64,000 nucleotides of DNA. Origin: Paenibacillus lutimineralis. GTDB taxonomy: Bacteria; Bacillota; Bacilli; Paenibacillales; Paenibacillaceae. The stretch spans positions 3,571,501-3,635,500 of the forward strand of contig NZ_CP034346.1 in NCBI RefSeq assembly GCF_003991425.1, given 5' to 3'. This document shows positions 1 to 64,000 of this stretch, piece after piece. A model generated the notes under the pieces. The model did no database searches, was not told the DNA's origin, and was given only the letters and a program-made list of their open reading frames with translations. The first letter of the stretch is position 1. Each line of letters opens with the position of its first letter. The position numbers and the translations under genes are program-made.

Positions 1-1102
1 CGAGCGGGTTCGTCAGCTGCAGGAGCAAGATGGATTCGATATTATTATTACCTCTTATCCACTGCTGCGCAGGGATATTGAACAGTATACCGAACAGGCT
101 TATCATACCTTGATTCTGGATGAGGCGCAGAACTTCAAGAATCATACGACACAAACGGCTCATGCCGTCAAGGCGCTGCAAGCTAAGCATAAATTCGCAC
201 TAACCGGAACGCCCATCGAAAATTCGCTTGAGGAGCTCTGGTCTATCTTCGACGCGGTCTCCCCTGCCCTGTTCCGGGATCGACAGACCTTTAATGATCT
301 GTCGCGGGAGAGCATCGCTAATCGAATTAAGCCATTCCTGCTGCGCCGACTGAAGACAGATGTCCTAAGTGAACTTCCAGCGAAGATTGAATCGGTGCAA
401 GCTTCGGAACTGTTGCCTGATCAGAAGAAGCTGTATGCAGCTTATCTCGCTCAGCTTCAGCAAGAGACTCTGAAGCATCTTAACGAAGACAGCTTCCAGC
501 AGAATAAGATCCGCATTCTGGCCGGGCTCACTCGGCTGCGTCAATTATGCTGTCATCCTTCCTTATTTATTGAGGATTATGAGGGCAGGTCGGCCAAGTT
601 CGATCAGCTCTTTGAGATTATTGACGAATGCCTTAGCTCTGGGAAGCGAATGCTGATCTTCTCGCAATTTACACAGATGCTCGGTCTAATCGGACGTGAA
701 CTTGGATATAGCAGTATTCCTTATTTCTATCTGGACGGACAAACTCCTTCCTCCGAACGGATTGATCTATGTGACAGGTTCAATGAAGGAGAGAAAGACA
801 TCTTCTTGATCTCTCTGAAAGCTGGTGGTACTGGACTTAACCTAACGGGGGCAGATACTGTCATTCTGTATGACCTATGGTGGAATCCAGCTGTTGAGCA
901 GCAAGCTGCAGACCGGGCCCATCGTATCGGGCAGACCAAGGTGGTACAAATTATTCGTCTCTTAACTGAAGGAACCGTTGAGGAGAAAATGTATGAATTG
1001 CAGCAGAAGAAGAAGGATCTGATCGACGAGATCATTCAGCCAGGACAACAATCAATATCCAGTATGTCTGAGCAAGAGATCCGCGAGATATTGATGATTT
1101 GA
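1..1102 (+). CDS. SNF2-family DEAD/DEAH helicase, C-terminal part (5' end outside window)
   Basis: Reading frame 2 is open from the first base, so the gene starts upstream and the window shows only its C-terminal part. The first in-window residues contain the Walker B box DEAQ (LILDEAQNFKN, about base 110). The SAT-like motif ALTGTPIENSLEELWSIFD, the R-rich LLRRLKTDVLSELP block and the helicase C-terminal motifs (LIFSQFTQML, LDGQTPSSERI, LKAGGTGLNL, and AADRAHRIGQ as motif VI) follow in order. This is the bacterial SNF2/Rad54-like ATPase family, nucleic-acid-dependent translocases; the cellular role of the stand-alone bacterial members is not well defined. The TTG at 110 is an internal Leu codon, not a start. 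A strong terminator follows the stop codon directly. Confidence 0.93.
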   Translation, partial: ERVRQLQEQDGFDIIITSYPLLRRDIEQYTEQAYHTLILDEAQNFKNHTTQTAHAVKALQAKHKFALTGTPIENSLEELWSIFDAVSPALFRDRQTFNDLSRESIANRIKPFLLRRLKTDVLSELPAKIESVQASELLPDQKKLYAAYLAQLQQETLKHLNEDSFQQNKIRILAGLTRLRQLCCHPSLFIEDYEGRSAKFDQLFEIIDECLSSGKRMLIFSQFTQMLGLIGRELGYSSIPYFYLDGQTPSSERIDLCDRFNEGEKDIFLISLKAGGTGLNLTGADTVILYDLWWNPAVEQQAADRAHRIGQTKVVQIIRLLTEGTVEEKMYELQQKKKDLIDEIIQPGQQSISSMSEQEIREILMI

Positions 1103-1115
1103 AGATGATTGTAGA

Positions 1116-1158
1116 AGAGCAGGTCTGGTTTGAATAGAAGCCAGGCCTGCTCTTTTTT
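1116..1158 (+). terminator. Rho-independent terminator of the SNF2 helicase gene
   Basis: The 5' arm AGAGCAGGTCTGG (from 1116) and the 3' arm CCAGGCCTGCTCT (1141-1153) pair with one bulge, and TTTTTT follows. It starts 14 bases after the helicase stop codon. Confidence 0.85.
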
Positions 1159-1560
1159 GTGTAGAGTGTTGCTAATGGCAAAGGGATCAATAGTTTAGTT
1201 AACATAACTATTATTATGGTAACATAAATCGATCATATACGTCATCATTATGATTCATTTCGAGTGAAATCGACATTAATTTCATTATATTAATCATAAC
1301 TTTTTTATTATTTAATAACATTAATGAAATATATTATGTATCCATATCTATCTTATATTTTGTGCTGTAAGGATCAGGGGAAGCCTGTCTTTGAGGCCTC
1401 CCCCTTTGTTGATAATTAACGATCACATACTGTGCTATAACTTTTAATTATTTTTAATTAATATGATTAATTAATGCGAATCCACTATTGTTTTATACCT
1501 AGTCGAATATAGTTTACATAACTAATAATATGTTAATCTATTGCTACACAAGCCTACGTT
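1159..1560. other. AT-rich intergenic region between convergent genes
   Basis: No credible ORF was seen. Most of the stretch is very AT-rich. One imperfect hairpin at about 1376-1406 (GGGGAAGCCT / AGGCCTCCCC, one mismatch) is followed only by CTTTGTTG, so it is a weak terminator at best. The GH8 gene converges from the right, and no clear terminator for it was recognised here. Confidence 0.5.
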
Positions 1561-3321
1561 TCAGTTCGGTGGGTAGACTTCAAACTCATACAGTGAATAA
1601 CCGTAAGGGGTTCCCCGCTCGGTACCAAACATTTTTACATATCTAGCCGACACATTGTTCAGAGGTATTTCCTGCACTCCCCCGCTGCCATTCGTCTCGG
1701 TATATGCGTCCGTCCAGTTCGAACCGTCGTTGGAGACTTGAATTTTAAATTTGACCGCATACGCCTCTTCCCAATGCAGTCTCACACTACCGAGCGCCTT
1801 AACAGTACCTAGATCAACGTAGATCCACTGCGGGTCGCTGCCTTCACTGCTGGCCCATCTGGATTGCAAGTTGCCGTCAATGGCCCGGTCCGCTTCAAAG
1901 CTGATACCCTCAATGGAGCTAGCTACTGCTGCTGCGTTCAGAGCCAGATTAGGCAGAGCTGGTTGATCGGCTGAGCCGGGCTTCCACCAGTTGCCGGAGA
2001 TGTACAGCATATTAAGGAGATTATAGCTGTCGCTGAAGTAATCCTCCTTCTTATTCTTCATCCAGTCCCAGCCAGCGTTGACCCAGGCTTGGTTACCGCT
2101 ATCGGCTGTCGCTGCAGAGATGAAAGGAGACACAAATACCGCCGTTGCATAATCCCCGACCTCTGTCCCATTCAGCTTGTAGCCATTTTTTATTTTCGAA
2201 GGAGTATTGTTTGTCTTGCCTTTTATCCAGCCTGTCAGCTTGTCCGAGATCGCCTTACTGCGCGGGTCCCCATACATCGCATAATCCATGACGATTCTGA
2301 GCGGAACGCGGCTGGCGTTATAATAATAAATATTTGTCTCTTTGAATTCATCGAGATACCATTCGGGTGCAGGTTTGGGCGGGTTGTTGACGACAAAGTC
2401 TGAGATCAAACCTGTTGTAGGAGAGTAGGCATTGCTGAAATCATTATATACAGAATAAAGGTTATCGATCAGTTGGATCCATACCGGATCCTGAGTCACA
2501 TCATAGAAGGCCCTTAGATGACTGAGCATCCAGTCAGAAGGCCTTGTATTGAGCGCATTCTTCGCATCCCAGTCGCCCAGGTTCAGCCGGTTGTTCGACG
2601 TTACATTACTGGCCTTAATACCATTCGTAATCATTTGCTTCGCTTCTTGCAAGTAATTGATCGAACCGTCCGATCCCCATTGCTCATGAGCGAGAATCAA
2701 GGAATAAGCGATATCGAGATCTCCATCGGTCGCAGAGCTATAATGTCCTTGGGCATTCTTGTTATCGGCAACGACCCAGCCCATTAGGTTAGGGTTATTA
2801 GAGCTCTTATAAGCTCGGGCTGTCTTGAACAATCCATTATAGATTGTCTGCGCATTCGGATCATGTCCGGCCATAAGCACGGTAATGACCATTCCATACC
2901 CTTGTCCCTCTGAAGAACCCAAGGCTGCGAAGCCACCCGGATTCCCGGTAATTTCACCTTTGACATAATATCCGCCAGATAGTGAGCTAAGGTCATTCTT
3001 CAAGTACTTCCCTTTCCAATAATCATAATACTGGGTGACCGATTGATTCATCGCATTCTGGGTGACATGGTTCGGCTTGATAATGCCAGGGTAACTCACC
3101 TGCTGTGGAAAAGGCTTTTTCTCCCCCGCTGCATAGGTGCTCTGTGATGGCGCGATTGATCCTGCACCAGCCAATAAGACGGCAATGACCAGACTGACAA
3201 GTGCCTTGTACCTTTTACTCCGTTTTGGACTGGACCCTGTTGTTGAATCAGTTGTTGCTGAAAATTGTGCGTAAACATTGAGCTCTGTTCGGGTGTTAAC
3301 CCTCGTCCTTGTCTGAAACAT
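1561..3321 (-). CDS. Secreted glycoside hydrolase family 8 (chitosanase / beta-glucanase) with C-terminal discoidin-like domain
   Basis: The start is set by AAAGGAGG a few bases upstream of ATG. The 586-residue product has a long basic N-region, a hydrophobic export segment at about residues 37-58 and a probable cleavage site near TYAA-GE (residue 65). The catalytic domain spans about 80-445. SEGQGYGM carries the putative proton donor Glu138, and the family signature ATDGDLDIAYSLILA is near 197-211. At the place where GH8a enzymes have the catalytic base Asp there is Asn335 (YYYNASRVP), with Glu320/325/328 just before it. From what I recall of GH8, that arrangement fits the chitosanase/lichenase subfamily, in which an inserted Glu is the base. 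Residues from about 455 form an F5/8-type C (discoidin) carbohydrate-binding domain. The expected role is extracellular degradation of chitosan or mixed-linkage glucan. The exact substrate is not decided by sequence. Confidence 0.9.
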   Translation of the reverse strand: MFQTRTRVNTRTELNVYAQFSATTDSTTGSSPKRSKRYKALVSLVIAVLLAGAGSIAPSQSTYAAGEKKPFPQQVSYPGIIKPNHVTQNAMNQSVTQYYDYWKGKYLKNDLSSLSGGYYVKGEITGNPGGFAALGSSEGQGYGMVITVLMAGHDPNAQTIYNGLFKTARAYKSSNNPNLMGWVVADNKNAQGHYSSATDGDLDIAYSLILAHEQWGSDGSINYLQEAKQMITNGIKASNVTSNNRLNLGDWDAKNALNTRPSDWMLSHLRAFYDVTQDPVWIQLIDNLYSVYNDFSNAYSPTTGLISDFVVNNPPKPAPEWYLDEFKETNIYYYNASRVPLRIVMDYAMYGDPRSKAISDKLTGWIKGKTNNTPSKIKNGYKLNGTEVGDYATAVFVSPFISAATADSGNQAWVNAGWDWMKNKKEDYFSDSYNLLNMLYISGNWWKPGSADQPALPNLALNAAAVASSIEGISFEADRAIDGNLQSRWASSEGSDPQWIYVDLGTVKALGSVRLHWEEAYAVKFKIQVSNDGSNWTDAYTETNGSGGVQEIPLNNVSARYVKMFGTERGTPYGYSLYEFEVYPPN

Positions 3322-3511
3322 CGCAATTCCTCCTTTAAGTGTGTGTGATTCATGTGCCGCTTGTGCCGAATGAACTACAACATGGGAAGATGTGTTATGT
3401 CTAAATCAAGGATGTCTCATGCTTGTATAATATTACATTTATTGAAAATAATAAACTAGATTCGAATTCACAAATATCTATGCATGATGCATGTACAGGA
3501 GGAACCAGCCT

Positions 3512-3688
3512 ATGACAAGCCACAATCAAGATCATTCCCAGGATGAAGCGAAGCTTCGGAATGAAATGGACCCTTCCGGCGACTCATTACAGGAGAAGCA
3601 GAAAATGAAGCAAGGCGTCGATATTGAGCCTGAAGCTGATGAATGGGTCGCAAAACCAGCTGCATTTACCGATACGGATAAGGAATAA
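3512..3688 (+). CDS. Small acidic hypothetical protein (58 aa)
   Basis: AGGAGG at 3497-3502 lies nine bases before the ATG at 3512, which is preferred to the in-frame ATG at 3491 that precedes the ribosome site. The product is hydrophilic and rich in Asp, Glu, Gln and Lys, with no membrane segment and no recognised domain; it is probably disordered. It is transcribed divergently from the GH8 gene. Function unknown. The strong ribosome site is the main reason to call it. Confidence 0.6.
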   Translation: MTSHNQDHSQDEAKLRNEMDPSGDSLQEKQKMKQGVDIEPEADEWVAKPAAFTDTDKE

Positions 3689-3763
3689 TCAACAGCTTGA
3701 CATGAAATCCGCTGCAGCGAAGAAGCTGGGCGGATTTTATCGTTTCTGGTCGCCATCCATAGA

Positions 3764-5578
3764 TCATTTATTGACGTTGTTGTTATACAGGTTGCCGCCG
3801 CCAATCCGCACATCATCATGGGCTGTCGTCCCCGTTGCCGCACTGGTGGCATACACGACATAACCAACTGAATCATCCAGATTGATCGTGTTATGTTCAA
3901 AAGAATTATTCATCCCGGTCGGATACGCCGTTCCATGAGTTCGAACCTGGAATGCATCTTTGATGTTGGAATTACCGTTGCGATAGCCCTGATTATAGCG
4001 AATGATCGTATTCACGCCTTTGACATCAATGAAGCTGTCCGCACTATTCTCTCCACTGATGCCCGTACCATTAAAGGTGCAATACTCAATAATCGTTCCA
4101 CTTGCCCCTTCTTTGATGTCAATATGTTCCGCTGTGATCCCGCCATCAAACACCGTATGGCTGATCACGTTGTCGTACACCAGATGCTCATAATTGGAGC
4201 TGGAATCCGATCCGACATAAGCACCTTCCCCATACCCCGGCTGATATTTGCCCGTATCATAGATCGTGGAATACTCTAATCTGTTATACGAACTGCCATC
4301 GCGAAAATGAACACCCTCATCACCGATCTGATGTATCTTAAGGCTATGAAGCAGATTATAGTTGCCATGATCAATGACGATCCCCTTTTGTGCTGTATCG
4401 ATTTCAATGTTGCGGATTTGCCAATAATCTCCGGTTAAATGGATGCCGTAAGACCCGTCATTCACGCTTACCCCTTTCAGCACAGCTGGCTTGTCCGGGT
4501 CACAGCTCGTTAGCAGGATCGGTGCAGCTTCAGTGCCATTTTGACCGGAATAGAACAATCCTTGTCCTCCGGGGTCTCCACTTGTCGCCTTTACTCCCGT
4601 ATAAGTACCTGGAGCAATCGCAATAATATCGCCGGGGATTGCCGTCCGCATTGCATTCTGAATAGCGACGCTGCTGTTCAGCGCGTTACTACAGATCGGA
4701 GTCGAGCCGGAATCAGCCAGCGTTCTAACCATCACCGTGCTACTGGGTGCTGAACGGTTACCTGCACTGTCTCTAGCTATAATGTAGTAGCTGTACATCG
4801 TATCCGGACCCAACCCGTTATCCAGGAAAAAGACACCCGCTGTCTCCCCTGCCAGACTCCCATTGCGAAATACTTCATACCCCGCAACTCCGCCGTTAGC
4901 CTCGGCCGGACTCCAGCTTAATTGGATCTGCGTTCCTGAAGTCGCAATACCAGTGACATTAGTTGGTGCTGTAGGAGGCTGCTCATTACCACCAGGATGA
5001 GTGCTGTTGCCGCTAATGACAAGCTCCGGTCCATTCACGCCCTTTTCCCTGCTGTTCAGTGTTGTGTACTTGCCAGCGTTTTCTTGAAGCATGAAGGAGA
5101 CAATGCCGTCTCCGGCCGCTTCTGCCGCTACATAGTTGGTCACATCTATTTCATAATAGGCTGCTGTCGTATTCATCGGAACACTGCCAGCTAAGCTTCC
5201 CTGGACCGGCTTATTGTTCCAGGTGATCGTCGATTCATTCCAGTTATCCGCAGTCTGATAGGCGGATAGAACCGTATTGTATGATGAGCTTCCGTAAATT
5301 CTGAGCTTCGCGCTCGTAACATTTGAAATTCCGGAGAGATTAAATTTTATGAAGGCTTGGCGAGAGCTCGCCGTATCATCCTTAACGTACAAAGATGTGG
5401 AGGTTCCATAATTGGAGGAGGAGTTGCCTTGATGCACATAAGAGTCACTGATCGGACTTAGTGTCACAGACGAGGCCATTACCATAGTCTCTGTAAAAGA
5501 TAAGCCGAGAAGCAGTGCCAGAAGGCATAATCCCAACTTATAGAACAACAATTTTATATTGCGGATACTGCTAGACAT
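3764..5578 (-). CDS. Secreted DNRLRE / fibronectin-III / right-handed beta-helix protein (putative polysaccharide-active)
   Basis: The ATG at 5578 is chosen because AAAGGAG lies eight bases upstream; an in-frame GTG three codons earlier would sit on the ribosome site. The product (about 604 aa) has a signal peptide over the first ~36 residues (hydrophobic LLALLLGLSFTETMVMA). Then comes a DNRLRE/CBM96-like beta-sandwich (SDSYVHQGNSSSNYGTSTSL, FIKFNLSGI, WNNKP; about 38-190), a fibronectin type III domain (PPTAPTNVTG to VRT; about 200-285), and a parallel beta-helix with repeated short strands (about 295-600) resembling pectate-lyase-like or DUF1565 folds. It is probably an extracellular polysaccharide lyase or binding protein. 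No catalytic residues can be assigned. It shares strand and neighbourhood with the GH8 enzyme, but the gene between them and the spacing give no proof of an operon. Confidence 0.82.
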   Translation of the reverse strand: MSSSIRNIKLLFYKLGLCLLALLLGLSFTETMVMASSVTLSPISDSYVHQGNSSSNYGTSTSLYVKDDTASSRQAFIKFNLSGISNVTSAKLRIYGSSSYNTVLSAYQTADNWNESTITWNNKPVQGSLAGSVPMNTTAAYYEIDVTNYVAAEAAGDGIVSFMLQENAGKYTTLNSREKGVNGPELVISGNSTHPGGNEQPPTAPTNVTGIATSGTQIQLSWSPAEANGGVAGYEVFRNGSLAGETAGVFFLDNGLGPDTMYSYYIIARDSAGNRSAPSSTVMVRTLADSGSTPICSNALNSSVAIQNAMRTAIPGDIIAIAPGTYTGVKATSGDPGGQGLFYSGQNGTEAAPILLTSCDPDKPAVLKGVSVNDGSYGIHLTGDYWQIRNIEIDTAQKGIVIDHGNYNLLHSLKIHQIGDEGVHFRDGSSYNRLEYSTIYDTGKYQPGYGEGAYVGSDSSSNYEHLVYDNVISHTVFDGGITAEHIDIKEGASGTIIEYCTFNGTGISGENSADSFIDVKGVNTIIRYNQGYRNGNSNIKDAFQVRTHGTAYPTGMNNSFEHNTINLDDSVGYVVYATSAATGTTAHDDVRIGGGNLYNNNVNK

Positions 5579-5792
5579 ACGAATCACTCCTTTTTATTTT
5601 CGGTTGATTCTTATGTTTGCGGGTCCACGCTCCGTCAGCTGAAGAACATCTATCCTCCCTTCTAATGAGCTACTGCTGCCAATTAGGCACCTGGTTGTCC
5701 CTTCAAGTATAAAACAATCAGAACGGAACATATATGAGCATTTTTACCTATTATTGGAATAAATGCGACTATCAAATCTTCTTGCATGCATT

Positions 5793-5826
5793 AAAAAAAG
5801 CAGCCAAACCGTAAGTTTAGCTGCTT
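5793..5826 (-). terminator. Rho-independent terminator of sodC
   Basis: Read on the minus strand, AAGCAGCTAAAC - TTACG - GTTTGGCTGCTT is followed by TTTTTT. It lies about 22 bases beyond the sodC stop codon. Confidence 0.85.
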
Positions 5827-5847
5827 AGTAGGAAGGTGCTCAAAATA

Positions 5848-6384
5848 CTAACGAATTACCGAGCATGCAATCCGTGCTCCAGAATTACCGGACGGATCGG
5901 TAACGTAGTCATCAGCTTTTTCATGAATCATCAGTGAAGTGCCACCTGGCTTCAGCAGAGAATTCGGGGCACCCTTCTTGAGTGTCACCGTCTTGCTCTC
6001 CAGATCGGTATTTACCGTCCCGTCGGCTTTAACCGTAATGTTAAGCAGATCGCCCGCATGGAATCCTTTCGGATTTTTGAATCCATGCTGCTTACCTTGC
6101 GGGTTGAAATGAGCCCCAGCCGTCTTAAAGTCTGGAGGATCGCATTTTCCCGTCTCATGGAAATGGATGCCGTGTTCCCCCGGTGGGAGATTCTTAGCTT
6201 CAATATGGATATGGACTGCGTCTGCTTTTTGCGTCAACACGGCTGTGCCAATCTCAGCTCCCTTGGAATCGATGATCACCGTCTTGATTTGCAGTTCCTC
6301 TGATTTGGCCCAAGCTGGATTCATAGGTGCAGCTCCGAACATTAGAGAACCAAGGATGCTCAGGCAGATGACTTGTTTTTTCAT
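5848..6384 (-). CDS. sodC: Superoxide dismutase [Cu-Zn], exported
   Basis: The start MKKQVIC is preferred because AGGAGGAAG lies about ten bases upstream; the longer in-frame reading has no ribosome site and no signal sequence at its end. The 178-aa product begins with a signal peptide (cleavage near AWA-KSEE) and has no lipobox Cys. All ligand positions of the family are visible: HFH for copper, the bridging His in AGAHFNP, zinc ligands in KQHG and GFHAGD, the last copper His in LMIHEKADDY, and the active-site Arg in NSGARIAC. The two Cys for the disulfide (GKCDPP, IACSV) are present. The predicted role is dismutation of superoxide outside the membrane. It is followed by its own terminator and is separated from the upstream oxidoreductase gene by 111 bases. 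Confidence 0.92.
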   Translation of the reverse strand: MKKQVICLSILGSLMFGAAPMNPAWAKSEELQIKTVIIDSKGAEIGTAVLTQKADAVHIHIEAKNLPPGEHGIHFHETGKCDPPDFKTAGAHFNPQGKQHGFKNPKGFHAGDLLNITVKADGTVNTDLESKTVTLKKGAPNSLLKPGGTSLMIHEKADDYVTDPSGNSGARIACSVIR

Positions 6385-6495
6385 TGTGCGGATTCTTCCT
6401 CCTGTAGATGTTTTCGCTTCTTCCACAGGATGTCCCATTTGGAAGAAAAAGATAACTCCTCGACAAGCACCTCGTTCCTTATTTGCCAACGACGA

Positions 6496-7581
6496 TTAGA
6501 AATCCGGTATGTCGATCACGACTTCGCGTCCTGTCTGTGACGAGCGCAAAATTCCGTCCAGAATGGCCTGGTTGCGAACAATTTGTTCTCCCGGAATCGG
6601 AGCCGGCCCACCCTCGCGAAGTGCACGCACAAAATCTCTGATTTTCTCAGCGAAGACATCTATCTCATGTTCAATCAAAGGAATAACGCTCTCTGTGTGA
6701 TGCCTCTGAATATCATGGAACAGTGATACCGCGCCAACATGGCCATCCCATACGCCTCCCCAAGGTCCCTGGCTCTTAGGCAGTACCTTAAGACCTGCGT
6801 CCGTGCCAAGGAACATCGTCGCTCCAAGCGAATCCATATGCATAGCCCAAGAGGTCTTGAAATTAAGCACGATATCATTCTCAAAGCGGATCATCGCCAC
6901 CCCGAAATCCTCGACATCAAATCGATCTGCCTCTGGATGATATTTCGGATTGGTGCCAAAGTGATTCGACGTATAAGCCGACACCGTCAGTGGCTTAGGA
7001 TATCCTAATGTGTTCAAGGCGAAATCGAGCGAATAGCAGCCGATATCGGCCATCGCGCCCGCACCCGAAATCTCCTGGCGAATGAAGGTTCCTCCCGGCA
7101 TGCCACGGCGGCGCCCTCCACCGGTCTCTACGTAATATACTTTGCCAAGCTGTCCGCTCTGCACAAGCTCTTTGATGAGACCCATGTTCGGATCATATCG
7201 TGGTTGAAAACCGATATTGAGCATTTTGTCAGCTTCTTTCGAAGCTTGAACCATACCCACTGCTTCCTCCAGTGTCACCGACATCGGCTTCTCGACCATG
7301 ACATGCTTACCAGCATGCAGCGCATCCAGTGTCGTCTTGTAATGTGCGGCATTAGGCGTACAGATACTTACCCCATCCAAGTCCAGCTCCAGCAGCTTAC
7401 GATGGTCGTCGAATCCTACAGCCTGCTGCAGGCCCCAATTTTCAATAAAATGATCAGCCCGTCCCGGAAAAATATCAGCCACACCTACAATTTCGACATC
7501 CTCGATATCTTTGTAGGTACGTGCATGTACTCCCGCGATTCCTCCACTACCTATGATTCCAATTTTGATCGTTCTACCCAT
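6496..7581 (-). CDS. Gfo/Idh/MocA family NAD(P)-dependent oxidoreductase
   Basis: GGAGGAG lies eight bases before ATG. The 361-aa product starts with a Rossmann fold (IGIIGSGGIAGVHA, residues ~7-20) and contains the family motif EKPMSVTLEEA (around 95-105), whose Lys is the usual catalytic residue. A His-containing C-terminal alpha/beta domain carries GAMADIGCYSLD. Such enzymes oxidise or epimerise sugars and inositols. It lies directly downstream of a TIM-barrel sugar isomerase gene on the same strand (149-bp gap) and near an AraC regulator, so a role in sugar or polyol catabolism is inferred. The substrate is unknown. Confidence 0.88.
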   Translation of the reverse strand: MGRTIKIGIIGSGGIAGVHARTYKDIEDVEIVGVADIFPGRADHFIENWGLQQAVGFDDHRKLLELDLDGVSICTPNAAHYKTTLDALHAGKHVMVEKPMSVTLEEAVGMVQASKEADKMLNIGFQPRYDPNMGLIKELVQSGQLGKVYYVETGGGRRRGMPGGTFIRQEISGAGAMADIGCYSLDFALNTLGYPKPLTVSAYTSNHFGTNPKYHPEADRFDVEDFGVAMIRFENDIVLNFKTSWAMHMDSLGATMFLGTDAGLKVLPKSQGPWGGVWDGHVGAVSLFHDIQRHHTESVIPLIEHEIDVFAEKIRDFVRALREGGPAPIPGEQIVRNQAILDGILRSSQTGREVVIDIPDF

Positions 7582-7673
7582 GTAGTATTCTCCTCCTACA
7601 TTCTCTCTTTAAAATATTATATTTCACAATTTTAAGTAATAGTCGCAGCGTATAGCCTCTCGCCGTCCACTGA

Positions 7674-7695
7674 ACCCAACGTTAATCCGTTGGGT
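7674..7695 (-). other. Perfect 8-bp hairpin after the isomerase gene
   Basis: ACCCAACG - TTAATC - CGTTGGGT lies between the isomerase stop and the oxidoreductase start. No T tract follows, so it may be an intra-operon mRNA hairpin or a weak terminator. Confidence 0.45.
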
Positions 7696-7730
7696 CCAAT
7701 CTAATCAGCGATGATACAGAATAGGATTAT

Positions 7731-8477
7731 TTATAATATTTGTCGCAGATAGCGAAGACTAGCTTCTATTGATTCCAGTTGTGGAATCTCGTATTCCTCC
7801 TGTTCGACGGTGTACCATTCGATCCCGAAATGCTTGCCGGCCGCCGTGATTGTCTCGAAATCGAGAATACCCGTGCCGATCTCCGTATTGCGCTGATCCT
7901 GCTTGCTCTTCATGTCCTTGATATGGAGAATTCGGCAGCGGTCTGCGAAGGATTCTATCCAGTTCGCAGCGCGGAACCCGGCATATTCTGCCCAGTATGT
8001 ATCCAGTTCGAAGAACATATGCTCAGGCGAGGTATGTTGGGCCAGCAGCTCCAGGCCTGTCAACCCGTCATGCCTCTGGAATTCAATGCCATGATTGTGA
8101 TAGCCGAAGCGAATCCCTTGCTCTTTGCAGCGCTCCCCAATCCGATCAAACATCTCCGCGGCCCGCTTATAACTATCCGCATTCTCATGCAGCTCCTCAG
8201 GAAGACCAGGACAGATGATATAAGGGCTACCGATGGTTAACGAGTAATCCATCATCTCTTCTAGTCTCTCGGTAAGATCAGGTATACCGATATGACTTCC
8301 AGCCGCCCGTAGTCCGAATTCGTTCAGCGACTTCTTAAGCTGCTCCGCTGAAGTGCCGAAATATCCGGCAAACTCAACGCCGTCGTAGCCAATCTCCGCT
8401 ACTTTTTTTAGGGTACCAAGAAAATCCTCGCTTGTTAGTTCTTTAATGGAATAGAGTTGCAACGCAATATTTTCCAT
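7731..8477 (-). CDS. Sugar phosphate isomerase/epimerase (xylose-isomerase-like TIM barrel)
   Basis: The start MENIALQLYSIKE is chosen because AAGGAGG lies about eight bases upstream; the longer frame has no ribosome site. The 248-aa product matches the AP-endonuclease-2/xylose-isomerase-like barrel: LQLYSI at the N-terminus, GYDGVEFAGYFG, YHNHGIEF (metal-binding His/Glu region), ELDTYWAEYAG and ILHIKDM. Members interconvert keto and aldo sugars or act in inositol catabolism. It forms a likely operon with the downstream Gfo/Idh/MocA dehydrogenase and is divergent from an AraC-type regulator 155 bases away. The exact substrate cannot be read from sequence. Confidence 0.87.
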   Translation of the reverse strand: MENIALQLYSIKELTSEDFLGTLKKVAEIGYDGVEFAGYFGTSAEQLKKSLNEFGLRAAGSHIGIPDLTERLEEMMDYSLTIGSPYIICPGLPEELHENADSYKRAAEMFDRIGERCKEQGIRFGYHNHGIEFQRHDGLTGLELLAQHTSPEHMFFELDTYWAEYAGFRAANWIESFADRCRILHIKDMKSKQDQRNTEIGTGILDFETITAAGKHFGIEWYTVEQEEYEIPQLESIEASLRYLRQIL

Positions 8478-8632
8478 ATATAATGCCTCCTTCCAAATCA
8501 TTGGGTAAAGTAAAGATACCAAAATCATAGAAGAAGTAATACAATGAAGCTACTTAAAAATATCAAATATTTGTTCTTGATGATTCAAAGGTCTGTTTTT
8601 GAATACGGAGCAACTCAGTTCGAGGTGATGAG

Positions 8633-9526
8633 ATGATGAACGAGCCTTATTTTGAATCCAACCGAACCCAGGACGGGTCGATCCACTATCCCTATGAGAG
8701 TATGATCCACTATGGCAGAGAGCCGCGCTGCATTGTGCCGTCACACTGGCATCTGTATATTGAAATTTTATATTTGCTGTCCGGGACTGCCAAGGTTTAT
8801 TCGGGAGGCGAAGCATATGTCCTAAGTGAGGGCGACCTAATCCTGATTCATTCCCATGAGACACATTCGATATATTCTCTGGATCAAGAGCTCTCCTATA
8901 TCGTCGTCAAGTTTGATCCAGAGATCCTATACTCGACTTCCCGGACTTTTTTAGAATCTAAATATATTCTGCCGTTCACCTTGGCTGAGTCTAGCAGTCA
9001 GCGTGTTTTCACAGCTTCTGAGATTAGAGATACGCCGATCCCGGACATGATCTGGGAGATTTACAATGAATTCAGCGCCAAGAGCTTTGGCTTTGAGCTT
9101 GCCGTACGTACGCTGATTTGCCGCGTCTTCCTGTGGTTTCTACGACAGCCCCGTCAACAGCAGCATTGGAACTGGGAAGTGGTTCATTCCTTGAATGATA
9201 GCGACTACCAGATGCTACAGAAGGTGTTCGAATATATCGACTATAACTATAAGAATGATATAAATGCGCAAACCGCAGCCCGTCTGTGCAATATGAGCTA
9301 CAGCTATTTCTCCCGAAGGTTCAAGGCGATCATGGGCAAGACTTTCACCAACTATCTGAGCTATATCCGCATTACTGAGGCAGAGAAGCTCCTGCTGACG
9401 ACAGATCAGAGCATGACCGAGATCGCACTGGAGGTCGGCTTCTCAAGCTCAAGCTACTTCATACAGCAGTTCAGACAATACAAGGATATCTCTCCTTACC
9501 AATTCCGCAAAAAAGGAAAAGCCTGA
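8633..9526 (+). CDS. AraC-family transcriptional regulator with N-terminal cupin domain
   Basis: The start is either ATG 8633 or ATG 8636; GAGGTG at 8622-8627 fits the second slightly better. Residues ~25-100 form a cupin sugar-sensing domain (PSHWHLYIEILYLLSG, GDLILIHSHETHSI). The last ~100 residues carry the two AraC helix-turn-helix motifs (TAARLCNMSYSYFSRRFKAIMGK and MTEIALEVGFSSSSYFIQQFRQY, ending in the usual P-x-x-F/Y-R). It is divergent from the isomerase-dehydrogenase pair and is the natural candidate to control it from the 155-bp shared region. The inducer is unknown. Confidence 0.92.
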   Translation: MMNEPYFESNRTQDGSIHYPYESMIHYGREPRCIVPSHWHLYIEILYLLSGTAKVYSGGEAYVLSEGDLILIHSHETHSIYSLDQELSYIVVKFDPEILYSTSRTFLESKYILPFTLAESSSQRVFTASEIRDTPIPDMIWEIYNEFSAKSFGFELAVRTLICRVFLWFLRQPRQQQHWNWEVVHSLNDSDYQMLQKVFEYIDYNYKNDINAQTAARLCNMSYSYFSRRFKAIMGKTFTNYLSYIRITEAEKLLLTTDQSMTEIALEVGFSSSSYFIQQFRQYKDISPYQFRKKGKA

Positions 9527-9546
9527 TACTAGGTAGTATCAGGCTT
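9509..9546 (-). terminator. Terminator overlapping the end of the AraC gene
   Basis: A perfect 12-bp stem (9520-9531 with 9534-9545, AGCCTGATACTA / TAGTATCAGGCT) is followed on the minus strand by TTTTCCTTTTTT. The T tract lies inside the last AraC codons and the stem includes the AraC stop codon. It can end leftward transcripts from the pcp side; plus-strand use is less likely because no T run follows. Confidence 0.65.
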
Positions 9547-9605
9547 CATAATATTGATCACCACAAGCAAAGCAGAGTTGGTCGTAGAACCGCATCGTCG
9601 AGTCC

Positions 9606-9790
9606 TATTGAAACTGGGTATCGTTATTTAGCTATAATTGCGTTGCTTCACATTCTAACGAAACTAGGTATCGTTATTTGGTCCGAATTGCCATGTTCAG
9701 GCCTTATTTCGGTCAAATAGCGATCTGTAGTTTCGTTAGATTTTTTTACGCCTCAATTATGCTCGAATAGCGTGTCCCAGTTTCGTTAGC
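9606..9790. repeat. Locus 1 of the TCTAACGAAACT dispersed repeat, two direct then two inverted units
   Basis: Units of about 27-30 bases share TCTAACGAAACT, a short variable part and TATCGTTATTTG. A degenerate unit at 9606-9630 and a good unit at 9655-9681 run on the plus strand. Units at 9711-9740 and 9762-9790 are their reverse complement. The same family recurs at 45188-45216 and 52498-52684. It fills most of the 350-bp gap between the AraC gene and pcp, where no gene was seen. Confidence 0.75.
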
Positions 9791-9876
9791 GCAGGTTACG
9801 TTTCATTTGACGGACGGCAGACACTAAATTTCTGACTTTAATCAGATTCGCCAAGTAGCGCAACGCTGTTAAAGTC

Positions 9877-10494
9877 TCATTGCAGCAGCGTATGTATCAT
9901 CACTTTCAAGCCCTTTAGCATCGTCGCTTGCGACAAGGAAGGCATGCTTGGCTTGAGGGCGGCCATCTCTTCCGAAGCCGGAAAATGTACAAATCCGCCA
10001 ACCATCGGCAACTGGTGAACACGGATGTAATCAAGCAGAGCGTACATCGTGTTGTTGCAAATAAACGTTCCTGCTGAATAAGAGATCGCAGCCGGAATGC
10101 CCTGCTCCCTCATGCTGTCCACCATCTTGCGCACGGGCAGCAGACTGAACAAACCGTCGGGGCCGTCCAGGCTGATCCTCTCATCATAGGGACGGCTCCC
10201 GTTATTGTCGGCTACGCTGGATTCCTTAGGTACTTCTTTCAAGTTAATGGCGATCTGTTCTGGCGTAATCGAGGTTCGCCCCGATGCCAGCCCACAACAG
10301 ATGACCGCATCTGGCTGCAGCGCCCGCACTGCCTCAAGCAGCTTGACCGCACATTCATCAAAGACAACCGGAAGCAGCAAGGTGTGGATCTTAGCCCCAG
10401 TAATCTGCTCCTTCCCAATGTCTGCAAGCAGCCTCTCCGTCGGATTTATGGAATCATCGCCAAAAGCTTCAAATGCCGTGATCAATATGTTCAT
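9877..10494 (-). CDS. pcp: Pyrrolidone-carboxylate peptidase (pyroglutamyl peptidase I)
   Basis: GGAGGAGG lies a few bases before ATG. The 205-aa length is normal for peptidase family C15. The catalytic triad is visible: Glu79 (TPEQIAIN), Cys146 (SAGTFICNNTMY) and His170 (GGFVHFPAS). The N-terminal MNILITAFEAFG is characteristic. The enzyme removes N-terminal pyroglutamate from peptides in the cytoplasm. The gene is monocistronic, with a hairpin in its 5' leader and repeats on both sides. Confidence 0.96.
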   Translation of the reverse strand: MNILITAFEAFGDDSINPTERLLADIGKEQITGAKIHTLLLPVVFDECAVKLLEAVRALQPDAVICCGLASGRTSITPEQIAINLKEVPKESSVADNNGSRPYDERISLDGPDGLFSLLPVRKMVDSMREQGIPAAISYSAGTFICNNTMYALLDYIRVHQLPMVGGFVHFPASEEMAALKPSMPSLSQATMLKGLKVMIHTLLQ

Positions 10495-10530
10495 GTTCTA
10501 ATTCCTCCTCCCCATAATTCGTAGCATTTC

Positions 10531-10557
10531 GTTGACCGTCGCCATACGACGGCCAAC
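10531..10557 (-). promoter_or_regulatory. Strong hairpin in the pcp 5' leader
   Basis: GTTGACCGTCG (10531-10541) and CGACGGCCAAC (10547-10557) pair over 11 positions with one A-C mismatch around a five-base loop, about 37 bases upstream of the pcp start codon. It could be the end of an upstream transcript or an mRNA stability or translation element. No T tract follows. Confidence 0.5.
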
Positions 10558-10909
10558 ATGCTTGTGAGCACGATTCAACTCTAACTTTACTAGTATGAAA
10601 TCACGCTCTCCTTATGTCACTTCGAACTTCAAAGCTTCTCTCTATTTTAGGCATATGCCACAGCAACTCGCAACAAGTCAGAATAATAGGGACAACTGTA
10701 AACCATACACTTATTTCTCCGAATTATTAGCCCCTTATAAGGGCATTTATACTCATAAAAAAACTCATTTCGGATTGCTCCCTCGCTTAAGAGTTATATA
10801 AGGTGAAATTGTGTGATAGCCCAACTCAGCGGTTTTTTTGTCGTTACAGTCTGCAGAGTATAAGTGCTTATATGCAACTATATTAGCTCTTCATGCCATG
10901 TATAGAGGA
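10558..10909. other. Intergenic region without a convincing gene
   Basis: A 68-codon frame at 10595-10801 has no ribosome site and no recognisable motif, so I do not call it. The rest is AT-rich sequence leading into the palindromic repeats at 10910-11044. Confidence 0.5.
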
Positions 10910-11044
10910 AATAGCTGCTTTTATGCATCTATTCGGATGAATTTCCTCTCGATAGCGACTTAAGCAAACAAATAATTGTATATACGCAGCTATTTACTAC
11001 TTAAAAGAGCATTTTACGAGAATAGTTGTATTTCTACAGTTATT
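10910..11044. repeat. Three 24-bp imperfect palindromes
   Basis: Units at 10910-10933, 10971-10994 and 11021-11044 follow the pattern AATA-(G/A)(C/T)TG-(C/T)A core, then TGCA/TACA, then (G/T)(C/T)TATT. Each can fold on itself. A partial unit may be present near 10864-10884. A second pair of arms, GAGGAAAT (about 10905) and ATTTCCTC (about 10941), encloses the first unit. There is no gene in this stretch. Confidence 0.6.
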
Positions 11045-11097
11045 TGTGAAGTGCAGGTATGGAACTGTCTGAGCACTAGATTCAAAGTGTTTACAGC

Positions 11098-12636
11098 CTA
11101 CCCCCGTTCCGCATGAGGTGCGAATTCTTCGACAACGGCTTCAGCATCTAGCTTGGACCTCCCCATAAGCAGGGATGCCGCACAAGCCAGAAGAACAGGG
11201 ATCATTGCCCACACAAAGGTATGCGTAATGGAAGAGGACAAAGCCTCGGAGATAGAGCGAAGGGCCTCCGCTGGTATCCGTGATCTATTCTGTTCTGATA
11301 GAAGCATATGCAGATCATCCATTCGCAAAGATTTCGAAAGTGCGCCATCTCCACTGAAAATCTGATTCATCTGCTGCGAGAAGGTATGATTTTGAATCAT
11401 CCCGAACATCGTAATGCCTAGGGTCATACCGAGCGAACGCAGGAAATTGAAGGTTGAACTGGCTGTTCCACGCTGCCGATAAGTTAGTCCATGAATACAA
11501 GCATTGCTGAGCACCGAGAACGAAGCTCCGATCCCAAGCCCCACCAAGATCATGTACAGCGTTAGCTCCAACCGAGTAGACTCCGGACTTAGCGTTGTTA
11601 GTAAAAATACGCCGCATAGCAACAGAAGTAGCGTGCTAAACATGATCGACCGATACGAAAAGCGGATCATTAATTGACCGCCCACTGTAGCCGTCAATAC
11701 TGAACCAACCATCATCGGCAAGAGCACCATGCCGGAATTCGTCGCCGTGCCTCCCATGACGCCTTGGACATAAATCGGTATATACACCGATGCTGTGATA
11801 AAGGCAGCCCCACTAAAAAATCCGCACACTACACTAGATGTGTAGATCCGATTTTTAAATAAAGCAAACGTAATAATCGGCTCTTTCGCCTTCGTCTCAC
11901 AATATAGAAATACAGTTGTAAGTAGTAAAAAGCCACCGAGCAGGCTTAATATCTCAATAGAATCCCAGGCCAACTGTTTTCCGCCCAATTCAAGTGCGAA
12001 CATTAGACATACAACTGCCCCAAGCAGAGTAATAGCTCCTGTCCAGTCAATCGGCTGCTTGGAATGCTCATGCGATTCCTTGTAGAACATCATGACCATG
12101 AGCAACGCGGCCAGACCTAACGGCAAATTGATGTAGAAAATCCACTGCCAAGCAATATAGTCGGTAATGTAGGCGCCGAGCAGCGGACCAAAAATACTGG
12201 AAATCCCGAATACCGCTCCAAAGAGACCGCCCAGCTTGCCGCGCTTCTCCAACGGAACTGTATCAAACATGATCGTAAACGCAATCGGAATCAGCGCTCC
12301 TCCGCCGATACCTTGAATGGCCCGGTATATAGCCAACTGTGTAATGGATTGAGCCGTACCACACAGCGCTGAACCGATCATGAACAGGATGATCCCGAGC
12401 ATAAAAAATCTTTTTCTCCCGTACATGTCCGACAGCTTGCCAAAAATCGGCATACCCGCCATTTCCGCGACCATGTAGGCGGAGGTCACCCAGACGAACT
12501 TGTCCATCCCCCCGATCTCGCCAACGATATTCCCCATCGCTGTCGCTACAATTGAATTGTCCATCGACGCCATCAGGATACCTAGCAGCAATGCTGCGAT
12601 TACTAACGTCATCCGACCTTCTTGATGATGCTTCAT
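11098..12636 (-). CDS. MFS drug exporter, DHA2 (EmrB/QacA) family, 14 TM segments
   Basis: The start MKHHQEGRMT is chosen because GGAGTGG lies eight bases upstream; the earlier in-frame codon lacks a ribosome site. The 512-aa product has the family pattern: SMDNSIVATAMGNIVGEIGG in TM1, motif A GKLSDMYGRKRFFM, motif C GIGGGALIPIAF and GAVFGISSIFGPLLGAYIT, and LPLGLAALLMVM. It is predicted to be a proton-driven multidrug exporter of the inner membrane. It lies downstream of a WYL regulator gene on the same strand, with a terminator-like hairpin between. Regulation by that protein is possible but not shown. Confidence 0.93.
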   Translation of the reverse strand: MKHHQEGRMTLVIAALLLGILMASMDNSIVATAMGNIVGEIGGMDKFVWVTSAYMVAEMAGMPIFGKLSDMYGRKRFFMLGIILFMIGSALCGTAQSITQLAIYRAIQGIGGGALIPIAFTIMFDTVPLEKRGKLGGLFGAVFGISSIFGPLLGAYITDYIAWQWIFYINLPLGLAALLMVMMFYKESHEHSKQPIDWTGAITLLGAVVCLMFALELGGKQLAWDSIEILSLLGGFLLLTTVFLYCETKAKEPIITFALFKNRIYTSSVVCGFFSGAAFITASVYIPIYVQGVMGGTATNSGMVLLPMMVGSVLTATVGGQLMIRFSYRSIMFSTLLLLLCGVFLLTTLSPESTRLELTLYMILVGLGIGASFSVLSNACIHGLTYRQRGTASSTFNFLRSLGMTLGITMFGMIQNHTFSQQMNQIFSGDGALSKSLRMDDLHMLLSEQNRSRIPAEALRSISEALSSSITHTFVWAMIPVLLACAASLLMGRSKLDAEAVVEEFAPHAERG

Positions 12637-12713
12637 TGAACTGACCACTCCATTTCTTATTTCTCTCACTCTCAGACCTTGGTTTGGTTCTCTGAGGTTC
12701 TACGCTGTTATCA

Positions 12714-12749
12714 TAAAAAAAGAAGTATGACAACAGATTGTCATACTTC
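12714..12749 (-). terminator. Rho-independent terminator at the end of the WYL regulator gene
   Basis: On the minus strand GAAGTATGACAA (12-bp arm) - TCTG - TTGTCATACTTC is followed by TTTTTTT. The stem includes the regulator stop codon (12741-12743). It should end transcripts arriving from the defence operon and the regulator before the MFS gene. Confidence 0.85.
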
Positions 12750-13676
12750 TCGATAGTTATCGATCATTTTTTGCAAGGTGGTCTGGACTGCGTCTCTTAC
12801 TTCTAGCGGCTCCAACACAATGACTCCATCACCAAAGCTAAGCAAAATCGGCAATAGCCATTTCGTCAGATCTCTGTTCCTCTGCTCGAACAAAAGTTCC
12901 AGAGAACCGTCTTCATTGAAATGTTTATCCGCTCCCATAAAGAAATCAAGCGCCCGCGCCATGCATGCCGGCGTGAATCGGAGCCTGACATCAAGCGCAT
13001 CTTGTTCTACACCTGCAAAGGGCGGATGGCTGCGTAGCCCGCGAGGATTCGCCGGTTTCGGCGCATGCTTGCGAGCTTGGAAATGCTCCCCGCTAACGAC
13101 CAGTGACAAGATCCGCGGCAGCTTGAATTCTCGATATCCGTTCCGTATTCTACAGAAAGCATATAGATACCACGAATCATAGACATACCCCAGATGCAAA
13201 GGCTCAACCGTCCGCTTGATCCGCTCCCCCTTGGCGCTCACATACTCAAATTGAATGACCCGTTGTTCGTGAATGGCCTCCCTGATCTCGCGCAAAGTCT
13301 CGTTATAAGGTCTCCAGCTGCCAATATCCACCGACAGGCTAGGTTTGCCCGTCTGATAGACCGACTGCAGCTTGTGAATCGTCTCCTCAGCTTTATCATC
13401 CTCGAAAATAGCAGACATGCTACGCAGCAGCGTCACGATAGAATTCACGTCATGGGTACCAAGCAAACTGCGGTCCATCTTATACTCTTCCATAATGCCG
13501 TAACCGCCGTTAACGCCTTGATAGGATATCACCGGGATGCCCGCTGCACAGAGCGTCTCAATATCTCGATAAATGGTCCGCTGGGACACATTATACTTCT
13601 CTGCGAGTGCCGAAGCTGATACAATCTCATGATTCAGCAGCATATAGACCATGGAAATAAGCCTTTCCAGTTTCAT
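12741..13676 (-). CDS. HTH/WYL-domain transcriptional regulator (YafY-like)
   Basis: AAGGAG lies about seven bases before ATG. Residues 1-60 are a DeoR/HTH_11-type winged helix (ASALAEKYNVSQRTIYRDIETLCAAGIPV, then GVNGGYGI). Residues ~130-200 form the WYL domain (QFEYVSAKGE, VEPLHLGYVYDSWYLYAFC). A WCX-like C-terminal domain follows. Proteins with this layout include ligand-sensing repressors and the BrxR/CapW group that controls phage defence operons. It begins only 29 bases after the helicase gene of the putative Shango operon on the same strand and is followed by a terminator, so read-through co-transcription is likely. Alternatively it controls the MFS gene downstream. Confidence 0.9.
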   Translation of the reverse strand: MKLERLISMVYMLLNHEIVSASALAEKYNVSQRTIYRDIETLCAAGIPVISYQGVNGGYGIMEEYKMDRSLLGTHDVNSIVTLLRSMSAIFEDDKAEETIHKLQSVYQTGKPSLSVDIGSWRPYNETLREIREAIHEQRVIQFEYVSAKGERIKRTVEPLHLGYVYDSWYLYAFCRIRNGYREFKLPRILSLVVSGEHFQARKHAPKPANPRGLRSHPPFAGVEQDALDVRLRFTPACMARALDFFMGADKHFNEDGSLELLFEQRNRDLTKWLLPILLSFGDGVIVLEPLEVRDAVQTTLQKMIDNYREV

Positions 13677-13705
13677 ATCCTATCTCCTTATTACGAATTT
13701 CACTT

Positions 13706-15916
13706 CTAGCCTTCCCGGTTGTGATGAAGCTTAAGTCCAGTCCTTAGCCCTTCAACATCCAGCCCATCAACAGCAAAAGCTTGACGCACCAACTCCGGTG
13801 CGATGAACTCGTCATATTTGCCCAAATAAGGCGCTTCATCAGGTCCAAGCAACATGGACGGATCTGTGCAAGAACCGCATTCGAGCATAATCTGATCCAA
13901 TAGCGCCTGGCTGTCCGCTTTGCCAGCCACCACGAAATAATACGGCTCCATCGGCACGATGGAACGAAGCGACAGGCGCTGGGAGAGATTATTTTTGAGC
14001 AGCCGCTCCAGCGTGCGGAACTGTTTGCTACCAACCCACGGCAAAATGAACAACGAGTCGCCGCCAGCCGGAATGACCGCCGATCTCAGCAGTCCGCTCT
14101 CCTTCGCTAGACGACGAGCCCGTTCGAGCCGGTTGACGGCCTGCGGAGATAGATACGGATAAATCGTGCTATCCGCCAACACCTCACGCATTTTCCTTAG
14201 GACCAACGTATGAATGTCTCCGCCAGCCCCTAGCCACAACGTATCGACTTTGCCTAAAGCCTCTTTTACGTATACCGCCTTATGCTTGGTATCCACCTCG
14301 GTGACCTTCCACAGCTTGCCTGCCAATGAGAAGCAGTAACCAGGCGGCGGCACGGTCGTAATCGAACCAATTTCCTCTGTTCCGTTATATACGGCATGTT
14401 CTTCATCATCCTTGAACACGGCGTAGAAACGGAAGTTGTTCACGATCTTCTCACCCGTAAGGCCGATAATCAAAGTTTGCTGCTCGGTCCACTGAATGTG
14501 ATCCGTCTGCAGCAAGTAATTCAGGAACACTTTGTACGTATCCGGGGAAATCCGACGAAAAGATGGCAGCGATAGCACATCGGATGCCAGCTCGGCAGGC
14601 GTCGCTTCGCCTCTACTCTTCAATATACTCATCGTCTGATGGTATAGAAGGCCGATCGGCATTTGCCGAATATCGAGCGGCTCCACCCAGCGGTCGCGGA
14701 CGTACAGCTCGATGACAGCAATCGCCCGCAGCAGCATCCAGGGCATACGCGCCGGCAGCATCGCATCTTCGTCCTCTTCCTCTGGACAGACGAACAGCAT
14801 CTCGGAGGCCGCATCTCCGCGCCTCCCAGATCGGCCTAGCCGCTGCACGAAGCTGGAGGCGCTATAAGGTGCGCCTAGTTGAACGACCCGTTCCAGCTCT
14901 CCCAAATCGATTCCCAGCTCCAGCGTCACGGTTGCAGCGGCAACAGCCGGGCCAGGCTTATCCTTCAGCGCGGCCTCCGCTTCTTCGCGCAGCATCGCAG
15001 AGATGCTGCCATGATGCACGTAGAACACATCCGGCTGATGGCGGTGCGCCGCAACTCTGCGAAGCTCCAGTGTCGTCAATTCCGCATCGGAACGGCTATT
15101 GGTGAATACTAACGCCTTCTTCAAATGTGTACTGTCATAGATGAAGTTGTAATAGGCCTTGCGGGCATTCTGCAAATGCTCGGCCTGCTCCTCGTCCCGC
15201 GCATCCGGGAACGAGAAATGCTCGACCCGCAGCCGCAGCTTGCGTCCACCAGGCACGGAGACAGCGTCAACCGGCTGCTTGCTTCCCGCACCAAGCCAGG
15301 CCTTCGCTGCTTCATAGTCACTTAGCGTTGCGGACAAGCCAACACGTCTTGGTGAGCAGCCCGCCATTCTCTCAATCCGTGTGATCTGGCTCAACACCTG
15401 GATGCCCCGATCCACGCCCATAAAGGCATGGACCTCGTCGATAATGATATATCTGAGATCATGGAACAAAGCGGGAATCGCATTGGGCCGATTCATCAGC
15501 AGCCCTTCCAGCGATTCCGGCGTGATCTGCAGTACACCCGAGGGGTTACGCATCAGCTTGCTCTTCTCTGTCTGCGAGACATCGCCATGCCAATGCCAGG
15601 CGGGAATATTGCCATCCCGAAGCAGCTCTTTGATCCGTTCGAACTGGTCATTGATTAGCGCCTTTAAAGGACCAATATACAAAATACCTACAGATGCGGA
15701 TGGACGCTCATACAGCTCGGTCAAGGCCGGAAAAAAAGCCGCTTCCGTCTTCCCCGACGCCGTTCCCGCGGCAATCAGCATATGGTGTGACGTATCCATG
15801 CAAATTTTAAGCGCTTCAACCTGAGCCGGACGAAGCGTCTCCCATCTTTTTCGGTAAATAAATTCCTGAATAAATGGCGCCAAACGATAAAATAGCTGAT
15901 TCTCCCCGCCGCTCAT
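13706..15916 (-). CDS. Lhr-like DEAD/DEAH-box helicase of a Shango-type defence operon
   Basis: The 736-aa product carries a complete superfamily-2 helicase core: Walker A GTASGKT (51-57), motif Ia GPLKALINDQ, TPESLEGLL, DEVH (160-163), SAT (195-197), TLELGIDLGE and motif VI QRLGRSGRRG (358-367). A long C-terminal part of about 330 residues resembles Lhr-like or BrxHI proteins. Its ATG overlaps the stop of the ATPase gene by four bases, so the two are translationally coupled. Together with the DUF2791-type ATPase and the TerB-like protein it gives the three-component set reported for the anti-phage system Shango. A nucleic-acid remodelling or degradation step during phage infection is inferred from family. 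Confidence 0.88.
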   Translation of the reverse strand: MSGGENQLFYRLAPFIQEFIYRKRWETLRPAQVEALKICMDTSHHMLIAAGTASGKTEAAFFPALTELYERPSASVGILYIGPLKALINDQFERIKELLRDGNIPAWHWHGDVSQTEKSKLMRNPSGVLQITPESLEGLLMNRPNAIPALFHDLRYIIIDEVHAFMGVDRGIQVLSQITRIERMAGCSPRRVGLSATLSDYEAAKAWLGAGSKQPVDAVSVPGGRKLRLRVEHFSFPDARDEEQAEHLQNARKAYYNFIYDSTHLKKALVFTNSRSDAELTTLELRRVAAHRHQPDVFYVHHGSISAMLREEAEAALKDKPGPAVAAATVTLELGIDLGELERVVQLGAPYSASSFVQRLGRSGRRGDAASEMLFVCPEEEDEDAMLPARMPWMLLRAIAVIELYVRDRWVEPLDIRQMPIGLLYHQTMSILKSRGEATPAELASDVLSLPSFRRISPDTYKVFLNYLLQTDHIQWTEQQTLIIGLTGEKIVNNFRFYAVFKDDEEHAVYNGTEEIGSITTVPPPGYCFSLAGKLWKVTEVDTKHKAVYVKEALGKVDTLWLGAGGDIHTLVLRKMREVLADSTIYPYLSPQAVNRLERARRLAKESGLLRSAVIPAGGDSLFILPWVGSKQFRTLERLLKNNLSQRLSLRSIVPMEPYYFVVAGKADSQALLDQIMLECGSCTDPSMLLGPDEAPYLGKYDEFIAPELVRQAFAVDGLDVEGLRTGLKLHHNREG

Positions 15917-17256
15917 AATTCAAACTCCGCCAGAAAATCATCCAATTCGTCCTTCTGCTCCCCAGCACCCGCCGTATGTTCCGTCCTTCGCTCACCAAGC
16001 AGTTGGCTGAACGAAGCCTCTGGATTCTGATGCAAGGTATGCAGTAAATCCATGAAATCACGTACGACTTCACGCGGTGTTAGCAGCTCGTCCGCTCCCA
16101 TTCTACCGACAGCCATCTTCATAAATTGAATTAAATCCGCATCTGTCAAGGTTGGAGTATAACCAAAATGCAAACCATGAATTTGCCGCAGCTTCTGCAG
16201 CAGAATCAAAATCTCTTCATGCGAGAGCATCTCCAACTTGAGAATTGGGCCAGTGTAGTTGCGGTAGCCAGCCCCCGCAAAGCGGCCTTCCACCAGACGG
16301 GAGCGCAGAGCCTCATAGCTGAATAGACCGCGCCGTTCATCCTCGACAAACTGAGGCGTACCGCCCAGAAAAATGCCAAGATGCTCTGCTTTGCCCTGCA
16401 TCGTATCGTTAAACATGGTCAATAGCTTTTCATAGTTGCTCGAGCGAGCGATGCTGTTCGAAATTTTATATAAATTAACGCCCTCGTCGATAAATAGCAG
16501 CAGTCCTTGATATCCAATCGCCGCCACAAATTCCGACCACAGCTTGATATAGTCATACCAGTTGTCATCATCAATAATGGCACTCACATCCAGCTCTTTC
16601 CGCGCTTCGGTCTTGGTCGGGAACTCGCCGCGCAGCCAACGCAGCGCTGCCTGCTTCTGCCCGTCCTCCCCGAGCTTATGCCCGTTCCAATAGGCTGCCA
16701 ATACGCGGGCGAAGTCAAAGCCGTGCACCAGGTTCTGCATTTGCGCCGTAACTGTGAAAATCCGCTGCTCCACGGCCTCGGTTAATGCCGAATCACCGGG
16801 GCGCAAGCCTTCGTCTTTCATGGCCTCCTGCTGAATCGTCGTAATCCACTTCTGCAGGACGGCCTCCAGCGCTCCACCGTCCGGTCGCGTACGCGTCGAC
16901 AGATGCGTCATTAGTTCGCGGTAGGTGGCCAAGCCTTGCCCTTTCGTACCGACCAGACGGCGTTCGGGCGACAGATCGGCGTCAGCCGTCACGAAGTCGC
17001 GGTCGAGCGCATAATTGCGGATGGTTTGCAGTAGGAAGCTCTTACCGCTGCCATAACGCCCGGTGATCAATCTCATGGCTGCTCCGCCAGCGCCGATGTT
17101 GTCCATGTCGCGCAAAATAGCCTCGACCTCAGCCTTCCGCCCCACCGCGATATGCTCTAAGCCGATTCTCGGTACTACACCCGCAGTCAATGAATTAATC
17201 AGCGCGGTTGTCAGCCGCCTCGGTATTTTGATATCGGTCGTTTTTGATTCCGTCAT
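15913..17256 (-). CDS. P-loop ATPase, DUF2791/BrxD-like, of a Shango-type defence operon
   Basis: The 447-aa product has Walker A GRYGSGKS (66-73) and Walker B LLLFIDE (252-258) in the arrangement of DUF2791 (BrxD-like) ATPases. Family-like stretches include TGRYGSGKSFLLQTIRNYA, LLLFIDEGVNLYKI and a sensor-like GIFLGGTPQFVEDERRGLFSYEALRSRL. It overlaps both neighbours by four bases (ATGA type), showing one translationally coupled operon. In BREX and related systems such ATPases accompany an Lhr-like helicase. Here the TerB-like partner points to Shango rather than BREX, and no BREX methylase or PglZ gene is present. Confidence 0.87.
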   Translation of the reverse strand: MTESKTTDIKIPRRLTTALINSLTAGVVPRIGLEHIAVGRKAEVEAILRDMDNIGAGGAAMRLITGRYGSGKSFLLQTIRNYALDRDFVTADADLSPERRLVGTKGQGLATYRELMTHLSTRTRPDGGALEAVLQKWITTIQQEAMKDEGLRPGDSALTEAVEQRIFTVTAQMQNLVHGFDFARVLAAYWNGHKLGEDGQKQAALRWLRGEFPTKTEARKELDVSAIIDDDNWYDYIKLWSEFVAAIGYQGLLLFIDEGVNLYKISNSIARSSNYEKLLTMFNDTMQGKAEHLGIFLGGTPQFVEDERRGLFSYEALRSRLVEGRFAGAGYRNYTGPILKLEMLSHEEILILLQKLRQIHGLHFGYTPTLTDADLIQFMKMAVGRMGADELLTPREVVRDFMDLLHTLHQNPEASFSQLLGERRTEHTAGAGEQKDELDDFLAEFEL

Positions 17257-18800
17257 TCCACTCCACCTCGTCCATTTCGCCCTAATAATGCAAAATAATC
17301 TATATAATCTTCGGCGATAGAATCACCCTCCACCACCAAATCTCCAATCGTCTCCATCGCTAGCTCGTTGATTTCATCGAGCAGCAGCGCTGGCATGGTT
17401 CCATATTTTTCGGCAATGTCGTTTAGCCGGCCGCTTGTTTCTTGTAACGCATATAAGGCTTCGAGATGGGCCTGTCTAAGCTGTCCCACAAACAGCAGCC
17501 AATCTTCATCCAAGCCGGAAGTATTCCAGACGATCTCCTGATCCGAGTCTGTATAGGATGGATCATCTTGCTCATCCACCTGTTCCTGCTCTAGCACTTC
17601 TTCCGCTTCTGACTCCATATCCTGCGCTACATCCTCCACTACCAGTTCATCCTCGACGGTCAGCATGCTTCGCACTTCTTCACTATCCTTCTGCAGCGTG
17701 GCTAGTCGTTCGGGATCAATAGAGATCACAGGACTGGTAGACTTGATTGCTTCTATATATTCCTTCTCCAGGAAACGCTCGATCAGCATCTGCGTCTCCT
17801 TCATGAGAGAAATACCTCGCAGACGCCCTTTGAAGTGCTGAAGCTCCCGCAGTTTATTTTCCGTACAACGGATCAATTGGGTGATGTAATAACGAAGCGG
17901 CGGGCATTTCCGCAATTGGAAAATACGAAGCGGCAGTGTGCGCCCATATAACTCTGCATCATAGACGGCATTGCGGAATAAATAACGCTCGATCGTCTTT
18001 CCATTACCTTTATAGAAGGTATCGATCAGATTTTTACCGGTTGTCTTCCGCATATAGGAATCAACCAGTGCGACCACCTTTGGCATATAATTCTCCATAA
18101 GTGCACGTCCTCCACTTATGTAAAACTTACTGCGCTGCAAGTCATAATCCGAGAAAGTTAATATGTGCTCCAACCGCAGCTTGGAAGGCTCATTCTCCAA
18201 AATTCTCTTTAATTCCAGATCGTACAGCTCCCCGGATTTCGCAATAGAGGATCGCATGACAATATCCATTAGTGGCAGGTTCAGCTTATGCAGCAGCACA
18301 AAATCACAGACCCATTCCGCTATATAGTTATTCAGCTTCGGATACATCGCTTGGTAAGCGCCCCATAATTCCATAAGCAGATTATAGCCTTGTTCCGGCT
18401 CCTTCCAGCCAACGCCCTGAATCAGTTCATATAGATAGACAAAAATATAGGAGAGGTCGGTAAATGGATACCGTCCCTGCCTTAACTCGCTGCGCCAGTA
18501 AAAATACCAGCTCTGCTGATCTTCATCCATCTGCTCGAAGGTAGGCCAATAGCTCATGAACGGAAGATAGAGCGACGGCTCTCCTTCCCGCTGCTCCCAT
18601 TCCTTAGCTTGCTTCACGAATCTACGTTCTCTCGTAAGCTCTTGCACAGACAGAGAGGACCCTTGAACAGGTTGATCCTTCCGCTCAGGTATGATCATCT
18701 CCTGCAACGAGCCGCTCTGCTCTTGTGCTTCACTTATATCTATTTCTGCAAAGTTCAACGATTTGTTATATGAATTCATGGAACTCCCATCACCATTCAT
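17253..18800 (-). CDS. TerB-N/TerB-C domain protein of a Shango-type defence operon
   Basis: The N-terminal third carries the TerB-N pattern PFMSYWPTFEQM, QQSWYFYWRSELRQGRYP and DLSYIFVYLYELIQG (about residues 80-150). The C-terminal ~70 residues (WLLFVGQLRQAHLEALYAL, GTMPALLLDEINE, ETIGDLVVEGD) match TerB-C. The acidic stretch at about 385-430 is probably a linker. TerB-like proteins are linked in the literature to membrane-associated stress and defence systems. This is the first gene of the operon; the next ATG overlaps its stop by four bases. The start is uncertain: ATG 18800 has a weak upstream GAGG, and ATG 18779 is an alternative. A LexA-like box and an extended -10 lie within 75 bases upstream. 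Confidence 0.85.
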   Translation of the reverse strand: MNGDGSSMNSYNKSLNFAEIDISEAQEQSGSLQEMIIPERKDQPVQGSSLSVQELTRERRFVKQAKEWEQREGEPSLYLPFMSYWPTFEQMDEDQQSWYFYWRSELRQGRYPFTDLSYIFVYLYELIQGVGWKEPEQGYNLLMELWGAYQAMYPKLNNYIAEWVCDFVLLHKLNLPLMDIVMRSSIAKSGELYDLELKRILENEPSKLRLEHILTFSDYDLQRSKFYISGGRALMENYMPKVVALVDSYMRKTTGKNLIDTFYKGNGKTIERYLFRNAVYDAELYGRTLPLRIFQLRKCPPLRYYITQLIRCTENKLRELQHFKGRLRGISLMKETQMLIERFLEKEYIEAIKSTSPVISIDPERLATLQKDSEEVRSMLTVEDELVVEDVAQDMESEAEEVLEQEQVDEQDDPSYTDSDQEIVWNTSGLDEDWLLFVGQLRQAHLEALYALQETSGRLNDIAEKYGTMPALLLDEINELAMETIGDLVVEGDSIAEDYIDYFALLGRNGRGGVE

Positions 18801-18836
18801 ACCAATTTTGTCCTCGTCTCAAAACTCTCTGATATG

Positions 18837-18842
18837 ATCATA
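18837..18842 (-). promoter_or_regulatory. Candidate extended -10 (TGTTATGAT) of the Shango-type operon
   Basis: On the minus strand TG-T-TATGAT ends about 37 bases before the first start codon. No good -35 is present, as is usual for extended -10 promoters. The region where a -35 would lie (18860-18866) falls inside the LexA-like inverted repeat. Confidence 0.45.
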
Positions 18843-18858
18843 ACATTTTTATTGACGC

Positions 18859-18874
18859 TAGAACACACGTTCTA
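18859..18874. promoter_or_regulatory. LexA/SOS-box-like inverted repeat upstream of the Shango-type operon
   Basis: TAGAACACACGTTCTA is a 6-4-6 inverted repeat containing GAAC-N4-GTTC, the core of the Bacillus LexA (Din) box CGAACRNRYGTTYC. Twelve of 14 consensus positions fit; the two outer bases differ. It covers the -35 side of the candidate promoter, the place where a repressor would act. Confidence 0.5.
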
Positions 18875-18905
18875 TGAACTAGTATTAAAATTTTCTGGAA
18901 AATTA

Positions 18906-18942
18906 AAGCCCGCCAGAAGCTTATCAGCTTCCAAACGGGCTT
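18906..18942 (-). terminator. Rho-independent terminator of the serine hydrolase gene
   Basis: AAGCCCG and CGGGCTT form the outer stem (18906-18912 with 18936-18942), with an inner stem GAAGCT / AGCTTC. On the minus strand a T-rich run TTTAATTTT follows. It lies ten bases after the hydrolase stop and insulates the defence operon from upstream reading. Confidence 0.75.
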
Positions 18943-18951
18943 ACCACTTAT

Positions 18952-20400
18952 TTATTCATCTACTGTTCTTCCATGCACCGTAATAACCTTATCCCAGCCG
19001 ACATTATATCTCGAATGAATAGTTATGGCATCATCGACAAAATGAACCTCTAGTGTGACACAGAAAGGAGTCTCAATCGCCTGCAGCGTTAATACAAGCT
19101 CGTAATAAGATTTCCAAGTGAAGCTTCCAGCGATGCGAGTATCTTTACCCTCTATAGTTATCGTCGATTCAGTTAGCCAATGCTCCCGTCCCAATGTGAG
19201 GCTATCTTCACTTTCCAGCTTAAGATTCAGTCGTGCGGAATCTTTATCGAATTCGATACGCAGGTCCTTCAATGGGAACGGAGCTTGCTCCATCTGATCC
19301 TGTTCGATTTCGTATCTTTTTCCACTGACTTGAGCTTCCAGCATCGATTCGCTTCTGAGCTGTGGAACCTCAAGTTGCAACTTGGCAAGATATTCGCTCA
19401 GCGCGACCGAGCTCTCATCTGCCGCAACTGGATCAGGCAGGAAGCCTGGCAATAGATGATCCCAGACGCTGTTCAATATGACCTGCATGTCACCTGTCCC
19501 TGACGTGATAGCAATAACAGCATCCTGCTCTGGTATGACTATACAGAACTGTCCAAAGGCACCATCTCCGCGATAGATCCCATGACGGCAACGCCAGAAT
19601 TGATACCCGTAGCCTTGCGCCCAGTCACTGTCACCGCCGTCGCCATTGGAGATTTGCTTACTGGTCGCCTCATTGATCCACTCCTCATCAATGATCCGTA
19701 CACCGTTCCAGAGCCCCTTCTGCAAATATAATTGGCCGAACTTAGCGATATCTTCCGTCGTAACGTTCAGTCCATAACCACCCGTATTTATCCCGCGTGG
19801 GCAAATATCCCATGTCGGATCCTGAATCCCAAGCGGTTCGAACAACCGAGGGGTTAAGTAATCAATCAGACTTTGTCCCGATGCCTTCAGCAGAATTGCA
19901 GACAGCATATATGTAGCCCCGGTATTATACAGAAAATGAGTCCCCGGCTCATGCGGTACAGGCAGTTCAAGAAAAGCTCTGACCCAATTGCCATCCTCTG
20001 CTGCAATCAGAGCATCCATCGTATCTTGATCATGTCCTGTCCCCATCATTAGCAGATGGCGGATTTGCATCGCGGCGAGATGTTCAGAAACGTCCCCCGG
20101 CAGATCATCAGGGAAAAATGAAACAACCGCGTCATCCAATGTTATGATGCCTTCGTGAACAGCCATACCTATCGCCGTGGAGGTGAAGCTTTTACTTAAT
20201 GAGAATAACATATGAGGCAGCTCTGGCGTATAGGGGCCCCACCAGCCTTCAGCGGCCACCTGGCCATGCCGCAGCAGCATGAAGCTGTGCAGTTCGCTCT
20301 TATGCAACCTCACATCATCCAGAAAAGCAATGATTTGCTGTGCCACTATTCCCACTTGTTCCGGCGTAGTCCTCGGTAATGATCTCTTCGTCATTTGCAT
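18952..20400 (-). CDS. Serine hydrolase, class C beta-lactamase-like (penicillin-binding-protein fold)
   Basis: GAGGAG lies about ten bases before ATG. The 482-aa product has the SxxK motif in FSLSKSFTSTAIG (about residues 67-79), a YNT motif (FLYNTGATYML) for the second catalytic site, and GINTGGYGLNVTTEDIAKFGQLYLQKG, typical of family S12 hydrolases. About 130 C-terminal residues form an extra beta-rich domain seen in some Paenibacillus relatives. No signal peptide is evident, so it is probably cytoplasmic and acts on esters or peptides. An antibiotic-resistance role is not implied. Confidence 0.87.
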   Translation of the reverse strand: MQMTKRSLPRTTPEQVGIVAQQIIAFLDDVRLHKSELHSFMLLRHGQVAAEGWWGPYTPELPHMLFSLSKSFTSTAIGMAVHEGIITLDDAVVSFFPDDLPGDVSEHLAAMQIRHLLMMGTGHDQDTMDALIAAEDGNWVRAFLELPVPHEPGTHFLYNTGATYMLSAILLKASGQSLIDYLTPRLFEPLGIQDPTWDICPRGINTGGYGLNVTTEDIAKFGQLYLQKGLWNGVRIIDEEWINEATSKQISNGDGGDSDWAQGYGYQFWRCRHGIYRGDGAFGQFCIVIPEQDAVIAITSGTGDMQVILNSVWDHLLPGFLPDPVAADESSVALSEYLAKLQLEVPQLRSESMLEAQVSGKRYEIEQDQMEQAPFPLKDLRIEFDKDSARLNLKLESEDSLTLGREHWLTESTITIEGKDTRIAGSFTWKSYYELVLTLQAIETPFCVTLEVHFVDDAITIHSRYNVGWDKVITVHGRTVDE

Positions 20401-20668
20401 CCGTTCGTCTCTCCTCTTGGGTGTGATTAGCCTAACCCATCAAATGTATGAACCTCATATAATACAGCCAATCATTACCATTATACCTTCTCTTCCTAAT
20501 CTATCCTATTACAATTCACATCGTGTATTGGCTCCCGGTTCAGGAAAACTTCTATTGAACAGATGCTGCCTGTATAATAAACTGAGCTTAATATCATCGG
20601 CCCGAGATTTGATACTCGAAGACTGGGCATAGATATCAAACAGACCTCAAAAGGATAGGATAAAACTT

Positions 20669-21829
20669 ATGAAATCTGCTTACACCGTGAAATCATTTAA
20701 TTTTCTCTTCTTTGCTCTATTGTCCATGTTCATACCGTTCCTGCCTCTCTATTTCAGCGACCGAGGGCTGAGCGAGACGCAGATCGGCACCATTATCGGC
20801 ATCGGCGGCTTCATCACCCTGATTGCCCAACCGCTATGGGGCATGATCAGCGACCGATTGCGCACCATCCGTAAAGTCCTGTTGCTGCTTGTAATCTGCT
20901 GTACGGTAACTGGCTATTCCCTATACAGTACAGATAACTACCCTCTGATCCTGTTATTCGTCATGCTGACCTATTTCTTTCTGATGCCGATCGATCCGCT
21001 GACGGAGAGCTTGAATTTCCGTGTAGCCGAATCCGAAGGAATAAGCTACGGTTCATTACGAACATATGGTGCATTAGGCTATGCGGTGATGTCGCTCGCT
21101 GCAGGATTCCTGATGACAGAATACGGTTCACGTAGTCTGGGCATCACCTTCGCAGCGCTTGGACTCATCAGCCTGGTTGTTGCCTTCTTGATGCCGGATG
21201 CTCCGGTGTCGGGCAAGCCGCTAACGATCAAAAGCCTGAAAAATTTTCTGAGCAACAAGGAGACGCTACTCTTCCTTATTCTCGTGTTTATAAGCTCCAT
21301 CCCAGCTAGGATGAATGACACCTATCTGGGGCTGTACATTAAAGATCTAGGCGGAAAACCCGACCTGCTTGGACTGGCATGGTTCCTGGCGGCGGGAAGC
21401 GAAATTCTGGTATTCTCGTTAAGCTTCTGGTGGCTGCGCAAGAATAAGGAACTGGCCCTCATCGCTTTTGCCGGGGCGTTCTATTTCATTCGCTTCTTCA
21501 TCTCCGCCTGGATCAAGGACCCGAACTGGCTCGCGTATATTCAGCTTCTGCAGATATTCACGTTCCCTATATTCTACACCGCCGCGATTCAATATCTATA
21601 CAGAATCGTGCCTGTAGAGTGGAGGGCAACAGGCCAGACCGTACTGGCACTGCTCTTCTTTGGTGTATCCGGCATTATTGCCTCCTTCGCGGGTGGGGCG
21701 CTATACCAAGCTCTTGGCGGTCATACGATGTACCTGACGATTTCCGCGCTGTCGCTAATCGGAATGCTGTTCGGTCTCGTACTCTACCGCAAATACGGCC
21801 GAAATAAATCTGAAGAAGCATCTTCATAA
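20669..21829 (+). CDS. MFS transporter, LacY-like (MFS_1_like; PPP/YwbF type), 12 TM segments
   Basis: An AAAAGGATAGGA ribosome site precedes the ATG. The 386-aa product has about 12 hydrophobic segments, TM1 FLFFALLSMFIPFLPLYFSDRGLSETQIG, motif A-like GMISDRLRTIRK, and EGISYGSLRTYGALGYAVMSL, which is typical of the PPP/nucleoside-symporter-like branch that includes B. subtilis YwbF. The substrate is unknown. It stands alone between a terminator and a 268-bp upstream region. Confidence 0.88.
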   Translation: MKSAYTVKSFNFLFFALLSMFIPFLPLYFSDRGLSETQIGTIIGIGGFITLIAQPLWGMISDRLRTIRKVLLLLVICCTVTGYSLYSTDNYPLILLFVMLTYFFLMPIDPLTESLNFRVAESEGISYGSLRTYGALGYAVMSLAAGFLMTEYGSRSLGITFAALGLISLVVAFLMPDAPVSGKPLTIKSLKNFLSNKETLLFLILVFISSIPARMNDTYLGLYIKDLGGKPDLLGLAWFLAAGSEILVFSLSFWWLRKNKELALIAFAGAFYFIRFFISAWIKDPNWLAYIQLLQIFTFPIFYTAAIQYLYRIVPVEWRATGQTVLALLFFGVSGIIASFAGGALYQALGGHTMYLTISALSLIGMLFGLVLYRKYGRNKSEEASS

Positions 21830-21856
21830 ACAATAAAGCTACAAAAAAGAGACTAA

Positions 21857-21900
21857 AAAGACGGGTACTCCCGGTGCATCCGGCAAGTACCCGTCTTTTT
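21857..21900. terminator. Bidirectional terminator between MFS and hsp20 genes
   Basis: GACGGGTACT and AGTACCCGTC pair around a 16-base loop, with AAAAA on the left and TTTTT on the right, so it can end the plus-strand MFS transcript and the convergent minus-strand hsp20 transcript. Confidence 0.85.
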
Positions 21901-21929
21901 ATGCTTTACAGTCCTTTCGATAACATCGC

Positions 21930-22370
21930 CTAATGGAACTCTACATCGACCTTTTTCCGATGATCGCCATCAATCTTGTGCATCCGCACTTCCAATACTC
22001 CGTTCTTGTAGGTGGCTTTGACATTCTCAGGGGCTACATTAGCCGGCAGTGTAACCAGACGGTGGAACCGTCCGGAATAACGTTCTCGCCGATGCATATG
22101 CTCCTCCTTGACTTCATTCGTCTTGTTCACAGACCCGCTAATGGATAGAACATTCCGATCCACTTCAATCATTACATCTTCTTTCTTCTCCAATCCGGGA
22201 ATGTCGCAAGCGGCAATGACTTCATCGTCTTTCTCGTAGACATCCACATTCATCTGGCCAAAATGCTGTGGCATCCCCTTCATAGATGGGAAATCGTGGG
22301 TGAAGAATTGATCCATCTCGCGGCGTATGTTATCCAAATGGCGGAACGGTTCATATGGCACTAATGGCAT
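21930..22370 (-). CDS. Hsp20/alpha-crystallin small heat-shock protein
   Basis: AAGGAGG lies before ATG. The 146-aa product has the alpha-crystallin domain at about residues 42-135, with ACDIPGLEKKEDVMIEV, LSISGS and the closing strand YKNGVLEVRM. Length and domain order are those of bacterial holdase chaperones that bind unfolding proteins in the cytoplasm. No CIRCE element or other heat-shock operator was recognised upstream. Confidence 0.93.
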   Translation of the reverse strand: MPLVPYEPFRHLDNIRREMDQFFTHDFPSMKGMPQHFGQMNVDVYEKDDEVIAACDIPGLEKKEDVMIEVDRNVLSISGSVNKTNEVKEEHMHRRERYSGRFHRLVTLPANVAPENVKATYKNGVLEVRMHKIDGDHRKKVDVEFH

Positions 22371-22483
22371 CAGATATTTCCTCCTTGGTCTAATTCGGCA
22401 TTTTCGCCATTATTGTTGCCGAAGTCCCGTAAAATATCCACAAATAGACACCAGTGATTTGAACTCCACTTGGCTGATAAAGG

Positions 22484-23536
22484 CTAGAGTTTGCGGTATT
22501 TTTTCAAAGCTATAATATTTAAAACAATAAACAGAGCCGCGAACAGCACCAGTACCGCTAAATCCACTGCAATGTCTGCGAACCCCAAACCTTTGTACAT
22601 CACACTCTTCAGGGCGTCAGCTCCGTAATACAGTGGCATAATTCTAGCGAGCACCTGTACCCAGGCATCCATATGCTCCAACGGAAAAATACCAGCAAAG
22701 AAGATCTGCGGAATGATGACGAGCGGGATGAACTGTACCATTTGGAACTCCGAGGCAGCGAAGGTGGACAACAGAATTCCCAGCGACAATGCTACAAAGG
22801 CCAGCAGCAGGTTGGTCAACAGTACATACCAGATCGATCCGGCCATATTCATGCCAAGAACCATCGTTGAGTATAGAACGACAATCACCGTTTGGGCAAA
22901 AGCGAAGATCCCGTAACCTGCCAAATAGCCGGTAATTACTTCTCCCCTTCGTACTGGAGTAGACATTAATCGCTCCAAAGTTCCTGTCGTTCGTTCCCGC
23001 AGGAGGCCGATCCCAGAAATCAAGAACACGAAGAAGAAGACAAAAAATCCAATCAGAATGGGACTTAGTGTATCAAAAAAGGTCGTATCTGCGCTGCCGT
23101 ATACATACTCTATGGTGAGTTCCGGCTTAGCTGCTGGAGCTCCTCCGCCTTGCTGAGCCGCTGCGGTAAGAGCTTCAGTCACCTGGCCGATCTTCATTTG
23201 TAACGCTTTAGATTGGGATGGATCGCTATTTCCGAGAATAAGATGAATCCGTCCATTTTGAATTTCAAGGATCGCATCCAGCTTATCTCGGACTAAGGTA
23301 TCCCGATCCGCTGTATCATAGGTCGTTATCTCAAGTCCCTGCTGCTCCAGAACCGTAGTCCATTGTGAAGGAAGACCGACCGCGCCAATGCTTGCATCAG
23401 CGGCATTACCCGTGTGATTGAATAAATAATGCATTAGCGACAGGACGAGCAGTGGTGCCAAGAACAGCAAGGCCAACGTCCGCTTATCCCGCAGCATCTG
23501 TTCGCAAATTCTTCTGATCAGCGCCTTGATTCTCAT
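22484..23536 (-). CDS. ABC-2 type transporter permease
   Basis: The ATG overlaps the stop of the ATPase gene by four bases. The 350-aa product has one N-terminal TM segment (TLALLFLAPLLVLSLMHYLF), an extracellular domain of about 140 residues, and five C-terminal TM segments beginning IGFFVFFFVFLISGIGLLRERTTGTLERLM, the ABC2_membrane_3 signature. With its partner ATPase it should form an exporter. Substrate unknown; a TetR gene lies divergently. Confidence 0.92.
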   Translation of the reverse strand: MRIKALIRRICEQMLRDKRTLALLFLAPLLVLSLMHYLFNHTGNAADASIGAVGLPSQWTTVLEQQGLEITTYDTADRDTLVRDKLDAILEIQNGRIHLILGNSDPSQSKALQMKIGQVTEALTAAAQQGGGAPAAKPELTIEYVYGSADTTFFDTLSPILIGFFVFFFVFLISGIGLLRERTTGTLERLMSTPVRRGEVITGYLAGYGIFAFAQTVIVVLYSTMVLGMNMAGSIWYVLLTNLLLAFVALSLGILLSTFAASEFQMVQFIPLVIIPQIFFAGIFPLEHMDAWVQVLARIMPLYYGADALKSVMYKGLGFADIAVDLAVLVLFAALFIVLNIIALKKYRKL

Positions 23537-24258
23537 ACTGTACCGCCCCCTGCTCGCAAGAATACTTCCTCTAAGTTTGCCACATCATACTGCTGCTTGA
23601 GTTGCTCTGGCGTACCGTTAGCCAGTATGGTTCCTTCGCGGACCATCGCCAGCTGATCACACTTATCCGCTTCATCCATCACATGTGTCGTCACAATGAT
23701 CGTCTTGTGTTCAGAAGTCTTCAGGCGGACAAGCTCCTTCCAGATCGACTGCCTCAGCTCCGGATCAATACCAACCGTTGGTTCATCCAGGATCAGCACG
23801 GAAGGATCATGCAGTAATGCAATCGCCAACGATAATCTGCGTTTCATTCCTCCGGAATAGACGGCCACTTTGCTCCCTAATTCATCCGTGAGACCCACCA
23901 GATCCGCTGCATAGGCGATTCGCTGCTTCTGTTCAGCCCGAGTCATTTTGAACATAGAGGCAAAGAACCTCAGATTCTCCTCCGCTGTAAGTTCACCATA
24001 TAAAGCATCCGATTGTGCCATATAACCGATCTGCTGAAGCATTGAGAGACTAGGCATGCTCGTCTCCAGCACTCGAACTTCTCCTTCATCCGGTAGTTCC
24101 ATACCGACCATCATTTTAACAAGCGTCGTCTTGCCTGCGCCTGAAGGGCCGATCAGCCCGTATATTTGCCCCTTTTCCATCTGAAGATCCACTTTGTTCA
24201 GCACGGTCTTTGAGCCGAAGCTCTTGCTGACCTGCTGTACTTTGACGGTAGCCTCCAT
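23533..24258 (-). CDS. ABC transporter ATP-binding protein
   Basis: GGGAGGCGG lies before ATG. Walker A GPSGAGKTT is at 37-45, the signature YSGGMKR at 134-140, Walker B LILDEP at 155-160, and the switch His in VTTHVMDEADKCD. The length (241 aa) and the sequence following the signature are typical of drug- or bacteriocin-type ABC-2 exporters. It is the first gene of a two-gene operon whose promoter overlaps face to face with that of the divergent tetR gene. Confidence 0.94.
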   Translation of the reverse strand: MEATVKVQQVSKSFGSKTVLNKVDLQMEKGQIYGLIGPSGAGKTTLVKMMVGMELPDEGEVRVLETSMPSLSMLQQIGYMAQSDALYGELTAEENLRFFASMFKMTRAEQKQRIAYAADLVGLTDELGSKVAVYSGGMKRRLSLAIALLHDPSVLILDEPTVGIDPELRQSIWKELVRLKTSEHKTIIVTTHVMDEADKCDQLAMVREGTILANGTPEQLKQQYDVANLEEVFLRAGGGTV

Positions 24259-24290
24259 CTTTTCCGCCTCCCAAATAAATGAACACTGCG

Positions 24291-24322
24291 TTGATTATCT
24301 TCTGCGATTTAATTATAATCAA
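24291..24322. promoter_or_regulatory. Overlapping divergent promoter pair between the ABC exporter and tetR
   Basis: On the plus strand TTGATT (24291-24296), 17 bases, TATAAT (24314-24319) drives tetR. On the minus strand TTGATT (24322-24317), 17 bases, GATAAT (24299-24294) drives the ABC operon. The two promoters occupy the same 32 bases as an inverted repeat with TTGATTAT / ATAATCAA arms. Confidence 0.75.
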
Positions 24323-24415
24323 TGCATATTTCAACTACAATAAACAGAATTACCGGAAGTGATCATTATCCGGCAGCTTTAGAATAAATGTTGATTGGAA
24401 CTGGAGGAATGAATC

Positions 24416-25048
24416 ATGGAATCATCAAGAGACCGACGGGTTCTCCGTACAAAAGCCATCATTCGCTCAGCATTCACTGATCTAATCGAAGAAAAAGGCT
24501 TCGATGCGCTGACAGTTAAGGATATTACAACAAGGGCGGAGATTAATCGTGGGACCTTCTATCTGCATTACCGCGATAAATATGATCTTCTGGAGCAAAG
24601 CGAGCAAGAACTGATCCAGGGCCTGATCGGGATCCTAAGCACGATGAAGCCTGTCGTTCTGAATGATCTAGTAGATATCGAGCAAATTCTGCCGCAAATT
24701 GTGAGAGTATTTGAGTATTTGGGCGAACATGCCGACTTCCTGAAGACGATTCTCGGTCCCAAGGGAGACCCTTCCTTTCATGCACTGCTTAGAAAAATGA
24801 TGTCCGAGCATTTATTTGAGAAAAATGTGGTTCCGTTCATCCGTAAAGAAAATGCGCTGGTACCGACGAATTATCTGGTCTCTTATATTGCCTCGGCACA
24901 CTTCGGCATTATTCAGGAATGGTTGATGCAAGGGCGCCAGGAGTCGCCGCAGGAAATCGCATCAATTATGTTCAAGCTGTCCGCTCGCGGCCCTCTATAT
25001 GCAGCAGGTGTGATCAAAGATTCCAAGCAAGTTACTGATCGGAGGTAA
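24416..25048 (+). CDS. TetR/AcrR-family transcriptional regulator
   Basis: GGAGG lies a few bases before ATG. Residues ~10-60 form the TetR helix-turn-helix (AIIRSAFTDLIEEKGFDALTVKDITTRAEINRGTFYLHYRDKYDLLE). The C-terminal part resembles the TetR_C group found next to ABC exporters. It is divergent from the exporter operon and shares its promoter region. The methyltransferase gene begins six bases after its stop, so the two are co-transcribed. Confidence 0.93.
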   Translation: MESSRDRRVLRTKAIIRSAFTDLIEEKGFDALTVKDITTRAEINRGTFYLHYRDKYDLLEQSEQELIQGLIGILSTMKPVVLNDLVDIEQILPQIVRVFEYLGEHADFLKTILGPKGDPSFHALLRKMMSEHLFEKNVVPFIRKENALVPTNYLVSYIASAHFGIIQEWLMQGRQESPQEIASIMFKLSARGPLYAAGVIKDSKQVTDRR

Positions 25049-25054
25049 GTCGCG

Positions 25055-25657
25055 ATGAATAAGCAGAAGCTGATCCGAAAATTTGATAAACAGTCGGCAT
25101 TATATGAGGAAAATACGCGTAAACGGATGCTAAAAGAGTGGCGGCAGCATCTTATTGAGGGTATCTATGGAGACGTGCTGGAGATCGCCGTCGGTACAGG
25201 GGCTAACTTTCCGTATTATGATATGACTAGCGTTCGTCTAACCGCGGCGGACTTCAGCCCAATGATGCTTAAGCGTGCAGCCGGAATCGCAGATGAGCTG
25301 CAAATGCAGGTTAATTTTATCGAGAGCGATATAGAAAAATTGCAGCTTCCTGGGCAATCCTTCGATGGCATTGTATCTACCCTCTCCTTATGCGGCTATG
25401 ACGATCCGGTACAGGTTCTCCGCAATATTAAGCGATGGTGCCGGCCTGGCGGGCAGATCCGCCTGATGGAACATGGGCTTGGAAGCAATATCTTGTTGCA
25501 ATCGGCCCAGCACGTTGTCAATCCAATCGCCCGCAAAATATCCGGCTGCCACTGGAACCGTGACATCGTTCAGATGGTCAAAGATTCTAGCCTACAAATC
25601 GAACGAATGGAGCGGCATTGGGGCGGTATGATTCATCTGATTTGGGCGCGAACTTGA
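25055..25657 (+). CDS. Class I SAM-dependent methyltransferase (UbiE-like)
   Basis: GGAGG overlaps the end of the tetR gene. The 200-aa product has SAM motif I VLEIAVGTGANFPYY (around residue 42), an acidic loop after strand 2 (TAADFSPMML), FDGIVSTLSLCGYDDP and a post-motif III block RLMEHGLGS. The pattern resembles phospholipid or quinone methyltransferases. Substrate unknown; co-transcription with tetR suggests a link to the stress handled by the divergent exporter. Confidence 0.87.
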   Translation: MNKQKLIRKFDKQSALYEENTRKRMLKEWRQHLIEGIYGDVLEIAVGTGANFPYYDMTSVRLTAADFSPMMLKRAAGIADELQMQVNFIESDIEKLQLPGQSFDGIVSTLSLCGYDDPVQVLRNIKRWCRPGGQIRLMEHGLGSNILLQSAQHVVNPIARKISGCHWNRDIVQMVKDSSLQIERMERHWGGMIHLIWART

Positions 25658-25693
25658 TGAAGCTATTAATGAATGTAAGGGAGACGAGCTAAC

Positions 25694-26215
25694 TTGGAAA
25701 TCACAACAGAAAGATTAATAATTAGACCTTTTAAGAGTACTGATTTACAGGATGTATTTGCTATTTATAATAATGATGATACATGTAAGTTCCTATTACA
25801 TAATAAGTGGACTCATGAAGATATGCATAAAAGATTTAATAAGAAGCTAGCAAACAATGTACTCACTAAAGAATCAATATTAAGCTTGGCAGTTATATAC
25901 AAGACTAAAGTAGTGGGTGATCTATCCGTATGGTACACAGATATGAAAGACACTGTTGAGATTGGTTATAGTTTTTCAAATGGAGTAGCTGGGAGAGGTT
26001 TGGCTACAGAAGCAGTAAGTAGTTTGGTATTTAAATTATTTGATGAATTTAATGTACATCGTATACAAGCTAATCTTGATGCACGTAATACAGCTTCACA
26101 AAAATTGTGTGAACGAATAGGCATGAGAAAGGAAGCCCATTTTATACAAGATTTTTGGAATAAAAATGAATGGACAGATAGTATTGTATATGGTATGTTA
26201 CCCTCCGATTTGTAG
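25694..26215 (+). CDS. GNAT-family N-acetyltransferase (RimJ/RimL-like), AT-rich
   Basis: The start is TTG 25694, with AGGGAG at 25678-25683. The 173-aa product begins MEITTERLIIRPFKSTDLQDVF, typical of the RimJ/Acetyltransf_3 branch. It has GYSFSNGVAGRGLATEAV as the acetyl-CoA loop and NTASQKLCERIGMRKEAHF near the C-terminus. The gene is clearly more AT-rich than its neighbours and uses AT-ending codons, a sign of transfer. A palindromic motif (26240-26256) and a strong terminator follow. Substrate unknown. Confidence 0.88.
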   Translation: MEITTERLIIRPFKSTDLQDVFAIYNNDDTCKFLLHNKWTHEDMHKRFNKKLANNVLTKESILSLAVIYKTKVVGDLSVWYTDMKDTVEIGYSFSNGVAGRGLATEAVSSLVFKLFDEFNVHRIQANLDARNTASQKLCERIGMRKEAHFIQDFWNKNEWTDSIVYGMLPSDL

Positions 26216-26239
26216 TAATGGACTTAGTGATTTTATTAT

Positions 26240-26256
26240 GCTAACGGGTGCGTTAG
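26240..26256. repeat. CTAACG-CGTTAG motif, copy 1, after the GNAT gene
   Basis: GCTAACGGGTGCGTTAG is an inverted repeat of CTAACG around GGTG. Related sequences occur at 33941-33957 and 34970-34988, also in accessory sequence. Confidence 0.45.
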
Positions 26257-26265
26257 TTGAATAAC

Positions 26266-26314
26266 AAAGGGCATAACATATTAGGTATATCTAATATGTT
26301 ATGCCCTTTAATTT
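26266..26314 (+). terminator. Rho-independent terminator of the GNAT gene
   Basis: An 18-bp stem, AAAGGGCATAACATATTA with TAATATGTTATGCCCTTT, encloses a short loop. The flanking A and T runs allow function in either direction. Confidence 0.8.
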
Positions 26315-26373
26315 ACTAACCTTTTTTTAATTTAGGTATTGATAAGCTTACAGACCTGAGCCTTTTGATTATT

Positions 26374-27318
26374 TTACTTTACAAAACGCCCGATAAAGCG
26401 GGCCACTACCATCTCATATTGCTCCTGATTCACGCGGTATGCTTCGGCATGTCCCGCTCCCGGAACGATGTACAGCTCTTTCTCCACCGGACTGTTCTCA
26501 TAAACGGTATGTACCATCTCGGTTGGAACAAACATGTCATTATCGCCATGAATGAACAGCGTTGGGGTCTGCGAATTCCTTACTTGCTTCAAGGCTGACG
26601 CCTCTCCGAAGAAGTATCCGGCCCGCAGCTTCGTTAACAGACTTGTGGCGTGCAGTATTGGAAATGCTGGCAGATGATACATCCGCTTCAATTGGAAAGA
26701 TAGCTCGTCCTTCACCGACGTATAACCGCAATCCTCCACAACCGCCTTCACATTAGCGGGCAGCTTCTCCCCGCTCGTCATCATCACTGTAGCTCCGCCC
26801 ATCGATACACCATGCAAGACGATCTGAGTATCCGCTCCATTTACGTCGATAGCACGCTGAATCCATTTCAGATAATCCTTGCGCTCCGGCCAGCCAAAGC
26901 CGATATAATGGCCTCCGCTCTGCCCATGCGCTCTGCCATCCGGAAGCAGGATATTATAACCTAGCCGCTCATAGTACAGCTTAGCGAAGCCGCTCATCTC
27001 CATAGCACTGCCAGAATAGCCATGCGCGATGATCGCCGTCTTGCCTGAATGCTCGCGGGCTGCCAAATAATAAGCATGTAGGTGAATCCCGTCGTTCGAA
27101 TCCATTTCCCAGACCTCAAAGCTCTGATTCTTCCACCATTCCCGGTCCTCATTCAGGAACTCGTTGGCGGCTTCTGATAGAACACTCGGCTGCAAGTCCG
27201 GACTATCGTTCATGAATTCCTTCGTCGTCCGCGCAATTGCAACACGATAGAAATAGAAGCTTGTGATAGTAAATAGGATCAATAATAGTACAATTATGGC
27301 TATAATTACGATAGTCAT
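26374..27318 (-). CDS. Membrane-anchored alpha/beta hydrolase (YqkD-like)
   Basis: The 314-aa product begins with one TM anchor (IVIIAIIVLLLILFTITSFYFYRVAIA). The hydrolase fold follows: oxyanion region AIIAHGYSGSAM, nucleophile elbow GVSMGGA, acid HGDNDMFVP and catalytic His in GAGHAEAY. The layout matches B. subtilis YqkD-type proteins. It is probably an esterase or thioesterase at the membrane face; substrate unknown. AGGGAG lies upstream of ATG. The gene is monocistronic. Confidence 0.88.
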   Translation of the reverse strand: MTIVIIAIIVLLLILFTITSFYFYRVAIARTTKEFMNDSPDLQPSVLSEAANEFLNEDREWWKNQSFEVWEMDSNDGIHLHAYYLAAREHSGKTAIIAHGYSGSAMEMSGFAKLYYERLGYNILLPDGRAHGQSGGHYIGFGWPERKDYLKWIQRAIDVNGADTQIVLHGVSMGGATVMMTSGEKLPANVKAVVEDCGYTSVKDELSFQLKRMYHLPAFPILHATSLLTKLRAGYFFGEASALKQVRNSQTPTLFIHGDNDMFVPTEMVHTVYENSPVEKELYIVPGAGHAEAYRVNQEQYEMVVARFIGRFVK

Positions 27319-27421
27319 CCTGTCTTTGAATCGCTCCCTAATTTAAGTAATACGACGAATATGGTCTTCATCGTGGCAACTTAAATATAACAAAGATTAT
27401 GGGGAGCATTCAATGTTAGCC

Positions 27422-28645
27422 TCAGCCTTCTAAGTTCGCCGACCGCACGCGCTTCTTCGATCTTAGCCCAAACTGAACCATGCAGTACAACAATAGGAAC
27501 AAGATCATAAATCCGGCTGAATAGCGGTACATTACGGAATAGTTGCTAAATGAAGCGATAAGACCCAGGATAATGGAGCCAATGGCGACCCCAAAATCCG
27601 TTGAATTATAGAACATACTGTTGGCCGTTCCATATTGCTCCGGTGTAGAGGTGCGGATCATCCAAGCCTGAAGCGTCGGTTGAATCGCGCCGAAGCCGAG
27701 TCCGTATAACAGCGCGGATACGATCAATAGCGGCAATGACCTTGTATAGGAGAGTACCGTCATACTAGCGACGACAAAAATCGCTGCCGGAATAAGAACT
27801 GCCGCATGTCCTCTACGGTCAAAGAGCCGACCTGATATCGGGCGAACAATGACGATGGTAATTACGTTGAACAAGAAGAACAAACCGACCTGTTCCAGAT
27901 GAATAAACTGACCGAACAATGCGATGAATCCAAGCAGACCGCTATAGGTAATGCATAGAATTGCATTCAGTAGAGCGGGGAACCACATTTTATGATTGAA
28001 CTTCGGTTTGACTTGCTTGCCACTGGACTGCTTGGCGGCCTTATTCTGACCGTGAACGTGAACAGACGGTTTTGATACTGCACGGGAGAACAGTAAAATG
28101 GGCAGGATCAAGACGACGGTAAGTGTAGCTACGATCGTTAACTTACTAAATCCGTATGTTCTCATAACGTTCAATCCTACTATCGGCCCGAATGACATAG
28201 CTAAACTGCTCGATAAGCCAAAATACCCGATGCCCTCTCCCATTCGACTGACCGGGATGATCTGCGATGCTAGGGTTGGTAATATCGTACTAGATATTCC
28301 GAAGCCCAGACCAAAGCCTACGCGCATCGTTAGCAAGCCACCAAAACTTTCAGCTAGCGAGTAAATGCCGGTCGTTATCGTTGCGATAATGAGCCCAACG
28401 TAGAGCAGCTTATCGCGCGGCACACTTTTGATGAGCCCAGCCGTCAGAAACCTCGCAATAATCGCTGATGCAGCAAATACGCTGGTCACCAGACTAACCT
28501 GAAAATCTCCAGCATGAAATTCATTTTTTACGTATGCCGGAAAAGTAGACAACAACATCTGCAAGTTCAAAAACATCAAAAAAGAACAAATCGTTAACGA
28601 AATAAAGGATTTCGTCCACAATCGTTCCTGATCTTCCAGTAACAT
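27422..28645 (-). CDS. MFS transporter, 12 TM segments
   Basis: ATG 28645 follows GGGAG by five bases and is preferred to the GTG four codons earlier. The 407-aa product has 12 predicted TM segments, with ICSFLMFLNLQMLLSTFPAYV in TM1, motif C-like FGLGFGISSTILPTLASQIIP and RPISGRLFDRRGHAAVL between halves. It begins a few bases after the marR stop and forms a marR-MFS operon. By context it is an exporter whose expression is released by a MarR ligand. Confidence 0.9.
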   Translation of the reverse strand: MLLEDQERLWTKSFISLTICSFLMFLNLQMLLSTFPAYVKNEFHAGDFQVSLVTSVFAASAIIARFLTAGLIKSVPRDKLLYVGLIIATITTGIYSLAESFGGLLTMRVGFGLGFGISSTILPTLASQIIPVSRMGEGIGYFGLSSSLAMSFGPIVGLNVMRTYGFSKLTIVATLTVVLILPILLFSRAVSKPSVHVHGQNKAAKQSSGKQVKPKFNHKMWFPALLNAILCITYSGLLGFIALFGQFIHLEQVGLFFLFNVITIVIVRPISGRLFDRRGHAAVLIPAAIFVVASMTVLSYTRSLPLLIVSALLYGLGFGAIQPTLQAWMIRTSTPEQYGTANSMFYNSTDFGVAIGSIILGLIASFSNYSVMYRYSAGFMILFLLLYCMVQFGLRSKKRVRSANLEG

Positions 28646-28666
28646 GATCTCTCCCACTTTCTCTAT

Positions 28667-29122
28667 TTAAAAATCCTTGTTAACTCCACTGAAGTGATGA
28701 TCAATACGATCAAGAAGCCCCATCATTAGCTCATACTCCTGTTCAGTTACACATTCCAGAAGTTCACTTCTCATTTCCTGTTCATAGCCTTTACCCGCTT
28801 CAATGATTGGCTTAGCCTTCTCTGTGCTGAACACCAGATAGGAACGTCGATCTTGCTTGCCCTTTTGCTTGTAAACAAGCCCCTTGCTCTCCAGTTGATC
28901 CAGAATACGTGTCGTCGTAGGATGATCCTTGCTCGTCCGTTCAGCAATCTCCTTCTGTATCAGCCCTTCAGCACTATCAATCTCGAGCAATACCGACCAC
29001 TGCTCTGGAGTGATATCGAATGGCTTCAAGCGATGCTGCAAGTACATCGATAATTTGCGATAAGTCACGCCCATCGTGAAACCTAAGGTAGGAATAATTT
29101 CCCGCTCGGCTTTTGTTGGCAT
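28667..29122 (-). CDS. MarR-family transcriptional regulator
   Basis: ATG 29122 has GAGGTG six bases upstream and is preferred to the in-frame GTG at 29131. The 151-aa product carries the MarR winged helix (TPEQWSVLLEIDSAEGLIQKEIAERTSKDHPTTTRILDQLESKGLV, then DRRSYLVFST). It is first in an operon with the MFS gene, and a 26-bp palindrome lies just upstream, so negative autoregulation is likely. Confidence 0.93.
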   Translation of the reverse strand: MPTKAEREIIPTLGFTMGVTYRKLSMYLQHRLKPFDITPEQWSVLLEIDSAEGLIQKEIAERTSKDHPTTTRILDQLESKGLVYKQKGKQDRRSYLVFSTEKAKPIIEAGKGYEQEMRSELLECVTEQEYELMMGLLDRIDHHFSGVNKDF

Positions 29123-29143
29123 TCCGTTCACCTCATATCAGTT

Positions 29144-29169
29144 CATATAATTGTCATAACAACTATATG
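29144..29169. promoter_or_regulatory. Putative MarR operator
   Basis: CATATA-A-TTGT-CATA-ACAA-C-TATATG is a near-perfect 26-bp palindrome about 22 bases upstream of the marR start. This size and position are typical of MarR binding sites. Confidence 0.7.
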
Positions 29170-29217
29170 ATAAGCAACTATTCTTTGTCAATGGAAGTTA
29201 TTTTCAGGAAAATAATT

Positions 29218-29251
29218 CAAAAAACCCGTCGCTTCACAAAAAGCGACGGGC
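29218..29251 (-). terminator. Rho-independent terminator of the arsR-type gene
   Basis: On the minus strand CCCGTCGCTT - TTTGTG - AAGCGACGGG is followed by TTTTTT. Confidence 0.85.
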
Positions 29252-29274
29252 TTAAACTCTCGATATCGGTCTCA

Positions 29275-29613
29275 TTATTGTTCGTCACTCGAGTCCGATT
29301 CTACATAATATTTCAATTGGGACAGCTTGTTATCCCAGAAGCGGTCGAAGTACGATAGCCAACGCTTCAACTCGAATAATGGGTCTGTATTCAAGCGATA
29401 GCGAGTCTCTCGGCCGACCTTCCGTTCCTGAACCAGCCCCGCATCTGCTAAAACATGCAGATGCTTGGAGACTGCGGTACGGCTCATCGCAAAGTGCCTG
29501 GTCAGTTCTTTCAAGGGCAGCTCTTGATCCCCCAAGATGCTAAGTAATTCGCGGCGAGTCGGATCAGCGACGGCCTGAAAGACATCCTGCTTATTCCTGG
29601 CCGCTTCCATCAT
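29275..29613 (-). CDS. ArsR-family transcriptional regulator
   Basis: The 112-aa winged-helix protein has VADPTRRELLSILGDQELPLKELTRHFAMSRTAVSKHLHVLADAGLV, the standard ArsR pattern; no metal-binding Cys cluster is visible. The ATG begins at the last base overlap with the SRPBCC stop (TAATG), so the two are coupled. ArsR-SRPBCC pairs are common in Firmicutes, but the order here, with SRPBCC first, is less usual. It probably controls its own operon through the palindromes at 30065-30114. Confidence 0.93.
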   Translation of the reverse strand: MMEAARNKQDVFQAVADPTRRELLSILGDQELPLKELTRHFAMSRTAVSKHLHVLADAGLVQERKVGRETRYRLNTDPLFELKRWLSYFDRFWDNKLSQLKYYVESDSSDEQ

Positions 29614-30038
29614 TAATCCTCAAGATGCGTCTTCAGCTTGATAACCAGACCGCTCCAGCCACCATCCATATTGCCACGAATCACGGTATGTGGCTGTCCA
29701 AATTCTGTCAACTGGTCCGCACTCCAGCCACTATGAATCACCGTCACTTCCGTCTGCTCTTCTCTGTCAGACAATTCAAAGGTCAGTGTCCAATCCTTGC
29801 CCCAATTGAAGGACAGACGATTCGGCTCCTCTACTAAAGTCACTTTGCAAGGAGAAAGTCCGAACGGTCCTGCGTTCAATTGGAACTCATGCCCTACGAC
29901 CGCTTCAAGATCATTAGGCATGAACCAGGCAGACAGCCCGTCTGCTGTAGAAACGGCACTCCATACTTTGCTGATCGGGGCATTTACCAAAACGGAATGG
30001 CGAATATCCGGCAATTTCTGATCCATATTGTTGTCCAT
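29613..30038 (-). CDS. SRPBCC/AHSA1 domain protein
   Basis: The 141-aa product is a single START-like ligand-binding domain of the AHSA1 type: HSVLVNAPISKVWSAVSTADGLSAWFMP, LSFNWGKDWTLTFELSD and the C-terminal GGWSGLVIKLKTHLED. AAAGGAG lies upstream, with a second ATG four codons in. It is coupled to the following arsR gene. The role is probably small hydrophobic ligand binding; the ligand is unknown. Confidence 0.9.
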   Translation of the reverse strand: MDNNMDQKLPDIRHSVLVNAPISKVWSAVSTADGLSAWFMPNDLEAVVGHEFQLNAGPFGLSPCKVTLVEEPNRLSFNWGKDWTLTFELSDREEQTEVTVIHSGWSADQLTEFGQPHTVIRGNMDGGWSGLVIKLKTHLED

Positions 30039-30090
30039 ATAAAGTGTATAACTCCTTTCAAATTAGGAAACTGTTTGGTTTCTAATTAGC

Positions 30091-30120
30091 ATTATACGAA
30101 ACCAATAGGTTTCGTGTCAA
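30091..30120 (-). promoter_or_regulatory. Consensus promoter with an operator as its spacer (SRPBCC-arsR operon)
   Basis: On the minus strand TTGACA (30120-30115), an 18-base spacer and TATAAT (30096-30091) form a full consensus. The spacer is exactly the palindrome CGAAACCTATTGGTTTCG. A second, related inverted repeat GGAAAC-TGTTTG-GTTTCT lies downstream at 30065-30083. Confidence 0.8.
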
Positions 30121-30124
30121 ATTC

Positions 30125-30163
30125 CAAAAAAAGGCCACATCCTTCATCAGTAGGATACGGCCT
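30125..30163 (-). terminator. Rho-independent terminator of the aldo/keto reductase gene
   Basis: On the minus strand GGCCGTATCC and GGATGTGGCC pair with one internal mismatch and are followed by TTTTTTT, about 15 bases after the stop codon. Confidence 0.8.
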
Positions 30164-30177
30164 TATCAAACAATTTA

Positions 30178-31161
30178 TTAATAAACTCCGCGGATATGCT
30201 CCGCTACTTCGTTCTCGTAATACTTACGCAGACGTTCCAGTTCCTCCGGGCTGAATGACGGTACATTCAAAGCGCCCAAATTATCTTCAACCTGCTTCAC
30301 GTTCTTGAAGCCAGGAATCACGCAGCTGACTTCTTGGTGATCCAGAATCCAACGCATAGAAGCGCGGGCCATGTCCCCCCGTCCTTCAGCGATCCAGGAC
30401 AAGCCATTCGCAAGCTCTACCCCTTTGGCGAACGGTAAGCCAGCGAAGGTCTCGCCAACGTTAAAAGCCTCGCCATTCGCGTTGAAATTGCGATGGTCAT
30501 TCGAGCTGAATGTCGTGTCTACCTTGAATTTTCCAGTCAATAATCCGCTTGCGAGCGGAAGGCGTACAAGCAGTCCTACACCCGCTTTATAGGCTGCCGG
30601 GAACAATTCCTCTGCCGGTTTTTGACGGAACAGGTTAAAGATGACCTGCAACGCAGACACTCCGGGAACGTCTACACAGAACAGTCCTTCTTCAACCGTC
30701 TCCACACTAACACCGTAATGACGGATTTTGCCTTCAGCTTTAAGCTTATCCAATACTTCGAAGACTTGTCCATCTTTAAGAATCGCAAACGGAGGGCAGT
30801 GAATTTGATACAGATCAATCCGCTCCCGCTGCAGCCGCTTCAGACTATTCTCACAAAAGCTACGGATCGATACCTCTGAATAGGTGTTCAGGTCATGAAT
30901 ATCGCCAGCACGGCAAAATTTCGTCGCAATATGAATCTCATCTTCTTTGCCCTTCGTCGCTTTGGCAAGCAGTTCTTCGGCATGTCCACCCCCGTATACG
31001 TCTGCAGTATCGAAGAAGTTGACTCCTTGCTCCATCGCCGTCTCCAAACCGCGGAGAGCGTCCGAATCATCAGAACTACCCCAGTCTCCTCCGATTCCCC
31101 AGGTTCCGAAGCTTACTTCACTGACTTTCAAATCGGTATTGCCCAACTGCCGGTATTTCAT
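30178..31161 (-). CDS. Aldo/keto reductase
   Basis: GGGAGGGG lies before ATG. The 327-aa product shows the catalytic tetrad context: Asp in NFFDTADVYGGGHAE, Tyr in the same motif, Lys in IATKFCRAG and His in YQIHCPPF. The N-terminus MKYRQLGNTDLKVSEVSFGTWGIGGDWG is typical of the family, and the C-terminus RWILDHQEVSCVIPGFKNVKQVEDN holds the NADPH-binding part. The substrate is unknown. It is monocistronic with its own terminator. Confidence 0.93.
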   Translation of the reverse strand: MKYRQLGNTDLKVSEVSFGTWGIGGDWGSSDDSDALRGLETAMEQGVNFFDTADVYGGGHAEELLAKATKGKEDEIHIATKFCRAGDIHDLNTYSEVSIRSFCENSLKRLQRERIDLYQIHCPPFAILKDGQVFEVLDKLKAEGKIRHYGVSVETVEEGLFCVDVPGVSALQVIFNLFRQKPAEELFPAAYKAGVGLLVRLPLASGLLTGKFKVDTTFSSNDHRNFNANGEAFNVGETFAGLPFAKGVELANGLSWIAEGRGDMARASMRWILDHQEVSCVIPGFKNVKQVEDNLGALNVPSFSPEELERLRKYYENEVAEHIRGVY

Positions 31162-31755
31162 CGGTAACCCCTCCCCTGATCTATCGATATCAGAGAGCTT
31201 GTCCGTGAACGCGCTCCCACACAGTAATCATATCCAGTGTATATCATAGGTATAGCCTTTGGCTATCGTTGTTGTTCATTTTTATTGAGTTCTTCCTATT
31301 AAATAGAAATATGAAATAAAAAATAATCATCTATGATCGCGCATAGCCGCCGAAAATGTGATTTTTTTGTTATGATCTAATCGTATCAAAATGCAGACAT
31401 AATATCATCTATTCTAATCCACTGCCAACCCCTGGAGCAGTGGCAAGCTTAATCTCTCGCCGATAATTCTGGAAAGTTGTGATAAAACCACTGATCTCGA
31501 TATCTTCGTATTCACCAAATAACTTTTACGTAACACACTTATGTCCATGAAACGATTCAGACAAAATTCTCTGGATCTGCTCCATTTCCATGATCATCGA
31601 GAATGGGGCGCATCTTCCTCTTTACCTCATTAGGAAGGATTTCCCTGCAACTTAACCACCTATTGGTGACTATATGTAGCCCAATTTATTTAGGTCAAGT
31701 GTCACTAATCATTCGTAGACATAATATGAATTAGCCAAAAGACGAAAGGAGAAAA
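31162..31755. other. Long intergenic region without a gene
   Basis: No frame with a ribosome site was found. A small hairpin CCACTGC / GCAGTGG lies at 31419-31443. TG-T-TATGAT near 31368-31376 could be an extended -10 on the plus strand for a leader of the His-rich gene, but this is weak. Confidence 0.4.
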
Positions 31756-31758
31756 TCA

Positions 31759-31950
31759 ATGAATCAAGAAAAGTACAGCATTCAAAGGGATACTGATCCC
31801 CAATTTTTTCCACATCACGGCCATGAACATATGATGCATCCCCATTTTCATACCTTTGGTCATCATCAACATGTTCAACACCACGTCCACCATCACCACC
31901 ATTACCATTATCATCATATGATGAGAGATCAAGATACTCCTCAAAGATAG
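31759..31950 (+). CDS. Small histidine-rich protein (20 His in 63 residues)
   Basis: AAAGGAG lies eight bases before ATG. The product has 20 His, mostly in residues 19-53, including HHVHHHHHYHYHH, together with several Met. It has no signal peptide or membrane segment. Such composition suggests binding of Ni, Zn, Cu or Co ions, as in Hpn-like metal stores or some spore-coat peptides, but no family is identified. The antisense Met-rich frame is a shadow. A structured terminator-like repeat follows at 31978. Confidence 0.65.
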   Translation: MNQEKYSIQRDTDPQFFPHHGHEHMMHPHFHTFGHHQHVQHHVHHHHHYHYHHMMRDQDTPQR

Positions 31951-31977
31951 TATTAAAAAAGGATAACTAAAATTTAA

Positions 31978-32068
31978 GGCGAGAAGAGTTACGCCCGGTT
32001 TAACGCTGCATTCATGCAGCCGTGCGTATCATCCCGCCTTTTTCGTTACATCCTATCACTGGAAAACC
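31978..32068 (+). repeat. Structured repeat, copy 1 (terminator-like hairpin)
   Basis: GGCGAGAAGAGTTACGC, a nested CTGCAT-TC-ATGCAG hairpin and GTGCGTATCATC-CCGCC fold together and end in TTTTT, followed by a conserved tail (TTACATCCTATCAC-GGAAAAC). A second copy of about 90 bases is at 33140-33233. It can act as terminator for the His-rich gene. Confidence 0.7.
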
Positions 32069-32141
32069 ACAATTCTCAATGCGTCTTACTCCTGCCTAAT
32101 TGAAATAATACATAAGATGTAAAGGTTTTGTCTCCCTTATA

Positions 32142-32971
32142 TTAATGCATGATTTCTTTCTTATTAACCTTCATGCCAGACAATGACCGATCAAACATGT
32201 CAAGAATAAATAAGAATCGTTCGGCTTCACGAAATACGTGATCTGCTAATAAAGGGTGAATGATGCTTTTGATTCGACACTCCTCAATTAAGTCTCGTGC
32301 AGTCTTTTTAAAATCGCGCAATGATTTGACTGAAACGCGGTTTTCATCAACAAATTGACTTAGTAATGGATGGGTTTGCGATTGTGGGCGCATGGAACTT
32401 AAGTCAATAGCTTGATACATCAGTGTATCAAAATCTTGGCTAAACTCCCTTGCTTGTTCCACTAATTTTCGCTCGGATGGATCAAGTAAATGACCTATAA
32501 ATTTTGCATGGTCAGCCATGATTTTTAGAAAAAAAACATTTTCATCGATAATCGCATCAGGTAATGGTTCAAGTGTTCCGTTATTGAGTCCTCTAGCCGA
32601 TTTTTAAAGTATCTTGCTTCTCGGCTAATATGATCTACTAGCAGAGGGAAATTTGTTCCCCCAGGAAGTTGACACCGTAGTATAAGCCCAAGTACCTTTC
32701 TCTTAAATGCCCAGATGTGTACAGCGGCATTGTGGACTTCTGAATTAAACTGTCTAATTGTTTGGGGATCAGTATCTGCTTGAAAAGAATATGATCTTCT
32801 TTCAATATCTTCAAAGATTGCATTAAATTGATTAGCTTCATTAATTAACTGTGTGTCTTCACACCTAAATCCTAGTCGAAGAAAAAAGGAATGTTCTTTC
32901 ATAATGCGTGACCAAAAACGTATTTCGTCTAATGATCTGACCACAAAAGGATCCGACAAATCATATCCCAC
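32142..32971 (-). pseudogene. DUF2935 gene, frameshifted
   Basis: Two frames give the two halves of one DUF2935 protein. The first (32971-32525) carries FWSRIMKEHSFFLRLGF. The second (32519-32142) carries IMADHAKFIGHLLDPSERKL, and its frame stays open upstream as LEPLPDAIIDENVFFLKIMADH. The frames join if one base is restored near 32588-32592 (minus-strand CTAGAGGACTC). DUF2935 proteins are about 270 aa with two helical repeats, as here. Function unknown; four-helix, ferritin-like metal-binding folds have been proposed for the family. Either the gene is inactive or there is a sequencing error. The start is GTG 32971 or TTG 32959. Confidence 0.8.
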
Positions 32972-33139
32972 CTTTCAGCACACTAAATAAGACAACTATC
33001 AATAGTGGCTTGATATCAGAGTATATGGGGATAACATGTTTCAACATGCTATGTGGAAAATAAAATCAAGATATCTCAAATAAATTCCATCTGAGGTAGG
33101 AAAATCATCCCTCTAAAGCTTTGTAATAAACAGAAAAAA

Positions 33140-33233
33140 CGAGAAGAGTTACGCCCCGGTCATTTACCGCATTCTTGCAGCCGTGCGTGTCATTCTCGCC
33201 TTTTTCTATGCTTACATACTATCACGGGAAAAC
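33140..33233 (+). repeat. Structured repeat, copy 2 (terminator-like hairpin)
   Basis: This matches copy 1 at 31978-32068 over about 90 bases, including GAGAAGAGTTACGCC, TGCAGCCGTGCGT, CGCCTTTTTC and the downstream TTACAT-CTATCAC-GGAAAACC. It lies about 170 bases upstream of the DUF2935 start, so the two copies bracket that gene in direct orientation. Nothing else was seen in 32972-33306. Confidence 0.7.
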
Positions 33234-33306
33234 CTTCATGTGGTGCTCAAGTTAGAGTCAATTTACGCTCAGGTTGTACTCAATTTACTAGATCGGATAC
33301 AGGTTA

Positions 33307-33731
33307 TTAGCATACGGGAAAGATAGTTAAAAAACAGGGTATCCGGAAAAATGATCTGATCAGTTTTTGAGGATTATGTTGAAGATTAATATAATTTTTT
33401 GTTCCTTGCCACATCATTTTCAAAGGATAAGAATTACCGTTTATGGAGGGTGAAACTAAAATAAGAGCTTTGACTAGATGAGGATAAGTGAGAGTAAAGT
33501 CTGTAGCAACGCTGCCACCCATGGAAGAACCCACTAAAGTAACGTTTTGAAGTTTCAAGGAATCAATCAACGCTTTTAAATCATTTACATTGGAGAAGGG
33601 AGAGTTTGGTGTGCTGGAAAGACCATATCCCCGTAGATCATATCGAATTAATTTATACTGCGCAGAAAATGAGTCAACTCCTCTATTAGCAGTCGAACAT
33701 TCGTATTTTCTATACTTATTAGCTTCTTCAT
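33307..33731 (-). pseudogene. Alpha/beta-hydrolase remnant
   Basis: GGGTGATG precedes ATG 33731 (MKKLISIENTNV...), which reads 27 codons to a stop. The next frame then continues YKLIRYDLRGYGLSS to NVTLVGSSMGGSVATDF, with the nucleophile Ser in GSSMGG. The region that should hold the N-terminal strands is missing, and the frame ends early at 33307 without the catalytic Asp and His. An internal deletion plus truncation has destroyed the gene. Confidence 0.7.
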
Positions 33732-34003
33732 TTCATCACCCTACTTTATGATTCCACAGTAATATTTCATAGTCAATTTATGATACCTTAATCAAATGTC
33801 TAGATTAGGAATCAGCTCATTCGTTAGTAGCTAATAAATACAGTTAAACCGAGCAATTGAATTACGACATATAGGGCTTGGCGAAAGTTTGAATGATTAA
33901 ACAAACGAGGAACTTTAGCAGAATAAAAACAACGCGGCAGCCTAACGGAGAACGTTATTTTAATAAAAGCTTTGTTAATCTTAATGTTGATATTTGTTAA
34001 TTA
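33732..34003. other. Intergenic sequence with CTAACG motif copy 2
   Basis: No gene was seen. CCTAACGGAGAACGTTA at 33941-33957 belongs to the motif found at 26240 and 34970. Confidence 0.4.
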
Positions 34004-34017
34004 CGAACGAATGTTCT
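34004..34017. promoter_or_regulatory. LexA-box-like sequence
   Basis: CGAACGAATGTTCT fits CGAACRNRYGTTYC at 13 of 14 positions, about 40 bases upstream of a small coding frame. A GAAC-N4-GTTC core is expected about once per 64 kb by chance, so this may be coincidental. Confidence 0.3.
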
Positions 34018-34056
34018 ATGATAAAGCTAACAATTCGGTGCGGAGATGATTTGTCT

Positions 34057-34224
34057 ATGGATTTAAAGGAGCTAAAAAAGCTTGCTGATACATTAGACGA
34101 TAGTGATGAGCAGGAACTAATCTTCTTTTTGCAATCCCGAACCAAGGGTGTGTCGGCTCCCGTTCGAGCAATTGACGAAATCCAAGAGCAGAAGCACAAA
34201 GATGGGCTTGGTTCCGTTATATAG
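34057..34224 (+). pseudogene. Probable N-terminal remnant of an IS1595-like transposase
   Basis: GGAGATGA lies before ATG 34057. The 55-residue product (MDLKELKKLADTLDDSDEQELIFFLQSR ... AIDEIQEQKHKDGL) resembles the N-terminus of IS1595-family transposases, which continue with a CPHC zinc motif exactly where this frame diverges to a stop. No catalytic domain or terminal inverted repeat was found nearby. The match is from memory of the family pattern and is moderate only. Confidence 0.45.
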
Positions 34225-34370
34225 ACAACAAGGAATATGAGAATACCTCATCGAATAAGAAAAATATGTTGGTCAAATTGTGCTTAGCAATCCATAAGAA
34301 ACAACCCAAGCTGAGATGTCCTATAATATAGTTAATGTAGATATCCCTCATGAACAAAGGAGAACTTAAA

Positions 34371-34946
34371 ATGAGAAAACTCGTTCTATTTTTACACGCT
34401 TCGCTTGACGGTTTTGTTGAAGGGCCAAACGGTGAAATGGACATTGGCTGGGTTTCCTACGATGCTGATTTGGAGAAACACGCGGAAGAAATTCTGAGTA
34501 CTACCGACACTGTCATTTGGGGACGTGGGACTTATCAGATGATGCACAGTTACTGGCCATCTGTGCCTTCGAACCCATCAGCTTCGCAGCATGAACGGAA
34601 TCATGCCGAGTGGATCGAAAAGACAGCCAAAATCGTTTTTTCCACGACGCTGGAGAAAGTCGAATGGAACAATTCCAGACTGGTGAAAGAAGATGTCGAG
34701 GAAGAGATCAAGAACCTCAAGCAGCAGCCAGGCAAGGATATGGTCATCCTCGGCAGTCCTAGGCTCGCACACCACCTTATGCAGCTTGATTTAATTGATG
34801 AGTATAAAATTACGGTTTCTCCCGTTCTGATCGGTAGGGGATTGCCGTTATTCCAAGGTCTCAAGGAGAAGATCAATCTTAAACTAATCGAAAACAAGAC
34901 CTTTGATTCTGGAGCTATAGGTCTCGTTTACCAGACGGTAAGATGA
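34371..34946 (+). CDS. Dihydrofolate reductase-like (RibD C-terminal domain) protein
   Basis: AAAGGAG lies eight bases before ATG 34371; the earlier ATG at 34350 precedes this site. The 191-aa product matches the DHFR/RibD_C family (YyaP/YwjB type): LFLHASLDGFVEGPNGEMDI, TDTVIWGRGTYQMM, KDMVILGSPRLAHHLMQLDLIDEYKITVSPVLIGRG and LPLFQG. These are NADPH-binding reductases whose substrate is usually unknown; true folate reduction is not implied. A CTAACG motif and a terminator follow it. Confidence 0.9.
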   Translation: MRKLVLFLHASLDGFVEGPNGEMDIGWVSYDADLEKHAEEILSTTDTVIWGRGTYQMMHSYWPSVPSNPSASQHERNHAEWIEKTAKIVFSTTLEKVEWNNSRLVKEDVEEEIKNLKQQPGKDMVILGSPRLAHHLMQLDLIDEYKITVSPVLIGRGLPLFQGLKEKINLKLIENKTFDSGAIGLVYQTVR

Positions 34947-34969
34947 CCTTGTCACTTATAGGTGATTAC

Positions 34970-34988
34970 GCTAACGGGAGACGATAGC
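34970..34988. repeat. CTAACG motif, copy 3, after the DHFR-like gene
   Basis: GCTAACGGGAGACGATAGC sits between the gene's stop and its terminator, the same position as copy 1 after the GNAT gene. Confidence 0.45.
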
Positions 34989-34995
34989 TCAATTA

Positions 34996-35022
34996 ACCGC
35001 CTTTTCACAAAGGCGGTTTTCT
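34996..35022 (+). terminator. Rho-independent terminator of the DHFR-like gene
   Basis: ACCGCCTTT - TCAC - AAAGGCGGT is followed by TTTCTT. Confidence 0.8.
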
Positions 35023-35062
35023 TATGGTCACAAATCAACATTAGAATTTAACATAGCCTTAA

Positions 35063-35114
35063 TAAAAAAGCGGCAGTCTAAGACTATATTTACCATCTTA
35101 GTTTGCCGTTTTTT
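35063..35114 (-). terminator. Terminator of the ArpU-like pseudogene
   Basis: CGGCA-GT-CTAAGA and TCTTAG-TT-TGCCG pair around a short loop. TTTTTT follows on both strands, so it may be bidirectional. It begins just after the pseudogene stop at 35117. Confidence 0.75.
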
Positions 35115-35116
35115 AC

Positions 35117-35597
35117 TTAAAACTCCGCATCATTCTGCTTAAAGAACCCCATCAATTTTAACGTATTTGCCATGCTCTCGGTGCCATCAGCTATCTTCCG
35201 GCGAATAGTGCTGTCACTTAGACCATGCCGATAAAACAGCAGCGTTTCCTTGTAAGAGTAACGCTGCATGTACCTGTAATCGACAGCCTTCCTTTCATCA
35301 TCGTCTTGAATCAAGCTGAATGCCCCTCCGGAGCTGCTGAGTGTAGAATTGGTACCGCTGATATACCCAGTGCTACTTTTCGATCATAATCGTTGCATTT
35401 GCCGTCTTATCCGCATGAAGGTCTTCCTGGTCGATGCGGCGTGCCACTTCTCCATCAATGGCCACCTGCTTCAATTCCCGTTCATATCCTTCAAAATCCT
35501 GCATAAGCATAGTCATTTCTTTATATTTGCCGAGCAGGAATTTAGTTCGCTGGATCTCCTGCTCAGATGCCTCGGAAAAAGCTCCCCCTGTTCCCAT
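35117..35597 (-). pseudogene. ArpU-like phage transcriptional regulator, frameshifted
   Basis: The N-terminal frame (35597-35373: EIQRTKFLLGKYKEMTMLM ... ATIMIEK) stops at TAG. Dropping one T there continues into STGYISGTNSTLSSSGGAFSLIQDDDERKAVDYRYMQRYSYKETLLFYRHGLSDSTIRRKIADG, the sigma-70-region-4-like C-terminus of ArpU/RinA-type phage regulators. The shift lies near 35372-35377. Such genes control late phage or packaging genes. No other prophage gene is present, so this is an orphan relic. Confidence 0.65.
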
Positions 35598-35626
35598 GCC
35601 ACCGCCATTCCCCTCATTCCCCTTTA

Positions 35627-35635
35627 TGCTATAAT
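35627..35635 (+). promoter_or_regulatory. Extended -10 promoter of a short transcript
   Basis: TG-C-TATAAT is a full extended -10 on the plus strand. With the terminator at 35830-35866 it predicts a transcript of about 225 bases. Confidence 0.5.
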
Positions 35636-35722
35636 GTCAAGAGAAATGGTTGTTGATGAGCATTTCGGAGACCGTCTGAAAGTCGAATATGACATAGAAT
35701 AGGCTAAGGAGTAAGATTGCTT

Positions 35723-35782
35723 ATGAACATGGGTGTTTGGGTTGCTATCGCTGTTGCACTTGCTGTTGCTTTGGCTTTTTAA
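35723..35782 (+). CDS. Very small hydrophobic peptide (19 aa)
   Basis: AAGGAG at 35706-35711 lies 11 bases before ATG. The product MNMGVWVAIAVALAVALAF is one membrane-length hydrophobic helix without charge. It lies between an extended -10 promoter and a terminator. Size and composition recall small membrane peptides, including type I toxins, but no family is recognised and no antisense RNA was identified. A further 18-codon frame (35646-35702, MVVDEHFGDRLK...) precedes it in the same transcript. Confidence 0.4.
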   Translation: MNMGVWVAIAVALAVALAF

Positions 35783-35829
35783 GAAGGAAGAAATGAAGGA
35801 AATCCAGAGCCAAAAAAGACCATCCGCAC

Positions 35830-35866
35830 AGACCCCCGAGCCCGGCCAGGTTATAGGGGTCTTTCC
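35830..35866 (+). terminator. Rho-independent terminator of the short transcript
   Basis: AGACCCC (35830-35836) and GGGGTCT (35856-35862) pair and are followed by TTCC; the T run is short. Confidence 0.6.
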
Positions 35867-35918
35867 GTTTCTATCTCTCCTATTTATATAAAAAAACGTT
35901 TTCATTCAAGCCAAATAA

Positions 35919-36827
35919 TTATTCTTCTTGGCTGCCCTGTCTACCGGCATAATAAGGCTCTCCTGGATCAAGATCGATCACGACACGGCGAGGTTCTACC
36001 AGTGAGTATTGATGCTCACACCGCCAACGCATATCTTCGCTAATCCCAATCGTCTCTCCGTCCTTAATGATATCGCCCTGATTATATAGATAGTAAGCGA
36101 TATTTCCCAGTTGCTCAGCAACCTCATTTGGTTCCAGATCAAAATAATGACATTGCACGTCGGGAATCCCCAGCGCTGCCAGCCCCACCGAATCCATGAG
36201 TCCCTCTGCTCTTCCGCTACCGGTTCCTTCCACATTATAGAACCGGATATTTAACGCGCCATATAGTAAATTGCCTTGCTCTACAGCAGACAGGTATTCG
36301 TTAGGCTCAAGCAGCTTATCGCTCTCACGGAAGTATATCGCGTCACAAGGGCAGGCCTCCAGAACCGCACGAAGCGCACCGCTAAACAGCTGCAGCCGTG
36401 ATTGAGGCTCTAACCCTGCAGCCATCATGTCTACCAATAACAAAGTATGATTGCATTGCTCCAAGGTTTCAGCGGCTTCCTGCCAATGCCAGGACTGCTG
36501 CAGCGCTGTGTTGTAATCCTCGGCCGGGCGATGTTCGATATTCATCAAGCTGGTCTGAGCCGGCAGTTCTCCTTCCGTATATTGAACCATATAGTTCAGA
36601 TGAAAAAAATGTAGCAGCGTTCCCTCATATTCCTCATTAGCCTCCCACACGGCAAGCTCCTCGGCCGCGGATTCTTCCGCTTCCGGCATGCTTGTCCTGC
36701 CTGTGTAAAGCTCCATTTTCTTATAAAGTAAATCCCGATCCAGCTTCGGCTCCTGCTTGAACTTTAGTTCAACAGCATAGACACGTGCAAAGCCAAGATC
36801 ATTCTCTTCATTCAGCATTTCATTCAT
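35919..36827 (-). CDS. DUF4261-type protein
   Basis: ATG 36827 is preferred because AAGGGG ends directly before the earlier ATG at 36836, leaving proper spacing only for the later one. The ~302-aa product has the DUF4261 C-terminal pattern (GIPDVQCHYFDLEPNEVAEQLGNIAYYLYNQGDIIKDGETIGIS) and an acidic N-terminal half. No membrane segment or known catalytic site was seen. It follows the S1-like gene by 58 bases on the same strand and may be co-transcribed. Function unknown. Confidence 0.72.
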   Translation of the reverse strand: MNEMLNEENDLGFARVYAVELKFKQEPKLDRDLLYKKMELYTGRTSMPEAEESAAEELAVWEANEEYEGTLLHFFHLNYMVQYTEGELPAQTSLMNIEHRPAEDYNTALQQSWHWQEAAETLEQCNHTLLLVDMMAAGLEPQSRLQLFSGALRAVLEACPCDAIYFRESDKLLEPNEYLSAVEQGNLLYGALNIRFYNVEGTGSGRAEGLMDSVGLAALGIPDVQCHYFDLEPNEVAEQLGNIAYYLYNQGDIIKDGETIGISEDMRWRCEHQYSLVEPRRVVIDLDPGEPYYAGRQGSQEE

Positions 36828-36885
36828 ATCATTCATCCCCTTGTATCACTCATATTTTGAAATATTCTTCGTCCATGTTCGCAGC

Positions 36886-37386
36886 CTAGCTCCCCGTCAC
36901 TCCCTCGTCAGATACAGTGCAATGAGCCAGCATGAGCCAGAAATTGTTGTCATCATAGCCTGTAACAGTTCCCTGTACCTGATAGCCTGGATACATCAGC
37001 TCCGACTTCGTATGGGTCCTTAACTCTGCGGTATCAGCAATCGCATAGGCTGTATCGCTTAGCTGTATAATCGCTCCTTGTGGATAGAACATCATAATAG
37101 AACCGCTAACAACTGTACCGCGTGCGTAATTCTGCTTGACCTGCTCCCAGTCCACCCTATAAGGTGCTACAGACTTGTCCCAAATTTCATTGAACTGCTC
37201 CTGAGAGATCTCCTCATCACCTTCGAAGGGTTCGATCTCCTTTTCCGCCAGGAAGAAATCCGGGGCAATTGAGACCCTGTATCGATCATTCATCACTGTA
37301 ACCTGCCGATAGGCGATCATTTCAGCATCAATTTCAAAATAATAATATTCTTGTTCCTCAATACCTTGAGCTTTAATATACTTCAA
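36886..37386 (-). CDS. Hypothetical protein with a C-terminal S1/OB-like domain
   Basis: The start is TTG 37386 with TTAGGAGG seven bases upstream. The 166-aa product is acidic. Its last ~75 residues (GTVVSGSIMMFYPQGAIIQLSD ... YPGYQVQGTVTGYDDNNFWLML) show the strand pattern of an S1-like OB fold, which suggests nucleic-acid binding. The N-terminal part is unrecognised. Function unknown. Confidence 0.65.
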   Translation of the reverse strand: MKYIKAQGIEEQEYYYFEIDAEMIAYRQVTVMNDRYRVSIAPDFFLAEKEIEPFEGDEEISQEQFNEIWDKSVAPYRVDWEQVKQNYARGTVVSGSIMMFYPQGAIIQLSDTAYAIADTAELRTHTKSELMYPGYQVQGTVTGYDDNNFWLMLAHCTVSDEGVTGS

Positions 37387-37485
37387 CCGCGAACCTCCTA
37401 ACTTTTCCTCCTTCTGCCGAGCATATCAATAATCTCCCTATCAATACCTTTCCATTATATTCAATTTTCCCCTGCAAGTCAGCCG

Positions 37486-37525
37486 AAAAAAGACGATCCC
37501 CGCTGAATAAATCGGATAGATCGCC
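37486..37525 (-). terminator. Probable terminator of the GNAT gene at 37537
   Basis: On the minus strand GGCGATC and GATCGTC pair (one G-T) around a long loop, followed by TTTTTT. The stem is short. Confidence 0.5.
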
Positions 37526-37536
37526 GTAGTAGTTCC

Positions 37537-38091
37537 CTATTCTAATCGTTGCTGCATCTCTATATAATCACGCTGAAGCAGACCCATATGGACTATATCA
37601 TGCCATTTCCCTTCTCTGAATAATACCTCCTTGCTTAAGCCCTCCTGTTGAAAGCCTAAGCTCTTATACAGACGGATTGCCCTGTCGTTGAACGAGAACA
37701 CTCTAAGTGACAAGCGGTGCATATTCATCTCATAGAAGCAATACCCCAGCAGCAGCTTCATCCCCTCGGAACCGTAGCCCTGGCCCCAATACTTCTTCTC
37801 CCCGATATCAATAATGCACTCTGAATTCTGGTTCTTGTAATCGATATTGACCAAGGCCAGAACTCCAATCGGAGTCTCACTTTCTTTCTCAAGTAAAATA
37901 TAGCTTTTAGAGGACGTGGAGCCCAAAATGACATGCTCAACAAAAGCTTGGGTATCCTGGGGGGAGTATACATCTAAACTAGGGTTCGTCGATCGCATAA
38001 TCTCCTGATCATTTCTCCAGGTATGGTACAACGCTGTATCGTCAGTGGTCATTTTCCGTAACTTAACACGTGCTGATTCGAATAGCATCAT
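37537..38091 (-). CDS. GNAT-family N-acetyltransferase
   Basis: ATG 38091 follows AGGAG by eight bases; the GTG three codons earlier overlaps that site. The 184-aa product has the Acetyltransf_3 pattern: ARVKLRKMTTDDTALYHTWRND, KKYWGQGYGSEGMKLLLGYCFYEM as the acetyl-CoA loop and NDRAIRLYKSLGFQQEG. It lies 28 bases after a tetR gene on the same strand and is probably co-transcribed with it. The acceptor is unknown. Confidence 0.9.
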   Translation of the reverse strand: MMLFESARVKLRKMTTDDTALYHTWRNDQEIMRSTNPSLDVYSPQDTQAFVEHVILGSTSSKSYILLEKESETPIGVLALVNIDYKNQNSECIIDIGEKKYWGQGYGSEGMKLLLGYCFYEMNMHRLSLRVFSFNDRAIRLYKSLGFQQEGLSKEVLFREGKWHDIVHMGLLQRDYIEMQQRLE

Positions 38092-38119
38092 GTCTATCAC
38101 TCCTCTTCTTTCATCAAAA

Positions 38120-38749
38120 TTATGATCTTAATTCATGAATTGGACGTAGCATTTGCTCCATCGAGAACAAAAGAGCTACTAGCTGCTCCTTAACCTTGGT
38201 ACTCTCAGGACCTAATTGATAGGTATCCAGCATTAAGCCGTTCATGAAGGAAATAAGAAATCTGGCTATCACATCAGGCTGTAGCTCCGGCCTAAATTCT
38301 CCACAATGCATCCCTGCTTCAATAACTCGCTCAATAGCTGCAGCAGTTTCACTATAGCGCTCGGTTATGTAGGGAAAAGAAGCTTTATTCTTCACATATT
38401 GGGATGAGAGGAAAAACTCCGACTTCGCCAGAATTAGCGTCTCATGAAGCGATTCAATATAAGCCTGCTGCTCCTCCACCCAGTGCTTGATGTGCATCCA
38501 TACTGAACCTTCGACCGGAGGAGCAAAAAACTGTATGATCTGTTGATCATCAAATTTCAGAACCTCCATAAATACATGATCGATATTGTCAAAATAGGCG
38601 TAAAAGGTCCCTCGTGAAACTCCTGCTTCGTCCATAATATCCTGCATCGAAGTATGGACGAATCCTTTCTTGATAAAAACCCTTTTGGCTGCCTTCAGCA
38701 GCTCTCGCTTCCGTTCCTGCTTGTAATCCTCGCTCACTTTCGGAGCCAT
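38120..38749 (-). CDS. TetR/AcrR-family transcriptional regulator
   Basis: ATG 38749 (MAPKVSEDYK) has GGGGGTG seven bases upstream; the longer frame reads through the operator. The helix-turn-helix is KRVFIKKGFVHTSMQDIMDEAGVSRGTFYAYFDN. The C-terminal part resembles YfiR-type regulators. A 25-bp palindrome at 38783-38807 overlaps a TATAAT and is the probable autoregulatory operator. The GNAT gene follows in the operon. Confidence 0.93.
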   Translation of the reverse strand: MAPKVSEDYKQERKRELLKAAKRVFIKKGFVHTSMQDIMDEAGVSRGTFYAYFDNIDHVFMEVLKFDDQQIIQFFAPPVEGSVWMHIKHWVEEQQAYIESLHETLILAKSEFFLSSQYVKNKASFPYITERYSETAAAIERVIEAGMHCGEFRPELQPDVIARFLISFMNGLMLDTYQLGPESTKVKEQLVALLFSMEQMLRPIHELRS

Positions 38750-38782
38750 AAATAGACACCCCCAAAAAAAATATACAATCAT

Positions 38783-38807
38783 GTCGGTTTTATATATTAT
38801 AACCGAC
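38783..38807. promoter_or_regulatory. Putative TetR operator overlapping the promoter
   Basis: GTCGGTT - 11 bases - AACCGAC has perfect 7-bp arms. On the minus strand TATAAT lies inside the spacer, so binding would block the promoter about 34 bases before the start codon. Confidence 0.7.
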
Positions 38808-38849
38808 ACTGCTGTATAGTTTCAAGTATTAGAAATGTCCTTCCATTAC

Positions 38850-38889
38850 AAAAAAAACGCTCTCCGATCCACCACGGAACTCGGAGAGC
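38850..38889 (-). terminator. Rho-independent terminator of the ankyrin gene
   Basis: On the minus strand GCTCTCCGA and TCGGAGAGC pair around a 13-base loop, followed by GTTTTTTTT. Confidence 0.85.
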
Positions 38890-38916
38890 ATTTTGTCCAT
38901 TCTGAAGCCTTCCTAA

Positions 38917-39708
38917 TTAAGAAGCACCAGCGTTTGTTAAAGCAGTAATCATCTCACGGTATCCACGGTTCTTGGCATGCTCCAGAGGTGTCACTCCTTT
39001 GTTATCGGCCAGATTCACATCGGCTCCACCCGCGATCAGTAGATCCACGATCTGTTGATGATCCTTGCCGCCGTCGCCAAGAATGATCGCCTCCAATAGA
39101 GCGGTCCAACCAAGATTGTTGATGTGATTCACATCAACATCCGAATTTGCAAGCAGTTCACGAACGATCTCAACATGCCCGCGATCAGCAGCCGGAATGA
39201 GTGCCGTCCCTCCGAACCGATTCGTAATTGTCGTATCAGCTCCTGCAGCGATGGCCGCTTTTAGGAAATCCATCTTCCCTTCCGCTCCCGAATAGAGCAA
39301 CGGATTGTCCAGCCGATCGTCCCGGATATTAATATTCGCTCCATGCTCAACGAGAAGTTCAAACATTTCAAGTTGATCGGTGTGCACTGCAATCATAGCC
39401 GACGTCCGGCCTCCCCGATCTGTAGCATCGATATCGGCCCCCTCGGCAAGCCGTTTTTTCACTGCTTCCTGGTCACCTTCTGTTACAGCTTGTAATAAAT
39501 CACGGTTCAACTTGTTCATTTCTTGGTTCTCCCCTTGAGTTGCTTGTTGCTCCTCATTAGATAACAAGGAGTTCATATTCGCCTCGCAACCTGTCAGCAT
39601 AAGCATCAGGATGACAAGGCTCATTCCATACAGAATCGCGGACTTCCCTCCTTGCCGCTTCATGAGTATCACTTGCAAGGACAACAATAATTTGATTCTG
39701 ATCGACAT
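38917..39708 (-). CDS. Ankyrin-repeat lipoprotein
   Basis: The start is ATG 39708 (AGAGGTGA upstream) or ATG 39663 (MKRQGGK), which gives a more usual signal peptide length. The lipobox LTGC follows the hydrophobic stretch SLVILMLML, so the protein should be lipid-anchored outside the membrane. About five ankyrin repeats follow (DLLQAVTEGDQEAVKKRLAEGADI, MIAVHTDQLEMFELLVEHGANI, IPAADRGHVEIVRELL, WTALLEAIIL ... VDLLIAGGADV and PLEHAKNRGYREMITALTNAGA). A protein-binding role is expected; the partner is unknown. Confidence 0.88.
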   Translation of the reverse strand: MSIRIKLLLSLQVILMKRQGGKSAILYGMSLVILMLMLTGCEANMNSLLSNEEQQATQGENQEMNKLNRDLLQAVTEGDQEAVKKRLAEGADIDATDRGGRTSAMIAVHTDQLEMFELLVEHGANINIRDDRLDNPLLYSGAEGKMDFLKAAIAAGADTTITNRFGGTALIPAADRGHVEIVRELLANSDVDVNHINNLGWTALLEAIILGDGGKDHQQIVDLLIAGGADVNLADNKGVTPLEHAKNRGYREMITALTNAGAS

Positions 39709-39943
39709 CTATTCACCTCTTCCCAAATCACATGCCGTATCCATATGCTAACATGAAGATATTCATACGGATAATATTATTAAAATTAAATTTAGTTAGC
39801 TTTTTCATATAAGGAATCTTTGAGTCACATGAACTATAAATGTGAATGCTTGAAAGGAATTGCTGGAGGAGGTGGATATACGTTCTGCTTTTGGGCAAAG
39901 TAACAACGAATCGCGCATGATTTCCAGAATTGAGGTTTTTGAT

Positions 39944-40561
39944 ATGCCTGACAACAATTGCAATGCCTACCCACTCAAGGAGCATTTGGAGAAGCGTCTT
40001 GAAGAGATATCTTCATTAGCCCAACAAAATATAGAGCTACTGGAAGATGAAAATGTATGTCTCATCACGGAGTTTGAAAATATGAGAAGTGTCATGACGG
40101 ATATTGTGACGACTGCGGCGTCCTTTTACTTAAACTGCTACCTATCCCCCTATACAGCGAAATATAGAGACTTAACGATATGTATGCGGAATTTATCCGA
40201 ACGGAAGCATGGCGCGCTTATTGTCGTGGAACGGAAGGACTCGCTGGATCCGCTGATTTCGTCTAACATCCCGATTGGCGGAACGTTAACCCATGCTTTG
40301 CTCGAGTCCATCTTCTATCCTGGTAATCCTCTTCATGACGGCGCTGTACTGATTCGCTCCGATACCGTTGTTTCAGCGGCTAACGTTCTTCCCTTATCGA
40401 GCATTCATGTCACAGACAAGAAACTGGGAACAAGACATCGCGCAGCGATCGGCCTGACCGAACGCTGTGATGCCCTGGTCCTCGTCGTATCCGAAGAGAC
40501 CGGACAGGCTTCATTTGCAATAAGCGGTGTGCTGCATCCGGTTAATGTATCGCCTTTCTAA
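39944..40561 (+). CDS. cdaS: Diadenylate cyclase, CdaS-like
   Basis: ATG 39944 is preferred because GAGGT lies seven bases upstream and the resulting 205 aa equals the usual CdaS size. Residues 1-65 are helical, matching the autoinhibitory N-terminal helices of CdaS. The DAC domain follows with DGA (132-134) and GTRHRAA (162-168), the two active-site motifs. The enzyme condenses two ATP to c-di-AMP. In B. subtilis the CdaS type is sporulation-specific (sigma-G). I could not recognise a convincing sigma-G promoter here. Confidence 0.88.
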   Translation: MPDNNCNAYPLKEHLEKRLEEISSLAQQNIELLEDENVCLITEFENMRSVMTDIVTTAASFYLNCYLSPYTAKYRDLTICMRNLSERKHGALIVVERKDSLDPLISSNIPIGGTLTHALLESIFYPGNPLHDGAVLIRSDTVVSAANVLPLSSIHVTDKKLGTRHRAAIGLTERCDALVLVVSEETGQASFAISGVLHPVNVSPF

Positions 40562-40573
40562 TCTTGAGCGTTC

Positions 40574-40620
40574 AATCCCCTCAGACGCTGTCGACTGGCA
40601 GCATTTGAGGGGATTTTAGA
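40574..40620 (+). terminator. Rho-independent terminator of cdaS
   Basis: AATCCCCTCA (40574-40583) and TGAGGGGATT (40606-40615) pair, with an inner GCTG / CAGC, followed by TTAG. The stem begins 12 bases after the stop codon. Confidence 0.75.
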
Positions 40621-40685
40621 AAATACAATATGCATTTTATTATGAGGATTAAATAGCGCCAAATAACAAGATCCGTTGTTGATGC

Positions 40686-40973
40686 TCACTTTTTCTTACG
40701 GAATAAGGAGATCCCGCCAAAGCCGCTGATTACAGCTAAGTAGTACCCCAGGTCATACCACCATCCCGAATTATTGATTTCATAAATTCTGATGTCATGG
40801 TTAAACAGGCCGATAACTAGAGAGATCGGAGCGACCCAGCCATGCCAGATTCCCCAGAAGAAGCCCGCCTGATTTTGTGCGGTATACGTTCCATCGCCAG
40901 GTACGCATCCTGATAGAAGTACCATTAGAGCAAGCAATATGGCAACGAGTAAGAAGCACTTTTTTGATTTCAT
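40686..40973 (-). CDS. Small putative lipoprotein with membrane segments
   Basis: ATG 40973 (MKSKKCFL) follows GGAGG by nine bases. The 95-aa product has a lipoprotein signal (LLALMVLLSGC) and then two hydrophobic stretches (FFWGIWHGWVAPISLVIGLF and YYLAVISGFGGISLF) with a basic C-terminal end. The tail resembles YceK-like or uncharacterised Firmicutes membrane proteins. Function unknown. Confidence 0.7.
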   Translation of the reverse strand: MKSKKCFLLVAILLALMVLLSGCVPGDGTYTAQNQAGFFWGIWHGWVAPISLVIGLFNHDIRIYEINNSGWWYDLGYYLAVISGFGGISLFRKKK

Positions 40974-41018
40974 CTTCATCATCCTCCAGAACATTTTCTT
41001 TCAAGACAATTTCAAAGT

Positions 41019-41294
41019 CTATTTAGTACCATTTAACCTTTTCTCAAGCAGCTTCATTTCCTCATTCACTTCTCTAGTTATGACCTTCAATATGATCCCA
41101 AGAATTAATGAGATCATAGAGATCATAAAACATATTAACGTATAAATAGACCCTCTTAAATCATTGGTAAAATTGTATTTTATAATTTCCGAAAAGTGGC
41201 TGCTCATAAAAAGAATCACCATCAATATGAAAAATAAAACAAAACAGACGAGGCAGAAATTGGAAATTTTATTAGTCCGTTCAAAATACAGCAT
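41019..41294 (-). CDS. Small membrane protein with two TM segments
   Basis: The ATG lies inside the last codons of the preceding kinase-like gene (14-base overlap), so it is probably translationally coupled. The 91-aa product has TM segments at about 12-31 and 50-70 and a charged C-terminal helix (ITREVNEEMKLLEKRLNGTK). No family recognised. Confidence 0.6.
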   Translation of the reverse strand: MLYFERTNKISNFCLVCFVLFFILMVILFMSSHFSEIIKYNFTNDLRGSIYTLICFMISMISLILGIILKVITREVNEEMKLLEKRLNGTK

Positions 41295-41817
41295 TCAAGT
41301 CAATCCTTCCATTATTTCTTATCTCATTTAATATGGACTCAGCCTGCTTAGAATGTTTAACCATAATCATTTTTTTATCCGTCGAATACTTCTTCAACTT
41401 ATCCATCACTGCCGGCCTTTTATCTCTTCTGAAATTCCAGCTGTACTTGATGAATGGCCAGTCGATAGACTCGGGACAACCCTCATTTAAATCCGGCCTG
41501 GATTTTCCATGATATTGAATTCTCCTCTTGATCACCCGGTAGGTGGTAACCCATGGAGAGAGATCCATGAAGAAGATGACATCCGCTGCCTCCAAGCGAA
41601 TATCCAGAGTTCTCCCATAATATCCGTCGATGATCCACTGATCTTCTTGAACCAAGTTGCTAATGAACTCGTTCCACTCTTCCGGCGGGGTTTCCTGCCA
41701 TCCCGGCTTCCAGAAGTAATAATCCAAATGATGAACAGGGATGTTCAAGATTCCTCCAAGCTCACGTGCGAAGGTAGACTTTCCTGACCCGTTTGCTCCT
41801 ATAATTATGATTTTCAT
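41281..41817 (-). CDS. P-loop NTPase, topology-modulation-protein / adenylate-kinase-like
   Basis: AAAGGAA lies upstream of ATG. The 178-aa product has Walker A GANGSGKST at 7-15 and the family landmarks VHHLDYYFWKPGWQETPPEEW, DQWIIDGYYG and RIQYHGKSRPDL, which match the group annotated as DNA topology modulation protein (FlaR/YqaC-like). These are small nucleoside-kinase-fold proteins of unclear substrate. The following membrane protein gene overlaps it. Confidence 0.85.
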   Translation of the reverse strand: MKIIIIGANGSGKSTFARELGGILNIPVHHLDYYFWKPGWQETPPEEWNEFISNLVQEDQWIIDGYYGRTLDIRLEAADVIFFMDLSPWVTTYRVIKRRIQYHGKSRPDLNEGCPESIDWPFIKYSWNFRRDKRPAVMDKLKKYSTDKKMIMVKHSKQAESILNEIRNNGRIDLNAVF

Positions 41818-42056
41818 ATGAATTTCCTTTTTCTATAAGTATTTTACAATGCCTCAGTATTAGGCATCTCTAACATCATTGCCTGGCAACCTCTTCTATG
41901 GTAACATTTGGGGTAACTTTAATGAAAGTAGGCGATTTAAATGACAGTCAGCTCTTTCCAACTCACCACTAAATTAGAGGTACGGAAGGCTTAATATCGG
42001 TTAACCCCATATTACAAATCCTATCTTCCGTATCCATAAAACGGAGGAGAAAAGAA

Positions 42057-42815
42057 ATGTTCAGTTATTACAGTAATCTTTGTACGGAAGTTTATGACCT
42101 TACCAAGCCTGTCGGGCAATCCATCAGTGGCGATATCGAGTACTATCTAGATAGACTCAAATCCTGTAAAGGACGAATTCTGGAAGCTGCCGTAGGATCC
42201 GGTCGTATGCTCATTCCGCTTTTACAAGCTGGACTACTGGTAGATGGAATCGATTATTCTCCTGAAATGCTAGCATCTTGCCGTAAACACTGTGAAGAGA
42301 GAGGCTTGAATCCGGTATTATATGAAGGAAAACTGCAAAGTTTCTCACTGCCTCATAAGTATGAAGCGATTATTATTCCTACAGGGTCCTTTTGTCTGGT
42401 TGAAGATCGCCAAGACTCGCTCAATGCTCTACAATGCTTCTACGATCATCTTGTACCTGGGGGACGAATTATCATCGACTTGATCCTACCAGATACGATT
42501 GAAGCAGGGAAGATGAGTACCTCCACCTATGCCCTTCCATCCGGTGATGCGATTACCCTGGAGAACAAGCTGGTTGAAGTTAATTTGCTCCACAATTTCA
42601 CGGTCTCCTACCTGAAGTATGAGAAATGGCGCGAAGGGAAGCTTATCCAATCCGAGCTGCAACGTTTTGCGCTGCGCTGGTACGGAATCGAAGAATTCAA
42701 GCTTGTATTAGAAAAGACCGGCTTCACAGACATTGTATGCTCCACTGATTATATGTACAACCAAGAGCCGACGAATAGCAATCAGACATTTACGTTTGAA
42801 GCTGTTCGGAAATAA
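42057..42815 (+). CDS. Class I SAM-dependent methyltransferase
   Basis: GGAGGAG lies before ATG. The 252-aa product has motif I ILEAAVGSGRMLIPLLQAG (about residues 41-59), motif post-I VDGIDYSPEMLA, EAIIIPTGSFCLVED and PGGRIIIDLILPD. The remaining part is a beta-rich substrate cap. Substrate unknown; monocistronic with a terminator. Confidence 0.88.
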   Translation: MFSYYSNLCTEVYDLTKPVGQSISGDIEYYLDRLKSCKGRILEAAVGSGRMLIPLLQAGLLVDGIDYSPEMLASCRKHCEERGLNPVLYEGKLQSFSLPHKYEAIIIPTGSFCLVEDRQDSLNALQCFYDHLVPGGRIIIDLILPDTIEAGKMSTSTYALPSGDAITLENKLVEVNLLHNFTVSYLKYEKWREGKLIQSELQRFALRWYGIEEFKLVLEKTGFTDIVCSTDYMYNQEPTNSNQTFTFEAVRK

Positions 42816-42821
42816 AGATTT

Positions 42822-42853
42822 AAGTCCTGGATGGATTGTCCAGGACTTTTTCT
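42822..42853 (+). terminator. Terminator between the methyltransferase and VOC genes
   Basis: AAGTCCTGGA and TCCAGGACTT pair around TGGATTG, followed by TTTCTT. A runs on the other side allow some action on the convergent gene. Confidence 0.8.
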
Positions 42854-43269
42854 TACGCTTCCCACTCCGGATTCCATACGACTTCCCATAAATGCCCGTC
42901 TGGATCTTGAAAATAACCTGAATAACCTCCCCAGAAAGTATCGTGGGCCGAAACGGTTATCGTAGCCCCCGCTTTCTGAGCTTGCTCCATAACCAAATCC
43001 ACTTCTTCTCTCGATCCTACATTATGACCGAGTGTAAATTCAGTAGGACTAGGCTTTGCTAGACTCAGCTTCGTATCGTATGCAATGTCTGTGCGTTTCC
43101 AAATAGCGAGCCTTAATCCAGCTTGCAAATCGAAGAACGCAACGGCACCATGCTCGAATTCAGTCCCTATGATGCCTTCCGTCGGCAAACCAAGTCCATC
43201 GCGATAAAACTGCAGTGCTCTTTCCAGATCATCAACACCTATGGTGATTACAGTAATCCTCGGCTTCAT
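42853..43269 (-). CDS. VOC-family (glyoxalase/bleomycin-resistance-like) protein
   Basis: ATG 43269 (MKPRITVITIG) has AGGAGG seven bases upstream; the longer frame has none. The ~138-aa product shows the paired beta-alpha-beta VOC pattern: ITVITIGVDDLERALQFYRDGLG, VAFFDLQAGLRLAIW, EVDLVMEQAQKAGATI and GYFQDPDGHLWEVVWNP (metal-ligand Glu at the end). It may act as a dioxygenase, lyase or binding protein; the ligand is unknown. Confidence 0.9.
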   Translation of the reverse strand: MKPRITVITIGVDDLERALQFYRDGLGLPTEGIIGTEFEHGAVAFFDLQAGLRLAIWKRTDIAYDTKLSLAKPSPTEFTLGHNVGSREEVDLVMEQAQKAGATITVSAHDTFWGGYSGYFQDPDGHLWEVVWNPEWEA

Positions 43270-43332
43270 AGATAACCTCCTGATTTTGCAAGGAATTTGC
43301 CATAACTTAGAACACACTTATACACCTATATG

Positions 43333-43854
43333 TCACTTTTGCAGATCTTTAACTAGGTAAATTAATAGTTCATCATCTACGACGACAGACCGACCGGGTA
43401 CAACAGGCACATTCTCATATGTTATACCATTGCCATCCGCAATATAACCACGGGACATGTACATTCTCTGCGCATTTCCGTAGTCCTTATATAACCCAAC
43501 GCCTAACCCAATATACCTTGAGGTATCGCTGGCGATTTGCTCGAATTCGTCGAATAATCGACTGGCGATTTTCATTCTTCTATACTCTGGAAAGACATTC
43601 AGATCGTTGATCTCAGGAATTTGATGATCTCGAAAATAGGGATACTTCGATTCGTATAGCAAATGGCAGCACCCAGCCAAACACTCCTTATAATAAGCTA
43701 TTAATGTGATCCGTTGGCCTTCCCGATTCTCTTCGAGACAATTGAAGAAATACTCTCCTTCAGTGTACCAAGGATAACGTTCAGCAAATGCTGCATTCAA
43801 TATTTGAGCTTCTTCTGTAGTCGATAGTTTTGTAATCCGAATTGTGCCGTTCAT
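43333..43854 (-). CDS. GNAT-family N-acetyltransferase
   Basis: The ATG overlaps the end of the DUF3221 gene by four bases. The 173-aa product has EINDLNVFPEYRRMKIASRLFDEFEQIA as the acetyl-CoA-binding motif A and GLGVGLYKDYGNAQRMYMSRGYIADGNG as motif B. Co-translation with the DUF3221 lipoprotein gene is likely. The acceptor is unknown. Confidence 0.88.
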   Translation of the reverse strand: MNGTIRITKLSTTEEAQILNAAFAERYPWYTEGEYFFNCLEENREGQRITLIAYYKECLAGCCHLLYESKYPYFRDHQIPEINDLNVFPEYRRMKIASRLFDEFEQIASDTSRYIGLGVGLYKDYGNAQRMYMSRGYIADGNGITYENVPVVPGRSVVVDDELLIYLVKDLQK

Positions 43855-44168
43855 TTTTTTCCCTCATTTATAATCTTGATATCTTTTGCTTCTGCCTGCG
43901 CAGGGTAAGACTCGTCGATCCCACCTCTAATTTGATACTGAACCTTCTGACCTGGCTTCAAGCCTTTCTTCTTCGTACTGAGCCAAATGGCGTCACCAGT
44001 ATATTCATTCATATCCTTCCAACTCTTCCCGGGGAAATTCTTCTCAATTACTAAAATGCGTTGATCAGCTACTTCCAGAATATATCCTTCCCCCTCAAAT
44101 TGAGAAGCACCTTGATTACAGCCGATCAGCACCATGAAGACCATGGCCAATATAACAATTTTCTTCAT
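43851..44168 (-). CDS. DUF3221-type lipoprotein
   Basis: AGGAGGAG lies before ATG. The 105-aa product has a lipoprotein signal with lipobox (VFMVLIGC) and a compact beta domain (EGYILEVADQRILVIE, DAIWLST, GLKPGQKVQYQI ... SYPAQAEAKDI) that fits DUF3221. It is secreted and lipid-anchored; function unknown. It overlaps the next GNAT gene and begins ten bases after another GNAT gene, so 44628-43333 may be one operon. Confidence 0.85.
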   Translation of the reverse strand: MKKIVILAMVFMVLIGCNQGASQFEGEGYILEVADQRILVIEKNFPGKSWKDMNEYTGDAIWLSTKKKGLKPGQKVQYQIRGGIDESYPAQAEAKDIKIINEGKK

Positions 44169-44178
44169 CGCCCTCCTC

Positions 44179-44628
44179 CTAGACCTCCTTATACATATAT
44201 ACCATCGTCAGGTCCTCATTCACCTCTTCCTCCTTATATATCCGATACCCTAATTTGTGATACAGGGCCAGATTTCTTGTACTTTTATGCCCAGTGAATA
44301 GCTCTATTCTCTTTAGATGACCATGAGCTTCCTCTATTGCTTTCATTAATCTTTGGCCGATTCCTTGATTCTGATACTGAGGCTTAACGATAAGCTTCCC
44401 TATCAAGCAGACTTCATCTTGGATTTTCGCACGTACAGAACCGACAATTTCCCCGTGAACAGCTGCCTTTAAAATAATCCCTTCCTTGAACTCTTCTTCT
44501 AACTCGCCTATAGTCTGCTTGAGCGGAGGAATCATCTCCCCATAAATCTCAGCCTCACTCTGATAGGCTTCATACTGGAGTTCCAGGATGTTGAGCAAAT
44601 CAGAACTTTCTGCTTTTGCAATATCCAA
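44179..44628 (-). CDS. GNAT-family N-acetyltransferase
   Basis: The start is TTG 44628 (MDIAKAESSD), because AAAGGAGG lies seven to eight bases upstream; the longer frame starts within unrelated sequence. The 149-aa product has LIGKLIVKPQYQNQGIGQRLMKAIEEA (acetyl-CoA loop) and RNLALYHKLGYRIYKEEEV. It is the first gene of a likely GNAT-DUF3221-GNAT operon. Confidence 0.87.
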   Translation of the reverse strand: MDIAKAESSDLLNILELQYEAYQSEAEIYGEMIPPLKQTIGELEEEFKEGIILKAAVHGEIVGSVRAKIQDEVCLIGKLIVKPQYQNQGIGQRLMKAIEEAHGHLKRIELFTGHKSTRNLALYHKLGYRIYKEEEVNEDLTMVYMYKEV

Positions 44629-44883
44629 ATCAAGCCCTCCTTTCCGGATAATTCTTGCAGAGTACATACTACTCCCAGTAGGGTGTTCCAATAAAAAGAA
44701 AAGATTGACCTTGTAAATAATGGCCAACTCTCTGAATTAACTTGCTAACATGAGTACCCAGCCATTCCAGGGCATCAGGCAGGCCTAGCCAAAAACCCAA
44801 TGTATCCAATTGGCCGATGATAAAGAAAGTCTCCAGTAGTTGTTCATGATTGGACGGTAGAGGAAATATAGCGGAGTACGAAT

Positions 44884-45072
44884 TTAACAGGCTCTCCCTA
44901 AGGGCCGGATGAATATAAGAGAAGGTCCACCCAACATCGAATAAATAGAATCCGTAATCTCCCCTCTTGCATGTATTGCATCAGGGGCGATGCTGCCAAG
45001 CAACAAACTAGGTGACGCTTTACCAGAAGTCAGTTCTTCAGACACCCCAAAATGGACCATAGGCCAAGGCAA
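44884..45072 (-). pseudogene. N-terminal remnant of a zinc-dependent phospholipase-C-like hydrolase
   Basis: AAAGGAG lies nine bases before TTG 45072. The frame reads MPWPMVHFGVSEELTSGK and LLLGSIAPDAIHARGEIT, the start of a Paenibacillus/Bacillus hydrolase family with the LLGSIAPDAI metal-binding motif, then turns into unrelated residues and ends. About 150 residues are missing. The sequence from about 44890 to 44690 is open in another minus-strand frame (SYSAIFPLPSNHEQLLETFF ... DALEWLGTHVSKL) but has no start and was not identified. Confidence 0.6.
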
Positions 45073-45187
45073 TGAAAATCTCTCCTTTTGCAATTTTATT
45101 CGTCGGTCTCTAACGGAACTACTGATCGCTATTGCTGTCAAAATAAGAGTAAATAAAATCGTTAGAATTTTTATCAGCCTAATTTCA

Positions 45188-45216
45188 CGCAAATAACGAT
45201 ACTACGTTTCGTTAGA
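45188..45216 (-). repeat. TCTAACGAAAC repeat, locus 2 (single unit)
   Basis: On the minus strand TCTAACGAAACGTAG is followed by TATCGTTATTTG. It overlaps the last five codons and stop codon of the methyltransferase gene. It belongs to the family at 9606-9790 and 52498-52684. Confidence 0.75.
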
Positions 45217-45948
45217 CGCCACGATCGTAAACTCCCAAGGGATGTTTTCATTCTCCCACCCACGGTGCTCTTCGAATCTCTGCAATTGGAAACCCGCAGA
45301 CAGCACGGAATTGATAATTTCACTCAACGTATATAATCGGATGGAGACATCAGGGAACTCCGACTGCTCCTCTTCAGCAAAAAAGTCCTTGTAAGCTACA
45401 CTACCGCTTCTTAGTTCCCTATCAAAATAGTCAACATCACCTTGGCTAATAATGCATTTTCTCAGAGGATGGAAGTCACTAAGGATCAAAGTCCCACCAT
45501 GCTTCAATAATCCAAAGAGAATGGACATAAATCTATCGATATCACTAAAATAGTGCAATATCCCGCCTTCCAAATAAAGCAGGTCAAAATATCCCCCGTA
45601 TTTCTGCAGGTCAATCTCATAAATATCCGTGACGATATATTCAATGGTCGTATTCGCACTTTCCGCCAATTCCAAAGCGTACCTTCTATTTTCCTCGGAG
45701 ATGTCGAACACAGTCACTTCTGCCCCTAATAAAGCAATGGGTACAGCTTTTCTTCCATTAGACCCGCAAAGATTGGCTACTCTTTTCCCCGCAACATTTT
45801 CAAAATAAGGACTGTGCTTTTTTAAGCACGCTATGGGGTTTGCTACGATTTGGCTAGCTTTCTCTTGGGGGGTACCATCCCTTTTGTGCCAAAATTCATA
45901 TGCCCGATGCTCCCAAGCCTTCTTATTCTGTAGACTCTGTTCCTGCAT
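45202..45948 (-). CDS. Class I SAM-dependent methyltransferase
   Basis: ATG 45948 (MQEQSLQNKKAWEHRAYEFW) is preferred because similar proteins, as I recall them, begin at this point; ATG 45993 is possible. The ~248-aa product has motif I VANLCGSNGRKAVPIALLG, post-I VTVFDISEENRRYA, FDLLYLEGGILHYFSD and GGTLILSDFHP. Its final residues and stop codon (ASNET-stop) are supplied by a dispersed repeat unit, so the C-terminus has probably been altered. Substrate unknown. Confidence 0.85.
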   Translation of the reverse strand: MQEQSLQNKKAWEHRAYEFWHKRDGTPQEKASQIVANPIACLKKHSPYFENVAGKRVANLCGSNGRKAVPIALLGAEVTVFDISEENRRYALELAESANTTIEYIVTDIYEIDLQKYGGYFDLLYLEGGILHYFSDIDRFMSILFGLLKHGGTLILSDFHPLRKCIISQGDVDYFDRELRSGSVAYKDFFAEEEQSEFPDVSIRLYTLSEIINSVLSAGFQLQRFEEHRGWENENIPWEFTIVASNET

Positions 45949-46020
45949 TTTACCTATCCCCTCTCCGCTCAGGATATGATACTTCTTCTTCATAATTCAA
46001 CCCCACAAATCTATCATTCA

Positions 46021-46307
46021 AAGCAATTACTACCAGTTTAATCAACATGATTGCTGATAACAAGCAAAATGAAAGAGCAGCGCTGGAACCGATCTCCCTG
46101 CACTGCTCTCATAATGAGCAGTTGCACTCCGGTATTCTTGTAATGCCAATCTGTCCTGGAGTGAATCTCCAGAACCCTCTAACTTATTAACAAGAGTGTT
46201 CTGACTTCATGATCTTGCATCTTTACATCCTAAAAAGAATATGCTATTATAACCAAAAATATAGTCAACATTGACTATACAATGTTGAATTAGATTGGGG
46301 TGATAGC
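46021..46307. other. Intergenic region with several hairpins and a PadR-type operator
   Basis: No gene was seen. Arms AGAGCAG / CTGCTCT (46074-46080 with 46103-46109), GCACTCC / GGAGTG (46124-46130 with 46158-46163) and CTGGAG / CTCCAG (46157-46172) give a series of hairpins in about 110 bases without a T tract. The operator at 46260-46287 is listed separately. Confidence 0.45.
46260..46287. promoter_or_regulatory. Two overlapping palindromes, probable PadR operator
   Basis: TATAGTCAACATTGACTATA (46260-46279) is perfect with 9-bp arms. CAACATTG-ACTATA-CAATGTTG (46266-46287) is perfect with 8-bp arms. They lie 20 bases before the padR start codon. Confidence 0.75.
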
Positions 46308-46871
46308 ATGACTCGGCTCATGGTGTTAGGTTTATTAACTAAGAATCCGATGTCGGGATATGAGATGCAGCAGATTTTGCAGCAATCCAAGACCGACACA
46401 TGGGCGGGCATTCTGCCGGGATCGATTTATCATGCGTTAAAAACTATGGAGAAAGAGGAGTTGGTTGAAATCGAGTCGGTGGAGCAGACCGGGCATCGTA
46501 CCAAAGCGGTTTACCGTATTACGGGACAGGGACGCCAGGAATTTGTGAAACTGCTTGAGAAAGCTTTACGACAATCATCCGTCACCTTTCCTACAACAAC
46601 CTATACCGCCATTACTTTTCTACACGCGCTGCCTATAGATACCGTATTGGACGCATTAGCCGAGCAGCGCAGAATGATCGAACAGCAATACGAAATGATG
46701 AAAGCTGGCGAACAACAAAAGGAATCCTACAAAGATTACACCGAGATCGTCCAGTTAACCTTTCAAAACATGTACGATCATTATGAAATTCAATTGAAAT
46801 TTCTTGCTCAGCTGGAGGAATTGATCCGAAAACATCCTCATTTATTTTCAGAAGGGAGTAAAGTCCAATGA
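46308..46871 (+). CDS. PadR-family transcriptional regulator
   Basis: GGGGTGA lies before ATG. The 187-aa product starts with the PadR winged helix (MVLGLLTKNPMSGYEMQQILQQSKTDTWAGILPGSIYHALKTMEKEELVEIESVEQTGHRTKAVYRIT), followed by a helical C-terminal dimerisation domain (Vir_C-like). It is first in a three-gene operon with an ABC exporter and overlaps the ATPase gene by four bases. Autoregulation at the adjoining palindromes is likely. Confidence 0.94.
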   Translation: MTRLMVLGLLTKNPMSGYEMQQILQQSKTDTWAGILPGSIYHALKTMEKEELVEIESVEQTGHRTKAVYRITGQGRQEFVKLLEKALRQSSVTFPTTTYTAITFLHALPIDTVLDALAEQRRMIEQQYEMMKAGEQQKESYKDYTEIVQLTFQNMYDHYEIQLKFLAQLEELIRKHPHLFSEGSKVQ

Positions 46872-47596
46872 ACGAAAGGCGAATTTTGCTTCAAGCGGAG
46901 CAGCTGTCGAAAAATTATGGCTCCCGCACCGTTGTTAATCAAATACGGCTTAAGGTTCACGAGGGAGAGCTATTGGCAGTTATCGGGCCTAATGGTGCCG
47001 GCAAATCCACCACAATCGAAATGCTGCTTGGCTTACGACGCCCTGATCAAGGGAGCATTACCTACTGGCGTCAGGACTATTTAGCTCAAATAGGGGTTCA
47101 ATTACAAGCGACCCCATTCTTCCCTAGCTTAAGCTGTATCGAGAATCTACGACTATTTGCAGCCTTTTACAAAACAAAGCTCGATCCTGAAAAAGGAAGA
47201 TCATTGCTTAGCTTATGCGGTTTGCAGGACGTCGTAGACACCGAAGCCTCCCGTTTATCCGGGGGACAGCAGAAGCGCCTCGCTATTGCTATTGCTACGG
47301 TTCACGATCCACAGCTTGTATTTCTTGACGAACCTACCTCCGCACTGGATCCCAGAAGCCGGCAGGAGATTCATACCGTCATCCGCAAGCTGGCCGAAGC
47401 AGGAACAGCCGTTGTATTCACCTCTCATGATATGGAAGAGGTTCAGAAGCTGGCTGATCGGGTTACGATGATAAGCAGCGGTTCAATCATAGCTGAAGGA
47501 GTCCCCGAAGAGCTCTGCGAACAGTATCAAGTCAGTCATATGAATGAATTGTATTTGAAGCTGACATCGAAGGAGGCTGCGGCTGCATGTTTATGA
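46868..47596 (+). CDS. ABC transporter ATP-binding protein
   Basis: It overlaps padR by four bases. Walker A GPNGAGKST is at 40-48, with Q-loop YLAQIGVQLQATPFFPSL, signature LSGGQQKR, Walker B LVFLDEPTSALDP and H-loop FTSHDMEEVQ. At 242 aa it is the usual size for ABC-2 exporters. It overlaps the permease gene by ten bases. It exports an unknown compound, probably one sensed by PadR. Confidence 0.95.
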   Translation: MNERRILLQAEQLSKNYGSRTVVNQIRLKVHEGELLAVIGPNGAGKSTTIEMLLGLRRPDQGSITYWRQDYLAQIGVQLQATPFFPSLSCIENLRLFAAFYKTKLDPEKGRSLLSLCGLQDVVDTEASRLSGGQQKRLAIAIATVHDPQLVFLDEPTSALDPRSRQEIHTVIRKLAEAGTAVVFTSHDMEEVQKLADRVTMISSGSIIAEGVPEELCEQYQVSHMNELYLKLTSKEAAAACL

Positions 47597-48336
47597 TCAT
47601 ATTCCGCTCCATGATCGTCACATCGTTAAGGGACAGAATTTCTCTTTTCTATTCAATCCTGTTTCCAGCTGCCTTGTTATTCGGACTCGGTTTATATTTC
47701 GACTCGCCTGAATACCGGTTTAACCTGCTAACGGGTACTGTCTTATTAAGCACGCTCTTCTGGAGTGTCCAGGGTACCGCCTTTCAAGTACATCAGCAAA
47801 GAAACCGAGGAGTCTATAAGCTGCTTAAGGTGACTCCCTTGTCCAACCTATCGTTTGTTCTGAATGTGACTCTAGCCCGTACGGTCCTCGGGTTAATAAT
47901 TAACGGCATCATTCTGGCTATCGGGATGATCGCTTATGCGATTTCATTCCCAATGGCTAATCTAGCCGTCTTAGGGTTCATTCTGGCTTTAGGAACCTTA
48001 TGCTTTACAGCCATGGGGTTCTTTGTTTCGAATCTTGCCCAGAACGAAGCCCAAATCAACATGTTCTCGAATCTGATCTATATCCCGATGCTGTTCGGTT
48101 CCGAAACCTTTTACAGCCTGCAGCATGCGCCTCAATGGATAAAGACAGCCGGAAATTTGTTCCCGTTAACCTACCTTGTAGAGGGTGTACGAATTTCCTA
48201 TACCGATATAGGAGAAGTTCTTCCTTATATAGGAATCGTCACCGCATTTACTGTCGCATTAATCTTCCTGGCTGCCCTGACTTTCCGCTTTGATGCCGAT
48301 CAAACGCTCCTATTCAGAAAATATCCCAAAGTATAG
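47587..48336 (+). CDS. ABC-2 type transporter permease
   Basis: The ATG lies ten bases inside the ATPase gene; a second ATG at 47593 is possible. The 249-aa product has six TM segments and the ABC2_membrane pattern (ISLFYSILFPAALLFGLGLYF, NRGVYKLLKVTPLSN, FTAMGFFVSNLAQNEAQINMFSNLIYIPMLFGSETFYSL). It is the partner of the preceding ATPase. Confidence 0.93.
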   Translation: MFMIIFRSMIVTSLRDRISLFYSILFPAALLFGLGLYFDSPEYRFNLLTGTVLLSTLFWSVQGTAFQVHQQRNRGVYKLLKVTPLSNLSFVLNVTLARTVLGLIINGIILAIGMIAYAISFPMANLAVLGFILALGTLCFTAMGFFVSNLAQNEAQINMFSNLIYIPMLFGSETFYSLQHAPQWIKTAGNLFPLTYLVEGVRISYTDIGEVLPYIGIVTAFTVALIFLAALTFRFDADQTLLFRKYPKV

Positions 48337-48350
48337 CCAATTTTTTTGCC

Positions 48351-48372
48351 TATATAGTCAATGTTGTATATA
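48351..48372. promoter_or_regulatory. Second PadR-like site after the ABC operon
   Basis: TATATAGTCAATGTTGTATATA shares TATAGTCAATGTTG with the operator at 46260-46287 and has TATATA ends. It lies 15 bases downstream of the permease stop. Confidence 0.45.
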
Positions 48373-48397
48373 CATCATTTAGTAACAAAATAATAAA

Positions 48398-48432
48398 GTG
48401 CAGTACAGAGGTTTGAAACATCTCTGTACTGC
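48398..48432 (-). terminator. Hairpin between convergent ABC permease and thioesterase genes
   Basis: GCAGTACAGAG and CTCTGTACTGC are perfect 11-bp arms. T-rich sequence (ACTTTATTATTTTG) follows only on the minus strand, so it most likely ends the long leftward fad transcript. Confidence 0.6.
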
Positions 48433-48503
48433 TGTCAGGTCCTCACTTTCTATCAACCAGTAAGTTTTTTAGTCGATACTAAGGCTCTCCGAATATTCTC
48501 CCT

Positions 48504-48920
48504 TTAACTTACCCGGAACGTTCCTGTGCCGAAGGCGCACAGATCACCGTTATCCATTCTAGCGAAAGCATGCGCGGTGATCATTGTGCGACTGGAATGG
48601 ACTAACTCGGCGGTAACAATCATCTTGCCGATGCTTGATTTGGCCACATAATTCATATTCAGATTCGTAGTCACGACATTACAATTCGGTCTGTTTACCA
48701 TCGCTAGAAGCCCCATTGCAGAATCCAGCAGCGTAGCATGAACACCGCCATGGACAATCCCAATCATATTATGATGATGCGGCTTAATTTCCAGAGTAAC
48801 AACGACCTGCCGCTCATTGACTGTCTCCACCTGGGAGCCGAGATAATCCCAGAAAGTTCCCTTCGCCAGACGCTCCCATTCCTGCATTTGGGCATCCTTA
48901 TTACGATTTTCCGCTTCCAC
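48504..48920 (-). CDS. PaaI-family hotdog thioesterase
   Basis: GTG 48920 is chosen because AAAGGAG lies eight bases upstream. The ~138-aa product has the hotdog motif HHHNMIGIVHGGVHATLLDSAMGLLAM, with the catalytic-type HGG-x-D segment, and TTNLNMNYVAKSS. It hydrolyses acyl-CoA esters. As the last gene after the acyl-CoA ligase (38-bp gap), it probably recovers CoA from accumulating acyl-CoA. Confidence 0.88.
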   Translation of the reverse strand: MEAENRNKDAQMQEWERLAKGTFWDYLGSQVETVNERQVVVTLEIKPHHHNMIGIVHGGVHATLLDSAMGLLAMVNRPNCNVVTTNLNMNYVAKSSIGKMIVTAELVHSSRTMITAHAFARMDNGDLCAFGTGTFRVS

Positions 48921-48958
48921 CCGGGCTTCTCCTTTCTCTAAACAGCACAAAATGCACA

Positions 48959-50644
48959 CTATTTTTGATCGTTGTTCAATTTGGATTGTTCCTCTTCGAT
49001 CAGCCTGCGGCGCAACACCTTGCCCGCCATTGTCTTTGGTAGACTATCCCGGAATTCATAGACCTTCGGGACCTTGTATGCAGCCAGCCTTTCTTTACAG
49101 AACTTCTTCAACTCCGCTTCATCCAGCCGGGCCCCACTCATCGGCACGATATAAGCCTTCACGGTCTCTCCGCGGTAAGGATCATAAATTCCGGCCACAA
49201 TCGCTTCCTCTACACCAGGATATTCGAACAAGATCTCCTCAACCTCGCGGGGGTATATGTTATACCCGCCTGCGATAATAATGTCCTTGCGACGGTCCAG
49301 AATGTAGAAGAAACCGTCCTCATCCATTTTGCCGAGATCACCGGTAAGCAACCACCCATCACGCAGACACTTGTAAGTCTCTTCCGGCTTGTTCCAATAC
49401 CCTTTCATCACTTGCGGCCCTTTGACCGCTAGCTCCCCAATCTCACCAAGTGGAACTTCCTCCAATGTATCCGGCTTTACGATCATTGCCTCTGTATCCG
49501 GAAAAGGGATACCGATGGAGCCCGTTTTACGCTTCTCCCAAATATTGTTCGCATGCGTCACCGGCGATGCCTCTGTCAAGCCGTATCCTTCAATCAGCTT
49601 TCCGCCAGACAACTGCTCAAATCGGGTCTGCACTTCCTGAGGCAGCGAGGCCGCACCGCTAATACAGACCTGGATCGAGGACAAATCGTAACTTCGAACA
49701 TCAGGATGATTGATGATCGCCACATACATCGTTGGCGCACCTGGAAATACGGTAGGCCGCTTGCGGTCAATCGCCTTCAACACCTGCTCGATCTCGAACC
49801 GCGGCATCAGAGTCAAGGTACATCCGAGAGAGACAGCCTGGTTCAGCAGCACCGTCATCCCAAACACATGGAAGAAAGGAAGCGCTGCCAAATATGTCTC
49901 CTTTCCGGCCTGAGAGCGATAGAACCACAGCTGCGTCTGAATCGTATTGGCGACCAGATTGCGATGCGTCAACATAACACCTTTGGCAAAGCCGGTCGTC
50001 CCCCCGGTGTACTGAATTAGCGCCAGCTCATTCTCGACATCAATCGGAGCTAAATACGGAACAGGCTGCGAATTTTTAAGCAGTTCCTTAAATGATACAA
50101 TCTGCTCGTTATAGTTGACCTTTACTGCGGTGCCATCTTTTCTGGCCTTTAGTGGATATAGCATGTTTTTGGGAAAAGAAAGCTCATCCTGCACTCTAGC
50201 AACGAGAATATAATCAAGCGGGTGCTGCTCCATCGCCTTGTTCACCCGATCCACGAGAATGTCCAGCGTAACGATAACCCTTGCTCCGGAGTCGTTAAGC
50301 TGATACTCCAGCTCACGCGGCATATACAGCGGATTGGTCATCACGACCACTCCGCCGATTAATAGCACGCCATAATATGCGATAACCGCCTGTGGACAGT
50401 TGGGCAGCATAATCGCCACACGATCTCCCTGCTGCACGCCAAGATTGCGCAGTGCGTTCGCGAAGCGATAGGTTTTATCCAGCAAAGCCCGATAGGTTGT
50501 CGTCGCTCCCATGAAATCAAGCGCAATCTGCTCGGGATATTGCTGCGCTGAATCCAGTAGAAATTGTGCCAAATGCTGCTGCGGATAATCATAGGTCGGT
50601 GGTACTTCGGCGGGATAATGTTGTAGCCAGGGTTTTGCATTCAT
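48959..50644 (-). CDS. lcfA: Long-chain fatty-acid-CoA ligase
   Basis: ATG 50644 has GGAGGTGG upstream. The 561-aa product shows the AMP-binding motifs YTGGTTGFAKGVMLTHRN (P-loop-like), GYGLTEASPVTHAN, DGWLLTGDLGKMDEDGFFYILDRRKDIIIAGGYNIYPREVEE and the C-terminal catalytic Lys context LPKTMAGKVLRRRL. It activates free fatty acids to acyl-CoA with ATP. It begins 27 bases after fadE and belongs to the beta-oxidation operon. The close relative in B. subtilis is LcfA. Confidence 0.93.
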   Translation of the reverse strand: MNAKPWLQHYPAEVPPTYDYPQQHLAQFLLDSAQQYPEQIALDFMGATTTYRALLDKTYRFANALRNLGVQQGDRVAIMLPNCPQAVIAYYGVLLIGGVVVMTNPLYMPRELEYQLNDSGARVIVTLDILVDRVNKAMEQHPLDYILVARVQDELSFPKNMLYPLKARKDGTAVKVNYNEQIVSFKELLKNSQPVPYLAPIDVENELALIQYTGGTTGFAKGVMLTHRNLVANTIQTQLWFYRSQAGKETYLAALPFFHVFGMTVLLNQAVSLGCTLTLMPRFEIEQVLKAIDRKRPTVFPGAPTMYVAIINHPDVRSYDLSSIQVCISGAASLPQEVQTRFEQLSGGKLIEGYGLTEASPVTHANNIWEKRKTGSIGIPFPDTEAMIVKPDTLEEVPLGEIGELAVKGPQVMKGYWNKPEETYKCLRDGWLLTGDLGKMDEDGFFYILDRRKDIIIAGGYNIYPREVEEILFEYPGVEEAIVAGIYDPYRGETVKAYIVPMSGARLDEAELKKFCKERLAAYKVPKVYEFRDSLPKTMAGKVLRRRLIEEEQSKLNNDQK

Positions 50645-50671
50645 CCCTTCCACCTCCGTTTCAAATGGTCA

Positions 50672-52456
50672 TTATGAGACGTAGCCTTCCGACTGAATCA
50701 CCTGGGCTGCTATTTCCCGCTTTAATGTCACCAGATTGAGAGGAGTTCGTTTGGACCATTTCTTCAAGACGGAGAGCTGTGTCCGCAGCATATCACCGGA
50801 AGCGATCGCACTCAGCACTTCTTTGGCCCAGTTCTCTATGCGCCCGAATTCATCCTGAATGTAAGCCGTTGTCAGTAAAATCGCCAGCTTCGATTTCTCT
50901 TCAGAGGTCTGGTTGATCCGTTTCTGCGTCCGCAGCAATGCACTCTCCATCGCAAATATCGAGATCATAATATCGGCAAGGTAGCTAAGTACCTCCTGCT
51001 CCTGCTCAAGCTTGGCTTGATAGGTCTGCACCGCACCTGCCCCTACGAGCAGAAATATCTTCTTAGCCATCTTCAGTAAATGGGCTTCCTGCTCGAGAAC
51101 ACCATCTCCCTCTGGAGGACTGACTCGCTCCATCATCTCGGCCTGCAGTTCCATCGCTTTCTGCAGCAGCGGCAATTCTCCCTTAAGCGCCCGCTTCATT
51201 AGAGTACCGGGGATCAGCAGCCGATTAATCTCATTCGTTCCCTCGAAAATACGGTTAATCCGCGAATCACGGTAAATCCGCTCAATCCGGTACTCCTTTG
51301 TATATCCGTAACCACCATGAATCTGCACACCTTCATCGGCCACAAAATCCAGCGTCTCCGAGCCAAACACCTTATTAATCGAGCATTCCAGCTGATACTC
51401 AGCGATCGCCTTGGCGGAACGGTAGCCGACATCTGCAGCGCTAAGATCTACTTCCGCTAGCCCCGTATCAAACAATCCGGCCGTCCGGTAGACCATACTC
51501 TCCAGCACATATGTGCGGATGTTCATGTCGGCTAGCTTCTGGCCGATCAGCGGGAAGGAGGAGATTTTCTGGCCGAATTGGGTCCGCTCGTTCGCATAAT
51601 GAGCCGCAAGCTCAAGCGCGTCCTTAGCTGCTCCGACACAGCCTGCGGCCAATTTGAACCGACCGATGTTCAGTATATTAAAAGCGATCAGATGCCCTTT
51701 GCCAACTTCCCAAAGCAGGTTCTCTGCCGGAACTTTGACGTCCTCAAGGATAAGCGGACAGGTGGACGATGCCTTGATGCCCATCTTCTTCTCCTCTGGT
51801 CCGATGCTGACGCCCTCCATCGTGCGCTCCACGATAAAGGTGCTGAACTGTGTGCCATCTACCTTGGCATAAACGATGAATATGTCCGCAAATCCTGCAT
51901 TCGTAATAAATTGCTTCGTACCATTGAGCACATAATGGCTTCCATCCTCGGATAATTGGGCCGTCGCCTTGGCGCCCAGCGCATCCGATCCAGACGAAGG
52001 CTCTGTCAAGCAATATGCGGCGATCTTCTCCCCGCTGGCCAGACCCGGCAAGTACTTCTGCTTCTGTTCCTCCGTTCCGAAGTAGACGATCGGCAGCGTC
52101 CCGATCCCAACATGCGCTCCGAACGACAAAGCGAAGGAGGAAGCTTTGGTCAGCTTCTCATTGATCAGCGTAGTGCTGACCTTATCCAGTCCCATTCCGC
52201 CGTATGCCTCCGGCACATCCGCGCCTAACAAACCTAATTCGCCGGCTTCTCGGAGTAATTTTACCGTCAGATCATAATCCAGATTCTCCAGTTGCTCATC
52301 ATGCGGGGCAATTTCCCCTTGCACAAATTGCTTCGTCATGTCGGCGATCATCCGCTGCTCTTCCGTGAAATCCTCAGGCGTAACCATATTCTGAAAATCC
52401 CCGTCTTCGATCACAAAGCTTCCGCCGCGCACTTTCTTCATCGCTTGCTGATTCAT
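50672..52456 (-). CDS. fadE: Acyl-CoA dehydrogenase
   Basis: AAAGGAG lies before ATG. The 594-aa length equals B. subtilis FadE, with the same layout: N-terminal helical domain (FTEEQRMIADMTKQFVQGEIAP), FAD-binding middle (CLTEPSSGSDALGAKATA, TQFITNAGFADIF), the C-terminal helices with QIHGGYGYTKEYRIERIYRDSRINRIFEGTNEINR, and a C-terminal extension of about 150 residues. It catalyses the first oxidation step and passes electrons to ETF (etfBA at 59.6-61.4 kb). It is separated from fadA by a 440-bp repeat-bearing gap. Confidence 0.95.
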   Translation of the reverse strand: MNQQAMKKVRGGSFVIEDGDFQNMVTPEDFTEEQRMIADMTKQFVQGEIAPHDEQLENLDYDLTVKLLREAGELGLLGADVPEAYGGMGLDKVSTTLINEKLTKASSFALSFGAHVGIGTLPIVYFGTEEQKQKYLPGLASGEKIAAYCLTEPSSGSDALGAKATAQLSEDGSHYVLNGTKQFITNAGFADIFIVYAKVDGTQFSTFIVERTMEGVSIGPEEKKMGIKASSTCPLILEDVKVPAENLLWEVGKGHLIAFNILNIGRFKLAAGCVGAAKDALELAAHYANERTQFGQKISSFPLIGQKLADMNIRTYVLESMVYRTAGLFDTGLAEVDLSAADVGYRSAKAIAEYQLECSINKVFGSETLDFVADEGVQIHGGYGYTKEYRIERIYRDSRINRIFEGTNEINRLLIPGTLMKRALKGELPLLQKAMELQAEMMERVSPPEGDGVLEQEAHLLKMAKKIFLLVGAGAVQTYQAKLEQEQEVLSYLADIMISIFAMESALLRTQKRINQTSEEKSKLAILLTTAYIQDEFGRIENWAKEVLSAIASGDMLRTQLSVLKKWSKRTPLNLVTLKREIAAQVIQSEGYVS

Positions 52457-52896
52457 CCGATCCTCTCCTTTTGAAATGATCCTTTTGAACTCGTTGCTCT
52501 AACGAAACTACAGATCCCTATTACCGCCAAAACAGTTCGTTTTCAGATCTAACGAAACTACATATCGTTATTTGAGCTAAATTCAAGCTTAAAGCTTCCA
52601 TTTGGGCTAAATAGCGATACCACGTTTCGTTAGAATTTCTAGAGGCTCGTTTTTGGCCAAATAGCGATACCCTGTTTCGTTAGAATTTCCGGCTGCCACC
52701 TTTGTTCCGATAGCTACTGATTCCGTTGTAGGCGGCTTCTAATGCGTGCCGGAACTAACTTGCTTGAATAGCTGCACCTGTCCATTAGCTCCTGTGCCAC
52801 GATTTGTGCTACCCACGTTACGTAAAAATGTTGTTTCAGGGTTCCAGGGAGCAGCCCCCCAAAGTCCCAATGTCTCGTTGTCCTGCCCCGGCAACT
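52457..52896. other. 440-bp gap inside the fad gene cluster
   Basis: No gene was recognised; frames here lack ribosome sites. About half of it is the TCTAACGAAACT repeat array (52498-52684). No FadR box or clear promoter for fadE was found. Confidence 0.5.
52498..52684. repeat. TCTAACGAAACT repeat, locus 3, two direct then two inverted units
   Basis: Plus-strand units lie at 52498-52524 and 52548-52575, and minus-strand units at 52603-52633 and 52655-52684. The two-plus-two inverted arrangement is the same as at 9606-9790, and opposite units can pair into long hairpins in RNA. Confidence 0.8.
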
Positions 52897-54078
52897 CTAC
52901 CCGTGCACCTCAAACACTCCGGCTGCGCCCATCCCGCCACCGATACACATCGAGACGACGCCATAACCGCCGCCGCGCCTGCGCAGCTCGGAGATCAGCG
53001 AGGCACTTAGCTTCGCTCCCGTACAGCCGAGCGGATGGCCGAGCGCAATCGCGCCCCCGTTCACATTCACTTTCTCCTTATCCAGCTCAAGCTCGCGAAT
53101 AATATGAAGGCATTGCGAAGCAAAGGCTTCATTGATTTCATACAAGGCTACATCCTCGGCCGTAATTCCGGCCATCGCCAGCGCCTTGGGAATCGCTTTG
53201 ATCGGTCCGACTCCCATCAGCTCCGGTTCAACGCCGGACAGCGCGAAGGATCGGAACGTCGCCAGAGGTTTTAGCTGCAGCTGCTCAGCCTTTTCTCTGC
53301 TCATGACGACCAGCGCGGCAGCTCCGTCGCTCATTTGAGATGAATTGCCTGCCGTTACCGTACCGCCGACCTTGAAACTCGGTGACAGCTTGGAGAGAGC
53401 ACCCAGCGTCGTATCCTCCCGCACGCCTTCATCCGTATCAAAGACCTTAACCCTCGATCTTACTTTTCCTGAATCTTCGACATCCCTGAACTCGGTCTGG
53501 ATTGGAACGATTTCCTCCGCATACTTTCCAGCGGCAATCGCTGCCGCAGCCCGCTGATGCGAGCGCAGGGCAAAGGCATCCTGATCCTCGCGGCTAATCC
53601 CGAACTTCTCCGCCACTCGCTCCGCTGTATGCCCCATTCCGATGTATACCTCTGGGTACTGCTCCACGATCCGCGGGTTCGGCGACACTTTAAAGCCGGT
53701 CATCGGCACATGGCTCATGCTTTCTACGCCTCCGGCGATAATAACGTCCGCATGCCCCAGCATGATTCGTTCCGCAGCAAAAGCGATCGACTGCAGCCCC
53801 GAAGAGCAAAAACGATTCACTGTAAGCGCCGGAACCGTCACTGGGAATCCAGCATACAGCGCCATAATACGGGCAAAATTCAGTCCTTGTTCCCCTTCCG
53901 GCATCGCACAGCCGATGATAATATCTTCAACATCTTCTTTTTGCAGGCCCTTGGCCCGCTCTACAGCCGCTTCAAGCACGGCCTTGCCTAACTCGTCGGC
54001 ACGGGTTTGAACGAGGCCGCCTTTTTTCGCCTTGCCGACCGCTGTCCGCGCCAACGATACAATGACTGCTTCTCTCAT
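52897..54078 (-). CDS. fadA: Acetyl-CoA C-acyltransferase (thiolase)
   Basis: GGGGAGGGAAG lies before ATG. The 393-aa product has the acylated Cys91 ([15 protein letters not shown]), the NEAFA motif, [16 protein letters not shown] with the catalytic His, and [13 protein letters not shown] with the second Cys. It cleaves 3-ketoacyl-CoA in the last step of beta-oxidation. It starts 18 bases after fadN and matches B. subtilis FadA in size and position. Confidence 0.96.
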
Positions 54079-54096
54079 TTTCTCTTCCCTCCCCAG

Positions 54097-56496
54097 CTAA
54101 TTCCGCAGCGGCTTGCCTGTCGTCAGCATATGCTTCATGCGCTGCCTCGTCTTTACCTCACCGCACAGGCTCAGGAATGCCTCCCGCTCCAGGTCGAGCA
54201 TATACCGCTCGCTGACCAAGGTGCCCGCGGGGACATCTCCACCAGAGAGCACATGTGCCAGCTTCTTCGCGATCAAGAGATCATGATCGCTGATATACCC
54301 GCTCTCCCTCATACCGATGGCTCCAAGCTGCAGTACGGCTTTGCCTTCGGCGCCAACAACGCGCAGCTTGCTCTCCTGAATCGGCTCATAACCGGAGCCG
54401 GCCAGGCGCAGCACCGCCTGCTTCGCTTCATAAATCGCATAGTCCGGGTTGATCACGACCCGGTCGCTCGCTTTCAGATAGCCGAGACGCTTCGCCTCAT
54501 GTCCGCTGGTAGACACCTTCGCCATGCCGATCGTCTCGAACAGTCGATTGATATACGGCTGCAGATCCGCCTCTGGCAAATGAGCCTGCATACTCGCCCG
54601 CAGCGCCAGCTCCTTACAGCCGCCTCCGGCCGGAATCAGGCCAACGCCTGCCTCGACCAGGCCATAGTATGTCTCCGCCGCGGCGATCACCTGGTCTGCG
54701 GGCAGGCATACCTCAACTCCTCCGCCAAGGGTCATCCGGTGCGGCGCGGCGACGACTGGCTTCTCAAAATATTTCAATTGATACATCGTGTTCTGGAACA
54801 ACGCTATAATGTCATCGACCTCATCCCATTCCTCATCCTCCGCTTCCATCATCAGAAGCATCAGATTGGCGCCGACGCAGAAGTTGCGCCCTTGATTGGC
54901 AATGACCAGTCCGGCATAACCACGCTTCCTGATCTCTTCCTGGCTCTGCGTGATCATGCTGAGAATATCTTCACCGATCGCATTGTTCGGGGAATGGAAC
55001 TCCAGACAGGCCACACCGTCGCCCAGATCAAGCAAGCTTGCGCCAGTGTTGCTTCGAAGCACCCGCTTCTGCTCCTTCAAATCGCGCAGCGAGATGATCT
55101 CCGGCGGCTGCTCTACCGCTTTGAATTTTCCGCTCAGCACATGGAACAACTGGCCTTCCTCTCTTTTATAGAACGATGTGTTGCCTGCTGCGATCCATTC
55201 GCTGACCCACCCTGGAATCTGAAGACCCTCGGCTTCCATTCTTCTCACGGACGGAATCAAGCCAATGGCGTCCCATGTCTCGAACGGCCCCATTTCCCAA
55301 TTGAAGCCCCATTTCATCGCTTCGTCGATCTCACGGATGTTGTCCGCGATCTCACCGAGCTTGGCTGCGGAATAGAGCAGCACAGGCTTCAACACATTCC
55401 AGGCTAGATCGGAATAACGATCTCCTCCGCTGAGCAGCGCTTTTAACTTCGCTTTGGCACCTTTGGCGGCCTTTGCTGCTTGCAGCGATCCGGAGGAGGG
55501 TTTCGCTTGCGGCTCATATGTGAAGCTCTTCAGGTTCAGAGCGAGTATCTGGCTCTTGCCCTGTTCTTTGAGCTTGCGATAGAAGCCCTGGCCCGATTTC
55601 TCGCCGAGCCAGCCCTGCCCCACCATCTCCTGAAGCGGCTCTGGCACGGTGAACACTTCGATCTCGGCTTCATCCTGCACATTCTCCCGCACATTGTCCG
55701 CCACATGGAGGAAGGTATCGAGGCCGACCAGATCGAGTGTACGGAAGGTCGCACTCTTCGGCCGTCCCATGGCCGGACCCGTTACAGCATCGACCTCCTC
55801 AACGGTGTATCCTCGCTGCAGCATCTCCCGCAGTGTAACAAGCAATCCGTACGTACCAATACGATTGGCAATAAAATTAGGCGTATCTTTAGCAATCACC
55901 ACCGTCTTGCCCAGAGCACGCTCCGCAACTTCGCGCAGGCGGTCAACATGTGCAGGCTCTGTATGCTGTCCGGGAATAATCTCCAGCAGCTTCATATAAC
56001 GCGGAGGGTTAAAAAAATGTGTTCCCATGAAATGCTGACGGAACTCCAAGGATCTGCTCTCGCTCATTGCCTCAATCGAAATCCCTGATGTATTGGTGCT
56101 AACCAGAATACCTGGCTTCCAATGCTGCTCAATCTTGGCCAGAAGCTCTTGCTTTACCGCCAGATTTTCTACTACTACCTCGATGACCCAATCCGCATCC
56201 TGAATCCAATGCAGGTGGTCTTCCAGATTGCCCGGACGGATGCGGGCCGCGAATGCTTCATCATATAGCGGTGCTGGCTTTCTTTTGACCATACCGGCTA
56301 TAGCTGCTGCAGCGAAGCGGTTCCTCACCACCGAGTCCGTGAGTGAATATCCCTTGGCCTGCTCCGCTTCCGTCATTTCCGCAGGAACGATATCGAGCAG
56401 CGAACAGGCAATCCCTGCATTGGCAAGCTGCGCCGCAATCCCGGAACCCATAATGCCCGAACCGATAACTACTGCTTTGGAAATTGATCTATTCAT
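54097..56496 (-). CDS. fadN: 3-hydroxyacyl-CoA dehydrogenase / enoyl-CoA hydratase
   Basis: GGAGGTAG lies upstream of ATG. The 799-aa product begins with the NAD-binding motif VVIGSGIMGSGIAAQLANAG (residues 10-28), then HFFNPPRYMKLLEIIPG and the dehydrogenase C-terminal domain (NFIANRIGTYG, VDAVTGPAMGRPKSATFRTLDLVG). A crotonase domain follows in the second half (VACLEFHSPNNAIGEDIL, NQGRNFCVGANL, TLGGGVEVCLPADQVIAAAETYYGLVEAGVGLIPAGGGCKEL). This is the B. subtilis FadN order, opposite to E. coli FadB. It hydrates and oxidises acyl-CoA intermediates. Confidence 0.95.
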   Translation of the reverse strand: MNRSISKAVVIGSGIMGSGIAAQLANAGIACSLLDIVPAEMTEAEQAKGYSLTDSVVRNRFAAAAIAGMVKRKPAPLYDEAFAARIRPGNLEDHLHWIQDADWVIEVVVENLAVKQELLAKIEQHWKPGILVSTNTSGISIEAMSESRSLEFRQHFMGTHFFNPPRYMKLLEIIPGQHTEPAHVDRLREVAERALGKTVVIAKDTPNFIANRIGTYGLLVTLREMLQRGYTVEEVDAVTGPAMGRPKSATFRTLDLVGLDTFLHVADNVRENVQDEAEIEVFTVPEPLQEMVGQGWLGEKSGQGFYRKLKEQGKSQILALNLKSFTYEPQAKPSSGSLQAAKAAKGAKAKLKALLSGGDRYSDLAWNVLKPVLLYSAAKLGEIADNIREIDEAMKWGFNWEMGPFETWDAIGLIPSVRRMEAEGLQIPGWVSEWIAAGNTSFYKREEGQLFHVLSGKFKAVEQPPEIISLRDLKEQKRVLRSNTGASLLDLGDGVACLEFHSPNNAIGEDILSMITQSQEEIRKRGYAGLVIANQGRNFCVGANLMLLMMEAEDEEWDEVDDIIALFQNTMYQLKYFEKPVVAAPHRMTLGGGVEVCLPADQVIAAAETYYGLVEAGVGLIPAGGGCKELALRASMQAHLPEADLQPYINRLFETIGMAKVSTSGHEAKRLGYLKASDRVVINPDYAIYEAKQAVLRLAGSGYEPIQESKLRVVGAEGKAVLQLGAIGMRESGYISDHDLLIAKKLAHVLSGGDVPAGTLVSERYMLDLEREAFLSLCGEVKTRQRMKHMLTTGKPLRN

Positions 56497-56582
56497 CTAC
56501 ACCTACCTCCAACCCATGAAATTCACTTTTAGTGCGTTTCAACTATCTTTTAGATCCGCTAGCGCAAGGTAAGCCTGATCAG

Positions 56583-58760
56583 TTAGGCCAAGGCCTCGCC
56601 AAATACCGACAGCTCCACAATCTCCGCAATATCCTTTGTCCTCACGTCAAGCTCCTTCATTTTGACCCCGTCCTCCAGCATCGTTAGACAATACGGGCAT
56701 CCGCTGCCGATCATCGTTGGAGATACCTCAAGGGCCTGCTCCGTCCGAGCCAAATTAATTCGCTTGCCACCCGTCTCCTCCATCCACATTAGACCGCCGC
56801 CGGCTCCGCAGCACATCGCATTCTCACGCGAGCGCTTCATCTCCATCAGCTCCATTCCGGGAACCCGGCGAAGGATTTCCCTCGGCGCATCATAAATGCC
56901 GTTATAACGTCCCAGGTAACAGGAATCGTGGTAAGTCATTCTTTCCCGCACCTCATGGCTAAGGGTCAGCTTCCCTTCTTTAATGAGCCGTTCCAGCAAT
57001 TGGGTATGGTGAATGACCTCAACGTCCTCAAGTCCAAATTCGGGATATTCATTTTTAAAAGTGTTAAAAGCATGCGGATCGGCAGTCACGATCTTCCGTA
57101 CCCCATACTGCTGGAACAGCGTGATGTTCTCTTGGCAGAGCTGCTGGAACAGGAACTCATTGCCCATCCGCCTTGGTGTATCGCCGGAATTTTTCTCTTC
57201 ATTGCCGAGAACGGCAAAGTTGATTCCTGCCTCCAGCATGAGTCTAGCGAAGGAACGGGAAATTTTACGGCTGCGCAGATCGTAAGATCCCATTGAGCCG
57301 ACAAAGAACAAATATTCAAATTGCGGATTATCATGTACCGTTGGTACAGACAACCCCTCCAGGTCAGCGGTCCAATTGAACCGCTCATTTCGGCTGATCC
57401 CCCACGGGTTGCCCTGACGCTCGATATTTTGCAGCGCCCGCCTACCTTCCTGTGGAATACTGCCCTGCATCAGTACAAGATGACGGCGCAGATCGATAAT
57501 CTTGTCGACATGCTCATTGCCGACCGGACATTGATCCTCACAATTCCGGCAGGTTGTGCAGGACCAAATTTCCTCCTCTGTCATCACATCCCCGATCAGC
57601 TCCAGTTCTGCGGCACGAGCATCACCCAAATCGCTCTGATCCTGAACTCCCCAGGCGGCAGACTGCCAATCCAGTGTTGGGCGAATGTCCGTAATGTGTG
57701 GCAGACTTGAATCCATCCAGGCTACGGCTGAATTTTTCAGCCCTCTTAACTGATGTGTAGCAGTCTGTGAGGATGCGAAGGCATAGGACGGCTGCCATGG
57801 CGATTTTCCGGTCTGCTCGGTACCGACATCAGTCAGATGATCACGCAGCTTCGTTATCAGGTGCATAGGTGACAGCGGTTTGCCCGTATTAGAGGCAGGG
57901 CATACATTCGTGCAGCGCCCACATTCTACACAGGCGTAGAAGTCGAGCATCTGCTTGCGCGTAAAGTCCGTGATCGCTCCGGCCCCGAAGCTCTCCGCTT
58001 CTTCGTCCTCCAGATCGATGCTGGTCAGGCGACCAGGCGGTTCCGTACGGCGCAGCCAAATATTAATCGGTGCTGTAATCAAATGAAAATGCTTCGATTG
58101 TGGAATATACACTAGAAAAATTAACAAGATGAGAAGATGCAGCCACCAAAAGAGATAGAAGAGCACTTCAGCAGCAGAGGTGGATAAAGATTGGAGTGCT
58201 AGAGATATTAGTGAGGATACTGGTGCATAGAGAGATGGGTCTAATTGGAACCAAATACGCTCCAGGCTTAATGAGAGTAGAACCGTCAACATAATGGACG
58301 ATATCAAGATGAGAACAAGGCTTGGTTTCCAGCCTTTCTTCAAACGTGGCAATTGTTCACCATATCTGCGGTAGGCCGCATAACCGATTGCGATCAGAAT
58401 AAGCAGAACCGTCACTTCCTGGCTAAGCCCGAATAGATGGTAACCAGGTAATAGCAGATGCCCCCCTCGAGTCAATCCTTTGACAATCAAGTCGATGGCA
58501 CCAAACTGCAAAATAATGAATCCGTAAAAAATCACAATATGCATGACCCCGCTGCGCCAGTCCTTCAGTAGTTTCCGCTGTCCGAATACCTGGCTCAGAA
58601 ATTCGCCCCAGTTGTTCCAGGAGAGCCTGCTTCTTGCTCGAAACTCTACGGGACGCCCAAGGCTCATGTACAGATAACGATGATATACCGCCTTATAAAA
58701 TAAATAAATGGCATAGCCCGTTACCAGCAGGAACATAATCCATTGCAGCATTTGCCACAC
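56583..58760 (-). CDS. fadF: Membrane Fe-S oxidoreductase FadF-like (heterodisulfide-reductase-type)
   Basis: GTG 58760 follows AGGTGA by seven bases; ATG 58751 is possible. The ~725-aa product has five or six TM helices in the first ~250 residues, including the N-terminal QWIMFLLVTGYAIYLFY. Two [4Fe-4S] ferredoxin motifs follow (CVECGRCTNVCP and CTTCRNCEDQCP), then two CCG-type domains (YHDSCYLGRYN, ENAMCCGAGGGLMW, GSGCPYCLTMLEDG). It is expected to accept electrons from ETF and pass them to the quinone pool. It is first in the leftward fad cluster, 86 bases before fadN. Confidence 0.92.
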   Translation of the reverse strand: MWQMLQWIMFLLVTGYAIYLFYKAVYHRYLYMSLGRPVEFRARSRLSWNNWGEFLSQVFGQRKLLKDWRSGVMHIVIFYGFIILQFGAIDLIVKGLTRGGHLLLPGYHLFGLSQEVTVLLILIAIGYAAYRRYGEQLPRLKKGWKPSLVLILISSIMLTVLLSLSLERIWFQLDPSLYAPVSSLISLALQSLSTSAAEVLFYLFWWLHLLILLIFLVYIPQSKHFHLITAPINIWLRRTEPPGRLTSIDLEDEEAESFGAGAITDFTRKQMLDFYACVECGRCTNVCPASNTGKPLSPMHLITKLRDHLTDVGTEQTGKSPWQPSYAFASSQTATHQLRGLKNSAVAWMDSSLPHITDIRPTLDWQSAAWGVQDQSDLGDARAAELELIGDVMTEEEIWSCTTCRNCEDQCPVGNEHVDKIIDLRRHLVLMQGSIPQEGRRALQNIERQGNPWGISRNERFNWTADLEGLSVPTVHDNPQFEYLFFVGSMGSYDLRSRKISRSFARLMLEAGINFAVLGNEEKNSGDTPRRMGNEFLFQQLCQENITLFQQYGVRKIVTADPHAFNTFKNEYPEFGLEDVEVIHHTQLLERLIKEGKLTLSHEVRERMTYHDSCYLGRYNGIYDAPREILRRVPGMELMEMKRSRENAMCCGAGGGLMWMEETGGKRINLARTEQALEVSPTMIGSGCPYCLTMLEDGVKMKELDVRTKDIAEIVELSVFGEALA

Positions 58761-58782
58761 GTTTACTTCACCTGCCCCTCCT

Positions 58783-58818
58783 TTTAGAGGTCTGAAAATC
58801 GACCTTTTTGAACACACC
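58783..58818 (-). repeat. GTTCAAAAAGG leader block, copy in the fadF leader
   Basis: Read on the minus strand, TGTGTTCAAAAAGG, then TTTTCAG and ACCTCTAAAA, reach the fadF ribosome site. The same elements in the same order occur in the etfB leader (59540-59588). Confidence 0.6.
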
Positions 58819-58837
58819 TTAAAATCAAAGATTCATC

Positions 58838-58866
58838 TTGACAACAAAAGCGCTTTCACCTAAGAT
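58838..58866 (+). promoter_or_regulatory. fadR promoter with a cre-like site in its spacer
   Basis: TTGACA (58838-58843), 17 bases, TAAGAT (58861-58866). The spacer contains CAAAAGCGCTTTCA (58845-58858), which fits the CcpA cre consensus except at the two outer bases of one half. Confidence 0.65.
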
Positions 58867-58876
58867 GAATAAAAAA

Positions 58877-58894
58877 TGAATGAGTGTTCATTCA
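58877..58894. promoter_or_regulatory. fadR box: FadR operator between fadF and fadR
   Basis: TGAATGAGTGTTCATTCA has perfect 7-bp arms and matches the B. subtilis FadR box TGAATGAMTANTCATTCA at nearly all positions. It lies just after the predicted fadR start of transcription and upstream of fadF, so it can control both directions. Confidence 0.88.
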
Positions 58895-58926
58895 TTCGAT
58901 TCAAATTTTAACATTGAGGTGTCAGG

Positions 58927-59508
58927 ATGACAAGTAGAAAACAGGAAAAATATGAAATGATTTTGGATGCCGCCGAGAAGGTGATTGCTGAGAATGGATT
59001 CCACGGATCACAGGTAGCCAGAATTGCCAAAGAAGCTGGAGTAGCAGACGGTACGATATATCTATATTTCAAAAACAAGGAAGATATCCTCATTTCCCTG
59101 TTCCAGAATCGTTTGGGTAGCCTTGTGGAGTCGTTCAAAAACAACATTTCCGAGGAAGACAGCGCCGAGGAAGCTTTGTACAAAATATGCGATATCCACT
59201 TCTCCCTTCTTGAGGAGAATATTCATCTGGCCTTTGTGACTCAAATCGAACTGCGCCAGAGCTCCCTTGAGCTACGCAAAGCGATTGGTCAGGCTGTGAA
59301 GCCCTATATTCAATTAATCGAGCATATTCTGATAAAGGGCGTCGCAGACGGGAGCTTCCGCAAGAATCTGGACACGAGATTAACGCGTCAGTTAATCTTC
59401 GGGGCTATGGATGAGGTCGTCACCTCATGGCTGATCTCGGGACAGAAATACTCCCTGACATCACAAGTAGCAAACACCGTGGATTTCTTCATCCGAGGTT
59501 TAAAGTAG
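58927..59508 (+). CDS. fadR: Fatty-acid degradation regulator FadR, TetR family
   Basis: GAGGTGTCAGG precedes the ATG. The 193-aa product has the TetR helix-turn-helix EKVIAENGFHGSQVARIAKEAGVADGTIYLYFKNKEDILISLFQ, strikingly like B. subtilis FadR (YsiA), and the C-terminal stretch FVTQIELRQSSLELRKAIGQ of the same protein. It represses beta-oxidation genes and is released by long-chain acyl-CoA. Its own promoter carries the FadR box. etfB and etfA follow downstream. Confidence 0.95.
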   Translation: MTSRKQEKYEMILDAAEKVIAENGFHGSQVARIAKEAGVADGTIYLYFKNKEDILISLFQNRLGSLVESFKNNISEEDSAEEALYKICDIHFSLLEENIHLAFVTQIELRQSSLELRKAIGQAVKPYIQLIEHILIKGVADGSFRKNLDTRLTRQLIFGAMDEVVTSWLISGQKYSLTSQVANTVDFFIRGLK

Positions 59509-59539
59509 TTCTGAAAATCTGAACTACGGATATTCCCTA

Positions 59540-59590
59540 TTTGTGTTCAAAAAGGCCAGTTTTCAGCACCTTTGAACTACCTCTAAAAAA
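59540..59590 (+). repeat. GTTCAAAAAGG leader block, copy in the etfB leader
   Basis: TGTGTTCAAAAAGG, TTTTCAG, CACCTTTGAAC and ACCTCTAAAA lie just upstream of the etfB ribosome site. GTTCAAAAAGG can pair with CCTTTGAAC to give a hairpin that the fadF copy has lost. Confidence 0.6.
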
Positions 59591-59612
59591 AGATTTGAAA
59601 GGAGTATGATTG

Positions 59613-60380
59613 ATGAACATCTTCGTAATCCTGAAACAAACCTTTGACACCGAGGAGAAAATCAGTATTCAAAACGGCAAAATTGCCGAAGATGGCGTCA
59701 AGTTTATTATCAATCCTTATGATGAGTATGCTGTTGAAGAGGCGTTACGTCAGAAGGAACAGCTTGGCGGTTCAGTTACCGTAGTATCTGTTGGTCCAGC
59801 TAGGGTCGCCGAAGCACTAAGGACAGCGCTGGCCATGGGTGCGGATGAAGCTGTTCTGATCCAGAATGACGATAGCGAGAGTGATGAATTCACTATCTCT
59901 TCTCTTCTGGCCGCTTACTTCCGGGATCAAGCCTTCGATCTTATTCTCGGCGGCTATTTCTCGGTTGACAACGGCGCCGGCCAGACGGCGGTTCGATTAG
60001 CCAGATTGCTTGATATTCCCCATGCCTCCGCGATTACCCATCTACAAATTACATCCAATCATGCGACAGTTAACCGCGATGCGGAAGGAGATACCGAGAC
60101 TATTGAAATTCGTCTGCCTGCCCTTTTCACCGCCCAGCAGGGCCTTAATGAACCGCGTTACCCTTCTCTGCCTGGGATTATGAAGGCTAAGAAGAAACCT
60201 TTTCTTACCTTGGAGCAGCAGCAGCTTAATGGGATAGAAGCAGAAATCGCCCCGAAAACAGTACGTACCGCCCTCTCCCTGCCCGCTGAACGTAAGAGCG
60301 GCCGCATATTACAAGGAACCATTCAAGAACAGACCGTAGAGTTAGTTCACCTGCTTAGGAACGAGGACAAAGTCATTTAA
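59613..60380 (+). CDS. etfB: Electron transfer flavoprotein beta subunit
   Basis: ATG 59613 has AAAGGAG eight bases upstream. The 255-aa product carries the ETF-beta pattern: NPYDEYAVEEALRQKE, VVSVGPARVAEALRTALAMGADEAVLI, DLILGGYFSVDNGAGQTAVRLARLLDIPHASAI and the signature LPALFTAQQGLNEPRYPSLPGIMKAKKKP. With EtfA it binds FAD and AMP and takes electrons from acyl-CoA dehydrogenase. It is followed by etfA after 22 bases. Confidence 0.96.
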   Translation: MNIFVILKQTFDTEEKISIQNGKIAEDGVKFIINPYDEYAVEEALRQKEQLGGSVTVVSVGPARVAEALRTALAMGADEAVLIQNDDSESDEFTISSLLAAYFRDQAFDLILGGYFSVDNGAGQTAVRLARLLDIPHASAITHLQITSNHATVNRDAEGDTETIEIRLPALFTAQQGLNEPRYPSLPGIMKAKKKPFLTLEQQQLNGIEAEIAPKTVRTALSLPAERKSGRILQGTIQEQTVELVHLLRNEDKVI

Positions 60381-60402
60381 TTGAATGAAGGAGGAATTTC
60401 CT

Positions 60403-61380
60403 ATGGGGAACACCTATGTCATCGTAGCCGAGACCAAGGGCGGCCGACTTCGCCAGGTCAGTCTTGAGGCGATTCATGCCGCTGCCCTAGCTAGTCATGA
60501 GGAGGATAAACGGATCGCTCTGCTGCTTGGTCATCAACTCAAAGAAGCTGCTGACGAGCTGGCACGTTACACAGAAGTCATTCTGATCGATCATCCCGAC
60601 TTGGCCTCATATCAGGCAGAGATTTATTTCGCTGCACTAACCCAAGCGTTGGACCCGATACAGCCTTACGCTGTAATCTTTGGCCATACTGCCATTGGAC
60701 GGGATCTTGCACCACAGATTGCTGCTCACCTAAACGCCGGACAAATCTCTGATGTCACTGCTATTTCCGGATCCGGCGATGCTATTGCCTATACTCGTCC
60801 CCTCTATGCCGGGAAAGCGTTCGAGAATAGACAATTCAGCAGTTCACCACAAGTCATCACGATTCGCCCCAACAATATTGCACCCGCTCAGCCTGCTAGC
60901 ACGTCTTCTTCGATCACCGAATTATCCTATACTCCATCAACTTCACTTCGCAGCGTAATTAAAGAAGTTGTTAGCAAATCCGCTGGCAGAATCGATCTCA
61001 CGGAAGCCAAAGTCGTCGTCTCTGGTGGCCGCGGAGTCAAGAGCAAAGCTGGCTTTCAACCTCTTGAGGAGCTGGCGGAAGTATTGCAGGGTGCTGTCGG
61101 TGCTTCACGTGGCGCTTGTGATGCCGGCTACTGTGACTACTCGCTGCAGATTGGCCAGACAGGTAAAGTAGTAACCCCTGAAATATATATCGCCTGTGGC
61201 ATTAGCGGAGCGATCCAGCATTTGGCTGGCATGAGTCAATCTCGCATCATTATCGCGATTAACAAAGACCCGGAGGCCCCGATCTTCAAAGTGGCGGATT
61301 ACGGCATCGTCGGCGATCTGTTCGAGGTCGTGCCGATATTAGCAGAGGAATTTAGAAAACTACTATGCGCCCCGAATTAA
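60403..61380 (+). CDS. etfA: Electron transfer flavoprotein alpha subunit
   Basis: ATG 60403 has AAGGAGG upstream; an in-frame ATG at 60385 precedes that site. The 325-aa product has a beta-like N-terminal domain and the FAD-binding C-terminal domain: AKVVVSGGRGVKS, VGASRGACDAGYCDYSLQIGQTGKVVTPEIYIACGISGAIQHLAGMSQSRIIIAINKDPEAPIFKVADYGIVGDLFEVVP. It completes the ETF pair and ends with a terminator. Confidence 0.96.
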   Translation: MGNTYVIVAETKGGRLRQVSLEAIHAAALASHEEDKRIALLLGHQLKEAADELARYTEVILIDHPDLASYQAEIYFAALTQALDPIQPYAVIFGHTAIGRDLAPQIAAHLNAGQISDVTAISGSGDAIAYTRPLYAGKAFENRQFSSSPQVITIRPNNIAPAQPASTSSSITELSYTPSTSLRSVIKEVVSKSAGRIDLTEAKVVVSGGRGVKSKAGFQPLEELAEVLQGAVGASRGACDAGYCDYSLQIGQTGKVVTPEIYIACGISGAIQHLAGMSQSRIIIAINKDPEAPIFKVADYGIVGDLFEVVPILAEEFRKLLCAPN

Positions 61381-61428
61381 TGATTGTGATAACTAATAAC
61401 CCCTAATAATTAGGAATAAATATGTAAA

Positions 61429-61462
61429 TAACCCCAGTACCGTTAAGGTGCTGGGATTATAT
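61429..61462. terminator. Terminator between convergent etfA and ptsG
   Basis: AACCCCAGTACC and GGTGCTGGGATT pair with two mismatches around GTTAA; A/T-rich tails lie on both sides. Confidence 0.7.
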
Positions 61463-61468
61463 TTATAA

Positions 61469-63529
61469 TCACTTAATCGTCACTATACTTCCTTCACCAC
61501 TTGACAGTATGCCAGTTTTATTTAGCTTCACTTCTGCTCCTTCCGGTAGGTTGGAGAACACGATTGGAGAAATAATCGAAGGCGCATGCTCCTTCACATA
61601 AGACAAATCCACTTCCATGATTGGTTGTCCGGCAGCTACCAAATCACCTTCCTTAACAAGAATGTTGAAGCCCTGACCCTTCAGCTTCACGGTATTTACC
61701 CCGATGTGTACAAGCACTTCCTTGCCGCCGTCTGACATGATGCCGATAGCATGCTTACTCGGGAATACGTTAAATACTTTTCCGTAAACAGGGGAAGCGA
61801 TTAAACCTTCATGCGGTAAAACCGCAAAACCGTCACCTGTCATTCTTTCTGCGAATACCGGGTCAGGAACGCTGGAAATATCCATCAGTTCACCATTTAC
61901 CGGCATCACGATATCTTCGTTAATGATCGCGTCTCCATCACGAGCCGCCTGCTGTTCGACTTCGGCCGGCTTTACGACTTCAGTCTTCTCAGCCGCTTGC
62001 GGAGCTTTGCCGCTCATGATATCAGCGATTTGCGTTTTTATCGTATCGGAACGTGTCCCAAAGATCGCCTGAATATTGTTCCCGACTTCAAGCACGCCGG
62101 AAGCTCCCAGCTTCTTGAGTCGGTCCTTGCTCACATTGCCCTTGTCCTTCACTTCTACCCGCAAACGGGTAATACAGGCATCGAGGTGAGTGATGTTTTC
62201 CCCGCCACCAAGCGCGGACAAAATATTGTGCGGCAGATCATCCTGCTGAACGGCTCTGCCTTCTTCCGCCCCCTCTTCTATGTTGTCTGGATCTTCCCGG
62301 CCTGGTGTTTTAAGATTGAATTTGCGGATAACAAAGCGGAATCCGAAGTAGTAAATGACCGCAAGAATCAAACCAACGATGATAACGTACCACCATGGGG
62401 TCCGGTTTGGGATTACCCCAAAGATGAGGTAGTCGATCAAGCCTCCCGAAAAGGTCATCCCGATTTTGACACCAAGCAGATGCATCGTCATAAAGGATAA
62501 CCCTGCGAAAATCGTATGCACAGCGAACAGAATGGGAGCGACGAACAGGAAGGAGAATTCGAGCGGTTCCGTAATCCCTGTCAGGAACGATGTTAACGCG
62601 GCTGAACCCATAATCCCGGCCACGTATTTTTTGTTCTCAGGTCGGGCTTCGTGGTAGATCGCCAGCGCCGCGGCGGGTAACCCAAACATCATGAACGGGA
62701 ATTTACCGGTCATAAAGGTACCTGCCGTAAACGGCACCCCATCTCTGAGCTGCGCCATGAAAATTTGCTGGTCCCCACGAACCAACTGTCCGGCTTTATT
62801 GACGTATTCTCCAAATTCAAACCAGAATGGCGAATAGAAAATATGATGCAAACCAAATGGAATCAGCGCACGTTCCACGATACCAAAAATCAATGCGGAC
62901 AAGGTTCGGTTTTGTTCCAGCATGAAGTAGGAAGCAGAGTTTAATCCACTCTGAATTGGCGGCCAAATGACAACCATCAACAAACCGAGCAGCACTGAGG
63001 TTGCTGCCGTCATGATGGGAACGAATCGTTTTCCAGCAAAAAAGCCGAGGTAGGACGGAAGCTCGATTTTAAAGAAGCGGCTGTACATCGTAGAGGCCAA
63101 TATACCAACAATAATCCCACCAAACACGCCGGTAGCCAGTGTTGGAATGCCCAGCACATTGGCGTAAGCCGGATCTGTACCGACCATCGCCGTCGTTACG
63201 CCGATGACCGTGCCCATGGTTACATTCATAACGAGATAACCAATGATCGCAGCCAGCCCAGCTACGCCCTCCCCTCCGGACAAACCGACAGCAACACCAA
63301 CGGCGAACAGCAAGGCTAGGTTCGTAAACACAATCTGCCCGGCATTCATCATAACCGTGGCCACCGCATGGACGACGCTGTTATCTAGAGCTGGAACGAG
63401 ACTTAGAAACTCTGGACTAATCAGCATGTTGCCGATACCGAGCAGCAACCCTGCGGCAGGAAGCAGCGCGACCGGCAGCATCAGCGCTTTACCGACTCTT
63501 TGCAATATACCGAACAAACGCTTGAACAT
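61469..63529 (-). CDS. ptsG: PTS glucose-type permease EIICBA
   Basis: AGGAGG lies before ATG. The 686-aa product fuses EIIC (about 1-410: VGKALMLPVALLPAAGLLLGIGNML, GITEPLEFSFLFVAPILF), EIIB (about 435-510, with phospho-Cys in LDACITRLRVEV) and EIIA (about 545-675, with phospho-His in VLVHIGVNTVKLKGQGF). This order and size match glucose PtsG of Bacillales. GlcNAc-type permeases are similar, so the substrate is not fully certain. A 170-bp leader with a terminator suggests antitermination control. Confidence 0.9.
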   Translation of the reverse strand: MFKRLFGILQRVGKALMLPVALLPAAGLLLGIGNMLISPEFLSLVPALDNSVVHAVATVMMNAGQIVFTNLALLFAVGVAVGLSGGEGVAGLAAIIGYLVMNVTMGTVIGVTTAMVGTDPAYANVLGIPTLATGVFGGIIVGILASTMYSRFFKIELPSYLGFFAGKRFVPIMTAATSVLLGLLMVVIWPPIQSGLNSASYFMLEQNRTLSALIFGIVERALIPFGLHHIFYSPFWFEFGEYVNKAGQLVRGDQQIFMAQLRDGVPFTAGTFMTGKFPFMMFGLPAAALAIYHEARPENKKYVAGIMGSAALTSFLTGITEPLEFSFLFVAPILFAVHTIFAGLSFMTMHLLGVKIGMTFSGGLIDYLIFGVIPNRTPWWYVIIVGLILAVIYYFGFRFVIRKFNLKTPGREDPDNIEEGAEEGRAVQQDDLPHNILSALGGGENITHLDACITRLRVEVKDKGNVSKDRLKKLGASGVLEVGNNIQAIFGTRSDTIKTQIADIMSGKAPQAAEKTEVVKPAEVEQQAARDGDAIINEDIVMPVNGELMDISSVPDPVFAERMTGDGFAVLPHEGLIASPVYGKVFNVFPSKHAIGIMSDGGKEVLVHIGVNTVKLKGQGFNILVKEGDLVAAGQPIMEVDLSYVKEHAPSIISPIVFSNLPEGAEVKLNKTGILSSGEGSIVTIK

Positions 63530-63565
63530 TTACATCCTCCTGAATACAAAATTGTTTAATCACAA

Positions 63566-63604
63566 CAAAAAAAGCATAAGCCAATAAAAGTCCTTATCAT
63601 GCAT
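63566..63604 (-). terminator. Leader terminator upstream of ptsG
   Basis: On the minus strand GCAT-GAT-AAG and CTTATGC pair with a bulge and are followed by TTTTTTT, about 40 bases before the ptsG start codon. Its 5' arm overlaps a possible alternative hairpin (GTCC at about 63639 with GGAC at about 63591), the layout of a GlcT/BglG-type antiterminator. Confidence 0.6.
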
Positions 63605-63702
63605 GTCATCGTATAGGGATAGATTACCCCGTAAATGGACAATACAATCAAAACCTTTTATAACTCATGCTTTTTCGAACAATTTTCTCTTAAGCCTTAA
63701 AC

Positions 63703-64000
63703 TTATTTAGATACTTTCACACGATCTTCAGCTGGAGCGAATTGCTTCTCACCCGGTTGTACAGTTGGTTTACCAAATGGCATTTGACCGATCAATTTCC
63801 AGGAAGCCGGAATATTCCATTCGGCCTTCACGGCATCGTCAATCAACGGATTGTAGTGTTGAAGCGTTGCACCAATACCTTCATTCGCAAGCGCAGTCCA
63901 GACAACCAATTGCAGCATACCATTGGATTGGTTAGACCATACTGGGAAATTGTCCTTGTAAAGCTCAAATTGTTGTTGCAAGCCTTCAACTACAGCTTGA
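63703..64000 (-). CDS. Nitroreductase-family protein, C-terminal part (5' end outside window)
   Basis: The minus-strand frame is open to the window edge (QAVVEGLQQQFELYKDNFPVW), so the start lies beyond base 64000. The visible ~98 residues match the C-terminus of FMN-dependent nitroreductases of the YdgI/YodC type: QLVVWTALANEGIGATLQHYNP, WKLIGQMPFGKPTVQPGEKQF and EDRVKV. They reduce nitro-aromatics or quinones using NAD(P)H. Confidence 0.88.
   Translation of the reverse strand, partial: QAVVEGLQQQFELYKDNFPVWSNQSNGMLQLVVWTALANEGIGATLQHYNPLIDDAVKAEWNIPASWKLIGQMPFGKPTVQPGEKQFAPAEDRVKVSK

Follow-up and report, generated by a model that had tools for sequence, protein, structure and literature searches.

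The 64,000-nucleotide stretch of Paenibacillus lutimineralis DNA analyzed here (the window) carries a real and intact three-gene operon. We hold, with moderate confidence, that it represents a sister lineage to the anti-phage systems known as Shango which has no TerB, is kept by most of the genus genomes examined, is under LexA (SOS) control here and in many relatives, and works in the manner proposed below. The analysis adds to the preliminary description the missing TerB domain, the separate lineage, and a LexA-type operator, the box being a new observation. The operon probably serves in phage defence, with damaged or replicating DNA as its target, and the main rival of this reading is a repair role.

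Structure of the operon and its assignment to Shango

ORF calling placed three genes on the minus strand, with overlaps of four bases at positions 17253-17256 and 15913-15916, in agreement with the preliminary description of this DNA. The sngA-like gene (17253..18800, minus strand) encodes a protein of 515 aa with TerB_N at residues 54-254 and TerB_C at residues 347-501 (Pfam, 126.4 and 61.2 bits, respectively) and without a TerB domain. The sngB-like gene (15913..17256, minus strand; 447 aa) encodes a BrxC/BrxD-type P-loop ATPase with intact Walker motifs (BrxC_BrxD, PF10923, 552 bits), and the sngC-like gene (13706..15916, minus strand; 736 aa) encodes an SF2 helicase of the SngC/BrxHI kind with intact motifs (DEAD, 94.9 bits; Helicase_C, 53.8 bits). 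These domains bear out the earlier naming of a TerB-N/TerB-C protein, a DUF2791 (BrxD-like) ATPase, and a helicase, DUF2791 being presumably the older name of PF10923. The Walker boxes and helicase motifs, which had also been described as intact, are conserved in sequence alignments: Walker A (G66, G69, G71, and K72) and D257-E258 are invariant in seven SngB proteins, and the motifs around K56, D160-E161-H163, S195-A196-T197, T331-G339, and Q358-R365 are invariant in six SngC proteins except at single positions. A Pfam scan of SngA, SngB, and SngC detected no recognised nuclease domain, and a fold comparison of an SngA model returned no clear relative. The four-base overlap between sngB and sngC recurs in all 33 unsplit operons in which all three genes were called, which suggests that SngB is probably translationally coupled to SngC.

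Shango in E. coli was reportedly described by Millman et al. in 2022. According to the available part of PMC10250203, the published system consists of a TerB-like protein, an ATPase, and a helicase, and anti-phage activity has been shown for Shango of P. aeruginosa PA14; PF05099 is the domain listed for Shango in the accessible portion of PMC10952713. The best PADLOC families for the three window proteins were SngA (E value 1.5e-107), SngB (2.7e-207), and SngC (4.1e-243), the assignment to Shango being made from the best PADLOC profile of each gene. Shango and the window operon also have in common the order of the three genes (TerB_N/TerB_C protein, BrxD-like ATPase, and helicase). The preliminary description had proposed a search with Shango profiles and had seen here the component set published for this system. 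The three profiles are indeed the best for all three genes, whereas PF05099 is absent and SngB and SngC fall outside the TerB-bearing clade, so that the statement on the component set holds in part.

Absence of TerB and position of the lineage

TerB_N and TerB_C of the window SngA are separated by 92 residues, and no Pfam match to PF05099 was found in this protein. Among 34 SngA proteins of the window's kind (window included), TerB_N and TerB_C are present in all and PF05099 in none (Pfam, E ≤ 1). In contrast, TerB sits between TerB_N and TerB_C in SngA of an E. coli plasmid (769 aa, TerB score 31.8 bits), Azospirillum (725 aa, 37.2 bits), Halocatena (760 aa, 24.3 bits), and Sulfitobacter (847 aa, 34.8 bits), one of these scores being just below the cut-off of 24.4. 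PF05099 was detected in 108 of the 120 relatives listed for the E. coli SngA versus none of the 120 nearest relatives listed for the window SngA, both lists including close relatives of their query; of the 12 E. coli SngA relatives in which it was missing, nine have no TerB_C either and are apparently fragments. A local TerB model built from four SngA matched all four training sequences as well as all six further SngA from plasmid records outside Paenibacillaceae (one of them actinobacterial), and none of 111 other SngA of the window's and related lineages, some of which are partial and some of whose genomes are represented twice. In lacking a central TerB, the window SngA differs from the SngA examined from E. 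coli, Alphaproteobacteria, haloarchaea, and Actinobacteria. It also has no N-terminal hydrophobic segment, a feature present in five of the nine annotated non-Paenibacillus SngA measured. Among 115 SngA scanned (125 loci, of which 10 without a found SngA were dropped), none of those from Paenibacillaceae exceeds a Kyte-Doolittle value of 1.6 over any 19 residues in a row.

In a tree of SngB plus SngC from 80 loci, into which neither PA14 nor the E. coli SngABC of Millman entered, ten TerB-bearing systems from Proteobacteria, Actinomycetota, and haloarchaea form one clade with a support of 1.0 under midpoint rooting. The window operon lies outside the clade of these sampled systems, together with other Paenibacillaceae, Clostridia, cyanobacteria, Chloroflexi, a Heimdallarchaeota MAG, and others. 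Sampling was uneven, since of 446 confirmed relatives the genome scan supplied the best 80. Of 93 loci, the 13 in which SngC was missing (including L220) were left out of the tree, and one locus is present twice (as L129 and L144). Because SngA has no TerB and SngB and SngC fall outside the TerB-bearing clade, the window operon is, judged by its sequence, a Shango-like, TerB-less sister lineage and not a canonical member, and the name canonical Shango was not adopted.

BrxD and BrxHI of BREX are the second-best PADLOC profiles for the window SngB (160.3 bits) and SngC (414.8 bits), respectively. A BREX remnant was rejected, since SngB scores 161.8 bits, below the NCBI curated BrxD cut-off of 350, and no PglX/PglZ family was found by PADLOC among the window operon's nine nearest flanking proteins of at least 150 aa, as the earlier remark that no BREX methylase or PglZ gene is nearby had implied. 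In the available part of PMC12278908, SngC clusters with BrxHI, DpdJ, and DruE (the last from Druantia III) in a clade of helicases associated with phage defence, whereas HamB of Hachiman, a system reported there to sense DNA damage, belongs to another helicase family. DruE reportedly engages replication intermediates that contain ssDNA, as far as the accessible text of PMC13192584 goes. For both Druantia III and Hachiman the available portions of these reports name nuclease activities, whereas none was recognised in the window operon.

Distribution, genomic location, and selection

The named best SngB relatives come from Paenibacillus, which fits the Paenibacillus-like genome proposed before. 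Among 98 genomes scanned, SngB matched strongly in 32 of the 40 from the genus, a count that covers G000 and one interrupted copy, in 6 of 19 other family genomes, and in none of 39 other order genomes, with a weak match in two more. The distribution of SngA agrees with this, apart from one extra fragment at a contig edge (G026). Since the SngC profile picks up further helicases as well, in each of the 98 genomes and in 13 of 14 controls, only strong SngC matches were counted. Sorted by flanking genes, the 38 copies in 38 genomes occupy 14 locations, and the location of the window operon is common to G003 and G030 only. A housekeeping gene at one fixed locus, the outcome by which the preliminary description would have been refuted, was rejected in view of these 14 locations and of the eight genus genomes without SngB.

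The SngB plus SngC tree and the rpoB tree have 15 of 33 splits in common, versus at most two in shuffles (the interrupted copies of G030 and G031 were dropped, and rpoB of G051 was excluded). Within the genus alone, the correlation of distances is weak (r = 0.19, reached by 37 of 2,000 permutations), and the agreement of the two trees is limited to the tips, which counts against our best explanation. Taken together, tree agreement and relocations fit a long residence with relocation or transfer. Copies are also present in two Paenibacillus plasmid records. SngB matches occur in 694 plasmid records, mostly from Klebsiella and Salmonella, 692 of them at less than 60% identity and 542 typed as conjugative.

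The flanks of 17 Paenibacillaceae loci, scanned as 120 of the 196 listed ORFs, yielded five PADLOC families at 1e-15 (WYL twice, mad3, mad2, and GajB), and both WYL families are the window operon's own neighbour. At other TerB-less loci, 92 flanking proteins yielded 86 PADLOC families, most of the 25 listed families being represented by one protein each (29 of 121 listed ORFs were left out, mainly SngA or parts of it, and all of L209). A defence-gene neighbourhood, which is a usual though not strictly defining trait of Shango, was not seen at the Paenibacillaceae loci. With 14 locations and few known defence genes nearby, the operon has neither the constant position of a housekeeping locus nor the character of a passenger in defence islands.

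These data bear directly on the main rival, in which the operon is an SOS-regulon genome-maintenance module that processes replication forks of the host cell when these are damaged or stalled, whatever influence it has on phages being a by-product. We consider such a module unlikely, though well worth weighing. It would account for the ordinary gene neighbourhoods, the presence in most genus genomes, the LexA-type operator described below, and the strong purifying selection on SngB and SngC (dN/dS of 0.01-0.12 in 11 pairs), and the non-island setting of the Paenibacillaceae copies together with their wide spread in the genus, as for a repair module, counts against the defence reading. However, repair genes would not usually be scattered over 14 locations in 38 genomes or be missing from 8 of 40 genomes of the genus; the profiles closely match a system whose anti-phage activity is shown in the available part of PMC10250203, and SngC falls into a helicase clade linked with defence by the accessible text of PMC12278908. 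SngA evolves faster than its partners, with dN of 0.021-0.162 versus 0.006-0.034 for SngB and 0.008-0.028 for SngC in the same 11 pairs.

A LexA-type operator in the sngA promoter

A LexA (SOS)-type box, GAACGTGTGTTC (18861..18872, minus strand), lies 60 bases before the sngA start codon and scores 14.34 bits on the lexA/recA matrix. Two further elements were recognised by eye: a probable -10 element, TATGAT, downstream of the box (18837..18842, minus strand), and a hairpin followed by T-rich sequence (18906..18942, minus strand), the probable terminator of the upstream gene, which the sequence scan did not list. The box and the -10 element are kept in the window, G003, and G030, whereas the sequence farther upstream has diverged. 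The window box matches the consensus published for the LexA (SOS) regulon of Bacillus, CGAAC-N4-GTTCG (available parts of PMC4551915 and PMC4234289), as well as the family's own lexA promoters. A perfect GAACN4GTTC precedes lexA in all 17 family genomes examined (at -57 and -161 in G000), and a one-mismatch form precedes recA in 19 of 21 family genomes.

The genome contains 93 perfect GAACN4GTTC sites, fewer than the 167 of a reversed control pattern. As a single perfect match says little, the box was assessed by its conservation and with a matrix derived from other promoters. This matrix was built from 52 sites of lexA/recA promoters only (one of which, at 3.1 bits, is probably not a true box) and holds no Shango sequence. 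Upstream regions of neighbouring genes at the same loci served as controls, with the Shango region masked because a divergent neighbour shares the region with the operator. At about 9.45 bits or more, sites were found in 32 of 38 Shango promoters versus 11 of 511 controls, and at 14.24 bits or more in 20 of 38 versus 4 of 511; with each location counted once, the box is present in 9 of the 14 location groups. In a second genus clade, all 22 aligned promoters share the same CGAAC and TTTCG, versus 58-59% identity in the 60 bases on each side, in an alignment anchored on the best site, which somewhat favours the box, and with one of 23 promoters dropped as too short. Conservation and matrix enrichment together counter a chance match as the origin of the box.

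A good box is absent in 6 of the 38 relatives and in 24 of 47 named Paenibacillaceae loci, two sets whose genomes partly overlap. The groups close to P. amylolyticus and P. lautus are without it; thus, not every member of the lineage needs SOS control. Such groups would suit an ordinary constitutive Shango-type defence whose promoter box is not used by LexA, an explanation that appears improbable to us in the face of the enrichment and position of the box, its identical half-sites between diverged flanks, and its match to the family's own lexA promoters. Weighing promoter enrichment, conservation, and the lexA-promoter match against the box-less loci, we regard SOS control of the window operon as likely and, as far as the promoters indicate, as common but not general in the family. 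Outside the family, 4 of 26 loci reach about 9.4 bits, and, unlike in the window, no LexA-type operator of their own box type was seen upstream of the two enterobacterial Shango operons checked. In the literature searched, which excluded most subscription papers and bioRxiv, we found no paper linking Shango with LexA or Paenibacillus and no description of a TerB-less Shango or of its SOS control.

A decaying remnant without function, as the interrupted copies of G030 (stop in sngB, split sngC) and G031 (split sngC) and the distance of about 15 kb between sngA and sngB in G044 might suggest, is very improbable for the window copy, which is open in all three genes, has intact motifs, and is under constraint against G003 (dN/dS of 0.17, 0.07, and 0.05 for the three genes).

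Proposed mechanism of the TerB-less lineage

The mechanism of Shango is still listed as unknown in the available part of a 2026 review (PMC12926258). In the working that we propose for the TerB-less operon, LexA would repress the sngA promoter until phage DNA intermediates or DNA damage give rise to RecA filaments, upon which LexA would be cleaved and SngABC made. SngB, the BrxD-like ATPase, and SngC, the helicase of the SngC/BrxHI/DruE/DpdJ clade, would together make up a motor loading onto replication DNA that is single-stranded or branched. SngA, a predicted helical TerB_N-TerB_C scaffold, may act as the recognition or loading subunit, and SngABC would block or strip the target DNA. With no recognised nuclease among the three products, degradation would depend on enzymes of the host.

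More tentatively, the TerB-less lineage could represent a distinct, damage-triggered Shango type of Paenibacillaceae, which, in place of having a TerB domain, often combined with a membrane anchor, would be turned on by SOS and police replicating or damaged DNA. Its targets might then be induced prophages, replicating phages, and plasmids, all of which trigger SOS. If the TerB-less form defends, TerB would be dispensable for the core machine, and the LexA operator would supply a concrete time and trigger for Shango. The missing TerB and the operator thereby make the question of what Shango senses simply testable. In addition, one profile set currently merges two lineages that differ in SngA architecture and, in many Paenibacillaceae, in regulation too.

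Neighbouring genes

The downstream WYL regulator (12741-13676) and the MFS gene (11098-12669) were not counted as parts of the operon, neither being beside it in G003 and G030. In another clade of the genus, a pentapeptide-repeat gene, matched above 300 bits in 20 genomes, adjoins Shango in 19 of them; it was likewise not assigned to the window operon, its best relative in G000 being 34% identical and about 3 Mb away.

Genes adjoining Shango-type loci and variation in operon structure

A gene lying after sngC was found in 19 of the 20 genus genomes with a match above 300 bits. At locus L040 it spans 13310-13996, and it occupies the equivalent position in 18 other genomes; reading of its repeats suggests that the product is a pentapeptide-repeat-like protein. 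This gene is possibly a fourth Shango partner or part of an old shared neighborhood. On a Sulfitobacter plasmid (locus L134, 3835-12061), genes annotated as a PD-(D/E)XK nuclease and a UvrD-type helicase immediately follow a TerB-bearing Shango. A plasmid of Paenibacillus peoriae carries a TerB-less Shango (locus L130, 2524-13491) with an SngA of 1052 residues. Pfam gave no hit at E≤0.1 within the first 540 residues of this SngA, and a long hypothetical gene lies upstream.

In genome G044 (contig C27, 77644-95461; loci L054 and L055), approximately 15 kb separate sngA from sngB and sngC, as if an insertion had interrupted the operon. In the cyanobacterial locus L189 (3065-5819), two ORFs are present upstream of sngB, with similar arrangements in L191, L194, L195, L203, and L209. 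The local domain model either detected TerB_C in the second ORF only or gave no match, and SngA may be divided into two proteins in these loci.

Base composition and additional GAACN4GTTC matches

GC content reaches 0.52-0.57 over the operon (window 13000-17000) and a fatty-acid degradation cluster (52000-58000), compared with about 0.37-0.50 in the rest of the window; this elevation is not by itself a sign of foreign DNA. Besides the operon's own box, three perfect matches to GAACN4GTTC are located at 12888-12899, 34005-34016, and 36759-36770. The match at 34005-34016, approximately 330 bases ahead of a RibD_C-type gene at 34350, differs from the longer consensus (CGAAC-N4-GTTCG) by one mismatch.
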